A stretch of DNA of 64,000 nucleotides, taken from positions 186,001 through 250,000 of the forward strand of contig NZ_JAOWLC010000002.1 in assembly GCF_025751535.1 (NCBI RefSeq), in the 5' to 3' direction. Position numbers and translations under genes: made by a program. Shown here piece after piece: positions 1 to 64,000 of the stretch. The notes beneath the pieces are model-generated. The model had not been told where the DNA came from. It did no database searches and worked only from the letters and a program-made list of their open reading frames with translations. Numbering within the stretch: position 1 is the stretch's first letter; each line of letters opens with the position of its first letter. This DNA is from Lentibacter sp. XHP0401 (lineage in GTDB: Bacteria; Pseudomonadota; Alphaproteobacteria; Rhodobacterales; Rhodobacteraceae).

Positions 1-978
1 GTCTTTACGCCGTTCTGGCGCAATATCCAGAGTGCCGATGTCGCCTTTCCTAAGAACAATCCCAAAAGCCTACCACAGCCCGAGGGCTGGCCCACGTCTG
101 AATGCTTGAACGATTGGGCGATAGCATCCGACATGTATCGCGGCGCAGATGTGCTTGCGCGGTATTCCACCGCTGGTGAAGCTGCAGCTTGGCAAAAGTT
201 ATATGACTTTCTTGAAGAGCGTGCCGTGACATATAAGGCCGCGCGTGATCGTTTAGCGGAAAATGGAACATCTGATTTGTCTGACAATCTGGCGTACGGC
301 GAGATTTCTCCGCGCACTATCTGGCATTTGGGTCAGAAGGCCATAGCCTCCGGCGCGCAGGGGCTTGAGCCTTTTTTACGCCAGATTGCATGGCGCGATT
401 TTGCGCATCACTTGATGTATCACACACCCCATATGTTGCAAGAAAACTGGCGCGAAGGTTGGGACAATTTCCCATGGAACGAGGATACGGAATCTTCTGC
501 AGTGATGGCTTGGAAAATGGGCACCACCGGCATTGATTTTGTCGACGCTGCGATGCGCGAGCTTTGGGTCACTGGGAAAATGCATAACCGGGCACGGATG
601 GTTGTGGCAAGCTATCTCACCAAGCACATGATGGTGCATTGGCGTGTGGGGGAGCAATGGTTTGCAGACCAGCTAATTGATTATGATCCCGCAAATAATG
701 CGATGGGCTGGCAGTGGGTTGCTGGGTCAGGGCCTGATGCAGCACCGTATTTCAGAGTGTTTAACCCGGACACACAACTTGAAAAATTTGATCCTAAGCG
801 TGCCTATTTCTCACGCTGGGTGGCGGAGGGACAGGTTGAACCCCCACAAACTGCGCTTGATTTTTTTGACGCCATTCCAAAACAAGCGCAACTTTCTTCA
901 CAGGACACACGCCCGAAACCTATTGTAAGGCTTAAAGAAGGGCGGGAACGGGCTTTGGCAGCCTATAGCGCAAAGTAG
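1..978 (+). CDS. phrB: Deoxyribodipyrimidine photolyase (CPD photolyase), 3' part
   Basis: Flavoprotein that uses blue light to split cyclobutane pyrimidine dimers in DNA. The frame is open from base 1, so the 5' end lies outside the window and 325 codons are visible. The first visible residues VFTPFW are typical of the linker before the FAD-binding domain. The C-terminal FAD/DNA-binding domain is complete, with WRDFAHH, the tract from WVTGKMHNRAR into the following helix, and NNAMGWQWVAGSG before YFRVFNP. Known for the family: these segments line the FAD pocket and DNA groove. A second, unrelated photolyase of the FeS type is encoded at 46854-48380. The next gene, trgA, is in the same direction after about 125 bp. 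Confidence 0.93.
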   Translation, partial: VFTPFWRNIQSADVAFPKNNPKSLPQPEGWPTSECLNDWAIASDMYRGADVLARYSTAGEAAAWQKLYDFLEERAVTYKAARDRLAENGTSDLSDNLAYGEISPRTIWHLGQKAIASGAQGLEPFLRQIAWRDFAHHLMYHTPHMLQENWREGWDNFPWNEDTESSAVMAWKMGTTGIDFVDAAMRELWVTGKMHNRARMVVASYLTKHMMVHWRVGEQWFADQLIDYDPANNAMGWQWVAGSGPDAAPYFRVFNPDTQLEKFDPKRAYFSRWVAEGQVEPPQTALDFFDAIPKQAQLSSQDTRPKPIVRLKEGRERALAAYSAK

Positions 979-1105
979 TCAATAAGTATGAAAAACGAGA
1001 AGAGGCCTTTCGCTATTTGAGGATTTTTTACCTAAGCTCTTGCGCCACGTCCTTTCATGACGGTATCTGATATGGAGTAAAATAAATATAGCGAAGCTTG
1101 AACAG

Positions 1106-1555
1106 ATGCCTACAGCCGCCCGAATGCTTTCTGCAATCTACCTTGCTGTATTGGCTTTCGTCGTCACCGATATGATTGTGGCAGCTATGCTGGTCGAGGA
1201 ACCTGACCTCAATTTTGGCCGTTTTCGCGAAATCAACGTTTTTATTTCGGCATCTGTCGGCTGGATATTGCTTGGCTCGCGGGTTGGCAATCCTTACTCT
1301 GTTGCGACGGGGCTCGGGATTACCGCTGTTGCGGCTGCAATCTTCTGGTGCATATTTGCACACTCTATTCTGGAGATGCTCGAGCTTTCGCTAAACCGGA
1401 AGTTTGACGGACCAATGGAAGCGCTGGTCGGTGCCGTTGAACTGGGTGTCGGATATAGTGCCGAATTGTTGCGGGCAAATATTATAGTTACGCTGGTCTT
1501 AGGCGGCATTGTGGCGGGGTTGTTTGCAGAGTTTGTTAGCCGCCGCTGGAGCTAA
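1106..1555 (+). CDS. trgA: TrgA family integral membrane protein
   Basis: Small membrane protein of 149 aa with four hydrophobic segments (roughly residues 7-27, 47-60, 68-95 and 121-142). The N-terminus MPTAARML resembles that of TrgA proteins, and the gene is followed by trgB and cysK in the order described for the Rhodobacter sphaeroides tellurite resistance locus. The start at 1106 was preferred over the in-frame ATG at 1124 because it gives the usual TrgA N-terminus. No strong ribosome binding site is visible. In Rhodobacter, trgAB is linked with tellurite resistance; the biochemical role of TrgA is unknown. The assignment rests mainly on synteny plus membrane topology. Confidence 0.8.
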   Translation: MPTAARMLSAIYLAVLAFVVTDMIVAAMLVEEPDLNFGRFREINVFISASVGWILLGSRVGNPYSVATGLGITAVAAAIFWCIFAHSILEMLELSLNRKFDGPMEALVGAVELGVGYSAELLRANIIVTLVLGGIVAGLFAEFVSRRWS

Positions 1556-1578
1556 GTCAATTACAGTTAGGAACTGAA

Positions 1579-2691
1579 GTGACACAGGTTTTCTTGTATG
1601 GAACACTGCGGCATATGGGCTTGTTGCAGATTGTTTTGGGGCATGTTCCCGAGGAAAGGCTAACGGCTGCCCGGTTGACTGGGCACTACGTCGCCAGAGC
1701 TGAAGGACGAGACTTTCCCTTGATTGTCGAGCGTGAAGGGAGCGAGGCCGAAGGCCTTTTATTGATAGATGTCACAGCGGAAGAAAAAACGCGGCTTGAT
1801 TACTACGAGCTTGGTTTTGGCTATGAGCTGAGAACGGTAAATGTGTCCGGAAGCGAGGCGCTTGTCTATTTCCCGCATGACGGGCTTTGGCAGCCTGCCG
1901 AACCTTGGAGTCTGGAGTATTGGAGCGAACATCACTGGCCCATCACACAGCATTCAGCACATGAGCTTATGGGACTTCTGGGGGAGGTGCCTGCGCGGGA
2001 CTTGCCGCTGTATTTTGATCGCATCACGGCCCGCGCCTATGCCCGCCATTTGGCGGAAATCGAGCCTAGCCCCTCGACGCTGCGCTCGGCGCAAGGGCGT
2101 TCGGAAATCAAGTTGCATGAACTTAAGCGCAGCCATTTAGGATACTTTAGAACAGATACTTTGACACTGGAACACCCGCGCTTTGACGGGGCTATGAGTG
2201 ATTGTATTTCGCGTGAGGTTTTTTTGACGGGAGATGCCGCGATTGTTTTGCCCTATGATCCGCGCCGTGACCGCATTCTTTTGATTGAGCAGTTTCGCAT
2301 GGGCCCATACGGACGTGGCGACCTACGGCCTTGGACGCTTGAACCTGTGGCCGGCCGCGTAGATGTTGGCGAAACGCCGTTGCAAGCTGCAAAACGTGAA
2401 TGTGTCGAAGAGGCTGGGCTCAACTTGAGTAAGCTTCTGCCTGTGGCCAATTACTACCCGTCTCCAGGAGAGGTCAGCACTTTCTTCTATACGTTTGTCG
2501 GCCTGTGTGATTTGCCAGATAAAGCAGCAGGGTTCGGTGGACTGGACAGTGAAGCCGAAGACATCCGGAGCCATGTTATCAGTTTTGATCAGGCTGAGGC
2601 TCTTATGAAAAGTTCCGAGATCAACGTGGGGCCTCTTTTGCACTTACTCCTCTGGCTGAAAAGCGAGCGAAGTGGACTGAAACAAGAATAG
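1579..2691 (+). CDS. trgB: TrgB-like fusion: gamma-glutamylcyclotransferase-like domain plus NUDIX hydrolase
   Basis: Two-domain protein of 370 aa. Residues 1 to about 130 form an AIG2/GGCT-like domain beginning VFLYGTLRHMG, where YGTL is the family signature. Residues about 190-365 form a NUDIX hydrolase of the ADP-ribose pyrophosphatase type with a canonical box: G (in AGRVDVG), E of ETPLQAAK, then RECVEEAGL. The start is GTG at 1579 with AGGA at 1569-1572. The gene follows trgA by 23 bp and precedes cysK, the order of the Rhodobacter trgAB-cysK tellurite resistance locus. The NUDIX half probably hydrolyses a nucleoside diphosphate derivative. The substrate and the role of the GGCT half are not shown by the sequence. 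Confidence 0.85.
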   Translation: MTQVFLYGTLRHMGLLQIVLGHVPEERLTAARLTGHYVARAEGRDFPLIVEREGSEAEGLLLIDVTAEEKTRLDYYELGFGYELRTVNVSGSEALVYFPHDGLWQPAEPWSLEYWSEHHWPITQHSAHELMGLLGEVPARDLPLYFDRITARAYARHLAEIEPSPSTLRSAQGRSEIKLHELKRSHLGYFRTDTLTLEHPRFDGAMSDCISREVFLTGDAAIVLPYDPRRDRILLIEQFRMGPYGRGDLRPWTLEPVAGRVDVGETPLQAAKRECVEEAGLNLSKLLPVANYYPSPGEVSTFFYTFVGLCDLPDKAAGFGGLDSEAEDIRSHVISFDQAEALMKSSEINVGPLLHLLLWLKSERSGLKQE

Positions 2692-2800
2692 TTTCCTGTC
2701 TGAGTGGTGTGGGTTGGAACAGGTTGCTTTCGTGGGCCAACCTGCTTGTGGTGAGTAGGGCAAGAGCCTAGGTTGGCAGCAATGTTGCAAGGAGCCTGAG

Positions 2801-3838
2801 ATGAAAATTGCGAATGATCTTGCCGAAGCGGTGGGTAACACCCCGCTGATAAAGCTGAAACGCGTCAGCGTGGAAACAGGCTGTGATATTTACGGTAAGG
2901 CCGAGTTTTTGAATCCGGGCCAGTCGGTTAAGGATCGCGCAGCTCTTTACATCATCAAAGATGCGATTGCGCAGGGTAAGTTGAAACCTGGAGGCACAAT
3001 TGTTGAGGGAACCGCAGGAAACACAGGGATCGGCCTTGCGCTAGTAGGGGCCTCGATGGGATTCAAAACAGTGATTGTTATCCCCGAGACCCAAAGCGAA
3101 GAGAAAAAAGACATGTTGCGGCTTGCAGGGGCGGAGCTTGTGCAAGTGCCCGCTGCGCCATATCGCAACCCTAACAATTTTGTGCGTTACTCCGAACGCT
3201 TGGCCGCAGTGCTTGCCCAGAGCGAGCCGAACGGGGCGATCTGGGCAAACCAGTTTGACAATGTAGCCAACAGGCAGGCTCACATTGAAACCACTGGTCC
3301 CGAGATTTGGGAGCAAACGGAAGGCAAGGTGGATGGGTTTATTTGTGCCGTCGGTTCTGGCGGAACGCTCGTTGGAACGGGGATGGTCTTGCAGCCAAAG
3401 GGTGTGAAGGTCGGCCTTGCCGATCCGATGGGCGCTGGCCTTTTCAGCTATTACACGACTGGCGAGATCAAGATGGAAGGCAGCTCGATTGCTGAAGGTA
3501 TCGGACAGGTTCGCATAACAAAAAACCTCGAAGGGTTTACGCCGGATATGTCTTATCAGATACCCGATGAGGAAGCTTTGCCTTATGTTTTCGATCTGTT
3601 AGCGGAAGAGGGCCTTTGCCTTGGTGGCTCGTCAGGCATCAATATTGCAGGTGCCGTTCGCATGGCGCGTGAGATGGGGCCTGGGCACAAGATTGTGACC
3701 GTTCTTTGCGATTATGGTACACGCTATCAGTCCAAGCTTTTCAATCCTGAGTTTCTACGGGAAAAGAATCTTCCAATACCTACGTGGATGGAACGTGAAC
3801 CACGCGAAATACCCAGTGTTTTTGAGGATGTAGAATGA
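2801..3838 (+). CDS. cysK: Cysteine synthase A (O-acetylserine sulfhydrylase)
   Basis: PLP enzyme making cysteine from O-acetylserine and sulfide. The protein has 345 aa. The PLP lysine lies in the SVKDRAA segment near residue 46, and the GTAGNTG loop near residue 72 binds the substrate. The glycine-rich phosphate loop GSGGTLVGTG is near residue 184. AAGGAG at 2789-2794 supports the ATG at 2801. The C-terminus is somewhat longer than in short CysK enzymes, as is common in alphaproteobacteria. A 7-bp inverted repeat lies between trgB and cysK (2720-2744) but has no T-run. The stop overlaps the next start by ATGA, so cysK and the MscS-type channel are probably cotranscribed. Confidence 0.93.
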   Translation: MKIANDLAEAVGNTPLIKLKRVSVETGCDIYGKAEFLNPGQSVKDRAALYIIKDAIAQGKLKPGGTIVEGTAGNTGIGLALVGASMGFKTVIVIPETQSEEKKDMLRLAGAELVQVPAAPYRNPNNFVRYSERLAAVLAQSEPNGAIWANQFDNVANRQAHIETTGPEIWEQTEGKVDGFICAVGSGGTLVGTGMVLQPKGVKVGLADPMGAGLFSYYTTGEIKMEGSSIAEGIGQVRITKNLEGFTPDMSYQIPDEEALPYVFDLLAEEGLCLGGSSGINIAGAVRMAREMGPGHKIVTVLCDYGTRYQSKLFNPEFLREKNLPIPTWMEREPREIPSVFEDVE

Positions 3839-6300
3839 CCCCGATGAAGACTTTGGCCAAAACGCTGCTTACGTTTGCCCTTTGTATTTCATTGTTTGCG
3901 CACCCTATTTCGGCGCAATCAAACAATGCGTCTAAGATTGATTACAATGCATGGCAATCCTTTGCCACACGCATTGAAGAGGCTGTGGAAGCGGGGCGGG
4001 CTTCTGATACAATTCTGGAAAACGTGCGCACCGATCTATCTGACTGGCGGGCGAAATTTGTCAGCGCAAAAGACGCCAATGCGCGAACGATTACAGCAGT
4101 TCAGGCCCAGATATCTGCCCTTGGGCCTGCGCCGGAAAATGGACTGGAACCGCCCGAAATTGTTGAGCAGCGTGCTTCCCTGAACTCCCGGTTGGCCGAG
4201 CTTGTTGCACCGGGAAAACGCGCTGAAGTGGCTCAGAGCCGCGCAGATGCACTGATTGTTGAGATCGACCGCATTCTTGCGCAGCGTCAGGCTAATGCCT
4301 TTATGGAACGCACTTCTAGCCCGCTAAACCCAACAATCTGGTCCCGTAGCTGGAATGCTTTTAACAGCACTCTCACAAGTACGCGTAGCGAAGTCGTTAA
4401 TGGCTGGAACAACCGAAATCAGCGTGAAGCATTCACCAGCAACTTGCCCGCTTTACTCGCGTCGACCTCGGTTTCGATTGTATTTCTGCTGCTTGGCTGG
4501 AGATGGGTTCGCGCGTTGAGCATGCGTTTTGTTCGGCATCGTAACACAGCAAAAGGCTGGCTTACGGCCTTTGTACTGTCACTTGTGCAGCTCGTTGTGG
4601 CAAGCGTTGGCCTTTTAGGTCTGGTCAATTCAATCTATCTGACAGAACTTGTTGGTCTTCGCTTGGATCCGCTTCTTGATGCGATCATTGAAGGTGGCTT
4701 TTTTATCATCATTTCAATCTGGCTCAGTGCATTTGTTTTTGCACGAGCAGATCGTAGTTTTCAGAGTTTTGCGCTATCCGAAAGCCAGAATGCATCAGGG
4801 CGGCACAGCGTGATCTCGCTTGGTCTTATTTTTGGAGCAAGCTTTATTCTCGATGAACTAGCGCGTTATGACAACTGGTCAGACGATGCAAAGGCTGTCC
4901 TTTACTTTCCATTGGTTTTGATGGGCGGACTTTTCCTTTGGCGTCTTGGGCGGCTTCTGCGCCAGCACTCAATGGCAGCCAGTGCAGAACTCGGTGAGGG
5001 GGAACAAGCTCGGTATATTGATCGGATGTATGGGCTGTTGGGGCGCGTGATTGTATTGATCGGAATGCTCGGTCCCTTGCTGATGGCCATCGGTTATTTC
5101 GAGGCTGGCACAACGATCGTTTTCCAAACCATCGAAACGCTTATCCTGATTGCGATGCTTATTCTTGCCCAAAGAGTACTCGCCGAGCTTTGGGTGGTAC
5201 TGCGTCGCGGCATCGAAGAGGCGCGGGACGGGCTTGTGCCGACGCTTGCCGGCTTTGGGCTTATGTTGTTTGCCATTCCCGAGCTTTTGCGAATTTGGGG
5301 CATGAGTGATGCGCGTATAACTGAGTTCTGGACGCGAGCGCGCGAGGGTTTCACTGTCGGGGAAACCCGTATCACGGCGGGAGCATTTCTAACTTTCGCG
5401 ATTGTATTTGCGATTGGTTACATCATCACGCGGCTTGTGCAGGGGGCCTTGAAAAATACAGTTCTTCCCAAAACCCGAATGGATCAAGGTGGGCAAACTG
5501 CGCTTGTTTCCGGGGTCGGCTACATAGGGATTTTTCTGGCGGCTCTTGGTGCAATCACAGGTGCGGGCATCGATCTTTCCAGCCTTGCAATCGTTGCCGG
5601 TGCACTGTCCGTCGGGATTGGTTTTGGTCTTCAAAATATTGTGTCGAATTTTGTGTCCGGGATTATCCTGCTGATTGAGCGACCGATTTCAGAGGGTGAC
5701 TGGATTGAGGTTGGCGGAACGCACGGAACTGTACGCGACATCTCGGTGAGATCAACGCGGATAGAGACGTTTGATCGTTCGGATGTAATTTTGCCGAATG
5801 CTGATCTGATCAGCGGGAAAGTTACCAACTACACTCGCGGCAACACTGTTGGTCGTGTCATCGTGCCTGTGGGGGTGGCTTATGGCAACGACACACGTCG
5901 GATCGAGAAGATATTGTTGGAGGTCGCTGAAAACCATCCCATGGTTCTCGCCAATCCAAAGCCAAATGTCATTTTCCAAGGGTTTGGAGCTGACAGCCTC
6001 GATTTTGAAATCCGTGCGATCCTGCGGGATGTGAACTTTGTGCTTTCTGTCCGCTCGGATATGAACCACGAAATCGCCCGTCGGTTCACGGAGGAAAATA
6101 TTGAAATACCGTTTGGCCAGCGCGACATATGGATCAGAAATCCGGAGGTTCTTGGGGCGGCCCTTGCTCCGGCGCCAAAACCAAAGCCAAAAGTAAAAGC
6201 CAAAACAAAAAACAAGACTCAAAAGATGGACACAACACTTTTGAGTGATAGCGATTTTGAGGGGCCTGAAAACGGCACTGAAGACGGAGGTGATCGATGA
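3835..6300 (+). CDS. DUF3772/MscS family mechanosensitive ion channel
   Basis: Large inner membrane channel of 821 aa. A signal peptide (about residues 1-27, ending near ISAQS) precedes a periplasmic region of about 180 residues that matches the DUF3772 class. Around ten hydrophobic segments follow. The MscS core is near residues 570-770, with the pore helix segment AIVAGALSVGIGFGLQNIVSNF and the beta-domain sequence ERPISEGDWIEVGG. The tail is rich in Lys and Pro (PAPKPKPKVKAKTK). Known for the family: such channels open under membrane tension and protect against hypo-osmotic shock. The ATG at 3835 overlaps the cysK stop; an alternative ATG at 3844 would only trim the signal peptide. The stop overlaps the alaX start. 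Confidence 0.88.
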   Translation: MTPMKTLAKTLLTFALCISLFAHPISAQSNNASKIDYNAWQSFATRIEEAVEAGRASDTILENVRTDLSDWRAKFVSAKDANARTITAVQAQISALGPAPENGLEPPEIVEQRASLNSRLAELVAPGKRAEVAQSRADALIVEIDRILAQRQANAFMERTSSPLNPTIWSRSWNAFNSTLTSTRSEVVNGWNNRNQREAFTSNLPALLASTSVSIVFLLLGWRWVRALSMRFVRHRNTAKGWLTAFVLSLVQLVVASVGLLGLVNSIYLTELVGLRLDPLLDAIIEGGFFIIISIWLSAFVFARADRSFQSFALSESQNASGRHSVISLGLIFGASFILDELARYDNWSDDAKAVLYFPLVLMGGLFLWRLGRLLRQHSMAASAELGEGEQARYIDRMYGLLGRVIVLIGMLGPLLMAIGYFEAGTTIVFQTIETLILIAMLILAQRVLAELWVVLRRGIEEARDGLVPTLAGFGLMLFAIPELLRIWGMSDARITEFWTRAREGFTVGETRITAGAFLTFAIVFAIGYIITRLVQGALKNTVLPKTRMDQGGQTALVSGVGYIGIFLAALGAITGAGIDLSSLAIVAGALSVGIGFGLQNIVSNFVSGIILLIERPISEGDWIEVGGTHGTVRDISVRSTRIETFDRSDVILPNADLISGKVTNYTRGNTVGRVIVPVGVAYGNDTRRIEKILLEVAENHPMVLANPKPNVIFQGFGADSLDFEIRAILRDVNFVLSVRSDMNHEIARRFTEENIEIPFGQRDIWIRNPEVLGAALAPAPKPKPKVKAKTKNKTQKMDTTLLSDSDFEGPENGTEDGGDR

Positions 6301-7025
6301 CAGCAGTCGTGACAGAGGCATTGTTTAAAGAAGATGTCTACTTGCGGGAGGCTTCAGCCTGTGTGGTTGCGCATACAGCAGAAGGGGGTATTGTTCTAGA
6401 TCAAACGATTTTTTATCCAACAGGTGGTGGTCAGCCTGGTGACAGCGGAAGCCTTGCCTGGGACGGACGAACGCTGGAGATTGCAACCTCCGTTAAGGGA
6501 GAGGGCGAGCAGATAGTGCTTGTTCCGGCTGCTCCCGTGGCTCTCCCCGAAGTGGGGGTAAAGCTGGTGCAATATCTCGATTGGGAGCGACGTCACAGGC
6601 ACATGCGGGTGCATACAGCGTTGCATTTGCTCTCGGTCGTTTTGCCGTTGCCTGTAACGGGGGGGCAGATTGGAGCGGACAAAGGTCGCCTTGACTTTAT
6701 GATGCCAGAACTTCCTGACGACCGTTACGCTGTGGAAGCTGCGCTTAACGAATTGGTTGATCTGGATTTGCCCGTCAGTGAAATGTGGATCACTGAAGAC
6801 GAACTTGACACAAGACCCGAGCTTGTCAAAACAATGACTGTAAGGCCGCCGCGCGGGCGGGGGCCGATCCGTCTCGTTCAGATAGGTGAGGGGGCTGCGC
6901 GGGTTGATTTGCAGCCGTGTGGCGGCACCCATGTTGCGCGTACCAGCGAGATTGGTGCGCTCAAGCTTGGCAAGATAGAAAACAAAGGTAAACAGAACCG
7001 TCGTGTTAACATGCACTTGATCTGA
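6297..7025 (+). CDS. alaX: Alanyl-tRNA editing protein (AlaX type)
   Basis: Free-standing trans-editing factor of 242 aa, expected to hydrolyse Ser or Gly wrongly attached to tRNA-Ala. An N-terminal beta-barrel with FYPTGGGQPGD (near residues 39-49) is followed by the zinc site. The zinc ligands are the two His of HTALHLL (near residue 106) and Cys and His of CGGTHV (near residue 207). The SEIG motif follows, as in the AlaRS editing domain. The catalytic alanylation domain is absent, so this is not alaS. It starts inside the stop of the MscS gene (ATGA). The tRNA-Ser(GGA) gene lies 55 bp downstream, which is probably coincidental. Confidence 0.9.
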   Translation: MTAVVTEALFKEDVYLREASACVVAHTAEGGIVLDQTIFYPTGGGQPGDSGSLAWDGRTLEIATSVKGEGEQIVLVPAAPVALPEVGVKLVQYLDWERRHRHMRVHTALHLLSVVLPLPVTGGQIGADKGRLDFMMPELPDDRYAVEAALNELVDLDLPVSEMWITEDELDTRPELVKTMTVRPPRGRGPIRLVQIGEGAARVDLQPCGGTHVARTSEIGALKLGKIENKGKQNRRVNMHLI

Positions 7026-7080
7026 CATTCTTGACAGTTTGGGCTTGCAGGCCCACATGCTTTTTCGGTAGACGGACCTC

Positions 7081-7170
7081 GGACAGGTGGCCGAGTGGTC
7101 GAAGGCGCGCGCCTGGAAAGTGCGTAGGCGGGTGACCGTCTCGAGGGTTCGAATCCCTTCCTGTCCGCCA
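7081..7170 (+). tRNA. tRNA-Ser (anticodon GGA)
   Basis: 90-nt cloverleaf with a 7-bp acceptor stem (GGACAGG/CCTGTCC), discriminator G and encoded CCA. The anticodon stem CGCGC/GTGCG carries the loop CTGGAAA, giving anticodon GGA. A long variable arm follows, typical of serine tRNAs, and the T arm contains GGTTCGAATCC. The last 14 bases (7157-7170) recur at 16699-16712, so the 3' end of this gene is the attachment site of the element downstream. The gene itself is intact. Confidence 0.97.
7157..7170 (+). repeat. attL: left attachment repeat of the integrative element
   Basis: CTTCCTGTCCGCCA, the last 14 bases of tRNA-Ser(GGA), occurs again exactly at 16699-16712. A tyrosine integrase gene next to the distal copy makes this pair the likely att core. 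Confidence 0.85.
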
Positions 7171-7317
7171 CATTAAAAATCTAAGTATCTGATATTATAT
7201 GGTTATTTGGCTTTGCTTTTTGCATCGCCCCACATGCAGACCCACATCGACTTGTCGTCGCATATGTTTCCCTCTGGGCACGTTGCCCGTTTTCGGAACT
7301 GTAAAAGGACAAGACAT

Positions 7318-7704
7318 ATGACCATCCAAAGAACCACAGAACTAACCAGCCGCTCGATCCTCGGGGCTATCCCGGCTGCACTGACTGCTACGACGACACA
7401 AGCAGAGAAGGGATCTGATGATCCAATTCCTACTTGGTTTGCGGCATGGGGGCGGGGAAGGGAAATGTGGCGTGAAGAAGCAAGCAAGACTGGCGGCGAA
7501 AACTTCGACACGCCTGAATGCTTAAATCTAGACAGCGCCAACGAGCAACTCTCCGAGCTAATCGCAAGAACGCTTGCCACGACTGTAGAGGGGGCGGCCT
7601 GTCAACTTGAGTGGGTTCGAGTAGATGGTGCTGGTGATTTGTGCTGCTCTATGCATCATCTAGCGATCGACAATGCTATACGAGCGCTACGAACCATGAG
7701 CTAA
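7318..7704 (+). CDS. Hypothetical protein, first gene of the element
   Basis: 128-aa protein of unknown function. The ATG at 7318 is preferred over an upstream in-frame start at 7207 because AAGGAC at 7305-7310 sits 7 nt before it. The N-terminus TSRSILGAIPAALTATTTQA looks like a moderately hydrophobic leader, but no clear signal cleavage site is seen. The middle is acidic and Trp-rich (WFAAWGRGREMW near residue 40). Three cysteines lie in the C-terminal half. It starts about 150 bp inside attL and has no obvious partner. Confidence 0.55.
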   Translation: MTIQRTTELTSRSILGAIPAALTATTTQAEKGSDDPIPTWFAAWGRGREMWREEASKTGGENFDTPECLNLDSANEQLSELIARTLATTVEGAACQLEWVRVDGAGDLCCSMHHLAIDNAIRALRTMS

Positions 7705-7893
7705 TACTCTAAGCCACCATGGGTGCTGGGGGAGGGGCGGGAGGCGCTCTATGAACAGTTGGGGAATTCGTGCTCAATGCTGCGCGCGTTCTCTCTGCCT
7801 CTATCTTGGCCTTACTTCCAAAATACACGGCGAAACACATAGAATAATTCGTTTTAAACTTGGTACTGCATAGCAGCACATATGGAGGTGATA

Positions 7894-8265
7894 ATGCGTC
7901 TGTTCACAGTTCTTTTGGCTCTAACCCTTTGCTCAACTGGGGCTTTGGCTGATGAAAGATACCTATGTGAGGCTCGATGGAGTCATGGTGTGTTTCATAA
8001 GGAGGGTCTTAGCGGTTGGCAGGATATGAGCATGGTCCCCGAAGATCAGTTTCTCATAGAGAACGAAAAGGAAGGCGCACGCGTCAAGATGATAGGGCGG
8101 CGCTCATCGCCAACAGATCGCTACAACTGCGAGCGGTTTTTAGGAGGGGCGTTAAGGTGTCTGAATGGGCAGTTTCAGTTTAACCTGAACACTTTGTTGT
8201 TTACCCATCAAAACGATTACGGAGACTGGTTTCTATTCTCAGCCGGTGACTGCAAAGCGCTTTAG
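7894..8265 (+). CDS. Small secreted hypothetical protein
   Basis: 123-aa protein with a clear signal peptide (MRLFTVLLALTLCSTGALA, cleavage before DERY). GGAGGTG at 7884-7890 places the start at the ATG at 7894; an in-frame ATG at 7882 would lie on the ribosome binding site. Four cysteines remain in the mature part (CEARW, NCERF, RCLNG, GDCKA), which could form two disulfides in the periplasm. I do not recognise the family. Its place in the element suggests an accessory (morph) gene, but no function can be given. Confidence 0.65.
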   Translation: MRLFTVLLALTLCSTGALADERYLCEARWSHGVFHKEGLSGWQDMSMVPEDQFLIENEKEGARVKMIGRRSSPTDRYNCERFLGGALRCLNGQFQFNLNTLLFTHQNDYGDWFLFSAGDCKAL

Positions 8266-8357
8266 CTGCATCAATTGGTAAGGTGCAGAATGAATGCATG
8301 TTAGAAGACCTCAAGTGTTCTGTGCGCCCGACCCCTACGCGTCGATCACAGCTGATA

Positions 8358-8393
8358 GGGGGTAGGGGGGTGAGAAAGAAGGGGGGGCGGGGG
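8358..8393 (+). other. G-rich tract with G-quadruplex potential
   Basis: Four runs of five to seven G on the plus strand (8358-8362, 8365-8370, 8381-8387, 8389-8393), separated by 2, 10 and 1 bases, in the 283-bp gap between two element genes. No other such tract was noticed in the window. Function unknown. Confidence 0.5.
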
Positions 8394-8548
8394 CGAAAAA
8401 ACCGCGGGATTATCTGATAGTCCACCCCCTCGCTCGCTAGGGTCTCTATTTTTTCAAATATTTTTTCCAAATCAATCGCGGTGAGCTGGTGTATTTGTAA
8501 TGCGCTTTCGATCTCGCATTGTTGGTTTATATTACATTGGAGATATGC

Positions 8549-8827
8549 ATGGATCAGAACAGAAGCCCCCACAGTGCGCCCCCTCATTTCAGCTTCAAGA
8601 AATCGCCATCGGATGGTGACAGAGCTCTTGGGCGTCAGCAGGCTCTTATCATTCAAGGCACCGCTGAGATCAGGGCACATACCGCCGTTAATGGCCCAAG
8701 CGAAATGCCGCTCGCGCTCGATGATGGGCGCGTGTTGCGCACCGATAAAGAAATTCTCGACTATCTGGATGAAGGCGACAACGCTTCGGCCTTCTTTGAT
8801 CTATGCGGAAAGGGACCAAGCCAATGA
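8549..8827 (+). CDS. Small element protein translationally coupled to the virion-like gene
   Basis: 92-aa protein without recognised domain. The ATG at 8549 is chosen because TGGAGA at 8538-8543 precedes it at normal spacing. The N-terminal third is basic and polar (SPHSAPPHFSFKKSPS). The C-terminal half is acidic (LRTDKEILDYLDEGDNASAFFDL). The stop overlaps the next start by ATGA at 8824, so the two genes are one transcription unit. A small virion or chaperone-like role for the large downstream protein is possible but is inference from coupling only. Confidence 0.6.
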   Translation: MDQNRSPHSAPPHFSFKKSPSDGDRALGRQQALIIQGTAEIRAHTAVNGPSEMPLALDDGRVLRTDKEILDYLDEGDNASAFFDLCGKGPSQ

Positions 8828-11424
8828 GTTTTTTCGATTGCGTGAAGGACGGGCTTGAAGACGGTATGGTGGACAAGGCGCGTGGAGAGCGCGCACAGGC
8901 CATGTGGCGGGACATATCGGACAGATACGAGCGGCAAGGCCATGAGCGCCATGTAGCGGAGGCTTTGGCGGGCGAGGACGTGAAAGAAGCGTTCCGAAAA
9001 GAGGCGGGCAAGGCCCGTCATGTCCTCCTGTCAAAGCTGGTCAACAACCGAAAGCAAGCGGTTGAAGTTGCGGGAACCACCAACCGGACAGATATACGCC
9101 AAGATCCCACGCGCGCGATGGAGCGAGTGGATTATAGGTCTCGGGCACTTAAACGGCGGTTTGATGGGAGTCTGCAAGACTATCTCGACCAGCATCATCA
9201 GGGCTTGTTTGGCAAAACCACCGCACGGATAAATCACGAGAAGGTGTTGCGCTCAATTCTTGATGGGGATGCGTCAGATGAAGTCGCCGCTGCTTATGCC
9301 AAGGCGGTTTCTAATGCGCTCGAAGATATGCGCCTGATGGCAAACGAAGCCGGTGCAACCATTGGTAAAATTGATAATTATTTCCCTCAGAACCACAACC
9401 GCACGGCACTCCTTGAGGCTGGGCTTGATACCTTCGCCAAGGAGCGCGGTGTTGGGCGGAGGCAAGCAAAATTCATGGCTATGGCAAAGGGCGAGTCCCG
9501 AGACGCGATGTTTTCCAGATCGTTCGACACATGGGCTGACGATATCCGGGACCGGATTGACTGGGCCAAGATCAAGGATCACCTAACTGGAAGGCCGTTT
9601 CAACAGGATGGCGGCCCTGCGCCGCTCTTGGAAACCCAGAACCGCTTTCTGCGCGATGTGTTCGACAGCGTTGTATATGGCGAGGGAGCCACCTCACCGA
9701 CCTATGGGAAGCCGCAGGGTTCCTCTCTCACGACCAGAATGTCGATGGAGCGCGTTCTACACTTCAAGAGTGCTGACGATTGGATTATTTATAACAAGAA
9801 GTATGGCACAGGTGATCCGCACCAAGCCCTCATGTCTCACGTTCACAAGATGGCGCGCGATATCACGATGATGCGCGAGTTTGGCCCCAACCCCGGGCTT
9901 GGCTTAGAATTTCGGGGTGATCTTCTGATGAAACGAGCCAAGGAGCTGAGTATTGATCCCCGCGCGGCTCAGGGCGGGGTGGCGCAGGCCAAGCGTATGA
10001 TGGCCGTCGAGAATGGGGCAGGTGTGCCCAACGGATACTTCCAATCTCTGACGGCAAATTTCTTGTCAGACGCGCGGCAAGTTATGAGCTCTGCCTTCCT
10101 TGACCGTGCGATGATCGCCAGCATTTCGGACGTGAACTTTTCCAAGATGGCGGCTCAAACTATTGGCTCAAATCGCGACGCCCCGTTCCAGGTCTATATC
10201 CAAAACATATCCGACATGGCGAAGAACAAGAGCCTCACCTCTACAGAAATGCGTCAATGGGGATGGGTTTCAGACACAATGGCTGACGCTGGAATGGCTG
10301 TGGCCCGTTTCAACGGGGAATCTCCCTCATCGCCTTGGGCTGCAAATCTGTCGTCCAGCATCATGAAGCTGCAAGGGCTTTCCTCACACACTGACGCGGG
10401 GCGCTTCGCCTTGCAGCACACCTTTGCAGGGCAGATGGCGAACCAGATTGGCAGGAAGTTTGACGACATTGAGCCGGGGCTTTTGGCAATCTTCAAGGAG
10501 CACCAGATCACTCCCGATGACTGGGGCCAGTTTGCTAACCCCGAATGGGCGATGAAGAAGCCTGACGGTGCGATGTTCCTAAACCCTCTCTGGTGGCGCG
10601 AGGCAACCAACCTTCCTGCCAACGTGGCTGACGATCTGTTCTTCAAGTTTCAGGGGGCGGCCGAGGACTTCATCGAAAGCGGTGTCCCAACGCAATCGCT
10701 ATTCATGCGCGGCATCTTCGATCCTATTGGGCGAGGGCTTGAACCGGGCTCTGCAACTTATGAGCTGGCGAAGTCGGGACTGATGTTCAAATCGTTTGTC
10801 ATGGCATTTAGCTACAACAGCTACCGAGTGATGCGCCGGATGCCTTCAGTAAACAACAGGTGGCTCTGGGCGGCTGAGAATATCGCAGGGGCAACAATCC
10901 TGGGCGCCACAGCCTTACAGATCACGGAGATCATCAAAGGAAACGATCCAAAGCCGATGGATAGGAGCGACTTCTGGTTTCAGGCGGCGCTGAAAGGCGG
11001 CGGCTTTGCCATCATCGGGGATATCATTGCAACGGGTGAGACAAAGTGGGGAGGCGGTGTCCCGTCCTATGCCGCGGGGCCGGTAGTGCAGGCCGCTGGC
11101 GACCTCTACAGTCTGACTATCGGCAACCTGACCGACATTGGCATATCCGTCTTAACGGGTGAGGAAATTGAGCTGGGTCTTCCCAAGCAACTCAAGCGCA
11201 CCATTGACCGCTACATGCCGGGGGGCGACCTTCCTTTCCTTGGGCCGGCATTCCAGCGCTTGATCACGGATCAGCTATATATGGCACTTGATCCCGATGG
11301 CGCTGAGGCGCTCACAAAGAAGGCAACTGCGCGTGAAAACAGGGACGGAAACGGGTCATTCTGGATGCCTGGTTCGCCCATGCCGAGCCGAGTTCCTGAC
11401 TTCTCAAACATACTTGGGCAGTGA
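8824..11424 (+). CDS. Large phage protein, probable internal virion or DNA-ejection protein
   Basis: 866-aa protein and the largest gene of the element. The N-terminal 150 residues are strongly charged and helical (repeated Arg/Lys/Glu, for example DKARGERAQAMWRDI). A segment GKIDNYFPQNHNR lies near residue 190. The C-terminal third has Trp-rich and hydrophobic helices (AGATILGATALQITEII near 690) and ends in a Gly/Pro-rich tail (GSFWMPGSPMPSRVPD). Long predicted virion and ejection proteins of podovirus-like phages often show the same build, including such a tail. No catalytic motif is seen. The ATG at 8824 overlaps the previous stop; a start at 8803 is less likely. Virion function is an inference. 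Confidence 0.6.
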   Translation: MSFFDCVKDGLEDGMVDKARGERAQAMWRDISDRYERQGHERHVAEALAGEDVKEAFRKEAGKARHVLLSKLVNNRKQAVEVAGTTNRTDIRQDPTRAMERVDYRSRALKRRFDGSLQDYLDQHHQGLFGKTTARINHEKVLRSILDGDASDEVAAAYAKAVSNALEDMRLMANEAGATIGKIDNYFPQNHNRTALLEAGLDTFAKERGVGRRQAKFMAMAKGESRDAMFSRSFDTWADDIRDRIDWAKIKDHLTGRPFQQDGGPAPLLETQNRFLRDVFDSVVYGEGATSPTYGKPQGSSLTTRMSMERVLHFKSADDWIIYNKKYGTGDPHQALMSHVHKMARDITMMREFGPNPGLGLEFRGDLLMKRAKELSIDPRAAQGGVAQAKRMMAVENGAGVPNGYFQSLTANFLSDARQVMSSAFLDRAMIASISDVNFSKMAAQTIGSNRDAPFQVYIQNISDMAKNKSLTSTEMRQWGWVSDTMADAGMAVARFNGESPSSPWAANLSSSIMKLQGLSSHTDAGRFALQHTFAGQMANQIGRKFDDIEPGLLAIFKEHQITPDDWGQFANPEWAMKKPDGAMFLNPLWWREATNLPANVADDLFFKFQGAAEDFIESGVPTQSLFMRGIFDPIGRGLEPGSATYELAKSGLMFKSFVMAFSYNSYRVMRRMPSVNNRWLWAAENIAGATILGATALQITEIIKGNDPKPMDRSDFWFQAALKGGGFAIIGDIIATGETKWGGGVPSYAAGPVVQAAGDLYSLTIGNLTDIGISVLTGEEIELGLPKQLKRTIDRYMPGGDLPFLGPAFQRLITDQLYMALDPDGAEALTKKATARENRDGNGSFWMPGSPMPSRVPDFSNILGQ

Positions 11425-11558
11425 GGGGCTTTCTGAAAGATAAGACAGGCCTTCGAGTGTAGGCTGAGGGCATGTCCTGTCACAAGGTGGTGGGCCATTC
11501 TGGCCGCTGGCTGTGGGCCGCCTGCCGAAAATAGCCCCACTCTTGCGTTACTCCAATT

Positions 11559-11843
11559 TTAACTGCAGATCGTCGTAGCCCCATAGGTGTTGCAGATTGT
11601 TGTAGAGCTCGGCTCAAATGCCCGCGCCTTTACCGCTTCCAAGCGTTGCCTCGCGCTATCAATCTCCCGTGCGATGCATTCGGCCATTTTATCGGTCTTT
11701 GGTTTGAAGCCATAACTTTCACAGACGCCTTGGTAGTATGCCACGCGCTCAGATTGAGAGGCACCGTTGAACCAAGCAGAGCTTCCAATCTGGGCGGGCC
11801 CACAGCCAAAAAGCAACAGGCTAGAAAAGATCACTGTGCGCAT
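11559..11843 (-). CDS. Small lipoprotein
   Basis: 94-aa protein starting at the ATG at 11843. The leader MRTVIFSSLLLFGCG has a lipobox (LLFGC) with Cys14 as the predicted lipidated residue. The mature part contains VCESYGFKPKTDKMAECIARE, a Cys-x(n)-Cys pattern with YGF that recurs in small bacterial lipoproteins. Two more Cys lie near the C-terminus (ICNTYGATTICS). It faces away from the HTH gene at 11956. Longer in-frame upstream starts exist but would bury the signal peptide. It may be an envelope morph gene that changes the host surface; this is not shown by sequence. Confidence 0.6.
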   Translation of the reverse strand: MRTVIFSSLLLFGCGPAQIGSSAWFNGASQSERVAYYQGVCESYGFKPKTDKMAECIAREIDSARQRLEAVKARAFEPSSTTICNTYGATTICS

Positions 11844-11955
11844 TTTTGTCCCCGCGATTAACAATCTTTTGCCAATATACATTTGGCGGGCAAAAATCAT
11901 AACACGTTTTTGTCGAGGCATTTGATCCGCTTGCCTAAGGTGGCAGATTGGCTGC

Positions 11956-12393
11956 ATGACAAAGCTCACCGCGATCACGCCCCGCCCCCTACGTATGCGC
12001 GCCGCGCTGCGCACCGCAATTGACCTGCGTGTCAAACAAGGAATGACAATCGCGGCCGCCTGCGAAGAGGCAGGAATGAGTCCTCAAGGCTTCCACAAAG
12101 CTATGAAGCGGCCGGCTGTGCGTGACTATCTCCAAGCGATTCAGCTGGAATTTGTCGCCGGCGTCGAGGGCAATAAAGCGGTTTACAAGGCACGAGCACT
12201 TGAGGTGGGCATGGATCTAATGCTCAATTCAAAGAGTGAGACGGTCAGGGCGCGAATGGTTGAGTTCTTCGCCAGTGACGGGAAGGTTTCGCCCGTATCT
12301 GTACATATTGATGCGCGGCAAACTGGTGGCTATGAGTATGCGCACCCAGATAGACAAGTGGTAGAAATTATTCCCAGTAAGGCTGAGGATTGA
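11956..12393 (+). CDS. HTH protein, possible small terminase subunit
   Basis: 145-aa protein. A helix-turn-helix is visible near residues 28-55 (GMTIAAACEEAGMSPQGFHKA), with an Arg-rich N-terminus. The C-terminal part (SVSVHIDA-like strand VSPVSVHIDARQTGGYEY, then VVEIIPS) resembles small terminase-like DNA-binding proteins of alphaproteobacterial phages. If it is a TerS, it would recognise packaging sites on DNA. In phage satellites an own TerS redirects a helper terminase. A plain transcription regulator is the main alternative. AAGGTGG lies 12 nt before the ATG. Confidence 0.5.
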   Translation: MTKLTAITPRPLRMRAALRTAIDLRVKQGMTIAAACEEAGMSPQGFHKAMKRPAVRDYLQAIQLEFVAGVEGNKAVYKARALEVGMDLMLNSKSETVRARMVEFFASDGKVSPVSVHIDARQTGGYEYAHPDRQVVEIIPSKAED

Positions 12394-12416
12394 CCCACCA
12401 CTTATGCTCACTCCTG

Positions 12417-12791
12417 CTATTTTTCAGCCTGCCACATTCCCGAGATAGCATGCCTTAATGAGAATAGGATAAGCCCGCCAAGAAAAGCAGGCCAGAACGT
12501 ATCAAAGGGAGTGGGTGAACGGATCTCAAGCCGGGCCCAATAGTCTTGCAGAGTGATTTGTAGATAGGCGGATCGAAGCGCCCCCACAGTCAGCGCTAGA
12601 AACAAAGGGTTGACCCGGCCCGAGAACATGAAGCCGACCACAAAAAGGATCAAGAAGCGCAGATCCAAAACAGCTGAGATGGTTGTGCCTGTGACAATCG
12701 CCAGCGTTCGTTGTTCTATGTTGAGAAAAACCACAAAGGTGATAGCAGCAATTCCCAACAGAGCTGCCGAGTACTTCCAAGAATACATCAT
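12417..12791 (-). CDS. Hypothetical inner membrane protein
   Basis: 124-aa protein with about four hydrophobic segments (residues 7-24, 31-55, 62-75 and 98-115). No motif is recognised. It is convergent with the HTH gene at 11956, and the gap between them is 23 bp. It could be a holin-like or superinfection-type element protein, but nothing in the sequence decides this. Confidence 0.5.
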   Translation of the reverse strand: MMYSWKYSAALLGIAAITFVVFLNIEQRTLAIVTGTTISAVLDLRFLILFVVGFMFSGRVNPLFLALTVGALRSAYLQITLQDYWARLEIRSPTPFDTFWPAFLGGLILFSLRHAISGMWQAEK

Positions 12792-13020
12792 TTGATTTCA
12801 GACCTTTCCGCTTCACGATAAAAGCTCACAGGCTACAAGTTATTCCATAACCAGCAATGCAAAAGATAAACAAAATTTGCAGTGGAGTTTCAAAAGGGGG
12901 CGGCCGTGAAGGCCGTCAGGGAGAGCACAGTCACTCGGGGGATGATGGGCGGCGAAGGTCGTAGGCGCCAAGCACGCGGCCCTCCTGCGCCCTGTGCGGC
13001 GATCTCTTGGACCCCTCGTC

Positions 13021-13152
13021 ATGGCTCTTGCTGATATGCGCGAGAAAATGGTCACCGGCCTTCGCCGCTTCCGTGACGTCTTCCGCCGTAATGAACTGCA
13101 ACCGGACATCGTAGAAGATGGCAAAGACTACCTGGACGGGATGGGACCATAG
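13021..13152 (+). CDS. Possible 43-aa protein
   Basis: Short frame starting at ATG 13021. It would encode a basic, helical peptide (MREKMVTGLRRFRDVFRRNE) with an acidic tail. The ribosome binding site is poor. The frame stays open upstream to 12946 without a better start. It may be a small element protein or a remnant of a longer gene. Confidence 0.25.
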   Translation: MALADMREKMVTGLRRFRDVFRRNELQPDIVEDGKDYLDGMGP

Positions 13153-13188
13153 AGGCGCGCAGCGCCCCCCTCTGGGAGGCTTGGAGCC

Positions 13189-13278
13189 ATGAAGGCAAAC
13201 AGAAGCCGGATTTTACACGGTCAGATGCGACTGCCTGAAACCATCCAGCAAAAGGCCGAATTTTTACAGAACCCATAG
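13189..13278 (+). CDS. Possible 29-aa peptide
   Basis: Very short frame starting at ATG 13189, with GGGAGG at 13174-13179. The peptide is polar (MKANRSRILHGQMRLPETIQ). It follows the 43-aa frame by 36 bp. Weakly supported. Confidence 0.15.
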   Translation: MKANRSRILHGQMRLPETIQQKAEFLQNP

Positions 13279-13477
13279 AACAGGGGGTTTTGGTGAGGTC
13301 AGAAGCAAGAAAGCAGGCGGGGAAGTGGAGTTTCTCGAGGGAGGGCCAGCCGTTTAAACAACTTCCCCGTCTTCCCCCCAACCTCTCCTCCTACAAGAAA
13401 CCTCTCCCATATGTGGGAACGTTTTGAAGTAAGCCTATGATAAATAACAATAACGCATGTGAAAATTGGGGTCTGGT

Positions 13478-14713
13478 TTAGTGGCGCGTTTTGGCCTTGA
13501 TCTTGACGCCCATCAGGCCAGCATTTTCGGCGGCCTCATGCATGATTTCTTCCAGCTTATCTTTCATTGAGCGGCGAACCCGATAGCTATCGTGCAGAGC
13601 TAAAACAGGTTCGCCCAATCTGGTCATGACCTTCAAGACGTGCATGGCTATCTCGGAATCCAGCTTCATCAGCCACAGACCCGCGCCGGTGTGAAAGTCC
13701 TCGGCAATCAGATGGTGTCTATCTTTGACGTCTCTCACCAGCTTGTGCGCGAATGCCATCGCCTTGCTATAGTCGCTTCCCGCAATCTGCTTCATAAGCC
13801 GCCGGCTGGTCGTGACCTCAATCACGCCGCCCTCTTCATCGCGCACAATCTTTTCGCCATCCGAGTTTGCCAGCACGGTTACTACGTCGCCCAATGTATC
13901 GGCGTTGATAAGCACCAGCAGCGCCAGCTTGACCAGATCGCGCGGCCAGTTGCCCACGTCATAGCAATCGGCAGGCGCAGGGTGGCCGCGTCGGTTGTAT
14001 AGGATGTGCGGATGGAATGCCGTGAAGTCCATCTCGATGGTCGGTTCACCGTTCATTGTTATATCGTGGCGCTCATCTCTCGGCATGTTTTGCCAGTTAG
14101 GTCCTCCCACTGCGTAAAGCCTCCCGCCGTAATCCGTGCTGATATTGAATACTCGCCGTATTGGACAACGTATGTCGATGCCCTTGCCGTTTCTAATGTC
14201 GGTGCCTGTCAGCATTTCGTTGACCGGGCCCAGTGCGCGCTCGATGCGCTCCAGATCATAACGGTTTGAAGGTGTAAACTCTTTTCCATTGGCATCTCGT
14301 ATGATTGCCGTGCGGGCTGGTATTGCCAGAGGCACGGCGCCCATATCAGGGGTGATAGGTTGCAGCAGATCAGCTAGTGAGCCGGTGCCTATCGCCGCAC
14401 TTTGCCAGCCGCGTCCGCCCGGGCTTTGCACCATGTTTTCCACTAGACCCATGCTTTCCATGCGATCGATGCAGCCGGTGATGTTTCGCCTTGTCAGCAG
14501 GCCGTTACAGTTGCCCCTACGCCTTTGATCATTTCGCCTGCTATAAGACGTAGCGTGCCCTGCTAAAGAGTTCTCATAGATAGCTACAGCGATGGGCGCG
14601 TGTTCTTTTCGCTCCAAGCCCAAAGAGGATTGGATCTCGCCCCAGAGTGGGCGCGTGTTCAGTCGAAGATATAGGGGGATTTGCTGTTCCCCCGTCTCGT
14701 AGAAAACTTTCAA
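13478..14713 (-). CDS. Minimal family-A polymerase-like protein, putative element replicase
   Basis: 411-aa protein. Residues about 68-112 look like a winged helix (LLTRRNITGCIDRMESMGLV). The C-terminal half shows an ordered series of motifs like those of family-A polymerases. These are GGRLYAVGGPNWQNMP (197-211, compare the GRL..PNLQNIP element), EMDFTAFHPHILY (motif A, Asp229), RDLVKLALLVLINAD (258-271, finger-helix position) and LALHDSY (motif C, Asp375). The helix LMKLDSEIAMHVL precedes motif C as in PolA. It is far shorter than PolA, and no exonuclease domain or canonical O-helix Tyr/Phe is seen. The start appears to be TTG at 14713 with AGGA 4 nt upstream; no in-frame ATG fits. Polymerase function is inference from motifs. 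Confidence 0.6.
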   Translation of the reverse strand: MKVFYETGEQQIPLYLRLNTRPLWGEIQSSLGLERKEHAPIAVAIYENSLAGHATSYSRRNDQRRRGNCNGLLTRRNITGCIDRMESMGLVENMVQSPGGRGWQSAAIGTGSLADLLQPITPDMGAVPLAIPARTAIIRDANGKEFTPSNRYDLERIERALGPVNEMLTGTDIRNGKGIDIRCPIRRVFNISTDYGGRLYAVGGPNWQNMPRDERHDITMNGEPTIEMDFTAFHPHILYNRRGHPAPADCYDVGNWPRDLVKLALLVLINADTLGDVVTVLANSDGEKIVRDEEGGVIEVTTSRRLMKQIAGSDYSKAMAFAHKLVRDVKDRHHLIAEDFHTGAGLWLMKLDSEIAMHVLKVMTRLGEPVLALHDSYRVRRSMKDKLEEIMHEAAENAGLMGVKIKAKTRH

Positions 14714-14825
14714 GTCATCCTGCCCATCTAGGGGGCCGGGGCGAGTTTCATTGCGGTATTATGAGCTATGCTCTATGTTCATTTTGAAAACCCCGCAGAT
14801 ATGCCGCCACAGCATTATGCATTTT

Positions 14826-14856
14826 AAGCCCGCGCCTCTCCAAAGGTCGCGGGCTT
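14826..14856 (-). terminator. Stem-loop downstream of the AlpA-like gene
   Basis: Inverted repeat AAGCCCGCG/CGCGGGCTT with a 13-nt loop, 12 bp after the end of the AlpA-like gene. The minus-strand U-tract is weak (TTAAAATG), so termination in that direction is uncertain. Confidence 0.45.
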
Positions 14857-14868
14857 TAACTTTTGTGG

Positions 14869-15114
14869 TTAAGCAGCGGCACTTTTGGAGTGGCTTTGTT
14901 GGTTTGAGCCGCGAAAAGTGGTGGTTTCGTCGCGGTTCGATAGCCAATTCTGAATGTCATTTTCGCGCCAAGCGACTGCTCGTTTGCTAAGCTTGATAGG
15001 CTTTGGGAACTCGCCATCTTTCATCATCGCGTAGATTGAAGAACGCGAAAGACCTACCAAAGCAATAACGCTTGGAAGGCGGAGAACGCGAGTGTGTGAA
15101 GTTGAGGCTGTCAT
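14869..15114 (-). CDS. AlpA-family DNA-binding regulator (excisionase-like)
   Basis: 81-aa protein with the AlpA/MerR-like winged-helix fold. VLRLPSVIALVGLSRSSIYAMM forms the HTH (residues 10-31). It is followed by GEFPKPIKLSKRAVAWRENDIQNWL, the typical wing and terminal helix. The ATG at 15114 has AAGGA 8 nt upstream, so the longer frame to 15147 is not used. Known for the family: AlpA activates integrase expression or acts in excision of P4-like elements, and it is a hallmark regulator of Gram-negative satellite islands. It sits directly downstream of the integrase gene on the same strand, 136 bp away. Confidence 0.85.
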   Translation of the reverse strand: MTASTSHTRVLRLPSVIALVGLSRSSIYAMMKDGEFPKPIKLSKRAVAWRENDIQNWLSNRDETTTFRGSNQQSHSKSAAA

Positions 15115-15250
15115 TGCTCTGATCCTTTTAGGTTTCAATAACCCCAAGATCAGCCAGTAACGTTCAGTTCCAAATGCACGAAGGTAGTGGGCGGAAAGTT
15201 AATGACTATTTTCCTGACAAATATCCCATTTATCTGCCACTCGCCCCACA

Positions 15251-16534
15251 TCAAACCAATCTGAGGCCGTTCACGTTGGGCACGTTCTTTGTTTCCTGAG
15301 TTACATACTCAGCCCAAGCATTCATCATCAATCTGCGGCGCTCAACAAGGGTTTCCCGATGGTAAGCCTGTTCCACACGGTTGCCTATTCGATGCCCAAG
15401 AGCGAGCTCCGCCATTTCTCTTGGGTACTCCTCTCGGCCTGCCCAGTTCCGCGCCGTTGCTCTCAGGCCGTGTGGAACGGCTGGACGATTTGACTGAGGA
15501 TCTCGCCAACCGGCTTCCTCTTCTCGAATGCCGAGTGCTGGTAATGATAGATCATTGAGTACCTCAGATGCATGCATTCGACGCATGACGCCTGACAGGG
15601 CCATATCACTCAGTTCACCGCCCCTTGGTGCGGGAAACACAAATTCTTCCCCCACAGTCCTTGGAATGCCGCGCAAGAGGGCAAGGGCCGCATTTGAAAG
15701 GGGAACAGCGTGCTCTTCCTTTGTCTTGGTTCTATGTGCAGGAATATTCCAAATAGACGCCTCAAAATCAATCTCTGACCAAATTGCACCGCGTGCTTCG
15801 CCACTTCGAGCCCAGGTTAGGGTTAGAAACTCTAAACATCTCGCAGATATTCCCTGGCGTTTTCTCAGTTGTTCCATCCAATTTGGGATGTCTTCAACCG
15901 CGAGCGCAGGCTGGTGTCTCACCTGTTTGACCTTCGATGGCTTTGGCAGAAGCATGTCGAGGTTACCACCCCATGTTGCAGGGTTTGGTCCTTCTCTCCA
16001 TCCGTGCGCGGTGGCAAACGCTAATACACTTTCAATTCGACCGCGTAGCCGGCTGGCAGTTTCACTCTTCGTGCTCCAGATTGGTTTTAAGACCTCTAAA
16101 GTATCAGCAACAGTGATTTCAGTAACAAGCTTGCCTCCCAATCTAGGCACAGCATAGGTGCGCAATGTGCTTCCCCACTGGGCAATATGCTTAGAGTTGG
16201 TTAATTCGCCAGCCTTCTTTTCGAGGAGCATTAACATTACCGCTTCGAAGGTTGGAGTGGTCCTGTCTTTTTCACGAAGTGCTAACGGGTCTCCTCCGTT
16301 TCGTGCAGTCTGCCGGTTCTGTGAAGCGGCTACGCGCGCCTGTGCTAAGGAAACGAGTGGATAGGAACCTAGGCCCAGGTCGCGCCTCTTTCCCCTTATC
16401 ACAAGGCGCTGGCCCCACCTTTTGCTGCCAGTGTTGGTAACGATTAACATAAGGCCGTCGCCATCGCTGTATTTTCCTGCCACCTTCACGGTGCTGCAAA
16501 ATGCTGCTGATAATCTTACTGCACGTTTTGGCAT
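15251..16534 (-). CDS. int: P4-type tyrosine integrase
   Basis: Site-specific recombinase of 427 aa that integrates and excises the element at tRNA-Ser. The N-terminal DUF4102-type arm-binding domain spans residues 1-90 (KYSDGDGLMLIV, LGLGSYPLVSLAQAR). A core-binding SAM-like domain follows, then the catalytic domain. Visible catalytic residues are Arg in WARSGEARG, His and Arg in HGLRATARNW, His in LALGHRIG and the Tyr nucleophile in QAYHRE. MPKRAVRL at 16534 is the likely start; an upstream in-frame start exists at 16558. The gene lies 165 bp from attR, as expected for this class. Confidence 0.93.
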   Translation of the reverse strand: MPKRAVRLSAAFCSTVKVAGKYSDGDGLMLIVTNTGSKRWGQRLVIRGKRRDLGLGSYPLVSLAQARVAASQNRQTARNGGDPLALREKDRTTPTFEAVMLMLLEKKAGELTNSKHIAQWGSTLRTYAVPRLGGKLVTEITVADTLEVLKPIWSTKSETASRLRGRIESVLAFATAHGWREGPNPATWGGNLDMLLPKPSKVKQVRHQPALAVEDIPNWMEQLRKRQGISARCLEFLTLTWARSGEARGAIWSEIDFEASIWNIPAHRTKTKEEHAVPLSNAALALLRGIPRTVGEEFVFPAPRGGELSDMALSGVMRRMHASEVLNDLSLPALGIREEEAGWRDPQSNRPAVPHGLRATARNWAGREEYPREMAELALGHRIGNRVEQAYHRETLVERRRLMMNAWAEYVTQETKNVPNVNGLRLV

Positions 16535-16625
16535 GCCGCCCCCCATCAAACCCCACATTAAGCGGGAAGAACCACAATCCGCCCCACATAAATATTAGGA
16601 ACACTCTAGACGTGACTGGACATTT

Positions 16626-16667
16626 ATGGAAGGTATATAGTTGAAATATATGTGATTAATGGAAGGT
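16626..16667. repeat. Direct repeat pair, possible integrase arm sites
   Basis: ATGGAAGGT occurs at 16626-16634 and again at 16659-16667, spaced 33 bp (about three helical turns), between int and attR. Position fits arm-type integrase sites; this is inference. Confidence 0.35.
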
Positions 16668-16698
16668 TGTGGACTGTTTTGGATTATAGATTGGCGGT

Positions 16699-16712
16699 CT
16701 TCCTGTCCGCCA
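16699..16712 (+). repeat. attR: right attachment repeat
   Basis: CTTCCTGTCCGCCA, an exact copy of the tRNA-Ser 3' end (7157-7170), in the same orientation. The adjoining bases differ, so the identity is limited to 14 bp. Confidence 0.85.
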
Positions 16713-17137
16713 GAAACCCACATGAAAATCATTTCAACTAGACTGATTGCATTCATTGAGTGCGCGAGAGTTTAGAGACATGGCTGCCGGATATGGATTG
16801 TTCATCTAAAATGGCAGCAAGATCAGACAGTTTGTCTCTGTATTCTCGACGGCCTGTTTGTGGTGGAGGGACGCGAAGAAATAAAGATTGGCGTAGCAAT
16901 GTGGTCGGTCAGGCGAACTGACTTTGAAAAGTGTAAAATAATATTTACGCTTGAGTTGGCAGAACCCCTCCGTGATATTCCCTTTTTCACGTGCGCTATG
17001 GATGCTTGCGCTTTCGGCATCCGTTGCGGCAACTCTTTTGGGGCTCGGAATGCTAACGCGTATGGTAATCATTCCGCTCTAGGCATAGGGTGGGTAATTG
17101 CTAAAAGCTATTAACGCTAATTTAGTGTCACCATTTC

Positions 17138-17866
17138 TCACATTATCGGTCGGGGTGATGCTTCGAGTTCATCCATCAACGCGACATCGGCCAACGCGTT
17201 TAGATCAGGGACACGCAGCGTGCCGTCGGACCAATGGGCGAGCTGTTTGGATCTTAAGGCAGCAAGCGTCTTGTTTGTGTGAACGAGAGACAAGCCTAAT
17301 GCGTCCGCCAAGTCTTGTTGCTTGAAGGGGAACTTCATTACATTTGAGTTTACAAGTCCAAGCGCGCTCCCTCTTATGAACACGCGCGCCAGGCCCCATG
17401 CGACAGCTTGAATGGCTGTACGTTGCCCGACAGTAGATAATGCCTCACCCATAAAGTGCTCTTCTACCGCTGCCAGCCACGTGAGTGAAAAGGCCCTTTC
17501 GGGGCGTTCTCTAAAAAAGGTCCACATTTCGGATCGATCAAACACACACAGGGTCATCTTTGTGGTTGCTTCGACAGAATGGCCCATTTCCCCCATAACA
17601 CCCGCCTGCAGGCCTATGAAATCTCCAGGGAATATCATACTGACAACTTGTCGTTTACCGTTCCGGAGCAGTTTGTACCGTAAGCCCATCCCGTGAAGGG
17701 CAGTGTACAGTTGCGGGCTGTTTGATCCTTCCATCAGAATCGGCGTGCCTGCATCAACAATAAGTTCACCGACTTTAAATCGTTGCATGAAGCGAACTTC
17801 ATCTGCTGACATGTCTTCAAATATGTCACGTTGCCTTAGCGGACAGTTTTCGCATTTAGTCGCCAT
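17138..17866 (-). CDS. Crp/Fnr family transcriptional regulator
   Basis: 242-aa regulator with a cyclic-nucleotide-binding-like sensor domain (residues 20-145, for example LRNGKRQVVSMIFPGDFIGL) and a C-terminal winged helix (near 150-225). The HTH is KQQDLADALGLSLVHTNKTLAAL. The N-terminus has CENCPLR with Cys5 and Cys8, but only one further Cys is present (in TLCVFD). The four-Cys FNR iron-sulfur site is therefore incomplete. GGAGAG upstream supports the ATG. It is divergent from a receiver-like gene and stands next to the general stress module. Roseobacters carry many such regulators of unknown signal. Confidence 0.88.
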   Translation of the reverse strand: MATKCENCPLRQRDIFEDMSADEVRFMQRFKVGELIVDAGTPILMEGSNSPQLYTALHGMGLRYKLLRNGKRQVVSMIFPGDFIGLQAGVMGEMGHSVEATTKMTLCVFDRSEMWTFFRERPERAFSLTWLAAVEEHFMGEALSTVGQRTAIQAVAWGLARVFIRGSALGLVNSNVMKFPFKQQDLADALGLSLVHTNKTLAALRSKQLAHWSDGTLRVPDLNALADVALMDELEASPRPIM

Positions 17867-17926
17867 AAAGAGCTCTCCGATATGTCATAGATTAATGCGC
17901 GCTGTGGCGATTAGCATTACGCGTAG

Positions 17927-18277
17927 ATGATGCAGAAAAGTAGCGCACATCTTAACCGAGCCTTTGTTATTATAGAGTCGGATCCCATCATCAGCATGGA
18001 TCTGCTTGGAACTGTCGCGGCCGCATTCCCACAAAGTTCCGTCTATATCAGCGAATTGGTGGCGGACGCTCTGTCACCTAGCAATTTATCGTTAGTACCC
18101 ACATCGATTCTTATAAATTCAGTTCTGGTGACGGAAGAGTGTATAGATGTTTTGCGGGACTGTGTTGATAACGGTGCTAAGCTTGTGTTTATCGGTTCGG
18201 CTCCTGACACTGACCTGCCATCGGTCGTTATCGAGCTTCCTTTTACAACATCAATGATCTTGAACGCCTTATCCTAG
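17927..18277 (+). CDS. Degenerate response-regulator receiver protein
   Basis: 116-aa single-domain protein with a receiver-like pattern. AFVIIESDPIISMDLLGTV at residues 12-30 matches the beta1-alpha1 segment with an acidic pair position. However, the usual phospho-Asp strand is not evident (the matching place reads SILINSVLVT). KLVFIGSA near residue 84 resembles beta4 and VVIELPFT near 100 the usual SKPF region, with the Lys replaced. It is probably not phosphorylated in the normal way. It is transcribed divergently from the Crp/Fnr gene, with 60 bp between, and lies near PhyR. A role as a decoy or adaptor is conjecture. Confidence 0.65.
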   Translation: MMQKSSAHLNRAFVIIESDPIISMDLLGTVAAAFPQSSVYISELVADALSPSNLSLVPTSILINSVLVTEECIDVLRDCVDNGAKLVFIGSAPDTDLPSVVIELPFTTSMILNALS

Positions 18278-18609
18278 GTCTTCCCGCGGTCGGCTTGGGC
18301 TCCGGCATGAAGGCCAAATAGGAAGGCCTGCATGATTGGTGGACCATCGGTTGATGGTGCCTTCTCTTCAGCAGGTGGCTTCAGATTATCCCTTCTCCTC
18401 GTCGATCCTATTGCGAGCATTATCAAGCCAAACCCGAGATAAACGCACGCCACAATCAAAGCGGTTGTCGCAGTGCCCACAAGCGGTAGCAATATCAGCC
18501 AGCCTGCAACGGTTAAAAAACCGGCTCCGACAGAACACAAAAGCAGGCCCCCCGTAAGAAGGCCTGCGCGTTTGACCGTATGGGCCACTTTTCTCTCAAT
18601 ACCAAACAT
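18274..18609 (-). CDS. YqjE/phage-holin-family-like membrane protein
   Basis: 111-aa membrane protein with two long hydrophobic helices (near residues 15-45 and 47-65), a basic stretch (STRRRDNLK) and a polar tail. It follows the DUF883 gene by 3 bp on the same strand. This order matches the yqjD-yqjE arrangement of enterobacteria, where YqjE belongs to the Phage_holin_3_6 class. The function is not established, and a holin role is unlikely here. The EcfG-type promoter upstream of the first gene would serve both genes. The 3' end overlaps the convergent receiver-like gene by 4 bp. Confidence 0.7.
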   Translation of the reverse strand: MFGIERKVAHTVKRAGLLTGGLLLCSVGAGFLTVAGWLILLPLVGTATTALIVACVYLGFGLIMLAIGSTRRRDNLKPPAEEKAPSTDGPPIMQAFLFGLHAGAQADRGKT

Positions 18610-18612
18610 CGG

Positions 18613-18939
18613 TTACTTCCGTGCACCTAGAAAGCCGATTAGAAAACCAAGTCCGGCAGCAATACCCAACGCAGTTGCAGGTTGCTTATGTACAAAATCG
18701 TTTGCCTGACCCTGCAGGGCAAGAGCTTGCTGGCGTGCAGCCTCAGCTTGGTCAGAAACTTTTTCGCGCGCATCGGTTGCCTTGGCTTTTGCAGCGGAAG
18801 CCGCTTCATACCCTTTTGATTTACCAAGGTCGGCAATCATTTGTGTAAGGTCAACAATATCATCTCGCAACGTTTCTACCTGCGCACTCAAATCATCCGC
18901 ATCAGTGCCTTTATTGAGCTTTTTTATTGTGGTTGCCAT
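18613..18939 (-). CDS. DUF883/ElaB/YqjD family membrane-anchored protein
   Basis: 108-aa protein. A long charged helix or coiled coil (residues 15-85, LRDDIVDLTQMIADLGKS and Ala-rich KAKATDAREK) is followed by one C-terminal transmembrane helix (ATALGIAAGLGFLIGFLGARK). This is the typical build of YqjD/ElaB proteins, which in E. coli are stationary-phase tail-anchored proteins that bind ribosomes. An EcfG-type promoter at 18971-18996 (GGAAC-N17-CGTT, minus strand) lies about 30 bp upstream of the start, so stress control is likely. Confidence 0.8.
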   Translation of the reverse strand: MATTIKKLNKGTDADDLSAQVETLRDDIVDLTQMIADLGKSKGYEAASAAKAKATDAREKVSDQAEAARQQALALQGQANDFVHKQPATALGIAAGLGFLIGFLGARK

Positions 18940-18970
18940 GATCTATCTCCTTTTACTTAACTGACCAACC

Positions 18971-18996
18971 AACGTGTGATGGCAAGATTGGGTTCC
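18971..18996 (-). promoter_or_regulatory. EcfG-type promoter of the DUF883/YqjE-like operon
   Basis: On the minus strand GGAAC (18996-18992), 17 bp, then CGTT (18974-18971). This matches the alphaproteobacterial general stress sigma consensus. Confidence 0.75.
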
Positions 18997-19018
18997 CTGT
19001 AAAAAGTAAAAATAGCGT

Positions 19019-19044
19019 GGAACCGAAAGAGTAACATGCCTGTT
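19019..19044 (+). promoter_or_regulatory. Probable EcfG-type promoter of the DUF1328 gene
   Basis: GGAAC at 19019-19023, 17 bp, then TGTT at 19041-19044, one base off the CGTT consensus. The gene starts 56 bp downstream. Confidence 0.5.
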
Positions 19045-19100
19045 GTTTGAGTAGACAGCGCCGCAAAGAGCGGCGCTACCTGAACAGAAGGGAACATCTT

Positions 19101-19262
19101 ATGTTATACTATGCACTGGTATTTTTTGTCGTTGCGCTCATTGCGGCGTTTTTTGGATTTGGGGGCATTGCATCGGCCACAGCAGGCATCGCACAAGTTT
19201 TGTTTGTGGTTTTTCTGATATTGTTTGTGGGCACGCTGATAATGCGTGCAGTTCGCAAATAA
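19101..19262 (+). CDS. DUF1328 family small membrane protein
   Basis: 53-aa protein made of two hydrophobic helices ([19 protein letters not shown] and [19 protein letters not shown]) joined by a GGIASATAG turn, the pattern of the YtjA/DUF1328 family. The ATG at 19101 is preferred over 19047 because AAGGGA lies just upstream and the shorter protein matches the family length. Function unknown; genes of this family are often stress induced. A probable EcfG-type promoter precedes it. Confidence 0.8.
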
Positions 19263-19482
19263 CAAAACTGCTGCGAACAGGAGATCATCAAAGCCATAAG
19301 ACAACCGTTTCATGTTGCTGCATTGGCGGAAAGAAAGTTTCGCGAGGATAAACCTACGCAGTTGATGAGTTGGAGAGTGCGTACCGTGGCAAGGGCCAGG
19401 TGCGCCTCAGAAATTGGTAGGGATCATGGATGAATTTGTGGCCGCAGATGTAGAAATGCTAACCAATACGTACAAGAAAATT

Positions 19483-19517
19483 AATAAGCCCGCGAAAATG
19501 AATTTCGCAGGCTTATT
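19483..19517. terminator. Terminator after phyR (bidirectional shape)
   Basis: Stem AATAAGCC/GGCTTATT with an inner GCGAAA/TTTCGC pairing around ATGAA, directly after the phyR stop. T-rich sequence is present on both sides (TTTTTAT on plus, TTAATTTTC on minus). Confidence 0.7.
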
Positions 19518-19518
19518 T

Positions 19519-20328
19519 TTATGCCTTTAGTGTGTCGGTGGATGCAAAAAACATCGCCTGGCTAACTGCGGATCTCACTTGCTCTTCGTGAAATGGCTTT
19601 GAAATCAGGAATGCAGGCTCAGGCCGGTCACCTGTCAGTAGGCGTTCGGGAAATGCCGTTATAAAAATCACAGGAACGTCCATAAGCTCAAGCAAGTCGT
19701 TAACAGCATCAATTCCAGACGAATTGTCGGCCAGCTGGATGTCTGCCAGAATCAAATCGGCACTATGGTCTCGTCCCAATTTGATTGCTTCAGTGTGTGT
19801 CCGGGCAATACCTGTAACGTCATGGCCAAGACCGGTCACGATGGCCGAAAGGTCTGCGGCAATTATCGGCTCGTCTTCGATGATCATCACGCGCCCCTTG
19901 AAGCTATCGGCGAGTTCTTCATTTGCTTTGCTTATCAAGCTGCGAACTTCATCAATGTTGGTATCCATGATGGTTGCCACCTGTTCGAGGCTGAAGTCTT
20001 CAATCGTGCGCAATAAAAGCGCCTCGCGCGAGTTTGTTGTCAGATTGGCAAGCAAACCGTGTGCCCGGCTGCGCAAACTATCTTCAGGGTCGACAAACGT
20101 CTGGCCTGATGTACTCCAAATTGCATGAAAGCATTTGAAAAGGTTTACTTTAACTGGGTTATCATTCTCAAATGAGCTACGATCTTTTAGGATCACCTCA
20201 AGTGTCGCGACAGTATATTTGTCTCCTCGCGCCTGCGATCCCGTAAGCGAGCGGGTATACCTGCGCAAATAGGGAAGTTCGGAAGCGATCAAGTCTGAAA
20301 AATTGGCCGCGGCTTTGGTGCTGTTCAT
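19519..20328 (-). CDS. phyR: Response regulator PhyR (anti-anti-sigma factor)
   Basis: Central switch of the general stress response, 269 aa. The N-terminal sigma-like domain (residues 1 to about 130, SDLIASELPYLRRYTRSLTG and the region-4-like EDFSLEQVATIM) mimics EcfG. The C-terminal receiver starts at VMIIEDEPIIAADL and carries the phospho-Asp in LILADIQL, Thr in FITA and Lys in ISKPF. Known: phosphorylated PhyR sequesters NepR and frees EcfG. The ATG at 20328 has AAGGTGAG upstream; a longer frame to 20439 would run over the promoter. It is divergent from nepR-ecfG across a palindromic promoter. Confidence 0.95.
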   Translation of the reverse strand: MNSTKAAANFSDLIASELPYLRRYTRSLTGSQARGDKYTVATLEVILKDRSSFENDNPVKVNLFKCFHAIWSTSGQTFVDPEDSLRSRAHGLLANLTTNSREALLLRTIEDFSLEQVATIMDTNIDEVRSLISKANEELADSFKGRVMIIEDEPIIAADLSAIVTGLGHDVTGIARTHTEAIKLGRDHSADLILADIQLADNSSGIDAVNDLLELMDVPVIFITAFPERLLTGDRPEPAFLISKPFHEEQVRSAVSQAMFFASTDTLKA

Positions 20329-20353
20329 TTTTCTCACCTTATTTACAATAATT

Positions 20354-20389
20354 GTGGAACCAAACGCGCGCCTGAGCGTTTGGTTCCAC
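20354..20389. promoter_or_regulatory. Palindromic bidirectional EcfG promoter between phyR and nepR-ecfG
   Basis: Perfect inverted repeat GTGGAACCAAACG (20354-20366) and CGTTTGGTTCCAC (20377-20389). Read on plus: GGAAC (20356-20360), 16 bp, CGTT (20377-20380). Read on minus: GGAAC (20387-20383), 16 bp, CGTT (20366-20363). Both directions carry the full EcfG consensus, so each polymerase footprint covers the other promoter. Confidence 0.85.
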
Positions 20390-20432
20390 GTTGAATGAAG
20401 GTTTTTGGCAGGATATGAGGCGATGAGACAAG

Positions 20433-20597
20433 ATGACAAGTAGAAGCGATGCTAAAAAAGCCAAGATCGCGGAGTATATTGATGAGAACCTGAAAAAGGT
20501 TTTCTCCGAGCTCGAGAGTGACGAGATGCCCGATCAGATTGTCGACCTTCTGTCTGTGCTTCGGGCGCAAGATGAAGAGTTGAAGCAAAAAAAATGA
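20433..20597 (+). CDS. nepR: Anti-sigma factor NepR
   Basis: 54-aa protein that binds and inhibits EcfG until phospho-PhyR takes it away. The central helix pair is visible (KIAEYIDENLKKVFSELESD and DQIVDLLSVLRAQDE), matching the NepR core helices. It lies between the palindromic EcfG promoter and ecfG, and its TGA overlaps the ecfG ATG (20594-20597), implying translational coupling. The ribosome binding site is weak, which would keep NepR low. The assignment rests on sequence pattern plus the standard phyR-nepR-ecfG order. Confidence 0.9.
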   Translation: MTSRSDAKKAKIAEYIDENLKKVFSELESDEMPDQIVDLLSVLRAQDEELKQKK

Positions 20598-21148
20598 ATG
20601 ATCTTGATCCAAAAGACGAGCTGGTAACACATCTGCCCGCTTTGAGAGCGTTTGCGCTCAGTCTTACTCGCAATGGCGCGACGGCTGACGATATGATGCA
20701 GGACACTGTCCTAAAGGCTTGGACAAACTTGGACAAGTTCCAAGCTGGAACGAATATGCGTGCATGGTTGTTTACGATCTTGCGTAACAACTTTTATTCA
20801 AGCCGCCGCAAGCTGAACCGTGAAGTGGCTGATGTCGACAGCGCATTTTCAGACAAACTATCGGTCAAGCCGGAACACGACGGACGTTTGCAAATGCGGG
20901 ATTTCAAGCAAGCATTCGAGCAATTACCAGATGAGCAGCGCGAAGCGCTCATTCTTGTCGGGGCAAACGGGTTTTCCTATGAAGAGGCGGGTGAAACTTG
21001 CGGGGTTGCGACCGGAACAATGAAAAGTCGAGTCAATCGGGCGCGTACCAAATTAACCGAGTTATTGAAGCTTGATGAAGATGAAGCTCTAGAGATGACT
21101 GACACGGCGACGATGGCGGTCGTGGCAACTCCGGGGATGCCTTCATGA
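20594..21148 (+). CDS. ecfG: General stress sigma factor EcfG (ECF family)
   Basis: 184-aa ECF sigma factor. Region 2 (residues about 10-75) includes LPALRAFALSLTRNGATADD, DTVLKAWTNLDKF and MRAWLFTILRNNFYS. Region 4 (about 110-160) has LPDEQREALILVGANGFSYEEAG and GTMKSRVNRARTKL as its HTH. Known: EcfG recognises GGAAC-N16/17-CGTT, and several such promoters occur in this window. The start overlaps the nepR stop and the stop overlaps the kinase start, so nepR, ecfG and the kinase gene form one operon that EcfG itself probably drives. Confidence 0.93.
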   Translation: MNDLDPKDELVTHLPALRAFALSLTRNGATADDMMQDTVLKAWTNLDKFQAGTNMRAWLFTILRNNFYSSRRKLNREVADVDSAFSDKLSVKPEHDGRLQMRDFKQAFEQLPDEQREALILVGANGFSYEEAGETCGVATGTMKSRVNRARTKLTELLKLDEDEALEMTDTATMAVVATPGMPS

Positions 21149-22851
21149 TAGCAGGCAAGTGGTATAACAGTCTGCGTGTGCAGATTGTTGTGCTTTTATC
21201 TCTCGCACTTTTCCCGCTTGGTGCGATTGCAATTAATCAGACAAATCAGGTCGAGGCGGAGGTTGAGAGAAACAACGGTCTTACATTGTTGGCTCTAACC
21301 AAGCGCGCAGCTATGAATGAAGAGTTAATTATCGAACGGGCTATAGGCGCCGCGCATTTTTTTTCCGTCATCGCTGAGGAGTATATCGAGAATCCCGAGC
21401 GCTGCCAGCGAGACCTCAAGGCATTCTTGAACGAAAATGACGCCTATAGTTTTATTGGGATCCTGCCTCCAACGGGCGTTGTATCTTGTAGCTCGGCTGA
21501 TGAAGTTTACGACTTATCTGACTCACCAAACATCCAACAACTACTACTTGAAAAACAACGTAAAATTTTAGTTAATAAACACGCTCCGTTGAGTGGTGTC
21601 TCCATCTTTAATGTTTCGGAGCCATTTGAAATTGACGGCGTTTTTGCCGGATTTGTATCCGTGTCGATCCCACACGATGTGCTACCTGATACAGACGATG
21701 ACCTCACCAGTCTTGGCCTCTTGAACCTCATAACGATCAACGAAGACGGGGATATTTTAACCGCGCGAGGTGGGCTGGAGAGTGCGGAAGACGAGTTGCC
21801 AGAGGGGCTAACGCTTCAGTCTCTTGCACTTATTCAAAGGGCCACGTTCCAAAGTAAAAACCAGAATGGCTTCAGGCGCGCTTATACTTTTGCGCCTATA
21901 GTAGGCAGCCGTGTTAAGGTCATCGGAATATGGGACGTTGAAAATCGCAACGGGACTTCTTTTAGGGCCAGTATCGGACCGGCCGTCTTTCCGATACTCA
22001 TGTGGATGGCCAGTATGGCCGTGGCAATACTCTCCGTTTACATGTTGGTTCTACGCCATCTTGCACGAATGCGCAGAGACATGGATAATTTTGCGGAGCA
22101 CCGCATAATAGCAGAGACGACTAAAACTCCGATAATGCCGAACGAGCTTCAAGCGCTTGAGGATAATTTTGGCCAAATGACCGCCAGCATTCTGCGTGAG
22201 GAAGCCGAGATGGAGGACATCCTGAGAGAAAAGAATGTCCTCATCAAGGAAGTGCATCACCGTGTTAAAAATAATCTTCAACTGATTTCTTCAATTATGA
22301 ACATGAAGATCAGAACGGCAAAGCATGAAGAGACGCGCTCGATGTTGTCACGATTGCAGGATCGCGTTCTCAGCCTTGCAACCATTCACAGGGATTTGTA
22401 CCAATCGAAGAATGGTGGATTGGTTAACGCTGGAGCTTTGCTAAGCGAGATTGTTGAAAAGTCAGCCGAAGTTGCCGCTTACTCCAATGACGCACTAGAC
22501 ATTAATGCTGATTTTGATCCCGTTTGGCTCTATCCTGATCAGGTTGTTCCGCTTTCGCTGTTGGTCGCTGAAGGCATGACAAACGCGATGAAGTATATAG
22601 GCCAAACGCAAGAGGAGGGGGCTTGGGTTAAGGTTTCTCTTAAGCAAGAAGATACTGAGTGTGTGCTCACGCTTGCCAATTCGATCGGCGATAATGCCGA
22701 TAGAGAAAGCACGGGGCTGGGAACTCAGTTGATTAATGCCTTTTCCATTCAGCTAGGGGGGCAGATCGAGCTGAAAGAAACCGCAAAAAGTTACGCTTTG
22801 ACTTTGCGGTTTACGATTGCTGACTTCGTTCCAGAAAACCGTGACTTCTAA
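21145..22851 (+). CDS. HisKA_2 family sensor histidine kinase of the general stress system
   Basis: 568-aa membrane kinase. TM1 is near residues 13-30, then an extracytoplasmic sensor domain of about 250 residues (Cache-like, for example GVVSCSSADEVYDLS), then TM2 near 285-305 and a HAMP-like linker. The phosphoacceptor is in IKEVHHRVKNNLQL, the signature of HisKA_2/HWE-type kinases. The ATPase domain has the N-box VAEGMTNAMKY and G-box ESTGLGTQL. Kinases of this class phosphorylate PhyR. Its cotranscription with nepR-ecfG (ATGA overlap at 21145) suggests it is the PhyR kinase (PhyK-like). The sensed signal is unknown. Confidence 0.9.
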   Translation: MIAGKWYNSLRVQIVVLLSLALFPLGAIAINQTNQVEAEVERNNGLTLLALTKRAAMNEELIIERAIGAAHFFSVIAEEYIENPERCQRDLKAFLNENDAYSFIGILPPTGVVSCSSADEVYDLSDSPNIQQLLLEKQRKILVNKHAPLSGVSIFNVSEPFEIDGVFAGFVSVSIPHDVLPDTDDDLTSLGLLNLITINEDGDILTARGGLESAEDELPEGLTLQSLALIQRATFQSKNQNGFRRAYTFAPIVGSRVKVIGIWDVENRNGTSFRASIGPAVFPILMWMASMAVAILSVYMLVLRHLARMRRDMDNFAEHRIIAETTKTPIMPNELQALEDNFGQMTASILREEAEMEDILREKNVLIKEVHHRVKNNLQLISSIMNMKIRTAKHEETRSMLSRLQDRVLSLATIHRDLYQSKNGGLVNAGALLSEIVEKSAEVAAYSNDALDINADFDPVWLYPDQVVPLSLLVAEGMTNAMKYIGQTQEEGAWVKVSLKQEDTECVLTLANSIGDNADRESTGLGTQLINAFSIQLGGQIELKETAKSYALTLRFTIADFVPENRDF

Positions 22852-24389
22852 TGCGTTCACATACTCCGCGGCTTTTTGAAGTATTGCTCACCGCATCGGA
22901 GGCTTATCCTGCTCTGGAGCGTGAATTCATGCTTGCTGAGCATGAGATTCTCGCCAGTTTCCGGGTATTTGACCCTTGGACAAAACTTCGGTCTCAAGCT
23001 GCAAAGCGCGTCGGTCAAATATGGTTTGACCTTCTGATAGACACTTTAGACCGTGGTGTCCAAATCACGCTTACTATCAGTGACTTCGATCCGGTTGCGC
23101 GCATGAATTTCCACATTCACAGTTGGAATTGTGTGCGCGCAATATATGCAGCTGCTGAGCTGTCAAAGAATCCTCATTTGCTGAAGGTAACGGCGGCAAT
23201 GCATCCTGCGAGCGTCGGTATTCTTCCGCGACTGTTGCTTTGGCCGCGTATGATCAAAGAAATCAACACCAGCCTGGAAGACATAAACCAGAAACCTCCG
23301 GCAGCTCGAACAGATATACTTAATCGAGCACCCTATGTGCGGCCTTTGGTAAGATATCACGGTCAAAAACTGGCCGCTCGCCGCTTTCCACCACCACGGC
23401 TTTATCCTGTTACGCATCATCAGAAACTGGCTGTTTTTGATGACAGCCGGCTTTACATTGGTGGTCTTGATTTGGATGATCGCCGCTATGATACACCTAA
23501 TCACGACCGCAAGGCTTCGGAGACGTGGCATGACACTCAAATCATCGTTGATGGTCCCGTCGCTCGAGAAGCCGCAGATCACCTTCGGGAATTTCAGCGT
23601 GTCGTTCGTGGTGCAAAACCCACCAAGACCGATTTTCTTCTGCGAACAATTTCTGCTAGGCGCGCTGTCGATTTACCATTCATGTCTCCCAAACCAGTCG
23701 TCTCCGAGATCGCAACGGCGCACCGTGAAATGATCGGGAGGTCATCATCGCTGATATACTTAGAGACGCAGTATTTAAGGGATCGTACACTTGCAAAACA
23801 ACTTGCACGCCGTGCGAAAGAGGCTTCTGGCCTTACGTTGATCATTATCCTGCCAGCCGCTCCGGAAGAAGCTGCATTTGGCAATGAGAAGAGCAGTGAT
23901 GTTGCTTATGGCGAGCACTTGCAGTGCCAATGTGTTGATATTATCCGCAGAGCATTCGGCGCACGCGTGTTTATTGGTTCACCAGTGCAGCAAGAAAGTG
24001 CGAAATCAAAAGGGCGTGCTAGCCTTTATGGTTCTCCAATCATCTATTTGCACGCAAAGGTTTCTATATTTGACGGCGTGGATGCTATCGTGTCTTCTGG
24101 GAACCTTAATGGTCGTAGCATGTGCTGGGATACTGAAGCAGGTGTGACAACGACAACCCCACAAGAGGCAAGGCATTTGCAAACCCGCAGCTTCAAGCAT
24201 TGGTTGGGGGATACCGCTGATGAAGCCCTTTTCCAGCAAGAAACGGCTTGTTCTGCCTGGTCCAAACTTGCGAAGAGAAATGCAGGACTTCCTCCAGAAA
24301 AACGTCAGGGCTTTATCGTGCCTTACGCGGAAGACCCGGCTGAACTCGTGGGCCGCAATTTGCCCGGTGTCCCCGAGGAAATCGCGTGA
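22851..24389 (+). CDS. Phospholipase D/cardiolipin synthase-like protein
   Basis: 512-aa protein with two HKD active-site motifs: HHQKLAVFDDSRLYIGG near residue 186 and HAKVSIFDGVDAIVSSGNLNGRS near 401. These are the paired half-sites of the PLD superfamily. No transmembrane helices are evident, so it is probably cytoplasmic or peripheral. It could act as a phospholipase D or a phosphatidyltransferase; the reaction cannot be settled. The start overlaps the last base of the kinase stop (TAATG), so the gene is likely in the same stress operon and may remodel membrane lipids. The 3' end overlaps the convergent transporter gene by 67 bp. Confidence 0.85.
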   Translation: MRSHTPRLFEVLLTASEAYPALEREFMLAEHEILASFRVFDPWTKLRSQAAKRVGQIWFDLLIDTLDRGVQITLTISDFDPVARMNFHIHSWNCVRAIYAAAELSKNPHLLKVTAAMHPASVGILPRLLLWPRMIKEINTSLEDINQKPPAARTDILNRAPYVRPLVRYHGQKLAARRFPPPRLYPVTHHQKLAVFDDSRLYIGGLDLDDRRYDTPNHDRKASETWHDTQIIVDGPVAREAADHLREFQRVVRGAKPTKTDFLLRTISARRAVDLPFMSPKPVVSEIATAHREMIGRSSSLIYLETQYLRDRTLAKQLARRAKEASGLTLIIILPAAPEEAAFGNEKSSDVAYGEHLQCQCVDIIRRAFGARVFIGSPVQQESAKSKGRASLYGSPIIYLHAKVSIFDGVDAIVSSGNLNGRSMCWDTEAGVTTTTPQEARHLQTRSFKHWLGDTADEALFQQETACSAWSKLAKRNAGLPPEKRQGFIVPYAEDPAELVGRNLPGVPEEIA

Positions 24390-25444
24390 GCCGTTAATCC
24401 ATCATAAATGGCCACCCCCCAGACGAGCAGGGGTATTGCGATTATCCCACCAATAGGCCCCCACAGCCAAAGCCAGAACACCAGAGACAGAAAGACCAAG
24501 AGCGGATTTATCGACAAGCTTTTGCCAACCAAAGTTGGTGTTACAAACTGCCCCTCTGTGGCATTCATGGCAAGATAGGTTGCCGCAGGTAGATAGCTGT
24601 ATGCACCATCAAACACAACGATCCCTGTTACAGTTAACAAGCCTGCTAAAGCGATTGGGCCAAGGTAAAGAACGAAGTTCAACCCAAACGCCAGCATCCC
24701 CCATAAAATAGGTGATGGCATTCCGTATAGGCGCATGACGATGGCCACCAGAACTGCAAAGCAAAAATTTATTGCGCTGATTGTCAGAACGTATTGAGAT
24801 ACCTTCTCACCGGCTTGACGAAGATCGTCTCCATTGATGTGAATTGACGCACCGCTTACCCAGTCATACAGGTCGTTTTTTACCATCAGGAAAAAATAGA
24901 GCGTGCCAGAGAAAATCATGAATTGAGCGCCAAATTGAGGCGCGTAAAACAAGGCGTCACTAATTGACGGAAGGTTAACCGCCTCTTCAGAATCTTCAGT
25001 ATTTGCGACGGTGTCGCCTTCGGCAGGCTCTATTGCTTTGGCGAGATCTTCTGACATATCTTCCAAGCCGCGCAATAACCGTCTTAGTTCCTCGATGGTT
25101 TCTCGTAGTTCATTCCAAATCACAGGGGCACGTTCTATTGCCTTGGTGACGTAGGGCTCGATTAGAAGCAGCAACAGCAGTATGCTTGTTAAAGCAAGAA
25201 GCATCGACAGGAGAGCTGAAAGCGCCGCAGGTAGCTTCAGCCTTTCCCAGATATCTGACAATGGAGTGAGGATAAGGCCTAAAAGCAGTGCCGCGATAAC
25301 AGGTGCAAACACGGTTTTTGCGTTTAAAAGAACCGTAAAGACGACAATTATGGTTAAAATAACGAAACAAGCATTGGCAAGTGTCATTGGGTGAATTGCC
25401 ACTGCCGCTTTATTTGGTGCAGCCGATTTCTTTGCGTTACTCAT
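24323..25444 (-). CDS. AI-2E family transporter (TqsA/PerM-like)
   Basis: 373-aa membrane protein with about eight hydrophobic segments in the usual 3+5 arrangement. The first cluster is residues 18-80, then a polar loop of about 75 residues (IERAPVIWNELRETIEEL, rich in Glu), then the C-terminal cluster with LYGMPSPILWGMLAFGLNFVLYLGP and SINPLLVFLSLVFWLWLWGPIGGI, both typical of the family. Members export AI-2 or other small molecules, or act as Na+/H+ antiporters; the substrate here is not known. It is the last gene of a minus-strand pair with the PLDc_N gene. Confidence 0.88.
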   Translation of the reverse strand: MSNAKKSAAPNKAAVAIHPMTLANACFVILTIIVVFTVLLNAKTVFAPVIAALLLGLILTPLSDIWERLKLPAALSALLSMLLALTSILLLLLLIEPYVTKAIERAPVIWNELRETIEELRRLLRGLEDMSEDLAKAIEPAEGDTVANTEDSEEAVNLPSISDALFYAPQFGAQFMIFSGTLYFFLMVKNDLYDWVSGASIHINGDDLRQAGEKVSQYVLTISAINFCFAVLVAIVMRLYGMPSPILWGMLAFGLNFVLYLGPIALAGLLTVTGIVVFDGAYSYLPAATYLAMNATEGQFVTPTLVGKSLSINPLLVFLSLVFWLWLWGPIGGIIAIPLLVWGVAIYDGLTAHAISSGTPGKLRPTSSAGSSA

Positions 25445-25532
25445 TAACTATCCTTGCGCAAGATGCTAGCTCTGATGACAAGGCAAGGAAGTGCAGATTG
25501 CCCCGCACGACCGATGAACTTGCCGTTTTGCC

Positions 25533-25721
25533 TCAGGTCACGCGCTGGCCACCTTTTGGTCCGGCAATAAGCCAGATGATGAAGCCGATCACTGGAAGCA
25601 CGAGGACAAGCAATGTCCAAAGCACTTTCGTTCCGGTCGATGCGGCTGATCCAAGAATTGAAATAATAGCCCAGATATTCAACGCTAGAACGATTAACCC
25701 GCCTAAACCTGCATATTCCAT
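25533..25721 (-). CDS. PLDc_N domain small membrane protein
   Basis: 62-aa protein with two transmembrane helices (LGGLIVLALNIWAIISIL and KVLWTLLVLVLPVIGFIIWLIAGP). The tail LPVIGFIIWLIAGPK is the hallmark of the PLDc_N membrane anchor normally found before cardiolipin synthase domains. Here it stands alone. The start at ATG 25721 gives the family length; upstream in-frame codons to 25826 lie over a promoter. A possible EcfG-type promoter is at 25759-25783. Function unknown. Confidence 0.75.
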   Translation of the reverse strand: MEYAGLGGLIVLALNIWAIISILGSAASTGTKVLWTLLVLVLPVIGFIIWLIAGPKGGQRVT

Positions 25722-25758
25722 TATACTTCCTCCGATGTTGTGGCGTTTACAAAGAGCA

Positions 25759-25783
25759 AACACCTCGAACAGAAAAAAGTTCC
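25759..25783 (-). promoter_or_regulatory. Possible EcfG-type promoter of the PLDc_N gene
   Basis: On the minus strand GGAAC (25783-25779), 16 bp, then TGTT (25762-25759), one base off consensus, about 40 bp before the start. Confidence 0.45.
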
Positions 25784-25836
25784 AAAAGCAGTAACAATAA
25801 AAACCATCTCTTCGTGCAAAAATCACCCGATTGTAT

Positions 25837-25861
25837 GGAACGATCTTATCAAAGACGCGTT
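25837..25861 (+). promoter_or_regulatory. EcfG-type promoter of the CsbD gene
   Basis: GGAAC at 25837-25841, 16 bp, CGTT at 25858-25861: a full consensus match 62 bp before the csbD-like start. Confidence 0.8.
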
Positions 25862-25922
25862 GGATTTTGAGAGGGGCGTTTCAGACGCCTGTAATTCAAT
25901 TTCTAAATGAAAGGATCACATC

Positions 25923-26120
25923 ATGAACTGGGATCAAATTAACGGTAAATGGAAAGAAATGACAGGCAACGTAAAAGCCAAATGGGGCGAGTTGTCAGAT
26001 GATGAAGTCGCTGAAATCAACGGTGACCGTGAGGCTTTGGAAGGTAAAATCCAGGCCAAATACGGCAAGACGAAAGAACAGGCGAAGAAAGAAGTCGACG
26101 ATTTTATGGGTTCGATCTAA
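25923..26120 (+). CDS. CsbD family stress protein
   Basis: 65-aa soluble helical protein. It has the usual CsbD pattern: MNWDQINGKWKEMTGNVKAKWGEL, then a repeat-like second half EALEGKIQAKYGKTKEQAKKEVDDF. AAAGGA lies upstream of the ATG. Members are strongly induced by general stress sigma factors in many bacteria, and here a perfect EcfG promoter precedes the gene while an intrinsic terminator follows, making it a single-gene unit. Molecular function is unknown. Confidence 0.92.
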   Translation: MNWDQINGKWKEMTGNVKAKWGELSDDEVAEINGDREALEGKIQAKYGKTKEQAKKEVDDFMGSI

Positions 26121-26148
26121 TCAACGCCCGAATACGGTAAGCCAAGTC

Positions 26149-26177
26149 GCCGCCGCTGAAAGGCGGCGGTTTTTTTG
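26149..26177 (+). terminator. Intrinsic terminator of the CsbD gene
   Basis: Stem CGCCGCC/GGCGGCG (26149-26155 and 26163-26169), 7-nt loop GCTGAAA, then G and seven T. Confidence 0.92.
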
Positions 26178-26229
26178 AAAATCTGCGGCGCAAATTTACG
26201 CCGTCATATAAGACACAATTGGGAAGATT

Positions 26230-27129
26230 ATGGAGCAAATTGAAGGTGAAGACACAACGCTTTGGGGAAAGCTCGTATCCTTCGTTCAAATGGATATATA
26301 TAACGGGAAGTCGGTTGCGGACCTTCTGACATTGGAGGCTTTGCTCGGGATTGCAGGAAACGCTGTCGCGGCAGTGCTTATTATCATTCTAGGCTTTATG
26401 GTCTCAGGATTTCTGCGTCGTAAGATTAAAAAAGTAGCCCAAAATCACCGTAATTTGGATGAAACGTTATTCGACTTTTTTGGCAATATCGTTCGATATG
26501 CTGTTTTAACGTTTACAGGCCTCTTTGTTCTCAACACGTTTGGTGTTCAGACAACATCAATCATCGCAGTGATTGGTGCTGCGGGTCTAGCCATTGGTCT
26601 CGCTTTGCAGGGAACTCTTTCCAATGTTGCTGCTGGCGTAATGATTATTCTTTTTCGTCCGCTTAAGATCGGTGATTTTGTGGAGGTCAACAACGTTGTG
26701 GGAACCGTCAAAGAAATTACACTTAATTACACCGAGATCGCCGACACATCGAATGTGCGGGTCGTGGTGCCGAACTCGGAAGTTTGGGGCAATACCATCA
26801 AAAACTATTCTAGTTACACGACGCGCCGTGCGGAATGGACTTTCGGTGTAGGCTATGGGGTTAATCTTGCGAAAGCTGAAAAGGTTATTCGGGACACCGT
26901 CATGGCGGACGAACGATCTCACTCCGAGCCTGAACCTTTCTTGCAGGTAAACAGCTTGGGAGGCAGCAGCGTTGATTTTCTATTGCGTGTCTGGTGTGAT
27001 TCTTCTGATTATTTTCAGTATCAAGCCGATATGAAGCGCAAGGTTAAAGAGGCGTTGGATGAAGCGGATATAAATATTCCGTTCCCCACTCAAACTCTTC
27101 TGGTCGAAACCGGTAGCAAGGCTGACTGA
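26230..27129 (+). CDS. mscS: Small-conductance mechanosensitive channel (MscS family)
   Basis: 299-aa MscS of standard length. TM1 and TM2 lie near residues 40-60 and 85-105. The pore helix is near 115-140 (IIAVIGAAGLAIGLALQGTLSN), with the Gly/Ala packing pattern of the family. The beta-domain (FRPLKIGDFVEVNNVVGTV) and the C-terminal alpha-beta domain follow. It releases solutes upon hypo-osmotic shock. It lies downstream of the CsbD terminator and so needs its own promoter; no EcfG box was seen. It is distinct from the large DUF3772 channel at 3835. Confidence 0.92.
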   Translation: MEQIEGEDTTLWGKLVSFVQMDIYNGKSVADLLTLEALLGIAGNAVAAVLIIILGFMVSGFLRRKIKKVAQNHRNLDETLFDFFGNIVRYAVLTFTGLFVLNTFGVQTTSIIAVIGAAGLAIGLALQGTLSNVAAGVMIILFRPLKIGDFVEVNNVVGTVKEITLNYTEIADTSNVRVVVPNSEVWGNTIKNYSSYTTRRAEWTFGVGYGVNLAKAEKVIRDTVMADERSHSEPEPFLQVNSLGGSSVDFLLRVWCDSSDYFQYQADMKRKVKEALDEADINIPFPTQTLLVETGSKAD

Positions 27130-27236
27130 GGAAAGAGAAAACGTGCATCTGAGGAGGGCGACCATATCCGTTCTTTGTAACACGTGCGCACGGTGGGGTT
27201 AATATACAGGGGACCGCTTCAAAACAGGGGGGTGAT

Positions 27237-27269
27237 ATGCGTGCACCATGCGTGCACAACCCGTGCACC
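27237..27269. repeat. Three 11-bp tandem repeats with GTGCAC cores
   Basis: ATGCGTGCACC (27237-27247), ATGCGTGCACA (27248-27258) and ACCCGTGCACC (27259-27269). The cores are palindromic and spaced exactly 11 bp, so they lie on one face of the helix, as in cooperative regulator sites. The regulator is unknown. Confidence 0.6.
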
Positions 27270-27435
27270 TCCGAAACGGGGCAAAGGTTAACCGTAATTA
27301 AGTTAATACGGCGTGCGCGGCTGCGGGCTTCACGACATGATTCCGCCGCGATCGGACTTAATCGGCAGCCGTTGGTTCCTTCGGGATAATAGGGGCATCT
27401 GCTGGACAGCCTATCCCTTGAGCAGGTGCTTAAAA

Positions 27436-27451
27436 TTTACCATTTGATAAA
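27436..27451. promoter_or_regulatory. RutR-box-like operator upstream of preTA
   Basis: TTTACCATTTGATAAA, a palindrome that keeps most of the E. coli RutR consensus TTGACCAnnTGGTCAA, ending 53 bp before the preT start. RutR-like regulators are encoded at 31045 and 31697. Confidence 0.5.
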
Positions 27452-27504
27452 AAATTACTTCGCGAGTAGCCTCTTTTGTAAGAAGTGAAAAATTGGAGAC
27501 GCAA

Positions 27505-28839
27505 ATGGCTAATTCTTTATCCACCTCGGGAATCGTGTCGGGCCGCAAAGAGAGGCAGGACTTGTCCGACAGTTTTAGCGACCTTCATGAGCCGCTGTCG
27601 GACCATGAAGCACTTGTCGCTGCGGACAGGTGTTACTTTTGCCATGATGCACCCTGTGTGACGGCGTGTCCGACGTCGATTGATATTCCGTTGTTTATTC
27701 GCCAGATCAGCACCGGCACTCCGGAGGCTTCGGCGAAGACGATTTTTTCACAGAATATTCTGGGCGGCATGTGCGCGCGGGTTTGTCCTACCGAAACTCT
27801 CTGCGAAGAGGTCTGTGTGCGTGAGGTTGCCGAGGGCAAGCCTGTTTTGATCGGGCAGTTGCAGCGTTATGCGACCGACACGCTTATGGCCGAGGGAACG
27901 CATCCGTTCGAGCGCGCGGCGGCGACGGGTAAGTCTGTCGGGATTGTCGGTGCGGGGCCGGCGGGGCTTGCCTGCGCGCACAAGCTCGCGACACTCGGGC
28001 ATGATGTGACAATCTATGAGGCGCGCCAGAAGGGCGGGGGGCTGAATGAATTTGGCATCGCGGCTTATAAAGCTGTTAATGATTTTGCGCAAAAAGAGCT
28101 CGACTGGCTTTTGTCGATTGGCGGGATCACCATCAAATACGGGGTGGCTCTTGGTGAAGATATCACGCTGGCCGATGTGCAGACGGATCATGATGCTGTG
28201 TTTTTCGGCATGGGGCTGTCCGGCGTCAATGCTTTGGGCTGTGAGGGCGAAGACCTTGAACACGTCGTGGATGCCGTTTCGTTCATATCCGATCTGAGGC
28301 AAGCCAATGATCTGGCCAAGGTCGAGATCGGCCGCAACGTTGTGGTGATTGGCGGGGGAATGACGGCTGTTGATGCGGCTGTTCAGAGCAAGCTTCTGGG
28401 CGCGCAGGATGTGACGCTTGTCTATCGGCGTGGCAAGGAAAGCATGAGTGCGTCTGTGTATGAACAGGAGTTGGCGACATCCAATGGTGTGCGGATTATC
28501 TATAATGCGCAGCCGATGAAAGTTGCTAAAAACGGCAAGGCGATGAGCGTTGAATTTGCTTATACCAAGACAAAAAAGGGCAAACTCACGCGCACCGGCG
28601 AGAGCTTCAGCCTGCCTGCGGATCAGGTGTTTAAGGCGATTGGCCAGAACCTGACGGGCGCGCCGGAGGCATTGAAGCTGGAGAACGGCAAGATTGCAGT
28701 TGACGAAAACGGACGCACCAGCGCGCCCAAGGTCTGGGCGGGCGGTGACTGTGCATCGGGGGGCGATGACCTTACGGTGACAGCCGTTGCAGAAGGCCGC
28801 GATGCGGCGCTTGATATTCACGCCACACTTTTGGGCTAG
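27505..28839 (+). CDS. preT: NAD-dependent dihydropyrimidine dehydrogenase subunit PreT
   Basis: 444-aa flavoprotein subunit that takes electrons from or to NAD(H) and passes them to PreA, which reduces uracil and thymine. N-terminal Fe-S cysteines are in CYFCHDAPCVTACP (near residue 44) and CARVCPTETLCEEVC (near 90), the two-cluster pattern of glutamate synthase small-subunit-like proteins. Rossmann motifs are GIVGAGPAGLACA (FAD, near 150) and VVIGGGMTAVD (NAD, near 282). The start is ATG 27505 with GGAGA upstream. preA follows by 20 bp. The first step of the reductive pyrimidine pathway is thus encoded here. Confidence 0.92.
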   Translation: MANSLSTSGIVSGRKERQDLSDSFSDLHEPLSDHEALVAADRCYFCHDAPCVTACPTSIDIPLFIRQISTGTPEASAKTIFSQNILGGMCARVCPTETLCEEVCVREVAEGKPVLIGQLQRYATDTLMAEGTHPFERAAATGKSVGIVGAGPAGLACAHKLATLGHDVTIYEARQKGGGLNEFGIAAYKAVNDFAQKELDWLLSIGGITIKYGVALGEDITLADVQTDHDAVFFGMGLSGVNALGCEGEDLEHVVDAVSFISDLRQANDLAKVEIGRNVVVIGGGMTAVDAAVQSKLLGAQDVTLVYRRGKESMSASVYEQELATSNGVRIIYNAQPMKVAKNGKAMSVEFAYTKTKKGKLTRTGESFSLPADQVFKAIGQNLTGAPEALKLENGKIAVDENGRTSAPKVWAGGDCASGGDDLTVTAVAEGRDAALDIHATLLG

Positions 28840-28859
28840 AACAGAAAGAGGGTATTACA

Positions 28860-30164
28860 ATGGCAGATCTGACAAGCAACTTCGTTGGGATTACGTCACC
28901 AAATCCGTTCTGGCTGGCTTCGGCGCCGCCGACGGACAAAGAGTATAACGTGCGTCGCGCTTTCGAGGCGGGTTGGGGCGGTGTCGTATGGAAGACACTT
29001 GGCTCGGAGGGGCCACCTGTGGTGAACGTGAACGGCCCGCGCTATGGCGTTGTACATGGTGCTGACCGCCGCGTTCTGGGCCTCAACAACATCGAGTTGA
29101 TCACCGACCGCGACCTTTATCAGAACCTTGAAGAGATCAAGCGGGTGAAGGCGGATTACCCGGACCGTGCCATTGTTGTTTCGCTCATGGTGCCTTGTGA
29201 GGAAGAGGCCTGGAAGGCCATTCTGCCGCTTGTCGAAGAGACGGGTGCGGACGGGATCGAGCTTAATTTCGGCTGTCCGCATGGTATGGCCGAGCGCGGC
29301 ATGGGCTCTGCTGTCGGGCAGGTGCCCGAGTATATCGAAATGGTTACGCGCTGGTGCAAGCAATATTACTCAAAGCCGGTGATTGTGAAGCTGACACCCA
29401 ATATTACCGATATTCGCCAGCCTGCCGCTGCTGCCATGCGCGGAGGGGCCGATGCCGTTTCTCTGATCAACACGATCAACTCGATCATATCGGTTGATCT
29501 TGATGCGATGGCGCCGCAGCCGACGATTGATGGCAAGGGCACGCATGGTGGCTATTGTGGGCCTGCCGTGAAGCCGATTGCTATGAACATGGTTGCGGAG
29601 ATTGCCCGCTCACCAGAGACGGCCGGTTTACCTATTTCGGGTATCGGCGGGATCACGACATGGCGCGATGCGGCCGAGTTTATGGCGCTTGGCTGTGGCA
29701 ACGTGCAGGTCTGCACGGCTGCTATGACCTATGGCTTCAAGGTCGTTCAGGAGATGATCAGCGGCTTGTCGCAATGGATGGACGAGAAGGGCCATACTTC
29801 GATGGACGACTTTGTCGGCATGGCTGTGCCGAATGTGACCGACTGGCAGTATCTTAACCTCAATTATGTTGCCAAGGCTTCAATCAACCAAGACGATTGT
29901 ATCAGCTGTGGGCGTTGCTTTGCGGCATGTGAAGACACCTCGCATCAGGCGATTTTGATGTCGGCTGATCGTGTGTTTACAGTGAATGACGCGGAGTGTG
30001 TTGCCTGTAACCTGTGTGTTGAGGTTTGCCCCGTTGAGGATTGCATCACCATGGTTGCGCAAGAACCTGGGACGGTTGACGAGCGAACCAAGAAACTTGT
30101 GGTAAAAGAGCATGGCGACTGGACGACACACCCGAACAACCCGGGCGCTGTTGCTGCCGAGTGA
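28860..30164 (+). CDS. preA: NAD-dependent dihydropyrimidine dehydrogenase subunit PreA
   Basis: 434-aa catalytic subunit. An FMN-binding TIM barrel of the dihydroorotate dehydrogenase type (residues 1 to about 310) contains the Cys of ELNFGCPHGMAERGMG, the expected active-site region. A C-terminal ferredoxin domain holds two 4Fe-4S motifs, CISCGRCFAACED and CVACNLCVEVCP. It reduces uracil and thymine to dihydro forms together with PreT. AGAGGG precedes the ATG. It is part of the preTA unit; the EamA transporter gene follows by 15 bp. Confidence 0.94.
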   Translation: MADLTSNFVGITSPNPFWLASAPPTDKEYNVRRAFEAGWGGVVWKTLGSEGPPVVNVNGPRYGVVHGADRRVLGLNNIELITDRDLYQNLEEIKRVKADYPDRAIVVSLMVPCEEEAWKAILPLVEETGADGIELNFGCPHGMAERGMGSAVGQVPEYIEMVTRWCKQYYSKPVIVKLTPNITDIRQPAAAAMRGGADAVSLINTINSIISVDLDAMAPQPTIDGKGTHGGYCGPAVKPIAMNMVAEIARSPETAGLPISGIGGITTWRDAAEFMALGCGNVQVCTAAMTYGFKVVQEMISGLSQWMDEKGHTSMDDFVGMAVPNVTDWQYLNLNYVAKASINQDDCISCGRCFAACEDTSHQAILMSADRVFTVNDAECVACNLCVEVCPVEDCITMVAQEPGTVDERTKKLVVKEHGDWTTHPNNPGAVAAE

Positions 30165-30179
30165 GCTTCAAGGCACGTT

Positions 30180-31061
30180 ATGAGGGGTGACTTAGCCGGA
30201 CACCTCGCGATGATGTGCTTTGCGGCGCTGGTGGCCGGCTCGTTTGCCCTTGGTGCGCTGATCGCGGATCAGGTTTCACCGTTGGTGGTGACGGCCATCA
30301 GGTTTGCGCTGACTGCGGTTCTTTTTGGTGTGATGGCGTGGCCTTCGCTGGCAGCGCACAGCCAAGAGTTTCGCGCGCCCTGGCGCTACGTTGTCTTGGG
30401 CGGATGCACGGCGCTATACTTCATCTTGATGTTTGAAGCGCTGAAAACGGCGCCTGCTGTTTCGCTGTCTGTCGAGTTCACTTTGACGCCTTTGATCTCT
30501 GGTGTTTTCGGGTATTTCCTGCTGGGCCAGCTGGCCTCAAAGCGCGTGTTGTTCGCGCTTCTGGTCGGGGCTGTTGGCGCGATCTGGGTGATCTTTCGGG
30601 GTGATATTGCGCAGCTTCTGGCGTTTCGCATGGGGCGGGGCGAGCTGATTTTCTTTATCGGCATGGCGTTTTACGCGCTTTATGCGCCCTTGGTGCGCAA
30701 GCTCAAGCGCGGTGAGCCGGCAAATGCATTTACCTTCGCGATTACCCTTGGTGCGCTGGTTGTGACTCTGCCTTTTGCCGCCAAAGGTCTCGTGCAGACC
30801 GACTACGCGGCGCTGAGCCTGCAGGTTTGGGGGGTGATCCTCTATCTGACGTTTTTCGCCAGCGCCGCGACCTTTTCCCTGATCCAGTTTGCAGCGCTGC
30901 GCCTGCCGTCTGTCAAGGTGATGGCGCATACCTATCTGATCCCCAGTTGGGTGATTGTCTGGCAGCTTGCAATGGGGAGGGGGGCGCCGACGGCGGTTGA
31001 TCTGGTCGGGGTGGTGCTTACGGTGCTGGCGCTTGTTTTGCTGCTCAAGTCGCAGGGGTGA
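30180..31061 (+). CDS. EamA/DMT superfamily transporter
   Basis: 293-aa membrane protein with ten predicted helices in two similar halves, the EamA build (for example LAGHLAMMCFAALVAGSFALGAL at the N-terminus and VVLTVLALVLLLKSQG at the end). It follows preA by 15 bp, so it is probably cotranscribed with pyrimidine reduction genes. It could move pyrimidines or the end product beta-alanine, but the direction and substrate are not visible. The 3' end overlaps the convergent rutR-like gene by 17 bp. Confidence 0.85.
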   Translation: MRGDLAGHLAMMCFAALVAGSFALGALIADQVSPLVVTAIRFALTAVLFGVMAWPSLAAHSQEFRAPWRYVVLGGCTALYFILMFEALKTAPAVSLSVEFTLTPLISGVFGYFLLGQLASKRVLFALLVGAVGAIWVIFRGDIAQLLAFRMGRGELIFFIGMAFYALYAPLVRKLKRGEPANAFTFAITLGALVVTLPFAAKGLVQTDYAALSLQVWGVILYLTFFASAATFSLIQFAALRLPSVKVMAHTYLIPSWVIVWQLAMGRGAPTAVDLVGVVLTVLALVLLLKSQG

Positions 31062-31671
31062 GGAGGGCGCGATACATGTTGTCGAGGAATGGACCTGCCG
31101 TCTCGAACGGGTCTTTGCCATCGCCCGATACGGCGCGCACCTGAATGTCGAAGTCAGCGTAGTGCTGGGTTGTCGCCCAGATCGAAAAAAACAGGTGCCG
31201 CGGATCGACTTGCGCGATTTTACCCGCTTTGATCCAGTTGGAAACGACGTCGGCCTTTTGTTGTGTAAGCTCTTTCAGCTCACCCTGAAGCTCGGGCAGA
31301 ACATGCGGTGCACCTTGTAGAATTTCGTTGGCAAAGAGCTTGCTTTCACGGGGGAACTCCTGCGCCATCTTGAGCTTTTGGGCGACATATTCACAAATTT
31401 CCTCAATCGGGTCTCCGCTTTCATCCAGTGCGTAGAGCGGGGCGAGCCATGTTTTGAGCAGGGCGGCGAGGAGCGTTTTGTGAATGGCTTCCTTGTTGTC
31501 GAAATAGTACAGGATGTTGGGCTTGGAGACACCTGCGCGCTCTGCGATCATGTCGATTGTCGACCCGCGAAAGCCGTTGTCGGAAAAGACGTCCAGCGCG
31601 GCTTCAAGGATTTCGCGGGTCTTCTCGCGCTGAATGCGGGTTGGTTTTCTGGTTGTTTGTGATCTGGCCAT
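31045..31671 (-). CDS. rutR: RutR-like TetR family regulator (copy 2)
   Basis: 208-aa repressor. The HTH near residues 34-63 (STIDMIAERAGVSKPNILYYF) is followed by a C-terminal domain of the RutR type (EILQGAPHVLPELQGEL, SIWATTQHYADFDIQV). In E. coli RutR binds uracil and thymine and controls pyrimidine genes. It is the second gene of a tandem pair with a related regulator at 31697, 25 bp apart, and both probably come from one promoter. Location inside the pyrimidine degradation locus supports a pyrimidine ligand. Confidence 0.85.
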   Translation of the reverse strand: MARSQTTRKPTRIQREKTREILEAALDVFSDNGFRGSTIDMIAERAGVSKPNILYYFDNKEAIHKTLLAALLKTWLAPLYALDESGDPIEEICEYVAQKLKMAQEFPRESKLFANEILQGAPHVLPELQGELKELTQQKADVVSNWIKAGKIAQVDPRHLFFSIWATTQHYADFDIQVRAVSGDGKDPFETAGPFLDNMYRALLTPAT

Positions 31672-31696
31672 CTCGAAGCAAAGCTACCTTTTCGTG

Positions 31697-32335
31697 CTAG
31701 TCAATTGATAGGCCGACGCCCTTTAGAATGATTGTTTTAACCGAGAGTTTTGCGGCTTTCCATTGTGCGTCACTAAATGGTTTACCGCCATTCAAAGTTT
31801 CAATCTGGTGGCCAAAGTCGGCGTAATGCTGGGTTGTGGACCAAATCATATAGAGCAGATGCGCAGGGTCGATCGGGTCCATTTCGCCATTGGCGATCCA
31901 GCGTTCGATATGCTTGCTGCGATCTTTTGTCCATTCCATCAGCCGGCCTTCGAGGTAATCCTGAATGATCGGCGCGCCATGGATGATTTCGGCGGCCCAA
32001 ACCTTTGATCCGTAAGGATGGCTGCGGGCAAGATCCATTTTCATATCAATATAGCGGCTCAGCGCTTCTTTGGGGCCAAGCTCTGTCTCAAACGCCGAAG
32101 CGGCCTCCATCCAGATGTCAAAAATATTGTAGACAACGCGGCGGTAAATCTCTTCTTTGGTTTTGAAGTAGTAGTGGACATTGGCCTTAGGCAGGCCCGC
32201 AACATCGGCGATCAACTGAGTTGTGGCGCCAGCGTAGCCTGCCTCGGCAAAGACTTTTTCGGCTGCCTTCAAAATAGCCTTTTGGTTTTGGGAGCGCTTA
32301 GAAAATTTGCGAAAAGGAATTGGCTCTGAGGACAC
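31697..32335 (-). CDS. RutR-like TetR family regulator (copy 1)
   Basis: 212-aa TetR protein. The HTH near residues 30-60 (ATTQLIADVAGLPKANVHYYF) and the C-terminal domain (EIIHGAPIIQDYLEGRL, MIWSTTQHYADFGHQI) match the RutR class and its neighbour at 31045. The GTG at 32335 with GGAAGA upstream is chosen; a longer frame would run into the divergent operon and over the operators. The 104-bp gap to the hydrolase gene at 32440 holds RutR-box-like palindromes, so this protein or its paralogue likely represses both directions. Confidence 0.82.
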   Translation of the reverse strand: MSSEPIPFRKFSKRSQNQKAILKAAEKVFAEAGYAGATTQLIADVAGLPKANVHYYFKTKEEIYRRVVYNIFDIWMEAASAFETELGPKEALSRYIDMKMDLARSHPYGSKVWAAEIIHGAPIIQDYLEGRLMEWTKDRSKHIERWIANGEMDPIDPAHLLYMIWSTTQHYADFGHQIETLNGGKPFSDAQWKAAKLSVKTIILKGVGLSID

Positions 32336-32356
32336 TTCACTTCTTCCAAATAAAAC

Positions 32357-32401
32357 TTGACCGATTAGACAGGTCGCTACAATACTTGACCATATAGTCA
32401 A
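32357..32401. promoter_or_regulatory. RutR-type operators between the regulator and the pyrimidine operon
   Basis: TTGACCATATAGTCAA at 32386-32401 is a palindrome with 13 of 14 fixed positions of the E. coli RutR consensus TTGACCAnnTGGTCAA. A weaker site, TTGACCGATTAGACAG, starts at 32357. Confidence 0.75.
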
Positions 32402-32439
32402 AAAATATTCCGTCAAGGAACGTCCATTGGGGGTGGAAC

Positions 32440-33690
32440 ATGCCGACACTTAACTCGAACCTGCGTATCAATGGCGAACGCCTTTGGGACAGTCTGATGG
32501 AGATGGCCAAGATCGGCCCCGGTGTTGCGGGTGGGAACAACCGCCAGACATTGACAGATGAAGACGCCGAGGGGCGCGCTTTGTTTCAGTCATGGTGCGA
32601 GGCTGCCGGTTGCTCCATGGGGCTTGACCAGATGGGCAATATGTTTGCCACGTGGGGCGGAACCGACCCTGACGCGTTGCCTGTTTATGTGGGCTCGCAC
32701 CTTGATACGCAGCCGACGGGCGGTAAGTATGACGGCATTCTCGGAGTGTTGGGCGGACTTGAGATTTTGCGCACGCTCAATGACCTTGGCATCAAAACCA
32801 AGCATCCCATTGTTGTGACCAACTGGACCAACGAAGAGGGCACACGCTATGCGCCTGCCATGTTGGCATCGGGTGTTTTTGCGGGCATTCACACGCAAGA
32901 CTGGGCTTATGAGCGCGAGGATGCCGAGGGCAAAAAGTTTGGTGACGAGCTTAAGCGCATTGGCTGGCAGGGCGAAGAAGAGGTTGGCGCGCGCAAGATG
33001 CACGCCATGTTCGAGTTGCACATCGAGCAGGGGCCAATTCTGGAAGCCGAGGGCAAGGACATCGGCATTGTTACCCATGGCCAGGGTCTGAGCTGGACGC
33101 AGATTACCCTGACAGGCAAAGACAGCCACACAGGCTCAACGCCGATGCCTATGCGCAAAAATGCCGGCCTCGGCATGGCGCGGATTTTGGAGAAGGTGGA
33201 CGAGATCGCCTGGAGCCATGCGCCTCATGCTGTGGGTGCTGCGGGCCATATCGACGTTTACCCGAATTCGCGCAACGTGATCCCCGGCAAGGCCGTATTT
33301 ACGGTTGATCTGCGCTCACCTGACCTTGCGGTGATCGAGGATATGGAAGCGCGGTTGCGTGTTGAAGCGCAGAAAATCGCTGACGACATGGGCCTTGGTA
33401 TCGCATTTGAGAAGGTCGGCGGGTTTGACCCTGTGACCTTTGATGAAGGCTGTGTGACGGCTCTGCGCAATGCGGCCGAGCGGATGGGCTACAGCCATAT
33501 GAATATCATTTCGGGTGCGGGCCACGATGCTTGCTGGATTAACCGTGTTGCGCCAACCGCTATGGTGATGTGCCCCTGTGTTGACGGGCTGAGCCACAAC
33601 GAGGCGGAAGAGATATCCAAACAGTGGGCCACGGCGGGCGCGGATGTGCTGATGCAAGCGGTTTTGGAGACGGCGGAGATTGTTGAATAA
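32440..33690 (+). CDS. Zn-dependent hydrolase, N-carbamoyl-beta-alanine amidohydrolase
   Basis: 416-aa M20-family amidase expected to cleave N-carbamoyl-beta-alanine into beta-alanine, CO2 and ammonia, the last step of the pathway. Metal ligands are visible in VGSHLDTQPTGGKYDG (His and Asp near residue 88), NEEGTRY (Glu near 128), ELHIEQGPILE (His near 193) and SGAGHDA (His near 383). GGGGGTGG precedes the ATG. L-carbamoylase or allantoate amidohydrolase share the fold, but the neighbouring dihydropyrimidinase and PreTA favour the pyrimidine role. It is the first gene of a six-gene operon ending at 38704. Confidence 0.88.
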   Translation: MPTLNSNLRINGERLWDSLMEMAKIGPGVAGGNNRQTLTDEDAEGRALFQSWCEAAGCSMGLDQMGNMFATWGGTDPDALPVYVGSHLDTQPTGGKYDGILGVLGGLEILRTLNDLGIKTKHPIVVTNWTNEEGTRYAPAMLASGVFAGIHTQDWAYEREDAEGKKFGDELKRIGWQGEEEVGARKMHAMFELHIEQGPILEAEGKDIGIVTHGQGLSWTQITLTGKDSHTGSTPMPMRKNAGLGMARILEKVDEIAWSHAPHAVGAAGHIDVYPNSRNVIPGKAVFTVDLRSPDLAVIEDMEARLRVEAQKIADDMGLGIAFEKVGGFDPVTFDEGCVTALRNAAERMGYSHMNIISGAGHDACWINRVAPTAMVMCPCVDGLSHNEAEEISKQWATAGADVLMQAVLETAEIVE

Positions 33691-33737
33691 ATAGCTTTCA
33701 GAGCTGCAACGCATCTGGGCAAAAAGGGAGAAACACA

Positions 33738-35201
33738 ATGACAACCAAAGTTATCAAAGGCGGCACGGTTTGCACGGCGGACAGAAGCTTTAAGGCGGAT
33801 GTTCTGATTGAAGGCGAGATCATCAAACAGATAGGCCAAGACCTTGTTGGTGACGAGTATATCGACGCCGAGGGCGCTTATGTGATTCCCGGCGGTATTG
33901 ACCCGCACACCCATCTTGAGATGCCCTTTATGGGCACAACAGCGGCTGAGACATTCGAGAGCGGCACATGGGCCGCGGCTGTCGGTGGCACGACGATGGT
34001 TGTTGATTTCTGTCTCCCCGGCGAGGACGGCAGCATCAAGAACGCGATCAACGAGTGGCACAGAAAGTCGGCGCCGCAGATTTGCAGCGATATCGGCTAT
34101 CACATGGCGATCACGGGCTGGGACGAGAACGTCTTTAACGAGATGAAAGACGCGGTTGATATGGGGGTGAACAGCTTCAAGCATTTCATGGCCTACAAGG
34201 GCGCATTGATGATTGAGGATGACGAGATGTTTGCCTCGTTCAAGCGCTGTGGAGAGCTGGGTGCGTTGCCTATGGTACACGCCGAGAACGGTGATCTGGT
34301 GGCCGAGCTACAGCAGAAATACTTTGACCAAGGCATCACGGGGCCGGAAGGCCATGCCTTCTCACGGCCGCCCGAGCTTGAGGGCGAAGCGGCGAACCGC
34401 GCGATTACGATTGCCGATACGGCAGGTGTGCCGCTCTATATTGTGCATGTGTCCTGCGAGCAGACGCACGAGGCGATCCGTCGTGCGCGCCAGAAGGGGA
34501 TGCGCGTTTATGGCGAACCGCTGATCCAGTTTCTCACGCTGGATGAGAGCGAGTATTTCAACAAAGACTGGGACCATGCCGCGCGCCGTGTGATGAGCCC
34601 GCCGTTCCGCTCCAAAGACCATCAGGACAGCCTCTGGGCCGGTTTGCAGTCGGGCTCCTTGCAGGTTGTTGCGACGGATCATGCCGCTTTCAGCACCGCT
34701 CAGAAGCGGGCCGGGCGTGACGACTTCCGCATCATTCCCAACGGTTCCAACGGGCTGGAAGAGCGGCTCGCTGTCTTGTGGACAGAGGGTGTTGAAACGG
34801 GCCGTTTGACCAAGGAAGAGTTTGTCGCGACGACCTCGACCAATATTGCGAAGATCCTCAACATCTACCCAAAGAAGGGCGCGATTGTGGAAGGGGCTGA
34901 TGCGGATATTGTGGTTTGGGACCCGTCGATCAGCAAGACGATCAGCCCGAGCAACCACCATTCGGTGCTTGATTATAACGTCTTTGAAGGCTTTGAAGTA
35001 AAGGCGCAATCGCGGTTTACGCTGAGCCGCGGTGAGGTGATTTGGGCCTGGGGCCAGAACAGCCAGCCGCAGCCGGGCCGTGGCCGCTTTGTGCCGCGCC
35101 CTGCGTTTTCTTCGGCGCAGAAGGCCCTGAGCCAGTGGAAAATGCTGAACTCACCGCGAAAGATCGAGCGTGACCCACAGAACATTCCGGCAGGTATCTA
35201 A
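33738..35201 (+). CDS. hydA: Dihydropyrimidinase
   Basis: 487-aa cyclic amidohydrolase that opens dihydrouracil to N-carbamoyl-beta-alanine, step two of the pathway. Metal-binding features of the family are present: GGIDPHTHLEMPF near residue 52 (HxH), the carboxylated Lys in FKHFMAYKGA near 149, VHAENGD near 183, IVHVSCEQTHEA near 238 and ATDHAAF near 315. The length fits D-hydantoinase/dihydropyrimidinase. AGGGAG precedes the ATG. It abuts the ABC transporter ATPase gene (TAA directly followed by ATG). Confidence 0.94.
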   Translation: MTTKVIKGGTVCTADRSFKADVLIEGEIIKQIGQDLVGDEYIDAEGAYVIPGGIDPHTHLEMPFMGTTAAETFESGTWAAAVGGTTMVVDFCLPGEDGSIKNAINEWHRKSAPQICSDIGYHMAITGWDENVFNEMKDAVDMGVNSFKHFMAYKGALMIEDDEMFASFKRCGELGALPMVHAENGDLVAELQQKYFDQGITGPEGHAFSRPPELEGEAANRAITIADTAGVPLYIVHVSCEQTHEAIRRARQKGMRVYGEPLIQFLTLDESEYFNKDWDHAARRVMSPPFRSKDHQDSLWAGLQSGSLQVVATDHAAFSTAQKRAGRDDFRIIPNGSNGLEERLAVLWTEGVETGRLTKEEFVATTSTNIAKILNIYPKKGAIVEGADADIVVWDPSISKTISPSNHHSVLDYNVFEGFEVKAQSRFTLSRGEVIWAWGQNSQPQPGRGRFVPRPAFSSAQKALSQWKMLNSPRKIERDPQNIPAGI

Positions 35202-35981
35202 ATGAACGAAACAGTGATTTCAGCGAAGAATCTGTCGCTGACCTTTCAGACCAACGACGGGCCCGTGCACGCGCTGAAAGACATCAACCTTGATATCAAC
35301 AAGGGGGATTTTGTGAGCTTTATCGGCCCGTCAGGCTGCGGCAAAACGACGTTTTTGCGCTGTATGGCAGATCTGGAAGCACCGACTGGCGGCAGTATCA
35401 CTGTCAACGGGATGAGCGCCGCCGAGGCGCGTATGAAGCGCGCCTACGGTTATGTGTTTCAGGCAGCGGGGCTTTATCCGTGGCGCACGATTGGCGGCAA
35501 TATACGCCTGCCGCTCGAGATTATGGGGTATGACAAAGCCGAGCAAGCCAAGCGTGTGGCCAATGTGCTTGAGCTTGTCGAGCTTGCGGGATTTGAGAAA
35601 AAGTTCCCGTGGCAGCTTTCGGGCGGGATGCAACAACGCGCCAGTATTGCGCGGGCTTTGGCGTTTGACGCCGACATCCTGTTGATGGACGAACCGTTTG
35701 GCGCTTTGGACGAGATCGTGCGGGACCACCTCAACGAGCAGTTGCTCAAACTTTGGGCGCGGACAGAAAAGACTATCGGCTTTGTGACTCATTCCATTCC
35801 CGAGGCGGTGTTTTTGTCGACCAGAATTGTTGTCATGTCGCCGCGCCCAGGACGGATTGCGGATGTGATTGAAAGCACCTTGCCGCGCGACAGAACCCTC
35901 GACATCCGTGAGAGCCAGGAGTTTATCGATATCGCCCACCGTGTGCGCGAAGGCTTGAGGGCAGGGCACGCCTATGACTAA
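35202..35981 (+). CDS. ABC transporter ATP-binding protein (nitrate/taurine/NMT1 type)
   Basis: 259-aa ATPase energising the importer formed with the next three gene products. Walker A is GPSGCGKTT near residue 43, the Q-loop follows, the signature is LSGGMQQR near 139, Walker B is ILLMDEPFGALDE near 160, and the switch His lies in FVTHS. The sequence class (SsuB/TauB-like) pairs with the single-domain permeases downstream. It overlaps the first permease gene by 8 bp. Pyrimidine uptake is inferred from operon context. Confidence 0.92.
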   Translation: MNETVISAKNLSLTFQTNDGPVHALKDINLDINKGDFVSFIGPSGCGKTTFLRCMADLEAPTGGSITVNGMSAAEARMKRAYGYVFQAAGLYPWRTIGGNIRLPLEIMGYDKAEQAKRVANVLELVELAGFEKKFPWQLSGGMQQRASIARALAFDADILLMDEPFGALDEIVRDHLNEQLLKLWARTEKTIGFVTHSIPEAVFLSTRIVVMSPRPGRIADVIESTLPRDRTLDIRESQEFIDIAHRVREGLRAGHAYD

Positions 35982-36849
35982 GCTGTGGCACACGGCCGGC
36001 CCTGTTTTGAGCATCCTGCTTGTGCTTGCCCTGCTTTGGTATGGTGCGGCCATTGCTCTCAACGCGGCATGGGCAAAAGACAAAGCGTCGCGCATCGACA
36101 AAACACTGTCATTTTCCGAGCTTGTCGCGGACACCATGAGCCAGGAAAAGCCGCTGCTGCCTGCGCCACATCAGGTGGTGAAAGAGATTTACGAAACCAC
36201 CGTCTTGAAAAAAATCACGTCAAAGCGCTCGTTGGTCTGGCACAGCTGGATCACGCTTTCTGCCACGCTGCTTGGCTTTGCATTCGGAACTGTGCTTGGG
36301 GTCTTGCTGGCGGTTGGCATTGTCTACAGCCGTGCGATGGATATGTCGGTGATGCCTTGGGTGATTACCAGCCAGACCATCCCTATTCTGGCGGTTGCGC
36401 CGATGATCATCGTGGTGCTCAACGCGGTCGGCGTTTCGGGGCTTTTGCCGAAGGCGTTTATTTCCATGTATCTGTCTTTTTTTCCTGTCGTTGTCGGCAT
36501 GGTTAAAGGGCTGCGTGCGCCGGACCAGATGCAACTTGACCAGATGCGCACGTGGAGTGCGCCTAAGGCGACTTCGTTCTGGAAGCTACGCTTGCCAAGC
36601 TCGATGCCATATTTGTTTGCGTCGCTCAAAATCGGCATTGCGGCCTCGCTTGTGGGGGCGATCGTGGGCGAGTTGCCGACAGGGGCCGTTGCAGGCCTTG
36701 GGGCGCGTCTTTTGGCGGGTAGCTATTACGGCCAGACCATTCAGATATGGAGCGCTCTGATTTGTGCGGCTGTTCTCGCGGCGAGCCTTGTTGCGCTTAT
36801 CGGAATGATCGAGCGGATCACCCTGCGCAGAATGGGGATGGTGCAATGA
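35974..36849 (+). CDS. ABC transporter permease, subunit 1
   Basis: 291-aa inner membrane permease with six or so helices and the BPD_transp_1 domain. The EAA-type loop is KATSFWKLRLPSSMPYLFASLK near residue 190, which contacts the ATPase. A single N-terminal helix and a periplasmic stretch precede the core. It forms a heterodimer with the permease encoded at 36846, whose start overlaps this stop (ATGA). Confidence 0.9.
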   Translation: MTKLWHTAGPVLSILLVLALLWYGAAIALNAAWAKDKASRIDKTLSFSELVADTMSQEKPLLPAPHQVVKEIYETTVLKKITSKRSLVWHSWITLSATLLGFAFGTVLGVLLAVGIVYSRAMDMSVMPWVITSQTIPILAVAPMIIVVLNAVGVSGLLPKAFISMYLSFFPVVVGMVKGLRAPDQMQLDQMRTWSAPKATSFWKLRLPSSMPYLFASLKIGIAASLVGAIVGELPTGAVAGLGARLLAGSYYGQTIQIWSALICAAVLAASLVALIGMIERITLRRMGMVQ

Positions 36850-37685
36850 GCTGGATTGTTACGGCTGTCGTGTTCTGGCTTGCGATGTGGACGCTTAACG
36901 TGCGCCTCGCCAAGGGGGAGCAAACGCGGTTTGTCAAAATTCTTGTGCCAACACTGTTTGGCGTGACTTTGCTGGTGCTTTGGGAAAGCTTCGTGCGCGG
37001 ATTTAGCATCAGCCCGATTTTGTTGCCGCCGCCTTCGGCCATTGCTGCGCGGTTTGTTTCGAGCTTGCCAACTCTTTGGGAAGACTTTGTGCAAACTTTC
37101 ATCAAGGGCGCTTTGTCCGGCTATGTTATCGGGTGCTCGGCGGCCTTTCTGACCGCGATTGCTGTTGACCGATCAGACTTTCTGAAGCGCGGGTTGCTTC
37201 CAATCGGGAACTTTGTGGCAGCGCTGCCGATCATCGGTATGGCGCCTATTCTGGTGATGTGGTTCGGCTTTGACTGGCAGTCAAAATCAGCGGTTGTCGT
37301 GATTATGGTGTTTTTCCCGATGCTGGTGAACACCGTCGCAGGCCTCAGTGCCAAGGATGCGATCCAGACCGATTTGATGAACACTTATGGTGCGAGTTAT
37401 TGGCAGAGCCTGTTCAAGCTCGGGTTGCCTGCGGCTATGCCATTTATCTTTAACGGACTTAAAATATGCACCACGCTGGCCCTGATCGGGGCTATTGTGG
37501 CAGAGTTCTTCGGCTCGCCCATTCGCGGGATGGGCTTCAGGATTTCGACAGAAGTCGGGCGGCTTGCGCTTGATATGGTCTGGGCGGAAATAACAGTGGC
37601 GGCTCTTGCCGGGTCGGCATTTTACGGGACGATGGCCCTAATCGAGAAGGCTGTAACCTTCTGGCATCCATCGCAAAGAAACTAG
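36846..37685 (+). CDS. ABC transporter permease, subunit 2
   Basis: 279-aa permease of the same family, with the EAA loop GASYWQSLFKLGLPAAMPFIF near residue 180 and the following LALIGAIVAEFFG helix. The ATG at 36846 overlaps the previous stop; a longer in-frame extension to 36747 lies inside the upstream gene and is not used. Two different permease genes imply a heterodimeric channel. Confidence 0.9.
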   Translation: MSWIVTAVVFWLAMWTLNVRLAKGEQTRFVKILVPTLFGVTLLVLWESFVRGFSISPILLPPPSAIAARFVSSLPTLWEDFVQTFIKGALSGYVIGCSAAFLTAIAVDRSDFLKRGLLPIGNFVAALPIIGMAPILVMWFGFDWQSKSAVVVIMVFFPMLVNTVAGLSAKDAIQTDLMNTYGASYWQSLFKLGLPAAMPFIFNGLKICTTLALIGAIVAEFFGSPIRGMGFRISTEVGRLALDMVWAEITVAALAGSAFYGTMALIEKAVTFWHPSQRN

Positions 37686-37714
37686 AACGAATAAAACCAA
37701 CAAGGAGAGAAAAT

Positions 37715-38704
37715 ATGAAGAACATGATCAAGGGGGCCCTTACCGGCGCGTTGATGTTTGGAGCCGCGGCGGCCCAAGCGGATGACGATGTCACGCTCCA
37801 GCTCAAGTGGGTCACGCAAGCACAGTTTGCGGGCTACTATGTTGCGCTCGACAAGGGCTTTTACGAAGAAGAAGGCCTGAACGTGACGATCAAACCGGGC
37901 GGCCCTGACATTGCGCCAGCGCAGGTTATTGCCGGTGGTGGTGCTGATGTTGTGCTGGACTGGATGCCATCGGCTCTGGCCTCGCGCGAGAAGGGCCTTG
38001 ACCTTGTGAACATTGCCCAGCCTTACAAATCATCAGGTATGATGCTGACGTGCCGCAAAGATGCGGGCATTGAGACACCTGCTGATTTCCCCGATAAAAC
38101 GCTGGGTGTCTGGTTCTTTGGTAACGAATATCCGTTCCTGAGCTGGATGAGCAAACTTGGCCTCAAAACAGATGGCTCTGAGGGCGGTGTGACCGTTTTG
38201 AAGCAAGGCTTCAATGTTGATCCGCTTCTGCAAAAGCAGGCGGCCTGTGTCTCGACCATGACATACAACGAATATTGGCAGGTGATCGACGCAGGGCTCA
38301 CGCCTGAAGACCTTGTTGTTTTCAAATATGAAGACGAGGGCGTCTCGACGCTGGAAGACGGCATGTATGTTTTGGGATCAAACCTTGAAGATCCGGCATT
38401 CAGAGACAAGATGGTTCGTTTTGTACGCGCGTCTATGAAGGGCTGGAAGTATGCGGAGCAGAACACCGACGAAGCCGCAGACATCGTTCTTGAGAATGAT
38501 GCTTCAGGTGCACAAACCGAGAAGCACCAGCGCCGTATGATGTCGGAAGTTGCAAAGCTGACGGCAGGCTCAAACGGCGCGCTGGACATTGCCGACTACG
38601 AGCGCACGGTTCAATCGCTTCTACAAGCAGGTTCGGATCCGGTGATCACAAAAGTGCCTGAAGGCGCTTGGACACATGAAATTTCTGACGCTGCTCTGAA
38701 CTGA
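37715..38704 (+). CDS. ABC transporter substrate-binding protein, NMT1/THI5-like
   Basis: 329-aa periplasmic binding protein. The signal peptide MKNMIKGALTGALMFGAAAAQA is cleaved before DDDVT. The mature N-terminus LQLKWVTQAQFAGYYVALDKGF is characteristic of NMT1/THI5-type proteins, which bind pyrimidine-like compounds such as HMP precursors and related heterocycles. Placed last in an operon with hydrolase and dihydropyrimidinase genes, it probably binds a pyrimidine or a breakdown intermediate. AAGGAGAG precedes the ATG. Confidence 0.9.
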   Translation: MKNMIKGALTGALMFGAAAAQADDDVTLQLKWVTQAQFAGYYVALDKGFYEEEGLNVTIKPGGPDIAPAQVIAGGGADVVLDWMPSALASREKGLDLVNIAQPYKSSGMMLTCRKDAGIETPADFPDKTLGVWFFGNEYPFLSWMSKLGLKTDGSEGGVTVLKQGFNVDPLLQKQAACVSTMTYNEYWQVIDAGLTPEDLVVFKYEDEGVSTLEDGMYVLGSNLEDPAFRDKMVRFVRASMKGWKYAEQNTDEAADIVLENDASGAQTEKHQRRMMSEVAKLTAGSNGALDIADYERTVQSLLQAGSDPVITKVPEGAWTHEISDAALN

Positions 38705-38711
38705 AAATAAT

Positions 38712-38739
38712 GTGGAAAGCGGGGCAACCTGCTTTCCAC
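38712..38739 (+). terminator. Stem-loop at the end of the pyrimidine/ABC operon
   Basis: GTGGAAAGC/GCTTTCCAC, perfect 9-bp stem with a 10-nt loop, 8 bp after the last stop. A second small hairpin (CTTGC/GCAAG) follows. The T-run is weak, so it may work as an mRNA end stabiliser or a leaky terminator. Confidence 0.55.
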
Positions 38740-39055
38740 GCCGCTTGCTTTTGAGCAAGGCGAAATCCGTTTACAGAATAAAAACAGCTTTTTATTCAAG
38801 CAACTATCTGCCCAAATCGAAATTGATATAAACGCAAATCTGCTTATGGCGGACTGCAAAAAACGTCGAATGCCGGAAACGTTTTCAGCGGTTTCACTGA
38901 AAACGATGAACAGATGCGATGCCTGACGCTCTGAAGAAGGGCTTACTTCCATAGCAAGCAATAAAGGCGCTTGAGCAATGGGAGGGGGGATTGCTACAAG
39001 TGGCGGACTTGAAAACAGGCTGGCCACATCCGGCCTCACACAATTTCGGGGTTTT

Positions 39056-39940
39056 ATGCCAAAGACGAATCGACCCATTACCTTGCGGGACCGTTTGGAA
39101 TACATTTCCATTGTCACGGTGATATCAATCGTGCGCGTCTTGCCCTTTCGCCTACGTAGCGCATTCATGGCATCGGTTATGTCTCGTGTTATCGCTCCTT
39201 TGGCAGGATACAGTAAACGGGTCCGGCAGAATTTGAAGCTTATCTGGCCAGATATGCCGCCCCACCAGCGGGACGTTCTGGTGCGTGAGGTCACGCGCCA
39301 TTCCGGACGTACACTCTGCGAGCTGTTCTCGCCGCAGGACTTGAAGCGCATGGCGGAACAAACCGAACTGACAGGTCCCGGCCTTGCTGCTTTGGAGGAA
39401 GCCCGTGCGGCGGGGCGGCCTGCCATAGTGATCTCGGGCCATTTCGGTAATTATGATATTGTTCGCGCTGCCTTGATTGCTCATGGTTTTGATGTCGGTG
39501 GACTGTATCGTCAGATGAACAACCCCCTGTTTCATAAGTTCTATCTGGAGAATATTTCAACCATCGGGACACCTTTGTTCGAGCGCGGGCGCTCGGGCCT
39601 TGGGCACATGGTGCGCCACCTCAAGGGGGGTGGTGTCCTGGCTGCCCTGATTGATGTGCGGGCAAACAACGGCACGGCTCTGCCATTTTTGGGACAGCCC
39701 GCGCTCACGGCGACATCAATGGCAGAGTTGGCCTTGCGGTATAATGCGGTATTGGTGCCGGTCTATGGAACTCGAATGCCGGATGCCGAACATTTTACCG
39801 CATCACTCGAAGCGCCGATTCCGCTCACTGATCCTGAAACAATGACGATAGCGCTCAACCAGTCTCTGGAGGCGCGTGTTCAGCAAACACCCGAGCAATG
39901 GTTCTGGATACATAACCGCTGGAAAGGGGTTCCCAGTTGA
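39056..39940 (+). CDS. LpxL/HtrB-like lipid A acyltransferase
   Basis: 294-aa membrane-associated acyltransferase. The catalytic SGHFGNYDI motif (HX4D/E type) is near residue 127. The family landmarks ERGRSGLGHMVRHLKGGGVLA and the C-terminal WIHNRWKG are present. A hydrophobic N-terminal segment (IVTVISIVRVLPF) anchors it. It probably adds a secondary acyl chain to lipid A at the inner membrane. An upstream in-frame ATG at 38978 exists; 39056 fits family length better. It heads the LPS region that runs to waaA. Confidence 0.82.
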   Translation: MPKTNRPITLRDRLEYISIVTVISIVRVLPFRLRSAFMASVMSRVIAPLAGYSKRVRQNLKLIWPDMPPHQRDVLVREVTRHSGRTLCELFSPQDLKRMAEQTELTGPGLAALEEARAAGRPAIVISGHFGNYDIVRAALIAHGFDVGGLYRQMNNPLFHKFYLENISTIGTPLFERGRSGLGHMVRHLKGGGVLAALIDVRANNGTALPFLGQPALTATSMAELALRYNAVLVPVYGTRMPDAEHFTASLEAPIPLTDPETMTIALNQSLEARVQQTPEQWFWIHNRWKGVPS

Positions 39941-39979
39941 GACGATTGCTGGCCAGGGCCAGCCGATAATACAATATCC

Positions 39980-40744
39980 CTATCGGGCCTTACGCACAGT
40001 GCGATGCCAGTGGAGTTTTACGATATAGTTGAGCCTGAAACGAACTGAACGCCATGCTTGCCGGAGTGCTGTGCGCAGCTTTACCTTGGTCGTATGGCGC
40101 CGCGCTTCCGTGATCGTGCCGGTTTCCGTGCTCAAAGTGCCGAAGCGAAGCGGAGAAGGTGACACCATGGAAATCCGCAAACCGAACTCCCAGAAATGTT
40201 TCAGGTCTTCGTCGACAGGGCGAGAGACAGGTAAGGTGCACTTCGCAAGCCGCGCCGCTGTTTCTCGACGGATTGCATAGCCCAGCGTGGTATTGGGCAC
40301 TTTATAAGGCACTGCAATTTCGCGACCAGCCACAAGGGGGCGTTGATCCAGTAGCTTTTGCTCGCCCCGTGCAGAAAAAAGTTTGACGATGTCCCAATGT
40401 CCCTCATCGGCAGATACTGCGGCGAGCACTGCTGCAAGGTCTTCTGCGGCGGCAAAATCATCTTCAAGAATGATGCCGCCCGCCGCGTCGCCCGCCGCGA
40501 TCTTTTCCCAAAGCGCAACATGGCTGAGGTAGCATCCTATTTCGGGGCCGATCATCGGGTGGCGTGCGCGTCTGAGGTTTGCAACAGGGTCATAAACCCT
40601 TGCCAGCTCATTTTCTGGAATAGCGCGTCCGTTAACGGCTTCAAAACGGGTAAACGAGATGCCGAGGCGTTCAAGCTCGGCCGCAGCATCGCTCATACGT
40701 TTTGTATTACCTGCCATGTTGATGACAAATACAGGCCAAGTCAT
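39980..40744 (-). CDS. Glycosyltransferase family 25 (LOS/LPS biosynthesis)
   Basis: 254-aa GT25 protein. The N-terminus PVFVINMAGNTKRMSDAAAEL is the family signature. GCYLSHVALWEKI near residue 80 and the acidic ILEDDF near 99 mark the nucleotide-sugar site. In other bacteria GT25 enzymes add galactose to lipooligosaccharide cores. The start at 40744 overlaps the GT2 stop (ATGA), so the two are coexpressed from the upstream GT2 gene. The exact sugar is unknown. Confidence 0.85.
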   Translation of the reverse strand: MTWPVFVINMAGNTKRMSDAAAELERLGISFTRFEAVNGRAIPENELARVYDPVANLRRARHPMIGPEIGCYLSHVALWEKIAAGDAAGGIILEDDFAAAEDLAAVLAAVSADEGHWDIVKLFSARGEQKLLDQRPLVAGREIAVPYKVPNTTLGYAIRRETAARLAKCTLPVSRPVDEDLKHFWEFGLRISMVSPSPLRFGTLSTETGTITEARRHTTKVKLRTALRQAWRSVRFRLNYIVKLHWHRTVRKAR

Positions 40745-41694
40745 TGCTTGGGCTCCAGCCAGTGCCGCCAATCGGGCGCAGTTTCGTCCAGTGCGGTGAT
40801 CAAATCGGCCTGCGGAAACGCTGTTTCAATAGAGGCATCGCGCGCAACGCCAAGCCGCTCTTTCTTGTCAATGGATGCGCGTAGCCGCCGCAAGAGGCCA
40901 GGTGTTAGTCTGCTCTTCGTTTCGGAGATATCCCAAAGGGCGCCCGCTTGCAGCCGTTTACGCCGGCGCGCGTAGCGTGAGCCAGGATTGGATTCGAGTT
41001 CATAATTTGCAAAGCCACCACCTGATTTCAGGTATTTTAGATGCCAATAGAACCACCCTGCAAAGCAACGCTCGACACCGCCACGGGTAAACCGTTCAAA
41101 CCGTGGGTCATGGGTAAAATGGGTATCACTGGTGACACGGAAGTACCCGATATCTCCTTTGCCTGAAACAGGGGCCACGGCAGGAACGTAAAACTTGTTA
41201 TCGGCAGCTCGAATGAGATTGAGCCCGGAAAAACAGTGCATCTTACGGTCGTCGGCAGCCCCTGATCTGATTGCATCAACCATTTTCCGGACGGCGTCCG
41301 GAATGGCAAGATGGTCGTCATCGAGCTTTACTGCCCATTGGTGACGCGTCTGGCACAAGGCAAAATTTGAGTAGGTAACGAGTGAATCCGGCGCCTCTCC
41401 GGGTGTTTTTGCATGGCCTTCACTTCCGGCTGGGTGAGCTTTGGGAAGGTAGTGGAAGACCCGTAGTTTCGGCTCCAGTTCTTTTGAGAGCCGCAAAAGA
41501 ATGTCTGCGGTGTCGTCAGTGCACTGGTTATAAACGGCGACAATCTCGTCATACATTTCGGCATGTGTGCGGATTGTCGCTTCGAGAAAATCAGCACCGT
41601 TGCGAATGCGCATGAAGGCGGAAATCCCGGGCAGGCGATCAGCGGGCGCCAGCATATCGGGGCTGAAACGGAATGTCTCGATGGTCTGGTTCAT
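40741..41694 (-). CDS. Glycosyltransferase family 2
   Basis: 317-aa GT-A fold transferase. GISAFMRIRNGADFLEATI near residue 23 is the N-terminal nucleotide-binding strand and turn. AVKLDDDHLAI near 120 is the metal-binding DxD motif. AGAGGTG lies upstream of the ATG. It is the first gene of a two-gene unit with GT25. No transmembrane helices are seen, so it works at the cytoplasmic face on a core oligosaccharide or capsule precursor; donor and acceptor are unknown. Confidence 0.82.
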   Translation of the reverse strand: MNQTIETFRFSPDMLAPADRLPGISAFMRIRNGADFLEATIRTHAEMYDEIVAVYNQCTDDTADILLRLSKELEPKLRVFHYLPKAHPAGSEGHAKTPGEAPDSLVTYSNFALCQTRHQWAVKLDDDHLAIPDAVRKMVDAIRSGAADDRKMHCFSGLNLIRAADNKFYVPAVAPVSGKGDIGYFRVTSDTHFTHDPRFERFTRGGVERCFAGWFYWHLKYLKSGGGFANYELESNPGSRYARRRKRLQAGALWDISETKSRLTPGLLRRLRASIDKKERLGVARDASIETAFPQADLITALDETAPDWRHWLEPKQ

Positions 41695-41864
41695 TTCAGC
41701 GCACCTCTGTTGGTTTATGCTTACACCTATCGGCGGTGCACGCTCGGGTCAACGGCCGTGTCCCGCAGGGATGCAGGGGGGGAGCAGAGTGAGGGACAGC
41801 TTGCGAAAGGTGTAAGATCACTCATATACAAGGTCAGCACCCGAGTTGATTTGAAAGGCAAGCT

Positions 41865-42521
41865 ATGCGGATTTCTCTCAAGAAGTGGATACGACAAATT
41901 CGTGAGCCTTGGACAAAGGTGTTTTACACTTCATTTCGCCAATGGAGAGCGGACAAAATGGAGAAAACCCGTATGCAATTCTCCAATTTGGAAGCGAGTT
42001 CCGTCGTTTTTGATGTTGGCGGATTTCAGGGGAACTGGGCAGCCGATGTTCATGAACGCTATGGGTCTCACATCCATATCTTTGAACCGCACCCGACTTT
42101 TGCAGCAGCAATTCGTGACCGTTTCCAGGGAAACCCAGCGATTGTAATGCATGATTTTGCATTGGGTCGCTCGGAAGGGACTTTGACCTTGTCAGATGAT
42201 GGGGATGCATCCTCGAGCTTCCGAAAGGCAAAGAATGTCGTAACGGGCCATATAAAGCCAGTTGCGCAGTTTTTTGAAGAGGTTGAAATCCCGCGCATTG
42301 ATCTGATGAAAGTGAATATCGAGGGCGGAGAATATGACCTTCTGCCTGCGCTTGTCGAGAGTGATATCATGCCGCGTATTGGTCTCTTGCAAGTGCAATT
42401 CCATCTCTTTTCCGCTGCGGATATAGAACGGCGTAATGTCATCAGAGACATGCTGGCGAAAACCCATTCTTGCGACTGGAGCTATGATTTTGTTTGGGAG
42501 CAATGGTCTTTGCGTGCCTGA
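41865..42521 (+). CDS. FkbM family methyltransferase
   Basis: 218-aa SAM-dependent methyltransferase. Motif I is VFDVGGFQGNWAADV near residue 47, followed by HIFEPHPTFAAAI and the FkbM-typical IDLMKVNIEGGEYDLL near 143. AAAGG upstream supports the ATG. FkbM-type enzymes often O-methylate sugars. In this glycosyltransferase cluster a methylated LPS or polysaccharide residue is the likely product. Confidence 0.85.
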   Translation: MRISLKKWIRQIREPWTKVFYTSFRQWRADKMEKTRMQFSNLEASSVVFDVGGFQGNWAADVHERYGSHIHIFEPHPTFAAAIRDRFQGNPAIVMHDFALGRSEGTLTLSDDGDASSSFRKAKNVVTGHIKPVAQFFEEVEIPRIDLMKVNIEGGEYDLLPALVESDIMPRIGLLQVQFHLFSAADIERRNVIRDMLAKTHSCDWSYDFVWEQWSLRA

Positions 42522-42610
42522 GGCATTGGCATACAGGTGCTCCTTCCACGACACACTAGGGTATCTTGCAGAGCAATTGTTGTGCAGCCTTGATACAGAA
42601 TAGAGCAGCA

Positions 42611-43480
42611 ATGATTATAATGCGTATGAAGGGCGGTCTTGGAAACCAGATGTTTCAATATGCTCTGGGCCGGTCTCTCTCGTTGAAAACGGGGTTACCG
42701 CTTGTCTTGGACCGGCGGCACTATGACCGCGAGCGTGAGCATGGCTTTGCACTTGATGGCTTCAAACTGGTGGATATGCCTTCAGACCCTGCGCTGCTAC
42801 CTCCCGTACTAAAAGAGCGTCCGCTGGCCTATTTGTATGCCAAATTGAGCAGGCGTGGACCGTATTTGCTGCGTGAGCAGAGCCTCGGTTTTGACCCGGC
42901 GATTGCTGCGGTTTCCGGCCCAGTCTGGCTTGAAGGTTACTTTCAGTCTGAACGGTATTTCAATATGCACGCCGATGTTATCCGGGCCGAACTGACCCCC
43001 GCATCGGAACCCGATGCCGAGAATGCCCGTTGGCTTGCAGAGATAGAAGCGGAGCCGAATGCGGTGTCGCTGCATGTGCGCCGCGGCGATTACGTGCGCA
43101 ACGCCAAGTTTGCGGCCCACCATGGCACCTGCACGCCCGATTACTACACGCGCGCGCTTGACCATATTGCGCAGCAAATGGGGGCCGAGCCTGTGATTTA
43201 CGCTTTTTCCGACGATCCTGAATGGGTGCACGAAAACCTTCGGCTTCCTGCCGAAATCAGAGTGGTGGGGCATAATGATGCCTCGCGTAATGTTGAGGAT
43301 TTGCGATTGATGAGCGCGTGCCGACATCACATTATCGCCAATTCCTCGTTTTCCTGGTGGGGCGCATGGCTAAATCCGCGCGCTGACAAGATAGTGACGG
43401 CACCTGCTGTCTGGTTTGCAGATCCGACCAATGTCAATCCCGACATCTGGGCGGAGGGCTGGGTGCGCATCGAGGGGTGA
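42611..43480 (+). CDS. Alpha-1,2-fucosyltransferase (GT11)
   Basis: 289-aa GT11 enzyme. The N-terminal MKGGLGNQMFQYALGR loop, the GDP-fucose site HVRRGDYV near residue 157 and the C-terminal NSSFSWWGAWL near 253 are the three family motifs. ATG 42611 is chosen because the family begins just before GGLGNQ; the longer frame to 42566 has no ribosome binding site. It transfers fucose from GDP-fucose in alpha-1,2 linkage, usually to galactose. GDP-fucose synthesis genes are not in the window. Confidence 0.92.
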   Translation: MIIMRMKGGLGNQMFQYALGRSLSLKTGLPLVLDRRHYDREREHGFALDGFKLVDMPSDPALLPPVLKERPLAYLYAKLSRRGPYLLREQSLGFDPAIAAVSGPVWLEGYFQSERYFNMHADVIRAELTPASEPDAENARWLAEIEAEPNAVSLHVRRGDYVRNAKFAAHHGTCTPDYYTRALDHIAQQMGAEPVIYAFSDDPEWVHENLRLPAEIRVVGHNDASRNVEDLRLMSACRHHIIANSSFSWWGAWLNPRADKIVTAPAVWFADPTNVNPDIWAEGWVRIEG

Positions 43481-43514
43481 GTGGATTTCACCTATGCTTG
43501 GGCGCAATGCCTGT

Positions 43515-44396
43515 TTAGCCTGCCTCAAGAAGCGTTTTGGCCGCGCGTGGGTAGATATCCGCATATCCTATTGCAACATTGCGAGCAGCTTCCAGACCCG
43601 GCAAGCGGGAGGTGTAATCTGCCTCTGACATCTGTTCGACCGCGCGCTGTAGATCAGCCATTGTCTCACATAAAATCATGCCGCTGGTGTCAAAAAAATC
43701 GGCAATGTTCGGGCAGCCCCAATAAATGGGAACCGTATTGCACAGCAAAGCATCAACCAGCTTTTCAGTGAAGTAATTCTCTTCGCGCGCGTTCTCGATA
43801 ACGATAGAATACCTGTATGGGGCCAAACCGGCCGATTTTTCCGAGAAAGGTTTGTAGCCCCTTCCCATGATGTCGATATCCTGACCGGTCTCGCGGCACC
43901 ATTGCACCATGCTATGCCGCAATTTATGGCCTTCTTGTTTTGTCTTGCCTGACGCGATCAATGAACACATTGCGCGTTTGCTCAGGTCGGTTTTATGCCA
44001 GTCGGGAACCCAGGAACCAGCCGTCTGGAAGTGCACAGAGTTTGAGTTTTGAGAGAGAAATTTGCGATCTGATGTCAGTATACGGTGAAATCTGCGCCGG
44101 AAAAAATGCAACAGGACCATGTGCTTTTTGTGAACGGCCCGGGGTTCCATGATCATGACAGAGACGCGCGCACGGGTCCCGAAAGTCGGGCGGAAATACA
44201 ATGACGAATGTGGCGGCGTCAGCAGATGATCTGTCGGCAAAAGATCGGCAAGCGTTTGCCCCTGGATGTCTTCGGGCACGCCAAGTGGCCAATGGAGTTC
44301 GGACAATGGAAGACGTGACGGGTGCTTACCTAAGCGTTGACCATATGGCAGCACGCACACTCTGGGTCGCCGGGACGTTCGCTTCTGTTGTTCCAT
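43515..44396 (-). CDS. GT10 fucosyltransferase-like protein
   Basis: 293-aa protein whose C-terminal half matches alpha-1,3/4-fucosyltransferases. YRYSIVIENAREENYFTEKL near residue 192 and ALLCNTVPIYWGCPNI near 218 are the GDP-fucose binding region of GT10 enzymes. The N-terminal acceptor domain is less conserved, as is usual. Convergent with the GT11 gene. Together they suggest two fucose linkages in the surface glycan. The ribosome binding site is weak, so the start at 44396 is uncertain. Confidence 0.82.
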   Translation of the reverse strand: MEQQKRTSRRPRVCVLPYGQRLGKHPSRLPLSELHWPLGVPEDIQGQTLADLLPTDHLLTPPHSSLYFRPTFGTRARVSVMIMEPRAVHKKHMVLLHFFRRRFHRILTSDRKFLSQNSNSVHFQTAGSWVPDWHKTDLSKRAMCSLIASGKTKQEGHKLRHSMVQWCRETGQDIDIMGRGYKPFSEKSAGLAPYRYSIVIENAREENYFTEKLVDALLCNTVPIYWGCPNIADFFDTSGMILCETMADLQRAVEQMSEADYTSRLPGLEAARNVAIGYADIYPRAAKTLLEAG

Positions 44397-44456
44397 TTGG
44401 TTTCTAACTTTTAACTCACGAGCGAAGGTGCATCGCTATGCGTCGCTTAATCACGC

Positions 44457-45173
44457 TTATTCTGCTTTGTATCCGGCCATCAACTCAAGCCAATTTGACT
44501 CTTGCCAGAACAACAATGGCTGCTTTGTGAGTTCTTTATCAAGTGATCGTTTCAAGCGCGCAAGGTTCTGCACCTTCCAGCCATCTTTTTCACGACGGCT
44601 GCACTTGTCGAAATCAATGAGCCATACGCGCATATCTGCATCCAGCAGGATATTACGGCAGTTCAGATCTGAGTGATGGACTCCCAATGTATGCATCTGG
44701 CATATCACAGCGCCGATTTTGGCCCAAACAGTTGCCGGTAACTCTTTTTCCACTAAAATATCTGCCAATGGACGCGAGTCTGGAATGCGTTCTGTGACCA
44801 GATCCGCACGATAACACAGGCCGACGGGCACATATCTTGCGGCAACGGGCCTTGGAACCGGTAGGTCGTGCTCAAGCATCCATTCAAGCAAGGAATACTC
44901 CTGATAGGCGCGGCTGGCTTTTGCTCCGAGGCGTAGGTACAAATCGGGATTGATCTTGCCGATCAATCCACCTCTTCGAAATGGTCGCAAAACCAACTCG
45001 CGTTCTTCAAAGCGTATGAAATGTGCAAAACCTCTGCCTGTCGCCCCCCCCCTGAGTTGGCCGTGTTTCCGATGCCAGTTAAGGTCAAAGAACGAGGGTT
45101 CAATCTGCGGCAACACTTGAGGATTAAACCAGATCACTTGCCCGTCGCTTTTTTTCACGGCAGTTGTTTTCAT
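44457..45173 (-). CDS. 3-deoxy-D-manno-octulosonic acid kinase (KdkA-like)
   Basis: 238-aa protein-kinase-fold enzyme. GGATGRGFAHFI near residue 45 is the glycine-rich region. HHSDLNCRNILL near 180 holds the catalytic Asp and Asn, and LIDFDKC near 198 the metal-binding Asp. These match KdkA/lipopolysaccharide kinases, which phosphorylate Kdo in the inner core. The neighbouring waaA, the enzyme that adds Kdo, supports this. ATG 45173 has GGAAAG upstream; the longer frame begins with TTG. Confidence 0.85.
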   Translation of the reverse strand: MKTTAVKKSDGQVIWFNPQVLPQIEPSFFDLNWHRKHGQLRGGATGRGFAHFIRFEERELVLRPFRRGGLIGKINPDLYLRLGAKASRAYQEYSLLEWMLEHDLPVPRPVAARYVPVGLCYRADLVTERIPDSRPLADILVEKELPATVWAKIGAVICQMHTLGVHHSDLNCRNILLDADMRVWLIDFDKCSRREKDGWKVQNLARLKRSLDKELTKQPLLFWQESNWLELMAGYKAE

Positions 45174-45340
45174 TCTATTGCTTTCCGGTTGTCTCAAACT
45201 GAAAACTCCTCTCGATGAAGGCAGTCCTTAAACCAGCGTCCTCTTGGACGCGAGCGGGGATGTACCGAAACCTCCTTCCCGGTGTTTCTACGTTAGCTCC
45301 AACAAAATCATAGGCATTTGCACAATGGGCACCACAAAAC

Positions 45341-46588
45341 TCATCCCTGCGTGAGGGCAACAAGCAGATTGCCGGTTTTTGAAGCTGATGAATTGGCCTC
45401 AAGCACCAAGGCTCGCCCTTTTTTACCATCGTTCTTGTCATTTCCTTGCGCGATAATCTGAGCGAGGCGTGTGCCCAGCTCTGCTCCACTTGTCACGATT
45501 TCGGCCGCCCCCACGCGCGTAAATTCGGCGATGGCATCCTGATGGTTTTGAACATGCGGGCCGGTTAGAATGTAGCATCCGAAACACGCGGGTTCATAGG
45601 GATTGTGCCCTCCCTCAGAGCCAAATGAGCCGCCCATGAACACTATTTTGCTACAAGAAAACAGAACCCCCAGTTCACCAAACGTGTCAGCCAAATAGAT
45701 TTGTGTTTCTTGGGTGATTTTTTGAAGTTTGCTCCGTTGGTGAACCATGAGGTCCGACGTTGCATCAAGTATGTTTTTAGCTCTTTGCGGATGGCGTGGA
45801 GCCCAGATCAGAAGCGTATCGCGTTTTTGGCTCAGCACATATCTACAGGCCTCCAGAATTTCGGCCTCGTCATCTGCATGGCTGGAGGCGGCGATCCAGA
45901 CAGGGCGGTTTGAAATCGCGCTCTGTAATTCTGCCAAGGCTGATTTATCTACCGACAATGCAGGGACTGACGCACGTAGATCACCAAAGTAAAACAGCTT
46001 CTCCCGTGCGAGGCCAATTTTTAGAAACCCGTTAAGAACCTGTGTGGACTTGCAGGTGATTGCGGAAAAATTCTGAAGAAGGTAGCGATAGGACTTTGGT
46101 GCGCGCTCCCGCGATTTTGACGGGCGGGCGTTGACAAGAGCCAAGGGAATTCGGCGTGACGCCGTCTCTAAAACAAGACGGGGCCATATATCGGCCTCGA
46201 TGAAAACCGCTAATTCAGGTGACCAGTTTTCCAAGAACCGGCTGACTGCCCGCGGCGTATCAAGTGGCAAATACTGGTGCACAACATTGGGGAGCGATTT
46301 TGCCACCCAATTTGCGCCACTCTCAGTGACAGTGGTGACGATCACTTTAAACCCATGCTCTTCTTGTAAATGTGCGACGAGCTGGGTGATCTGGCCGGCT
46401 TCGCCGAGACTTGCAGCATGGACCCATATCCAGCGGCCCTTGGTGCGCGCAACAGTGGCAACGCCCAACCTCTCTACAAAGCGCTCTTTGCTTATCCCTT
46501 GTTTGCTGTGCAGGCGTTTTGCCAAAACGTGAATAACAAAAGCAAAAACCCTGCTCAGAGCCAGCCAAAGTCGTATTATCAAGGGCAT
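45341..46588 (-). CDS. waaA: 3-deoxy-D-manno-octulosonic acid transferase (Kdo transferase)
   Basis: 415-aa GT30 enzyme that links Kdo to lipid A precursor at the inner membrane. An N-terminal hydrophobic helix (IIRLWLALSRVFAFVIHVLA) anchors it. HAASLGEAGQ near residue 60 holds the catalytic Glu region. The C-terminal GT-B half has FMGGSFGSEGGHNPYEPA near 322, the classic WaaA motif. The start at 46588 is preferred; 46606 is an alternative a few codons upstream. The kdkA-like gene lies downstream on the same strand after 167 bp. Confidence 0.92.
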   Translation of the reverse strand: MPLIIRLWLALSRVFAFVIHVLAKRLHSKQGISKERFVERLGVATVARTKGRWIWVHAASLGEAGQITQLVAHLQEEHGFKVIVTTVTESGANWVAKSLPNVVHQYLPLDTPRAVSRFLENWSPELAVFIEADIWPRLVLETASRRIPLALVNARPSKSRERAPKSYRYLLQNFSAITCKSTQVLNGFLKIGLAREKLFYFGDLRASVPALSVDKSALAELQSAISNRPVWIAASSHADDEAEILEACRYVLSQKRDTLLIWAPRHPQRAKNILDATSDLMVHQRSKLQKITQETQIYLADTFGELGVLFSCSKIVFMGGSFGSEGGHNPYEPACFGCYILTGPHVQNHQDAIAEFTRVGAAEIVTSGAELGTRLAQIIAQGNDKNDGKKGRALVLEANSSASKTGNLLVALTQG

Positions 46589-46794
46589 TTGAGGCTCTTT
46601 TTTCATGACATGCTTTGCCCTGTGGCTTTGCGAAACGCCAAGTGGCAGTTCTTTGCGATATTGACCCTGTATTCTGCATGAGTTCGGAGGGGAAACCAAG
46701 AGAAAGAGCCGGGCCTTCGGTTTCGTATTCCTGAATAGACCGTTGGCATAGATATAATCACCTCTCGTCCGCCCAATTTATGTGGTCCAAGCCG

Positions 46795-46842
46795 TGTGGC
46801 AAAGCGTATGGCTAAGTGTATGGCAACCCGTGGGGCAGGGTG
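46795..46842 (+). repeat. Four 12-bp imperfect tandem repeats before the photolyase gene
   Basis: GTGTGGCAAAGC, GTATGGCTAAGT, GTATGGCAACCC and GTGGGGCAGGGT follow each other without gaps and end 11 bp before the start codon. They may affect the 5' untranslated region. Confidence 0.55.
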
Positions 46843-46853
46843 GGGAGACAGAG

Positions 46854-48380
46854 ATGAGCAGGACAGATCTCATTCTGGTCTTGGGTGACCAATTGAGCCA
46901 CGGTTTGAGCGCGCTCGATGCTACGGCGCCCGAGAGGGCTGTTGTGCTCATGGCCGAGGTTGCCGAAGAGGCTGACTATGTCTGGCATCACAAAAAGAAA
47001 CTGGCTTTCGTTTTCTCCGCGATGCGCCACTTTGCCGAAGAGCTACGCACGGCGGGCTGGGAGGTGCGCTATCGCAAGCTTGAAGACAAAGACAATAAAG
47101 GCTCTCTCGCAAAAGAAGTTGCGGCGCTTTTGGAGACGGGCGGTTTTGCGCGTGTCTTGATGACCGAGGCGGGTGAGCTTAGGGTCAATCGGGCTTTTGA
47201 AGAGGCGGGCAAGAGTTGGCCTGTGCCGCTTGAGGTGTTGGCCGATAACCGCTTTCTTGCGTCACATGAGGAATTCAGGAGCTGGGCCGAGGGGCGCAAG
47301 CAACTCAGGATGGAATATTTCTACCGCGAGATGCGTCGCAAAACGGGGCTTCTGATGCAGGGAGATACACCTGAGGGCGGGCAATGGAACTTTGATGCCG
47401 AAAATCGCAAACCGGCGAAGGCTGATTTATTCATGCCACGTCCACCGCAGACCGAGCCTGACGCGATCACTCAAGAGGTGCTTGAGATGGTCGAACGGGA
47501 GCGAGGCGGCCACTTTGGAGCGTTGACGCCTTTCTGGTTTGCGGTGGAGCGCAGTGGTGCGCTGGAGGCTTTGGAGGACTTCGCGCGCGAAGCCTTGCCG
47601 CGCTTTGGCGATTATCAAGACGCAATGCTGACGGGAGAGCCGTTTCTCTACCATTCGGTGCTGGCACAATATATTAACATCGGCTTGCTGGAGCCACTTG
47701 AGGTGTGCCGCCGTGTCGAACGCGCTTATTATGAGGGGCACGCACCGCTGAATGCTGTGGAAGGGTTTATCCGCCAGATTATCGGCTGGCGGGAGTATAT
47801 GCGCGGGATCTACTGGCTGAACCCCGAGGGCTACACCGAGCAGAACTTTCTTGGGGCCAACCGCGATTTGCCTGCGTTTTACTGGACGGGTGACACGGAT
47901 ATGGCCTGCATGAAGGCGGCGATTGGCCAGACTATGCAAGAGGCCTATGCGCACCACATCCAGCGGCTGATGGTGACCGGAAATTTCGCCATGCTTGCAG
48001 GGATTGAGCCGAAACAGGTGCATGAGTGGTATCTTGCTGTTTATGCCGATGCTTATGAGTGGGTCGAAGCCCCCAATGTGATTGGCATGAGCCAGTTTGC
48101 CGATGGTGGCTTTCTTGGCTCAAAGCCCTATGCGGCGAGTGGCAATTACATCAACAAGATGTCGGACTACTGTGGCGGCTGCCGCTATAGTGTGAGCAAG
48201 AAGACGGGCGAGGGCGCGTGTCCGTTTAACGCGCTTTATTGGGATTTTCTGGCGCGCAACGAAAGCAAGCTGAAAGGCAATCCGCGCCTTGGGCAGATGT
48301 ATGCCACTTGGGCGCGCATGAGTGAGGACACGCAGCGCGCCTATCGTGACAGTGCGGCTGCTTTTCTGGAGCGGCTCTGA
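46854..48380 (+). CDS. FeS-cluster photolyase/cryptochrome (FeS-BCP, (6-4) photolyase class)
   Basis: 508-aa flavoprotein of the deoxyribodipyrimidine photolyase-related class. The N-terminus begins DLILVLGDQLS, typical of the group. The cysteines expected to bind a 4Fe-4S cluster are visible in MACMKAAIGQT (near residue 349) and in CGGCRYSVSKKTGEGACPF (near 434-452). Agrobacterium PhrB and Rhodobacter CryB are known members; the former repairs (6-4) photoproducts. GGGGAGA precedes the ATG at 46854. A tiny DUF2256 gene starts on its stop codon. Confidence 0.92.
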   Translation: MSRTDLILVLGDQLSHGLSALDATAPERAVVLMAEVAEEADYVWHHKKKLAFVFSAMRHFAEELRTAGWEVRYRKLEDKDNKGSLAKEVAALLETGGFARVLMTEAGELRVNRAFEEAGKSWPVPLEVLADNRFLASHEEFRSWAEGRKQLRMEYFYREMRRKTGLLMQGDTPEGGQWNFDAENRKPAKADLFMPRPPQTEPDAITQEVLEMVERERGGHFGALTPFWFAVERSGALEALEDFAREALPRFGDYQDAMLTGEPFLYHSVLAQYINIGLLEPLEVCRRVERAYYEGHAPLNAVEGFIRQIIGWREYMRGIYWLNPEGYTEQNFLGANRDLPAFYWTGDTDMACMKAAIGQTMQEAYAHHIQRLMVTGNFAMLAGIEPKQVHEWYLAVYADAYEWVEAPNVIGMSQFADGGFLGSKPYAASGNYINKMSDYCGGCRYSVSKKTGEGACPFNALYWDFLARNESKLKGNPRLGQMYATWARMSEDTQRAYRDSAAAFLERL

Positions 48381-48520
48381 TGCGCAAGAGGACCGATCTG
48401 CCACAGAAAACCTGCGCGGCTTGCGGACGGCCCTTTAGCTGGCGCAAAAAATGGGAAAAGGTATGGGATGAGGTGCGCTATTGCTCGGAGCGGTGCAAGC
48501 GCGAGGGGCGGCGCAAATGA
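48380..48520 (+). CDS. DUF2256 zinc-ribbon-like small protein
   Basis: 46-aa protein with two Cys pairs, CAACGRPFSWRKKWEKVWD and YCSERCKREGRR, a probable zinc site of CxxC...CxxxC type. This is the full DUF2256 pattern. The start overlaps the last base of the photolyase stop (TGATG), implying translational coupling. DUF2256 genes commonly neighbour photolyase or cryptochrome genes, so a helper role for the FeS photolyase is plausible but unproven. Confidence 0.85.
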   Translation: MRKRTDLPQKTCAACGRPFSWRKKWEKVWDEVRYCSERCKREGRRK

Positions 48521-48574
48521 CGCGTTGTTCTGCTCGCTGTCTGCGATAGGATGCCCGAAAAGGGAGACCCACTC

Positions 48575-49411
48575 ATGAAATTATTACGTTATGGTGCCTT
48601 GGGGCAGGAAAAACCGGGATGCCTTGATGCGGCCGGAGAGATACGGGATTTATCTTCTGTTGCTGCTGATTTCGAGGGCGTGGGGGTGTCTTGCGAGGCG
48701 CTTGAGGCTCTGAAATCTGTTGACCTTGAGGCGCTGCCTGTTGTGGAGGACACCCCGAGGATCGGGGCGGCTGTGGCGCGGGTCGAGACGTTTTATGCTA
48801 TTGGCCTCAATTATGCACAACACGCGGCAGAAGCGGGAATGAAACCGCCGGAAGAGCCGATTGTTTTTAACAAATCGGCTTCGTGTCTGGCGGGGCCTTA
48901 TGATGCGCTCTCGTTGCCGAAAGGCAGCGAAAAGAGTGACTGGGAAGTCGAACTCGGGGTTGTCATCGGGCGGCGCGCGCAGAATGTGAGCGTTGAAGAC
49001 GCGCTGAGCTATGTGGCGGGGTATTGCGTGATTAACGACCTCAGCGAACGCGCCTATCAGATCGAGCGTGGAGGACAGTGGACCAAGGGCAAGTCCGCGC
49101 CGGGATTCGGGCCTGTGGGGCCGTATCTTGTGACTGCGGATGACGTGCCTGATCCGCAGGCGCTTGGGCTTAGACTGAGCTTGAACGGGACGGTGGTGCA
49201 GGACAATTCAACGGCCGATATGATTTTCTCGGTGGCGGAGATCATCTCGCACATGTCGGAGTTTATGGCCCTTGTGCCGGGCGATGTGATCGCCACAGGA
49301 ACACCAGAGGGCGTTGGCATGGGGATGAAGCCTCAGCGATTTCTGCGTGCGGGGGATGTGATGGAGCTTGAGATTGACGGGCTGGGGACACAGCGCACAG
49401 AGGTTGCCTGA
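48575..49411 (+). CDS. Fumarylacetoacetate hydrolase family protein
   Basis: 278-aa enzyme of the FAH/2-hydroxyhepta-2,4-diene-1,7-dioate isomerase family. YAIGLNYAQHAAEAGMKPPEEP near residue 76 and the metal-binding set E..E..D (WEVELGVVIG near 127, YCVINDLSERAYQ near 159) are visible. GDVIATGTPEGVGMG near 237 is the C-terminal family motif. The likely action is C-C hydrolysis, decarboxylation or tautomerase work on 2-keto acids; the substrate is unknown. ATG 48575 has GGGAGA upstream. Convergent with grxD. Confidence 0.88.
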   Translation: MKLLRYGALGQEKPGCLDAAGEIRDLSSVAADFEGVGVSCEALEALKSVDLEALPVVEDTPRIGAAVARVETFYAIGLNYAQHAAEAGMKPPEEPIVFNKSASCLAGPYDALSLPKGSEKSDWEVELGVVIGRRAQNVSVEDALSYVAGYCVINDLSERAYQIERGGQWTKGKSAPGFGPVGPYLVTADDVPDPQALGLRLSLNGTVVQDNSTADMIFSVAEIISHMSEFMALVPGDVIATGTPEGVGMGMKPQRFLRAGDVMELEIDGLGTQRTEVA

Positions 49412-49419
49412 GGGTGTCT

Positions 49420-49451
49420 GAAAAAACGGAACGCGGCCCGGGGGGCCGCGT
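49420..49451 (-). terminator. Terminator of the purL-bolA-grxD transcript
   Basis: Perfect stem ACGCGGCCC/GGGCCGCGT with a 3-nt loop (49431-49451). Read on the minus strand it is followed by TCCG and six T. It lies 70 bp after the grxD stop. Confidence 0.8.
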
Positions 49452-49520
49452 GCTGGCCGGGTAAGAATGAGGGGCGCTGCCCCTCAAACTCCCCGGGATA
49501 TTTTTAGCAAGAAAAAAAAA

Positions 49521-49889
49521 CTAGGCGTTTGCTTCGCGGATCTTTTCGGCGGCGTCTTTGTTGTAAGTGATGCCGTTTTCTTCAAAAAGCGTGTCGAGCT
49601 CGCCCGAGAGGGTCATCTCGGTGATGATGTCGCAACCGCCAACGAACTCGCCTTTGACATAGAGTTGCGGCACGGTTGGCCAGTCGGAATAATCCTTTAC
49701 GCCTTGGCGGATGGCTTCATCGGCGAGCACGTTTACGTCTTGATAGTCGACGCCCATGAAGTTGAGCACGCCAGCCACGCGGGATGAAAAGCCGCATTGG
49801 GGCATTTCTTTTGTGCCTTTCATATAAAGCACGACATCGTTGGCTTTGACGGTTTCATCAATCTGGGTTTTTGCATCGGTCATGGTCAT
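49521..49889 (-). CDS. grxD: Monothiol glutaredoxin (Grx4 type)
   Basis: 122-aa CGFS-type glutaredoxin that carries a 2Fe-2S cluster with glutathione and delivers it to apo-proteins. Active-site CGFS is near residue 32, preceded by KGTKEMPQ. The cis-Pro segment WPTVPQLYVKGEFVGGCDI binds glutathione. It lies directly behind bolA (5 bp), its known physical partner in Fe-S trafficking. ATG at 49883 is an equally possible start. Confidence 0.93.
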   Translation of the reverse strand: MTMTDAKTQIDETVKANDVVLYMKGTKEMPQCGFSSRVAGVLNFMGVDYQDVNVLADEAIRQGVKDYSDWPTVPQLYVKGEFVGGCDIITEMTLSGELDTLFEENGITYNKDAAEKIREANA

Positions 49890-49894
49890 CTCGC

Positions 49895-50131
49895 TTATTC
49901 GGGGGCTTTTGTTGTGAGCGCGAGCGCGTGAAGCTCGCCGTTTGATCCGTCCATTTTGCCTTTGAGGGCCGCATAGACAGCGCGTTGTTGCTGAACACGG
50001 TTTTTACCGCGGAAGCTTTCATCGACAACCATGGCGGACATATGCACGCCATCATCGCCCGCCACCGCGATTTGGGCATCGGGGAAGGCGGCGCGCAGGA
50101 TGGCTTCAAGTTCGTCTACATGGATTGCCAT
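49895..50131 (-). CDS. bolA: BolA family protein
   Basis: 78-aa BolA-like protein. AAFPDAQIAV, DDGVHMSAMVVDESFRGKNRV and QQQRAVYAALKGKM follow the family fold, with the conserved His in GELHALAL that ligates the Fe-S cluster shared with a monothiol glutaredoxin. GGGAGAC precedes the ATG. It sits between purL and grxD on one strand and likely forms one transcript with them. Confidence 0.92.
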   Translation of the reverse strand: MAIHVDELEAILRAAFPDAQIAVAGDDGVHMSAMVVDESFRGKNRVQQQRAVYAALKGKMDGSNGELHALALTTKAPE

Positions 50132-50192
50132 TTTTGTCTCCCGTTTTCACTTACCAAAGAAGTAAGCATGGTGTTTCTTTTACGCAAGCCGC

Positions 50193-52358
50193 TTAGGCGA
50201 AGGTTTCTTCGAAGGCGCCGCGGTAGAGCGTTTGCAACTCGCTGAGGGGGGCGGAACTTGAGCCGAAGCTGACATCGGTTCCGGTGAATTTTCCAACTGA
50301 AGAAATCGGCACACCTGCGCGGATGGCGGCGCCCATGAGGGCCTCGGCCTGATCGAAGTTACAGGCGACAAGGTAGCGGGCCTGATCCTCGCCGAAGAGC
50401 ATTTGCGTGCTCTCAGCATCAATTTGAACGCCCACATCAGATGCTTCGGCCATTTCGAAAGCCGCCATTGCGAGGCCGCCATCGGAGAGGTCAAGGCAGG
50501 CTGTGATCCATTCGTGGTTCTCGCGGATGAAATCGCCGTTGCGCTTTTCGGCGGCAAGGTCAACGGCCGGCGCATCGCCTTCGACGCGGTTGAAGACTTC
50601 TGCGAGCAGGGCGGATTGGCCGAGGTGACCTTCTGTTTCGCCGATGAGCAAGGCCACGTGACCTTCACGTGCATGACCCAGGATAGCTTGGTCTTCATGG
50701 GCGATGAGGCCGACTGCGGCGATTGTGGGTGTGGGCAGGATGCCTGTGCCGTCTGTTTCATTGTAAAGGCTGACGTTGCCGGAAACGATGGGCATATCAA
50801 GCGCTGCCACGGCCTCGCCGATGCCTTTGATCGCGCCGACAAACTGGCCCATGATCTCGGGTTTTTCGGGGTTGCCGAAGTTGAGATTGTCGGTGCTGGC
50901 GAGCGGCTTTGCGCCTGCGGCCGTGAGGTTGCGATAGGCTTCGGCGACAGCTTGTTTGCCGCCTTCAACGGGGTTGGCCATGACGTAACGGGGCGTTACA
51001 TCGGAGGTGAAGGCAAGGAGCTTGTCTGTGCCGTGCACGCGCACAACGCCCGCGCCGAAGCCCGGTGTGCGCACGGTATCGGCCATGACCATCGTGTCGT
51101 ATTGCTCGTAGATCCATTGCTTGCCTGCGTAGTTGGGTGAGGCGAGAAGGGCTTTGAGGCCGTCGATTGCATCAACCTGTGGCACATCTTCGTTGGCGAG
51201 CGGCTCGGCGGCAGGTGTTTCGATCCACGGGCGGTCGTATTCTGGCGCGGACCCCGAGAGGGTGGCCAGCGGCAGATCGGCTTTGAGGGTGTTGCCGTGC
51301 ATGATGATGAACCGGTCTTCGGCGATGGTTTCGCCGACGATGGCGAAGTCGAGATCCCATTTTTCGAACACGGCGCGGGCCTCGGCCTCAAGCTCGGGGT
51401 TGAGCACCATGAGCATGCGTTCCTGAGACTCGGAGAGCATCATTTCGTAGGCGGTCATGTTGGCTTCGCGCTGTGGCACGTCGTCAAGCTGGAGACGCAC
51501 GCCGAGGCCGCCTTTATCACCCATTTCAACGGCGGAGCAGGTAAGGCCTGCGGCGCCCATATCCTGGATGGAGATCACGGCACCCGTTGCCATGAGCTCA
51601 AGCGTGGCTTCCATCAGGCGTTTTTCTGTAAAGGGGTCGCCAACCTGGACGGTGGGGCGCTTTTCCTCGATGCTGTCGTCAAACTCGGCTGAGGCCATTG
51701 TGGCGCCACCGACACCGTCGCGGCCCGTTTTTGCACCAAGGTAAACCACGGGCATGCCGACGCCCGATGCTGCCGAGTAGAAGATTTTGTCAGCGTCGGC
51801 CAAACCGGCTGCGAAGGCGTTCACAAGGCAGTTGCCGTTGTAGGCCGGATCGAAGCGGACTTCCCCGCCGACTGTGGGCACGCCGAAGCAGTTTCCATAG
51901 CCGCCGATGCCTTCAACCACGCCATGCACGAGCTGGCGGGTCTTGGGGTGATCTTTCTCGCCGAAGCTGAGCGAGTTCATTGCGGCAATGGGGCGTGCGC
52001 CCATGGTGAAAACATCCCGCAGAATGCCGCCCACGCCTGTCGCGGCGCCTTGGTAGGGCTCGATATAGCTGGGGTGGTTGTGGCTTTCCATTTTGAAGAT
52101 GATCGCCTGCCCATCGCCGATATCGACGACACCTGCGTTTTCGCCCGGGCCGCAGATCACTTGGGGGCCTGTCGTGGGCAGCGTGCGGAGCCATTTTTTG
52201 GACGATTTGTAAGAACAGTGTTCGTTCCACATGGCCGAAAAGATGCCAAGTTCGGTGAAGCTTGGCTCGCGTCCGATGATTTCGAGAATGCGCTCGTATT
52301 CGTCGGGCGAGAGGCCGTGTGCTTTGATGAGATCGGGGGTGATGGCAGGCTCGGTCAT
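50193..52358 (-). CDS. purL: Phosphoribosylformylglycinamidine synthase subunit PurL
   Basis: 721-aa small-type PurL catalysing ATP-dependent conversion of FGAR to FGAM in purine synthesis. Landmarks are [15 protein letters not shown] near residue 37, [21 protein letters not shown] near 90, [10 protein letters not shown] near 264 and the Gly-rich [12 protein letters not shown] near 620. The start MTEPAITP at 52358 fits the family; a longer frame to 52406 lacks support. The enzyme needs PurS and PurQ, which are not in the window. The bolA gene is 61 bp downstream. Confidence 0.95.
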
Positions 52359-52553
52359 TGGCGGCAATCCTAGCAGGGCAGATGTATCGGTCTTTGGGCA
52401 TGTCATAGGACAAGCGGGGCCGATGTAAAAGATGAAAGCTGCGTTTTTCTTGGGCTTTGGCAGCGGCTCTGCGCCGCAGTGAAGATGGCAGAGCGACTTG
52501 ACGCGCTGGTCAATATGGCTTTCTGATACGGCTTGAAAACTCGAGGGTGAATT

Positions 52554-53567
52554 TTGTTTGAAAATCCTTTTCTAAAGACGGGTCTTGCTGACGATAGCCT
52601 GAAAGGCATTCCTGCACCGAGCGTTGATGCTGACGCACCGCGAAACTTGCTTAAACGATGCCCCGAAGCGGGGGAAACACCGCTTGTTGCACTTGGCGCA
52701 TTTGCGGGGGCGGGTGAGGTTTTTGTGAAAGACGAACGCGCGCGCATGGGGCTTGGTAGCTTCAAGGCGCTTGGCGCGGCTTATGTGATTGCTTGTGAGG
52801 CCGGGCGCGGGCGAGCGGCGGGGAAAACATTTGTTTGTGCAAGTGCGGGCAACCACGGGCTGTCTGTTGCCGCGGGAGCATCGGCCTTTAAGGCGAAGGC
52901 GGTGATTTATCTCAGTCGCGCTGTGCCCGAGGCTTTTGCTGCGCGGTTGCGAGGATGGGGTGCCGAGGTGCGCCGTGTGGACGGGAGCTATGAAGACAGT
53001 ATGGCCGCGGCGGCAGAAGCGGCGGCCAAGGAGGGCTTCAAGCTGTTGTCGGACAGTTCCTGGCAGGGATACACGGCATATCCGCATCGCCTGATGGAAG
53101 GCTACCTTGTGATGGCGGCAGAAGCTGTTGAGCAAATGCCCGAGCCGCCCACGCATATATTTTTGCAAGCAGGTGTTGGCGGGCTGGCGGCAGCATGTGC
53201 CGCATATTTCCGCAAGGTTTGGGGCGATGGGCCACGGATTGTTGTGGTGGAACCCGAGGCGGCACCTGCACTGATCGAGAGCGTGAAGGCAGGCAGATTT
53301 GTGAGCACGAGCGGGCCGGAGTCCTGTATGGGGCGGCTTGACTGCAAAGACGCCTCCCTGATTGCGTTGAAAGGGCTTGCGCGAGATGCGAGTGCTTTCA
53401 TGACGATTTCCGAGGCAGAGGCCTTGTCCGTTTTGAAGCCGTTGGAGAACCTAGACCTTAAGACAACGCCTTCGGGCGGAGCAGCCCTTGCGGGGCTCTT
53501 GAGCCTGCCACAACTGGGGCAGGAGGCACGGGTATTGTGTATTGTGAGTGAAGGGCCAGAAGCATGA
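52554..53567 (+). CDS. PLP-dependent enzyme, diaminopropionate ammonia-lyase-like
   Basis: 337-aa fold-type II PLP enzyme. The PLP lysine is in [12 protein letters not shown] near residue 70, which resembles diaminopropionate ammonia-lyase. [15 protein letters not shown] near 97 binds the phosphate or substrate, and AGVGGLAAA near 205 is the glycine loop. It is shorter than typical DapAL (near 400 aa). It might act on a diamino acid, threonine or serine; the substrate is open. It overlaps the M24 peptidase gene by ATGA, so both act in one pathway. A PLP lyase/M24 pair also occurs in ectoine breakdown, but other ectoine genes are absent here. Confidence 0.75.
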
Positions 53568-54697
53568 AGCGCGGATTTGAAACGGCGGAATACAAAGCGC
53601 GGGTGAAGGCGGCACAACTGGCCATGCAGCATCATGATCTGGCGGCCATCCTACTGACGACCGAGCCTGAAGTGAGGTATTTCACCGGGTTTCACACGCG
53701 GTTTTGGGAAAGTCCGAGCAGGCCATGGTTTGTTATTCTGCCCCAGAGCGGCGCGCCTGTGGCCGTGATCCCCTCGATCGGAGAGGCATTGATGCGGCGC
53801 GGGTGGATTGAGGATATCCGCACATGGAGCGCACCTGACCCGATAGATGACGGGGTCTCTCTGTTGATTGAGGCGCTGCGCGAAGTGGCTGAAGAGGGCC
53901 GTATTGGTGTGCCATCCGGAATGGAGAGTCATTTGCGTATGCCTTTGGCCGATTTCGGACGGTTGCAGGCGGCGGGGCTGGTTTTTGGCGATGATGCGGG
54001 GATCATTGCGCAGTTGCGCGCGGTGAAGACCGAAGCCGAGATTGAAAAAATCGGTCGTGCCTGCGCTATTGCAGGGCGCGCTTTTGACCGTGTCGGCGAG
54101 GTCGCGCGTCAGGGAGCGAGGCTCGATACGGTCTCTCGCGGCTTTCAGCGGCTATTGCTGGAGGAGGGAGCGGACTGGGTGCCCTATTTGGCGGGCGGGG
54201 CCGGGCCAAAGGGCTATGCGGATGTGATCTCGCCCGCCGGTTCGCAACCTTTGGCGTTGGGCGATGTTCTGATGCTTGATACGGGCGCTGTGTGGGACGG
54301 GTATTTTTGCGACTTTGATCGAAATTTCTCGATCGGGGTTCCTGCGCGGCAGATGGCGCAGCCATGGTCACAGCTTCTTGAAGCGGCCTTGGCAGGCTTT
54401 GAAGCGGCCCGCCCCGGTGCCGAGGCGGCCGATGTCTGGCGGGCTATGGCCTCGGTTGTGGGAGGCGGAGAGACGGCTGGGCGGCTGGGCCACGGGCTTG
54501 GCATGCAGTTGACCGAGGGGCTCTCGTTGACCGCGCGTGACCATACGGTGCTTGAGGCAGGCATGGTGATTACGCTGGAGCCAGGAATTGAGACCGCCGA
54601 TGGCATGATGCTTGTGCATGAGGAAAATATTGTGATCCGGGATGGCGGTGCGCAGATTCTTTCACCTTGGGCCAGCGGGCCGATGCCTGTTTTGTGA
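53564..54697 (+). CDS. M24 family metallopeptidase (Xaa-Pro peptidase-like)
   Basis: 377-aa pita-bread enzyme. Metal ligands are visible: Asp in MLDTGAVWDGYFCDFDRN near residue 235, His in GRLGHGLGM near 307, Glu in TLEPGIE near 342 and Glu in LVHEENIVI near 353. The N-terminal creatinase-like domain starts after about 15 residues (LLTTEPEVRYFTGF). Members cleave Xaa-Pro peptides or, in DoeA/EutD, the ectoine ring. Coupled to the PLP enzyme by ATGA. The substrate cannot be set from sequence. Confidence 0.88.
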   Translation: MKRGFETAEYKARVKAAQLAMQHHDLAAILLTTEPEVRYFTGFHTRFWESPSRPWFVILPQSGAPVAVIPSIGEALMRRGWIEDIRTWSAPDPIDDGVSLLIEALREVAEEGRIGVPSGMESHLRMPLADFGRLQAAGLVFGDDAGIIAQLRAVKTEAEIEKIGRACAIAGRAFDRVGEVARQGARLDTVSRGFQRLLLEEGADWVPYLAGGAGPKGYADVISPAGSQPLALGDVLMLDTGAVWDGYFCDFDRNFSIGVPARQMAQPWSQLLEAALAGFEAARPGAEAADVWRAMASVVGGGETAGRLGHGLGMQLTEGLSLTARDHTVLEAGMVITLEPGIETADGMMLVHEENIVIRDGGAQILSPWASGPMPVL

Positions 54698-54701
54698 GCG
54701 C

Positions 54702-54731
54702 AAAAAAAAAGGCCGAGCACGAAGCTCGGCC
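54702..54731 (-). terminator. Terminator of the LysR gene
   Basis: Stem GGCCGAGC/GCTCGGCC with a 5-nt loop at 54711-54731. On the minus strand it is followed by nine T (54710-54702). The hairpin also lies just after the M24 gene, where it may help 3' end formation. Confidence 0.85.
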
Positions 54732-54872
54732 GAAGTCCAACAGGGAGGTATGAAAGCGATAAAGTATCGCTGTCATGAGTGGATTTAGGTGTGAGGTGCT
54801 GTGTGATCAAGTGAAATAATGCCGCAAGTGCAGCATGTCCGTTATGCCGCTGGCGCATAGCTGGGCAGAGGG

Positions 54873-55778
54873 TTAGTCAAGCGTCTGATTTTTAACCTGT
54901 TTACGATATGCAGTGATTTCTGCCTGAACAAAATCGCGGAAAGCAGCTATGCGTTTTGAGTGCCTGAGCTCTTCGGGATAGGCGAGAAAAACCGGAATAT
55001 CGCCACTGTCGGCCTCTTCGAGAAGGGGAACAAGATTCGGAAAGTCATTGGCAACATAATCGGGCAGCACGCCTATGCCGAGATTGTTGAGCACCGCCTG
55101 AAGCACGCCGAAGTAATTGTTCACTGTCAGGAGCGAGTCGATTTCGTAACTCATGATCATGTTGACCATGCTTGCCGCTGCGCCAACTTGAGTGGAGCGC
55201 ACATTCTGGCAGATGATCCGGTGCTTTGAGAGGTCTTCCATAGTTTCAGGTGTGCCTCGTTGGGCGAGATACTCTTTCGTGGCAAACAACCGCATATTCA
55301 CACTCATCAGACGTTTGCGGATCAGATCGGCCTGACTTGGTTCTTTCATACGGATTGCGACATCGGCTTCGCGCATCGGCAAATCGAGAAGGCGTTCTTC
55401 CAGCATCAGGTCAATCTTGAGATCGGGGTATTTTTCGTAGAGCCGCGCGAGGCGGGGGGCGAGCCAGAGTGTGCCAAAGCCGACTGTCGTTGTGACACGC
55501 AGCTCGCCAAAGACTTCTTCTTCGCTGTCTCTTATGCGCGCGGTTGCAGCATCAAGCCGTTTGATCATCGCGCGGGTGGCATCAAACAGCAATTCGCCTT
55601 GCTCGGTGAGAATCAGCCCGCGTGCGTGGCGGTGAAAAAGCGTGGTGTTGAGTGATTCTTCCAGCCCACGCATCTGGCGCGACACAGCGGATTGCGACAG
55701 ATTGAGCGCCTCACCTGCATGTGTCAGGCTGCCAGCGTCTGCCACCGCGTGAAATATTCTGAGTTTATCCCAATCCAT
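54873..55778 (-). CDS. LysR family transcriptional regulator
   Basis: 301-aa LysR protein. The N-terminal HTH spans residues 4-60 (GSLTHAGEALNLSQSAVSRQMRGLE), followed by the linker helix and a substrate-binding-like effector domain (ELRVTTTVGFGTLWLAP onward). It is divergent from the indolepyruvate ferredoxin oxidoreductase gene with about 180 bp between, a layout typical of a LysR regulator and its target. The effector is unknown but may be an aromatic amino acid or its keto acid. Confidence 0.9.
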   Translation of the reverse strand: MDWDKLRIFHAVADAGSLTHAGEALNLSQSAVSRQMRGLEESLNTTLFHRHARGLILTEQGELLFDATRAMIKRLDAATARIRDSEEEVFGELRVTTTVGFGTLWLAPRLARLYEKYPDLKIDLMLEERLLDLPMREADVAIRMKEPSQADLIRKRLMSVNMRLFATKEYLAQRGTPETMEDLSKHRIICQNVRSTQVGAAASMVNMIMSYEIDSLLTVNNYFGVLQAVLNNLGIGVLPDYVANDFPNLVPLLEEADSGDIPVFLAYPEELRHSKRIAAFRDFVQAEITAYRKQVKNQTLD

Positions 55779-55957
55779 AGCAACAACTTTCTGCTCAATT
55801 TATTATAGCGCAAGTAATAATCCTGTTTGTAGCCACGTAGCGTAACGAAACAACAACCGAAACAAATTTTTCTGTTTATAGGTCAATCTTTATGACCTAA
55901 CATAAGGCAAGAGAATTGCCTATATTGGCAGTAACATCAAGTGACGGGAGGCGCGCG

Positions 55958-58900
55958 ATGAGCAAGCAGAAGGTTTCACTGAACGACAGGTTTGATTTGA
56001 GAAAGTCGCCTGTATTGCTGAACGGCACGCAGGCGCTTGTCCGCTTGATGCTGACCCAGAAAGAGCGTGACCGCGAGGCAGGCCTGAACACGGCTGGCTA
56101 TGTGACGGGCTATCGCGGCTCACCCCTCGGGGCCGTGGATTTGCAGATGAGCAAGGCCGAGAAAATTCTCACCGAGAATGACATTAAGTTTCAGGCGGGC
56201 CTGAACGAAGACCTCGCCGCCACAGCCCTTTGGGGAAGCCAGCAGGCAGAACTGCGCGGCGAAGGCAAATATGACGGTGTCTTTGGCCTCTGGTATGGCA
56301 AGGGGCCGGGCGTTGACCGCACGGGCGATGTGTTTCGTCATGCGAACATGGCCGGCACAAGTGCCAAGGGGGGTGTGCTTGTGGCGATGGGTGACGACCA
56401 CACAGGAGAAAGCTCGACTGTGCTGCACCAAAGCGAATGGGCGCTTATTGATGCTTATATGCCTATCGTTTCGCCTGCCGGTGTGCAGGAAATTATTGAT
56501 TATGGGGTCTATGGCTGGGCCTTGAGCCGCTTTGCGGGTGTCTGGGTTGGCCTCAAGACGATGAAAGATACGATCGAGGCCACCTCGGTGGTTGATGGTG
56601 ATCCGAACCGCGTGAACCTTGTATTGCCGGAGTTCGATATGCCCGATGGCGGGCTCAACATCCGGCTTGTGGATACACCACACGACCAGGAAGCACGGAT
56701 GATCGACTACAAGCGCTTTGCGGCAGAGGCTTTCAGCCACGCGAACAAGATGGACAAGCGCATGTGGGGCAAGCCCGGTGCCAAGATCGGCTTTGTTGCT
56801 GCGGGCAAGAACTGGCTTGATTTGTGCCACGCGCTTTCGCTTTTGGGAATTGACGAGGCCGAGGCCGAGCGCTTGGGCATCACAACCTATAAGGTCGGGC
56901 AGACTTTCCCACTGGATATGCGCGGCTTCAATGACTGGGCCAAGGGCCTCGATCTGATTGTTGTTATTGAAGAAAAACGCAAGCTGATTGAAGTGCAGAT
57001 CAAGGAGGCGATCTTTGACAAGCGCAAAGGCCGCCGTGTGTATGGCTGGTACAAAGGCGGCGCGGGCGGGATGCACCGTGACGAGCTTTTCCCGACACGC
57101 GGTGCGCTTGACCCGATCTGGATTGCCGAAAAGCTGGGGGAAATTCTGGTTGAGGAAGGTCGCGGAACCGACGGTGTCAAAGCCGGGCTTGCCAAGATTG
57201 CCGAGTCGCGCCGTGCGGACAACGCCGAGGACATTGCTGCGCGGTTGCCATACTTCTGCGCGGGGTGTCCGCATAACACCTCGACAAAGCTGCCGGATGG
57301 TGCACGCGGAATGGCGGGTATCGGCTGTCACTACATGGTGCAGTGGATGGACCGTAACACCATCGGCACGACCCATATGGGCGGTGAAGGGGCGAACTGG
57401 ATCGGCGAAGCGCCGTTTTCGACCCGCACACATGTGTTCCAGAACCTCGGGGACGGGACATACAACCACTCCGGGGTGCAAGCCATTCGTGCGGCGCTGG
57501 CTGCGGGCACGACCATCACCTACAAGGTGCTATATAACGATGCCGTTGCCATGACAGGCGGGCAGCCGAATGAAGGCGAACTTGACGCACCAAGGATCGT
57601 GGCCGAACTGCGGGCGATGGGCGTGAAAGACCTGGCTGTTGTTTATGACGACAAAGAAGATGTGGACATGAACCTGTTCCCGCAAGGTCTTGAAATCACT
57701 GGGCGTGAAAACCTTATGAGTGTGCAGGAGCGGATGGAGAACACCAAGGGTGTGTCCGCGATTGTCTATATCCAGACCTGTGCCGCCGAGAAGCGCCGCC
57801 GCCGCAAGCGCGGGCTGTTTCCCGACCCTGACAAGCGGGTGTTTATCAACACCGATGTTTGCGAAGGCTGCGGAGATTGCGGTGTGCAATCCAACTGTGT
57901 GGCCATTGTGCCTGTAGAAACAGAGCTTGGCCGAAAGCGGGCGATTGACCAATCGGCCTGCAACAAGGACTTCAGCTGCCTGAACGGTTTTTGCCCCAGC
58001 TTTGTGACGCTGGAAGGCGCAACGCCCAAAAAGTCCGCCACGGCCACGCTTGAGCTGCCGGACATGCCGATGCCGGACCTGCCCGAGATTGACGGCACTC
58101 ATAATGTGGTGATCACGGGTGTTGGCGGCACAGGTGTTGTGACCATCGGTGCGGTGCTTGCTCAAGCGGCGCAGATTGATGGCAAGGGCGCAGGTATGAT
58201 GGAAATGGCAGGGCTCGCCCAGAAGGGCGGCGCTGTGCATATTCACTGCCGTATCGCCGAAGAACCAGGCGATATAAATGCGATACGCGTTGCGACGGGT
58301 GAGGCGCATGTGCTCATCGGCGGGGATATGGTTGTGAGTGCCGGCGCCAAGACCCTCGGCCTGACACGCACGGGGCAGACAGGGGCTGTGGTGAATTCGC
58401 ACGAGACGATCACCGGTGATTTTACCCGTGACACCGAGTTCAAGCTGCCGTTTGACAGGCTGGAGTTGCAGCTTGAAGCACGCATGAAAGAGCGGCTCAG
58501 CCTGTTTGATGCATCAGATTTGGCCAAGGCTCTGCTGGGCGATAGTATTTTCTCCAACATGATGGTTTTCGGTGGGGCATGGCAGCGCGGGTTTGTGCCT
58601 GTGAGCTATGAGGCGATTATGGAGGCGATTGCGCTCAATGGTGCAGCCGTGGAGCGCAACCAGCGGGCCTTTGAAATTGGTCGTTGGGCTGTGCTGTATC
58701 CTGAGGAAGTCGGGCGGTATCTGACATCAACTGTGCAAGATAAGCCATTGTCTGTGCAAGAGCAAATCGAGTTCAGAGCAGCGAAACTGGTTGATTATCA
58801 GAATGAAGCTCTGGCCGATAAATACCGCAGCTTGGTGGCGCGGTTTGAAGACCCTCGCCTGAAGGAAGCTGTGGCCAAAGGCTATCACAAGTTACTGTCT

Positions 58901-59377
58901 TATAAAGATGAATACGAGGTGGCGCGGCTTTTGTTGAGCACGCAGGAGAAGGCGGAAGCCGAGTTCGACGGTGATTTCAGGATGAGCTATCACATGGCCC
59001 CACCCTTGCTTTCGAAAACGGGGCATAACGGGCGCCCGCAAAAGCGCCAGTTTGGCCCGGGAATGAAGCGCTGGCTCAGGCTGCTTGCGAAGATGAAGAC
59101 CTTGCGCGGCACGATGTTTGATATTTTCGGCCGCACGGAAGAACGCAAGATGGAGCGGGCTTTGATTGCACAGTATGAGGCCGATATGGAGACGGTTTTG
59201 AAGAACCTGTCACCTGATACGCTTGAGATTGCCGTGGCGCTGGCCGAGCTTCCACTCGCTATTCGGGGGTTTGGCCCCGTGAAAATCGAGAACGAGGCAA
59301 AAGCTGCGAAGGAACGCGAGGCGCTTCTGGCGCAGTTGCGCTCTGGCGGTAGCCCGCAGTTGCAAGCGGCAGAATGA
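55958..59377 (+). CDS. Indolepyruvate ferredoxin oxidoreductase (fused alpha/beta/gamma)
   Basis: 1139-aa enzyme oxidatively decarboxylating aryl or branched 2-keto acids to acyl-CoA with ferredoxin. Order: N-terminal pyrimidine-binding domain (GYRGSPLGAVD near residue 48), TPP domain (GIGCHYMVQWMD near 464, then the Asn-rich metal site YKVLYNDAVAMTGG near 525), a ferredoxin-like Cys set (CEGCGDCGVQSNC near 639, CNKDFSCLNGFCPSF near 668), and the gamma/POR domain (GVGGTGVVTIGAVLAQAA near 719). GGGAGG precedes the ATG at 55958. The LysR gene on the other side is the likely regulator. Confidence 0.92.
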   Translation: MSKQKVSLNDRFDLRKSPVLLNGTQALVRLMLTQKERDREAGLNTAGYVTGYRGSPLGAVDLQMSKAEKILTENDIKFQAGLNEDLAATALWGSQQAELRGEGKYDGVFGLWYGKGPGVDRTGDVFRHANMAGTSAKGGVLVAMGDDHTGESSTVLHQSEWALIDAYMPIVSPAGVQEIIDYGVYGWALSRFAGVWVGLKTMKDTIEATSVVDGDPNRVNLVLPEFDMPDGGLNIRLVDTPHDQEARMIDYKRFAAEAFSHANKMDKRMWGKPGAKIGFVAAGKNWLDLCHALSLLGIDEAEAERLGITTYKVGQTFPLDMRGFNDWAKGLDLIVVIEEKRKLIEVQIKEAIFDKRKGRRVYGWYKGGAGGMHRDELFPTRGALDPIWIAEKLGEILVEEGRGTDGVKAGLAKIAESRRADNAEDIAARLPYFCAGCPHNTSTKLPDGARGMAGIGCHYMVQWMDRNTIGTTHMGGEGANWIGEAPFSTRTHVFQNLGDGTYNHSGVQAIRAALAAGTTITYKVLYNDAVAMTGGQPNEGELDAPRIVAELRAMGVKDLAVVYDDKEDVDMNLFPQGLEITGRENLMSVQERMENTKGVSAIVYIQTCAAEKRRRRKRGLFPDPDKRVFINTDVCEGCGDCGVQSNCVAIVPVETELGRKRAIDQSACNKDFSCLNGFCPSFVTLEGATPKKSATATLELPDMPMPDLPEIDGTHNVVITGVGGTGVVTIGAVLAQAAQIDGKGAGMMEMAGLAQKGGAVHIHCRIAEEPGDINAIRVATGEAHVLIGGDMVVSAGAKTLGLTRTGQTGAVVNSHETITGDFTRDTEFKLPFDRLELQLEARMKERLSLFDASDLAKALLGDSIFSNMMVFGGAWQRGFVPVSYEAIMEAIALNGAAVERNQRAFEIGRWAVLYPEEVGRYLTSTVQDKPLSVQEQIEFRAAKLVDYQNEALADKYRSLVARFEDPRLKEAVAKGYHKLLSYKDEYEVARLLLSTQEKAEAEFDGDFRMSYHMAPPLLSKTGHNGRPQKRQFGPGMKRWLRLLAKMKTLRGTMFDIFGRTEERKMERALIAQYEADMETVLKNLSPDTLEIAVALAELPLAIRGFGPVKIENEAKAAKEREALLAQLRSGGSPQLQAAE

Positions 59378-59468
59378 TCGTCGCCGTCATGGTCGTGTCA
59401 TAAAAACTAGCCAGAATATGCGTGGCGCGATATGACGCCGCGAAACGCGTATTCTGGTGACCCGAGCG

Positions 59469-60347
59469 ATGAACAAACGCCCCAATGCTGCCCGTGATAT
59501 TTCATATGCCTATTCCGCTTCAACGAGGAGTGGACGTGCGCTGATCCGCATGATGGAAAACAGCACCGGAAGGATCGGGCTGATCAAACGAGCCAAAGGC
59601 TACGAGCTTGATGTGGCCAACGGGCAGGACTTTTGGGATGTGATCGTGGCGCGCTACGGGCTTTCGCTCAATATTGTGGGTGGTGCGCTTGAGAATATTC
59701 CGCGTGAGGGGCCGCTTATTCTGGTTGCGAACCACCCCTACGGGATTCTGGACGGATTGATGATGGGCCACATGCTGCGCCATGCGCGCGGCGACTTTCG
59801 CATTTTGGCGAATTCTGTGTTCAACCGTTCTGAAGATATCAACCGTGTTATTTTGCCTATTTCTTTTGAGGAAAGCAAAGAGGCCATACTCCAGAACCTT
59901 GAAACACGGCGAGAGGCGTTGCGGTATCTGGAAGAAGGCGGAGCCATCGGCATATTCCCGGGCGGCACGGTAAGCACGGCTGCAAAGCCCTTTACCAAGC
60001 CGCTTGATCCGAGCTGGCGCAACTTTACCGCGCGGATGGTGGCAAAATCGGGTGCGACTGTTGTGCCTGTATTTTTTGACGGAACGACAAGCCGGCTGTT
60101 TCAAATTGCCAGTCACATGCACCAGACTTTGCGCATGGGGCTTTTGCTTAAAGAGTTCAAGAACCGTGTGGACAGCCCTGTCGATGTGGTGATCGGAGAG
60201 CCGATTGCGCCACAAGAGTTGAAGGCACGGGCAGGGGACAGCAAAGCAATGATGGATTTCCTGCGGCAATCAACGTATGAACTTTCTCCAAGGCCACTTG
60301 CAACTCGCGAGTATGGCCATGAATTTGAAGAGAAACATCGCGCTTGA
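59469..60347 (+). CDS. Lysophospholipid acyltransferase family protein (PlsC-like)
   Basis: 292-aa acyltransferase. The catalytic NHPYGILD motif (HX4D) is near residue 88 and the substrate motif FPGGTVS near 165. A third block (VVPVFFDGTTSRLFQIA) follows. It resembles the hemolysin-like/OlsA-type branch of the PlsC superfamily, acting on lysolipids or ornithine lipid precursors at the membrane. A GTG at 59457 is an alternative start. The acyl acceptor cannot be named. Confidence 0.82.
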   Translation: MNKRPNAARDISYAYSASTRSGRALIRMMENSTGRIGLIKRAKGYELDVANGQDFWDVIVARYGLSLNIVGGALENIPREGPLILVANHPYGILDGLMMGHMLRHARGDFRILANSVFNRSEDINRVILPISFEESKEAILQNLETRREALRYLEEGGAIGIFPGGTVSTAAKPFTKPLDPSWRNFTARMVAKSGATVVPVFFDGTTSRLFQIASHMHQTLRMGLLLKEFKNRVDSPVDVVIGEPIAPQELKARAGDSKAMMDFLRQSTYELSPRPLATREYGHEFEEKHRA

Positions 60348-60358
60348 GGCCGTAGCAC

Positions 60359-61171
60359 ATGGCAGTTGGTATTTTTGATTCTGGGCTTGGTGGGCTCACT
60401 GTTTGGCAGGCTGTGCGTGAACGGATGCCTGATTTGCCGATCCATTATCTCGCAGACAGCGCACATGCGCCTTATGGTGTACGCAATGCCGATGACATTC
60501 ACGCGCTGACGAAGGCTGCGGTTGAACGGCTCTGGGAGTCGGGGTGTGATTTGGTTGTTCTGGCCTGCAATACGGCCAGCGCGGCAGCGCTGCGGCGGAT
60601 GCAAGAAGCGGGTGTGCCCGAGGGCAAGCGCGTTCTGGGTGTGTTTGTGCCGCTCATCGAAGCGCTGACCGAGCGGGATTGGGGCGATAATTCGCCGCCC
60701 CGTGAGGTTGGTGTGAAAAACGTGGCGCTGTTTGCAACACCAGCGACCGTTTCAAGCCGTGCGTTCCAGCGTGAGCTGGCTTTCCGTGCGATCGGGGTTG
60801 ATGTTGAGGCACAGGCCTGTGGCGGAGTTGTTGATGCAATCGAAGAGGGCGATATGATTTTGGCGGAAGCGCTGGTGCGCAGCCATGTTGATGCGCTCAA
60901 GCGCAAGATGCCCAAGCCTCAGGCTGCAATTTTGGGCTGCACGCATTATCCTTTGATGCAGGATGTTTTTCAGGATGCGCTTGGTGCGGATGTGACCGTG
61001 TTTAGCCAGCCTGCGTTGGTCGCGGAAAGCCTTGCCGACTATCTCGAGCGCCGCCCGGAAATGCGCGGGGCCGGAGAAACGAACATGTTTCTCACCACGG
61101 GTGACGCCAAGCGTGTGTCTGACCGCGCGACACAGTTCTTGCGACGACAGATCACATTTGAAGCCGCGTAA
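60359..61171 (+). CDS. murI: Glutamate racemase
   Basis: 270-aa racemase making D-glutamate for peptidoglycan. The two catalytic cysteines lie in LACNTASA near residue 70 and GCTHYPLM near 195. The N-terminal [11 protein letters not shown] and the substrate-side [11 protein letters not shown] are also typical. It starts 11 bp after the acyltransferase stop. Convergence with other genes is absent, so it may be read from the upstream promoter. Confidence 0.94.
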
Positions 61172-61222
61172 GCTTCGTTTAGACTCTGTTACAACTATCA
61201 AGATATGAAAGTGAGGTCTGTT

Positions 61223-62251
61223 ATGGCCCATAAAATCGCAATTCTCGGAGCATCCGGATACACTGGCGCCGAACTTATCCGCCTTCTGGCGACACATCCT
61301 GCCTATGAAATCGCTGCCCTTGGCGCGTTTTCAAAAGCGGGGCAGGATATGGCGGACGTGTTTCCGCATTTGCGCCACTTAAGCTTGCCGCAGCTTGTGA
61401 GCTTTGATGAAATCGACTTTGAGGCGATTGACCTTTGTTTTTGTGCCTTGCCGCATAAGACAAGTCAGGAGGTGATCAGCGGGTTGCCCAAGCATCTGAA
61501 GATTGTTGATCTTTCGGCTGATTTTCGTCTGCGTGATCCCGAGGCTTACCAGCAGTGGTATGGTAACCCGCACAGCGCTTTGGAGATGCAGGGCGAGGCG
61601 GTTTACGGGCTGACCGAGTTTTACCGTGACGAGATTGCCAAAGCGCGGCTTGTGGCGGGCACGGGCTGCAACGCGGCGACAGGGCAGTTTGCATTGCGTC
61701 CGCTCGTTTCGGCGGGGGTGATTGATCTCGACGAGATTATCATGGACCTCAAATGCGGCGTGTCGGGCGCGGGGCGGAGCCTGAAGGAAAACTTGCTTCA
61801 TGCAGAGTTGAGCGAAGGCGCCAATGCCTATGCTGTGGGTGGGACACATCGTCACTTGGGCGAATTTGACCAAGAGTTTTCAAAGCTTGCGGGCCGCGAT
61901 GTGCGCGTTCAGTTTACACCGCATCTTATACCCGCCAACCGCGGAATTTTGGCGACGGTTTATGTCAAAGGCGATGCGGATGAAATATATAGCACCTTAT
62001 CAAAAGCTTATGTGGATGAGCCGTTCCTTCAGGTGCTTCCGTTTGGCCAAACGCCGAGCACTCACCATGTGCGCGGCAGCAACTTTTGCCACATTGGAGT
62101 GACGGGTGACCGCATTGAGGGGCGAGCGATCGTGATTGCTGCGCTTGATAACCTGACAAAAGGTAGCAGCGGTCAGGCCTTGCAGAATGCGAACTTAATG
62201 CTAGGTGAAGAGGAGACATCGGGGCTTATGGGCGTTCCGGTCTTTCCGTAA
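61223..62251 (+). CDS. argC: N-acetyl-gamma-glutamyl-phosphate reductase
   Basis: 342-aa NADPH-dependent enzyme of arginine synthesis. The Rossmann start is [17 protein letters not shown] near residue 7. The catalytic Cys is in [14 protein letters not shown] near 150. [11 protein letters not shown] near 209 and the C-terminal [19 protein letters not shown] complete the family pattern. The ATG at 61223 has GAGG upstream; an in-frame ATG at 61205 is less likely. The ccmE gene follows by 11 bp. Confidence 0.94.
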
Positions 62252-62262
62252 AGGAGACGGTT

Positions 62263-62709
62263 ATGAAGGGTCTTAAGAAAAAACGGCGGATTCAGGTTGT
62301 GGCTCTGGCGGCTGTTGCGCTTGTACTGGCGACCGGCCTCATCGGATACGCTATGAAAGACGGGATCAACTATTTCCGCGCACCGAGCGAGATTGCCGAG
62401 AAACCACCTGCTCCAACAGAGACTTTCCGTCTTGGTGGCTTGGTTGAAGAGGGCAGCCTGATGCGGGGGCAGGGCGAGGCGATAACCTTTAATGTGACCG
62501 ATGGTGGCGCTACAGTTAAGGTGAGCTATACAGGGATTTTGCCCGATCTGTTTGAAGAAAACCAAGGCATGATCGGCACAGGCAAGCTTATGGACGGAGT
62601 TTTTGTCGCCTCGGAAATTCTGGCCAAGCATGACGAGACATATATGCCCCGCGAGGTTGTGGACGCTCTGAAAGAACAGGGCGTTTACCAAGACCCGAAC
62701 GGTAGCTAA
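62263..62709 (+). CDS. ccmE: Cytochrome c maturation heme chaperone CcmE
   Basis: 148-aa protein. One N-terminal transmembrane helix (VVALAAVALVLATGLIGYAM) is followed by an OB-fold periplasmic domain. The heme-binding His is in LAKHDETYMPREV near residue 127, the CcmE signature, and a basic start (MKGLKKKRR) precedes the anchor. It takes heme from CcmCD and hands it to the CcmF/H ligase. GGAGACGG lies before the ATG. Other ccm genes are not in the window. Confidence 0.93.
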   Translation: MKGLKKKRRIQVVALAAVALVLATGLIGYAMKDGINYFRAPSEIAEKPPAPTETFRLGGLVEEGSLMRGQGEAITFNVTDGGATVKVSYTGILPDLFEENQGMIGTGKLMDGVFVASEILAKHDETYMPREVVDALKEQGVYQDPNGS

Positions 62710-62766
62710 GCCAGCCGTTAACCAGTTTTGAGCAAGCTCTTCACATGACCTGTGGAGAGCTTTTTC

Positions 62767-63378
62767 ATGAGAACTGTGCAAGCTATTGCGGAAGAAATTG
62801 TTGCCCGTGAGGGCGGCTTTGTGAATGACCCTGATGATCCGGGTGGTGCGACCAATTTTGGTGTGACCATTCACACGATGCGTCGCCTCGGGCTTGATCT
62901 GGACCGTGATGGCGATGTGGACCTGACCGATGTTATGGCTTTGAGCCGTGCCCAAGCTGTAGAAATTTTTGTGCGCCACTACTTCTTCAAACCACAGATC
63001 GACAAGCTGCCGTTGGCAATACAGCCGAGTGTTTTTGACATGTATGTCAACGCCGGGAGCAACGCTGTGAAAATATTGCAGCGGCTTTTGGGGCAAATGG
63101 GCTATCCGCTTGAGGGCGATGGCGTGATTGGGCCTGCAACTGTTGCCGCGTCACAGGCGGCGGCCGGGGCCGCGCCGCATCATCTTGCGGATGCCTACGG
63201 AATTGCGCGGCGCAATTATTATTTCCGGATCGCCGACCGCCGTGCGGCGAGCCGAAAATATGCCCGCACGCGGGGCGGCCAGAAGGGGGGCTGGATCCGG
63301 CGGGCCGAAGAGTTCATCAACCCGCGCTTTCACTTGAGCGATGCCGATTTTCAAAAGAGGACAAGCGCATGGGGCTGA
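62767..63378 (+). CDS. GH108 family endolysin of the gene transfer agent lysis type
   Basis: 203-aa peptidoglycan hydrolase. The N-terminal REGGFVNDPDDPGGATNFGVT carries the catalytic Glu15 of the GH108/secretion activator family. Residues 44-55 (DLDRDGDVDLTD) form a perfect EF-hand-like calcium loop. The C-terminal half holds the peptidoglycan-binding-3-like region (GDGVIGPATVAA). No signal peptide is seen, so export would need a holin, which the next gene encodes. Rhodobacter capsulatus uses an unlinked endolysin/holin pair to release its gene transfer agent; homology to that pair is inferred. Confidence 0.85.
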   Translation: MRTVQAIAEEIVAREGGFVNDPDDPGGATNFGVTIHTMRRLGLDLDRDGDVDLTDVMALSRAQAVEIFVRHYFFKPQIDKLPLAIQPSVFDMYVNAGSNAVKILQRLLGQMGYPLEGDGVIGPATVAASQAAAGAAPHHLADAYGIARRNYYFRIADRRAASRKYARTRGGQKGGWIRRAEEFINPRFHLSDADFQKRTSAWG

Positions 63379-63962
63379 TCGAGAGACTGATGACAATGTT
63401 GTTTGGCGGTGGCCGCAATGTGGTGGCCGAGACTGCAGGTATCTTTGTTGAAAACATCGAGGCGCAGGCGGGGCGGGATGCGGCCATGCGGGCAGCGGCG
63501 CTGAACCAGTTTGGAAACGAATTCAACATGATGTCCACCTCGCGCTTTGACAGGTTTATTGACGGGCTAAACCGCTTGCCACGCCCTCTTTTGGCATTTG
63601 GCACGATCGGGCTGTTTATGTCGGCGATGGTTGAACCCGTCTGGTTTGCTGCGCGTATGCAGGGCATTGCCCTGGTTCCGGAACCACTTTGGTGGCTATT
63701 GGGCGCGATCATTTCGTTTTACTTCGGCTCGCGACATCAGGCCAAGGGCCAGGCCTTTCAGCAGCATCTCCTGCTAGGGCTTTCAAATTTACCAAGCGTT
63801 ACACGCAATATTGCCGCTTTGAAGGCCTTGGAGGAGGGCGCGCTCATTCCTGGCAAGGCCGATGCCGCGACAGATGTGGCGCTCGGTATGGCGACAGAGA
63901 CCCCGACAGAAAACGCCGCGCTCAATGACTGGACCTCTAAAAGGGGATTTGAAGGGCGCTAA
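63369..63962 (+). CDS. Holin family protein (GTA-holin-like, three membrane segments)
   Basis: 197-aa membrane protein. Helices are visible near residues 74-90 (LLAFGTIGLFMSAMVEPVWF) and 107-120 (LWWLLGAIISFYFGSRHQ). The segment ending FGSRHQAKGQ is a landmark of the alphaproteobacterial holin class. The N-terminus is amphipathic (GLIERLMTMLFGGGRN). The start overlaps the endolysin gene by 10 bp, as expected for a lysis cassette. It probably lets the endolysin reach the cell wall. Confidence 0.8.
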   Translation: MGLIERLMTMLFGGGRNVVAETAGIFVENIEAQAGRDAAMRAAALNQFGNEFNMMSTSRFDRFIDGLNRLPRPLLAFGTIGLFMSAMVEPVWFAARMQGIALVPEPLWWLLGAIISFYFGSRHQAKGQAFQQHLLLGLSNLPSVTRNIAALKALEEGALIPGKADAATDVALGMATETPTENAALNDWTSKRGFEGR

Positions 63963-64000
63963 ACCGCGACAATGTGATCACTTTTTACGTCCGAATTCCA
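63959..64000 (-). CDS. Possible 3' end of a minus-strand gene
   Basis: Reading minus from base 64000 gives 13 open codons (ending DHIVAV) and then TAG at 63961-63959. This may be the end of a convergent gene beyond the window. Such a short open stretch is expected by chance about half the time. Confidence 0.25.
   Translation of the reverse strand, partial: WNSDVKSDHIVAV

Follow-up and report, generated by a model that had tools for sequence, protein, structure and literature searches.

A divPolA2-type A-family polymerase gene in a tRNA-Ser-integrated mobile element of Lentibacter sp. XHP0401

A protein of 411 amino acids encoded in the genome of Lentibacter sp. XHP0401 carries motifs of family A polymerases in a very small frame, and the locus raises the question of what such a protein does and for which genetic entity. 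It lies in a stretch of 64,000 nucleotides that was analysed as a whole (the window). A first-pass annotation had described it from the sequence as a minimal PolA-like protein with an N-terminal winged helix, possibly a replicase, primer-maker or RNA polymerase of an element. The open reading frame proved to be real: the plus-strand reading of 13478-14713 contains many stop codons, while the minus strand gives a frame of 411 codons from TTG to stop (Table 1). The TTG start is supported by the nearest relatives found, L001 (72% identity) and L063 (68% identity), since both have TTG at the equivalent point. The four motif blocks reported are all present and in order along the protein, namely GRLYAVGGPNWQNMP (residues 197-211), EMDFTAFHPHILY (residues 227-239), RDLVKLALLVLINAD (residues 258-272) and LALHDSY (residues 371-377).

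Searches of Pfam (E up to 10), NCBIfam (E up to 1) and PDB sequences (E up to 10) gave no matches to the protein, and PDB sequence-profile searches gave matches at chance level only. It is matched by phrog_4756 (3.1e-51), a family annotated as 'unknown function'. A chance match of the motifs was rejected on the basis of this hit and of the conservation of the catalytic residues in relatives. The identity of a defence gene was also rejected, PADLOC giving no match for the protein.

Table 1. Features of the polymerase gene and of the element around it (positions are those of the window)
Feature	Position	Strand	Evidence or remark
tRNA-Ser(GGA), insertion target	7081..7170	plus	ARAGORN; attL = 7157-7170
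Podovirus-type virion/ejection-like protein, 873 aa	8803..11424	plus	phrog_684 'virion structural protein' 7.5e-108
Small HTH protein	11956..12393	plus	weak likeness to terminase small subunits, best phrog_4102 E=0.0033
divPolA2-type A-family polymerase gene	13478..14713	minus	411 aa, TTG start; phrog_4756 E=3.1e-51; AlphaFold model
Palm and fingers (residues ~126-411), predicted	13481..14338	minus	VIA-align vs 5dkt, 8att, 1s77
Motif C HDS, D375	13586..13594	minus	D375 50/52, S376 42/52; hhalign pairs with T7 RNAP HDS
Fingers RxxxK helix, R258-N270	13904..13942	minus	R258 49/52, K262 51/52, N270 44/52
Motif A, D229 to Y239; His234 at D+5	13997..14029	minus	D229 52/52, H234 42/52
GRLYAVGGPNWQNMP block (residues 197-211)	14081..14125	minus	R198 52/52; hhalign pairs with PolA GRL..PNLQNIP
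Predicted winged-helix domain (residues ~18-122)	14348..14662	minus	separate model, Foldseek, VIA
AlpA-type regulator/excisionase	14869..15147	minus	PF05930 E=3.4e-21
Tyrosine integrase	15251..16558	minus	PF00589 2.6e-13, PF22022 3.8e-24, PF13356 4.4e-17
attR, exact 14-nt copy of tRNA-Ser 3' end	16699..16712	plus	141 bp beyond integrase

An AlphaFold model of the protein, made from an alignment of 19 sequences (the window protein and IMG/VR relatives), had a mean pLDDT of 83.7 and a pTM of 0.66, and predicts the palm fold that the first-pass annotation had anticipated. Foldseek comparison of this model with the PDB gave 79 entries at E <= 0.001 (best 1.6e-5), and the best 50 of these were all A-family DNA polymerases, which in itself excludes nothing. 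Using VIA-align, residues ~126-411 could be superposed on the apicoplast polymerase 5dkt, of Pol I type (Z 14.1, 227 aa, 3.8 Å), on the yeast mitochondrial RNA polymerase 8att (Z 13.6, 252 aa) and on T7 RNA polymerase 1s77 (Z 12.7, 249 aa). As modelled, the likeness to PolA and to the mitochondrial enzyme is tied, with T7 RNA polymerase slightly below; structure prediction thus bore out a palm of the A-family and single-subunit RNA polymerase (ssRNAP) kind and left PolA and mitochondrial RNA polymerase level. In the model, strand 223-230 ends in motif A, strands 371-373 and 376-380 flank motif C, and helix 258-270 carries the RxxxK signature.

The winged helix proposed for the N-terminus was also predicted. 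When the first 132 residues were modelled alone (pLDDT 78.6, pTM 0.75), the best Foldseek hit was 5aip, of MarR type (E 0.047), and the best VIA match was 2obp (Z only 7.7, 73 aa, 2.2 Å), a result consistent with a winged helix but middling. The protein is indeed small and possesses no exonuclease domain. Ahead of the palm the model shows a single long helix (151-169). About 65 residues separate R187 from the winged helix, a segment with scant space for a thumb; by length alone, the polymerase is without a recognisable one.

Both aspartates on which the polymerase reading depended are conserved among 52 aligned relatives, a set without the degenerate L026, L028 and L029: D229 occurs in 52/52 and D375 in 50/52, the other two having gaps at this position. 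Further conserved positions in this set are R215 (52), Y251 (51), H374 (48) and D249 (47). Position D+5 of motif A, which we take to be the sugar (steric-gate) position, is Glu in 26/26 Pol I-type sequences and Gly in 9/9 ssRNAP sequences, and His in 42/52 members of the family. The O-helix Tyr, presumably situated in the fingers beside the nucleotide, is present in 26/26 and 9/9 of these same sets and is replaced by Asn in 44/52 of the family. Pol I-type sequences also possess an O-helix Phe (24/26) and the Glu of HDE (26/26), where the window protein has Leu and Ser. Membership of classical Pol I was rejected on account of the His, Leu, Asn and Ser that replace Glu, Phe, Tyr and the Glu of HDE, and membership of the T7-type RNA polymerases on account of the His and Asn that replace the conserved Gly (D+5) and Tyr (O-helix). 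The published account of the primase CcPol partly echoes the roles assigned here to these two positions (PMC7581432).

These residues bear on the suggestion that the HDS form of motif C is closer to that of the single-subunit RNA polymerases; that suggestion carries little weight, as the residues at the sugar-selection positions are those of neither PolA nor ssRNAP. Profile comparison with hhalign, which had been proposed as a check, gave close scores for the two families: the score of the family was 46.6 against ssRNAP (at motif C) and 42.9 against PolA (over 195 columns), each above the maximum of 26.4 among 12 shuffled or reversed controls, and five shuffles of the PolA comparison reached 20.6 at most. 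Homology to the polymerase superfamily has sequence support too, since the phrog_4756 profile also matches a genuine Pol I of 937 aa (2e-4), from motif A through motif C. It is unlikely that the protein is an ssRNAP that transcribes genes of the element or phage from its own promoter, with the winged helix reading this promoter. Such an enzyme would suit the fold, the RxxxK signature and the HDS triplet, all shared with the T7 type, as well as the resemblance of RLYA/RFYG to the T7-type RGR(V/L)Y, the profile score at motif C and the structural tie with mitochondrial RNA polymerase, and an RNA polymerase is among the options listed by Yutin 2024 (PMC11348598). The PolA score is nearly equal, however, the hhalign probabilities are low for both families (54% for ssRNAP, 35% for PolA), and T7-type enzymes are of ~880 aa and have Gly and Tyr where the window protein, with 411 aa, has His and Asn.

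Among distant relatives, L026, L028 and L029 (from genomes of ~1.4 Mb) have lost the GGR block and show RDK or KDK where HDS would be expected. This lineage appears as if a catalytically dead polymerase had been retained at full length.

For placement among known proteins, a family HMM was built from 42 sequences, which include ICP1 and IMG/VR contigs. AUR84708 was excluded from it, as were L002 (the window's own gene), L027 and L030 (fragments), L031 (a true Pol I), the degenerate L026, L028 and L029, and L068, L072, L079-L081 and L084 (same contigs or near copies). The HMM matches the divPolA2 representative AUR84708 (MG592441.1) at 5.5e-48 and a Barba phage protein, also outside the HMM, at 5.6e-62, and tblastn of the window protein (P0001) against the genome of AUR84708 gave 2e-7 over residues 177-253. 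By these matches the window protein is assigned to the divPolA2 family, published in 2024, and is itself not new. The description of divPolA2 (Yutin 2024, PMC11348598) agrees in the palm, the lack of thumb and exonuclease, the extra N-terminal domain and the tie between PolA and mitochondrial RNA polymerase. It differs in that the family was reported from phages, whereas the window copy is in an integrated element, and in that the N-terminal domain was said to have no detectable similarity, whereas a winged helix is predicted here; integrative elements are unmentioned in the passages of that paper that describe the family. A full-text search returned a single work on divPolA2 (preprint and paper). 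No link of the family to tRNA-integrated elements appeared in titles and the opening parts of abstracts, a weak sign that none has been published, subscription papers being outside the scope of this search.

By tblastn, relatives were identified in 284 of 50,697 phage records (Vibrio 141, Rheinheimera 114), with ICP1 included at ~1e-7, and in 3 of 72,556 plasmids. The phrog_4756 profile matched 32 of 385 genomes of the same class, with the window's own genome counted and one of the 32 (G215) being the true Pol I of 937 aa. A pattern scan of GTDB gave 243 places, and the best 80 of these belong, by their titles, mostly to Alphaproteobacteria (SAR116, Rhodobacteraceae) with few others. A phage-only gene was rejected on the basis of the family members in the same-class and GTDB genomes. 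In a FastTree phylogeny (124 sequences, 429 columns, midpoint root; the partial L008, L018 and L078 additionally omitted), a single clade of 19 sequences (support 0.90) takes in all 11 of the named phages sampled; its other members are five IMG/VR contigs, out of 16, and three sequences from chromosomes. The remaining 11 IMG/VR contigs are placed among chromosomal sequences; some of these contigs have lengths of 20-191 kb and may be prophages. In this tree, isolated phages look like one offshoot of a broader and chiefly chromosomal diversity, and they may have acquired the gene from elements, a direction that depends on the midpoint root and a small sample.

The copy in ICP1 is a 'hypothetical protein' of 495 aa. 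A review credits this phage with a Pol I (Gp58) and a helicase-primase (Gp57) and states that no RNA polymerase is predicted among its products (PMC9040626). In both ICP1 (L032 6713-9202) and Vibrio phage 1.063.O (L160 1444-3175), a gene annotated as acyl carrier protein (COG0236 note or ACP-like) is located shortly upstream of the divPolA2 gene, with two small ORFs intervening in ICP1 and none in 1.063.O. Two family members occur in one small region of L070 (3087-4397 and 7816-8835). Two copies ~9 kb apart, both of 597 aa, occur in L113 (7588-9381 and 16537-18330), which suggests tandem insertion of one element.

In the window, the polymerase gene sits in a mobile element integrated at a tRNA-Ser gene, which extends from about 7171 to 16712 (9,542 bp, ~9.5 kb) and in which genes for an AlpA-type regulator and a tyrosine integrase adjoin that of the polymerase (Table 1). 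The 873-aa virion/ejection-like protein is the sole clear structural gene recognised in the element; its phage matches include a 'pilot protein' and a 'minor capsid protein'. The view that the window element is a satellite with its own complete set of capsid genes is unsupported: it encodes a single virion-like protein, and the only other hint is the weak terminase resemblance of the HTH protein. No convincing iterons or origin were found around the polymerase gene.

Similar surroundings were sought in 109 genome stretches, composed of 30 loci of a first set and 79 from the GTDB scan (from its best 80 of 243 places); at least five contigs were drawn twice (143353, 29970, 172121, 169902 and 40893 long), none of them with a tRNA duplication, and two of these pairs count twice for integrase. 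A duplication of a tRNA 3' end (shortest 14 nt) brackets the polymerase gene in 31/109 stretches, although adjacent tRNA genes of the same kind can imitate it and some matches are of 45-60 nt. The controls gave 8/109 for tRNA 5' ends and 0/109 for the stretch upstream of the tRNA; any tRNA at all is contained in 71/109. The target tRNAs of the bracketing elements cover ten amino acids. The 32 bracketed spans, window included, have a median of 8.9 kb (that of L202, 2.4 kb, being too small for an element), and 24 of them contain an integrase. Among the 59 stretches of at least 19 kb, the repeat is present in 30 and an integrase <=8 kb away in 35. For the first loci, an integrase was identified within 8 kb in 18/30 (16/30 at a stricter cut) using the integrase HMM of this analysis, where 0.04 per locus would be expected from the Pfam matches (214 integrases in 87.9 Mb).

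The 23 bordered elements that carry an integrase contain 167 ORFs of at least 90 aa, and the largest gene family other than polymerase and integrase, both of which are present by selection, occurs in 4/23; shared genes of the size of AlpA can escape this test. No third widely shared gene is thus present in these elements among ORFs of this size. An AlpA-like regulator may also be shared, as AlpA is found beside the polymerase gene in three genomes (G000, G222 and G117). The 144 other ORFs include integrases (24), resolvases (4), DNA methyltransferases (2-3 each) and scattered cargo. Primase or replication-initiator families are not among the 25 commonest of 93 Pfam families in these ORFs; a PHROGs scan of them covered the 25 commonest of 126, and rare replication genes may be hidden. 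DUF6538 matches 15 of the 144, the single example shown being the N-terminus of an integrase, and no mention of this domain was found in the literature searched. Among 24 carrier genomes, no D5 helicase was found beside the polymerase gene, and D5_N occurs in two of them, on another contig or 134 kb away.

The cargo also bears on whether the protein could act in interference or regulation, as a polymerase-like decoy or an anti-helper factor, with catalysis lost or of minor importance. This would account for the degraded motifs of L026, L028 and L029 and would suit some defence-type cargo in the elements, where PADLOC methyltransferase models match 2-3 of 144 ORFs each. The catalytic residues are, however, kept in 50 to 52 of the 52 relatives (the degenerate three being outside this set), and PADLOC does not recognise the polymerase itself, which makes this role highly improbable.

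Other relatives occur in phage-like and plasmid-like contexts. The closest, L001, is on an IMG/VR contig of 10,022 bp with terminal repeats of 99 bp (circular or complete), which encodes a large terminase, capsid, prohead protease, HNH and head-closure protein. Scans of 11 ORFs besides the polymerase gene, every one against at least one library, revealed neither an integrase nor any further replication gene. Its 'portal' has no Pfam or PHROGs match and was called from size, position and relatives. L064, also a close relative, carries head and packaging genes like L001. An interpretation of L001, L063 and L064 as tail-less capsid-forming satellites was withdrawn, as L063 has a tape-measure protein and the 'portal' of L001 lacks a profile match. 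In L066 (5116-7136) and L068 (607-3212), a Rep3-type plasmid initiator gene, assigned by Pfam for L066 and by likeness to L066 for L068, is followed by the polymerase gene on the same strand. Both contigs also bear phage head genes, like a small phage-plasmid.

Two described systems are informative as to function. TV-Pols are minimal A-family polymerases of mobile elements, with Rhodobacterales among their hosts, and were predicted to have prim-pol activity in elements with integrases (Iyer, Abhiman, Aravind 2008, PMC2579912). Their conserved hairpin Arg, two Asp, fingers Asp and RxxxK find counterparts in R198 (52/52), D229 (52/52), D375 (50/52), D249 (47/52), R258 (49/52) and K262 (51/52), an equivalence assigned by order rather than by joint alignment. 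A subset of TV-Pols likewise has an extra N-terminal domain and is encoded in the vicinity of integrases, resolvases or transposases and of restriction-modification genes (PMC2579912); a comparable mobile-element context is seen in the integrases near 18/30 loci and in that of the window. The N-terminal domain was predicted to be all-helical in that subset, in contrast to the winged helix predicted here, and other TV-Pols are tied to a D5 helicase, which was not found beside the gene in the 24 carrier genomes. The TV-Pol thumb is of two antiparallel helices (PMC2579912); in the window model one long helix precedes the palm. Ma-LMM01, a TV-Pol phage and the only TV-Pol sequence compared, gave no match with the family profile (the ICP1 match in that search is not independent, ICP1 being itself a member of that profile, A1). 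BFVD matches include one virophage helicase/primase/polymerase at 1.7e-3. Taken on motifs and context, the family is likely a member of the TV-Pols. Mobile elements with a TV-Pol and an integrase were already proposed by Iyer et al. 2008 (PMC2579912); what is added here is the place of this family in tRNA-bordered elements with an integrase.

CcPol, a TV-Pol, is when bound to MP a proven DNA primase that primes de novo with an A-family palm (PMC7581432), and MP is by prediction an OB-fold partner (PMC10061031). The CcPol-MP or PolA-SSB pair of SCC elements resembles the window protein in being an A-family palm of a mobile element, without editing exonuclease and with a small DNA-binding module. 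This module is a separate OB-fold protein there and a fused winged helix here, and the pair occurs in Bacillota, mostly with large serine recombinases and a helicase nearby, OB-fold partner and helicase belonging to one operon, whereas AlpA and a tyrosine integrase are the neighbours in the window. CcPol also keeps the equivalents of Glu710 and Phe762 of Pol I (PMC7581432), a pair that the window protein lacks.

The best explanation, to which we give about even confidence, is that the protein is a primase-polymerase that initiates replication of the ~9.5-kb integrative, satellite-like element. The AlpA/integrase pair would excise the element from tRNA-Ser, the winged helix would place the polymerase on its DNA, possibly at an origin, and the thumb-poor palm with D229 and D375 would synthesise a short primer de novo and then elongate it, with R258 and K262 acting on the nucleotide; a host or helper-phage replisome would then do the bulk of the copying. 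The mode of action of the polymerase would resemble that of CcPol-MP in SCC elements, the fused winged helix replacing the OB-fold partner. We infer catalytic activity, priming, the choice between dNTP and NTP and origin binding for this protein. A replication initiator is favoured because, among ORFs of at least 90 aa, no gene family besides polymerase and integrase recurs widely across the 23 elements, and a role in replication because no other replication gene was recognised among the ORFs scanned on the L001 contig and L066 and L068 pair the gene with a Rep3-type initiator. Priming in particular is favoured by precedent, namely the CcPol-MP primase and the prim-pol prediction for TV-Pols.

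Several findings count against an initiator: no iterons or origin were found near the gene, the resemblance to winged helices is of middling strength (Z 7.7), the Glu/Phe pair of CcPol and Pol I is absent, and the motifs of L026, L028 and L029 look degenerate. In addition, ICP1-type and Barba phages have a polymerase and a primase of their own besides this gene, so that divPolA2 is not the sole replication enzyme in them. This last point would fit a primer-dependent DNA polymerase for repair, as suggested in Yutin 2024 (PMC11348598), or for gap-filling, and the PolA fold and QN(I/M)P element would suit either such an enzyme or the main copying polymerase of the element, working without priming. 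Repair explains poorly why only polymerase and integrase are widely shared in the 23 elements, and with no exonuclease and little thumb room (~65 residues) processive copying of 9 kb would not be expected; we therefore consider a non-priming enzyme of either kind improbable.

A broader proposal can also be made, which is speculative and rather unlikely at present. divPolA2 would be the initiator of a large, undescribed class of elements of Alphaproteobacteria, many of them marine, with a two-gene core of tyrosine integrase and winged-helix/A-family primase, no helicase and free cargo, from which phages such as ICP1 and Barba acquired the gene. Origin recognition, priming and synthesis would be combined in one polypeptide, with a steric-gate His that the DNA and RNA polymerases used for comparison all lack. 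The family as placed here connects the unexplained extra polymerase of ICP1 and Barba phages, the predicted prim-pols among TV-Pols and the proven CcPol-MP primase. If the primase-polymerase reading is right, a small, defined enzyme of 411 aa and about 30 tRNA-bordered elements would be at hand for testing priming by A-family polymerases, and a likely replication gene would be named for a class of alphaproteobacterial genomic islands.
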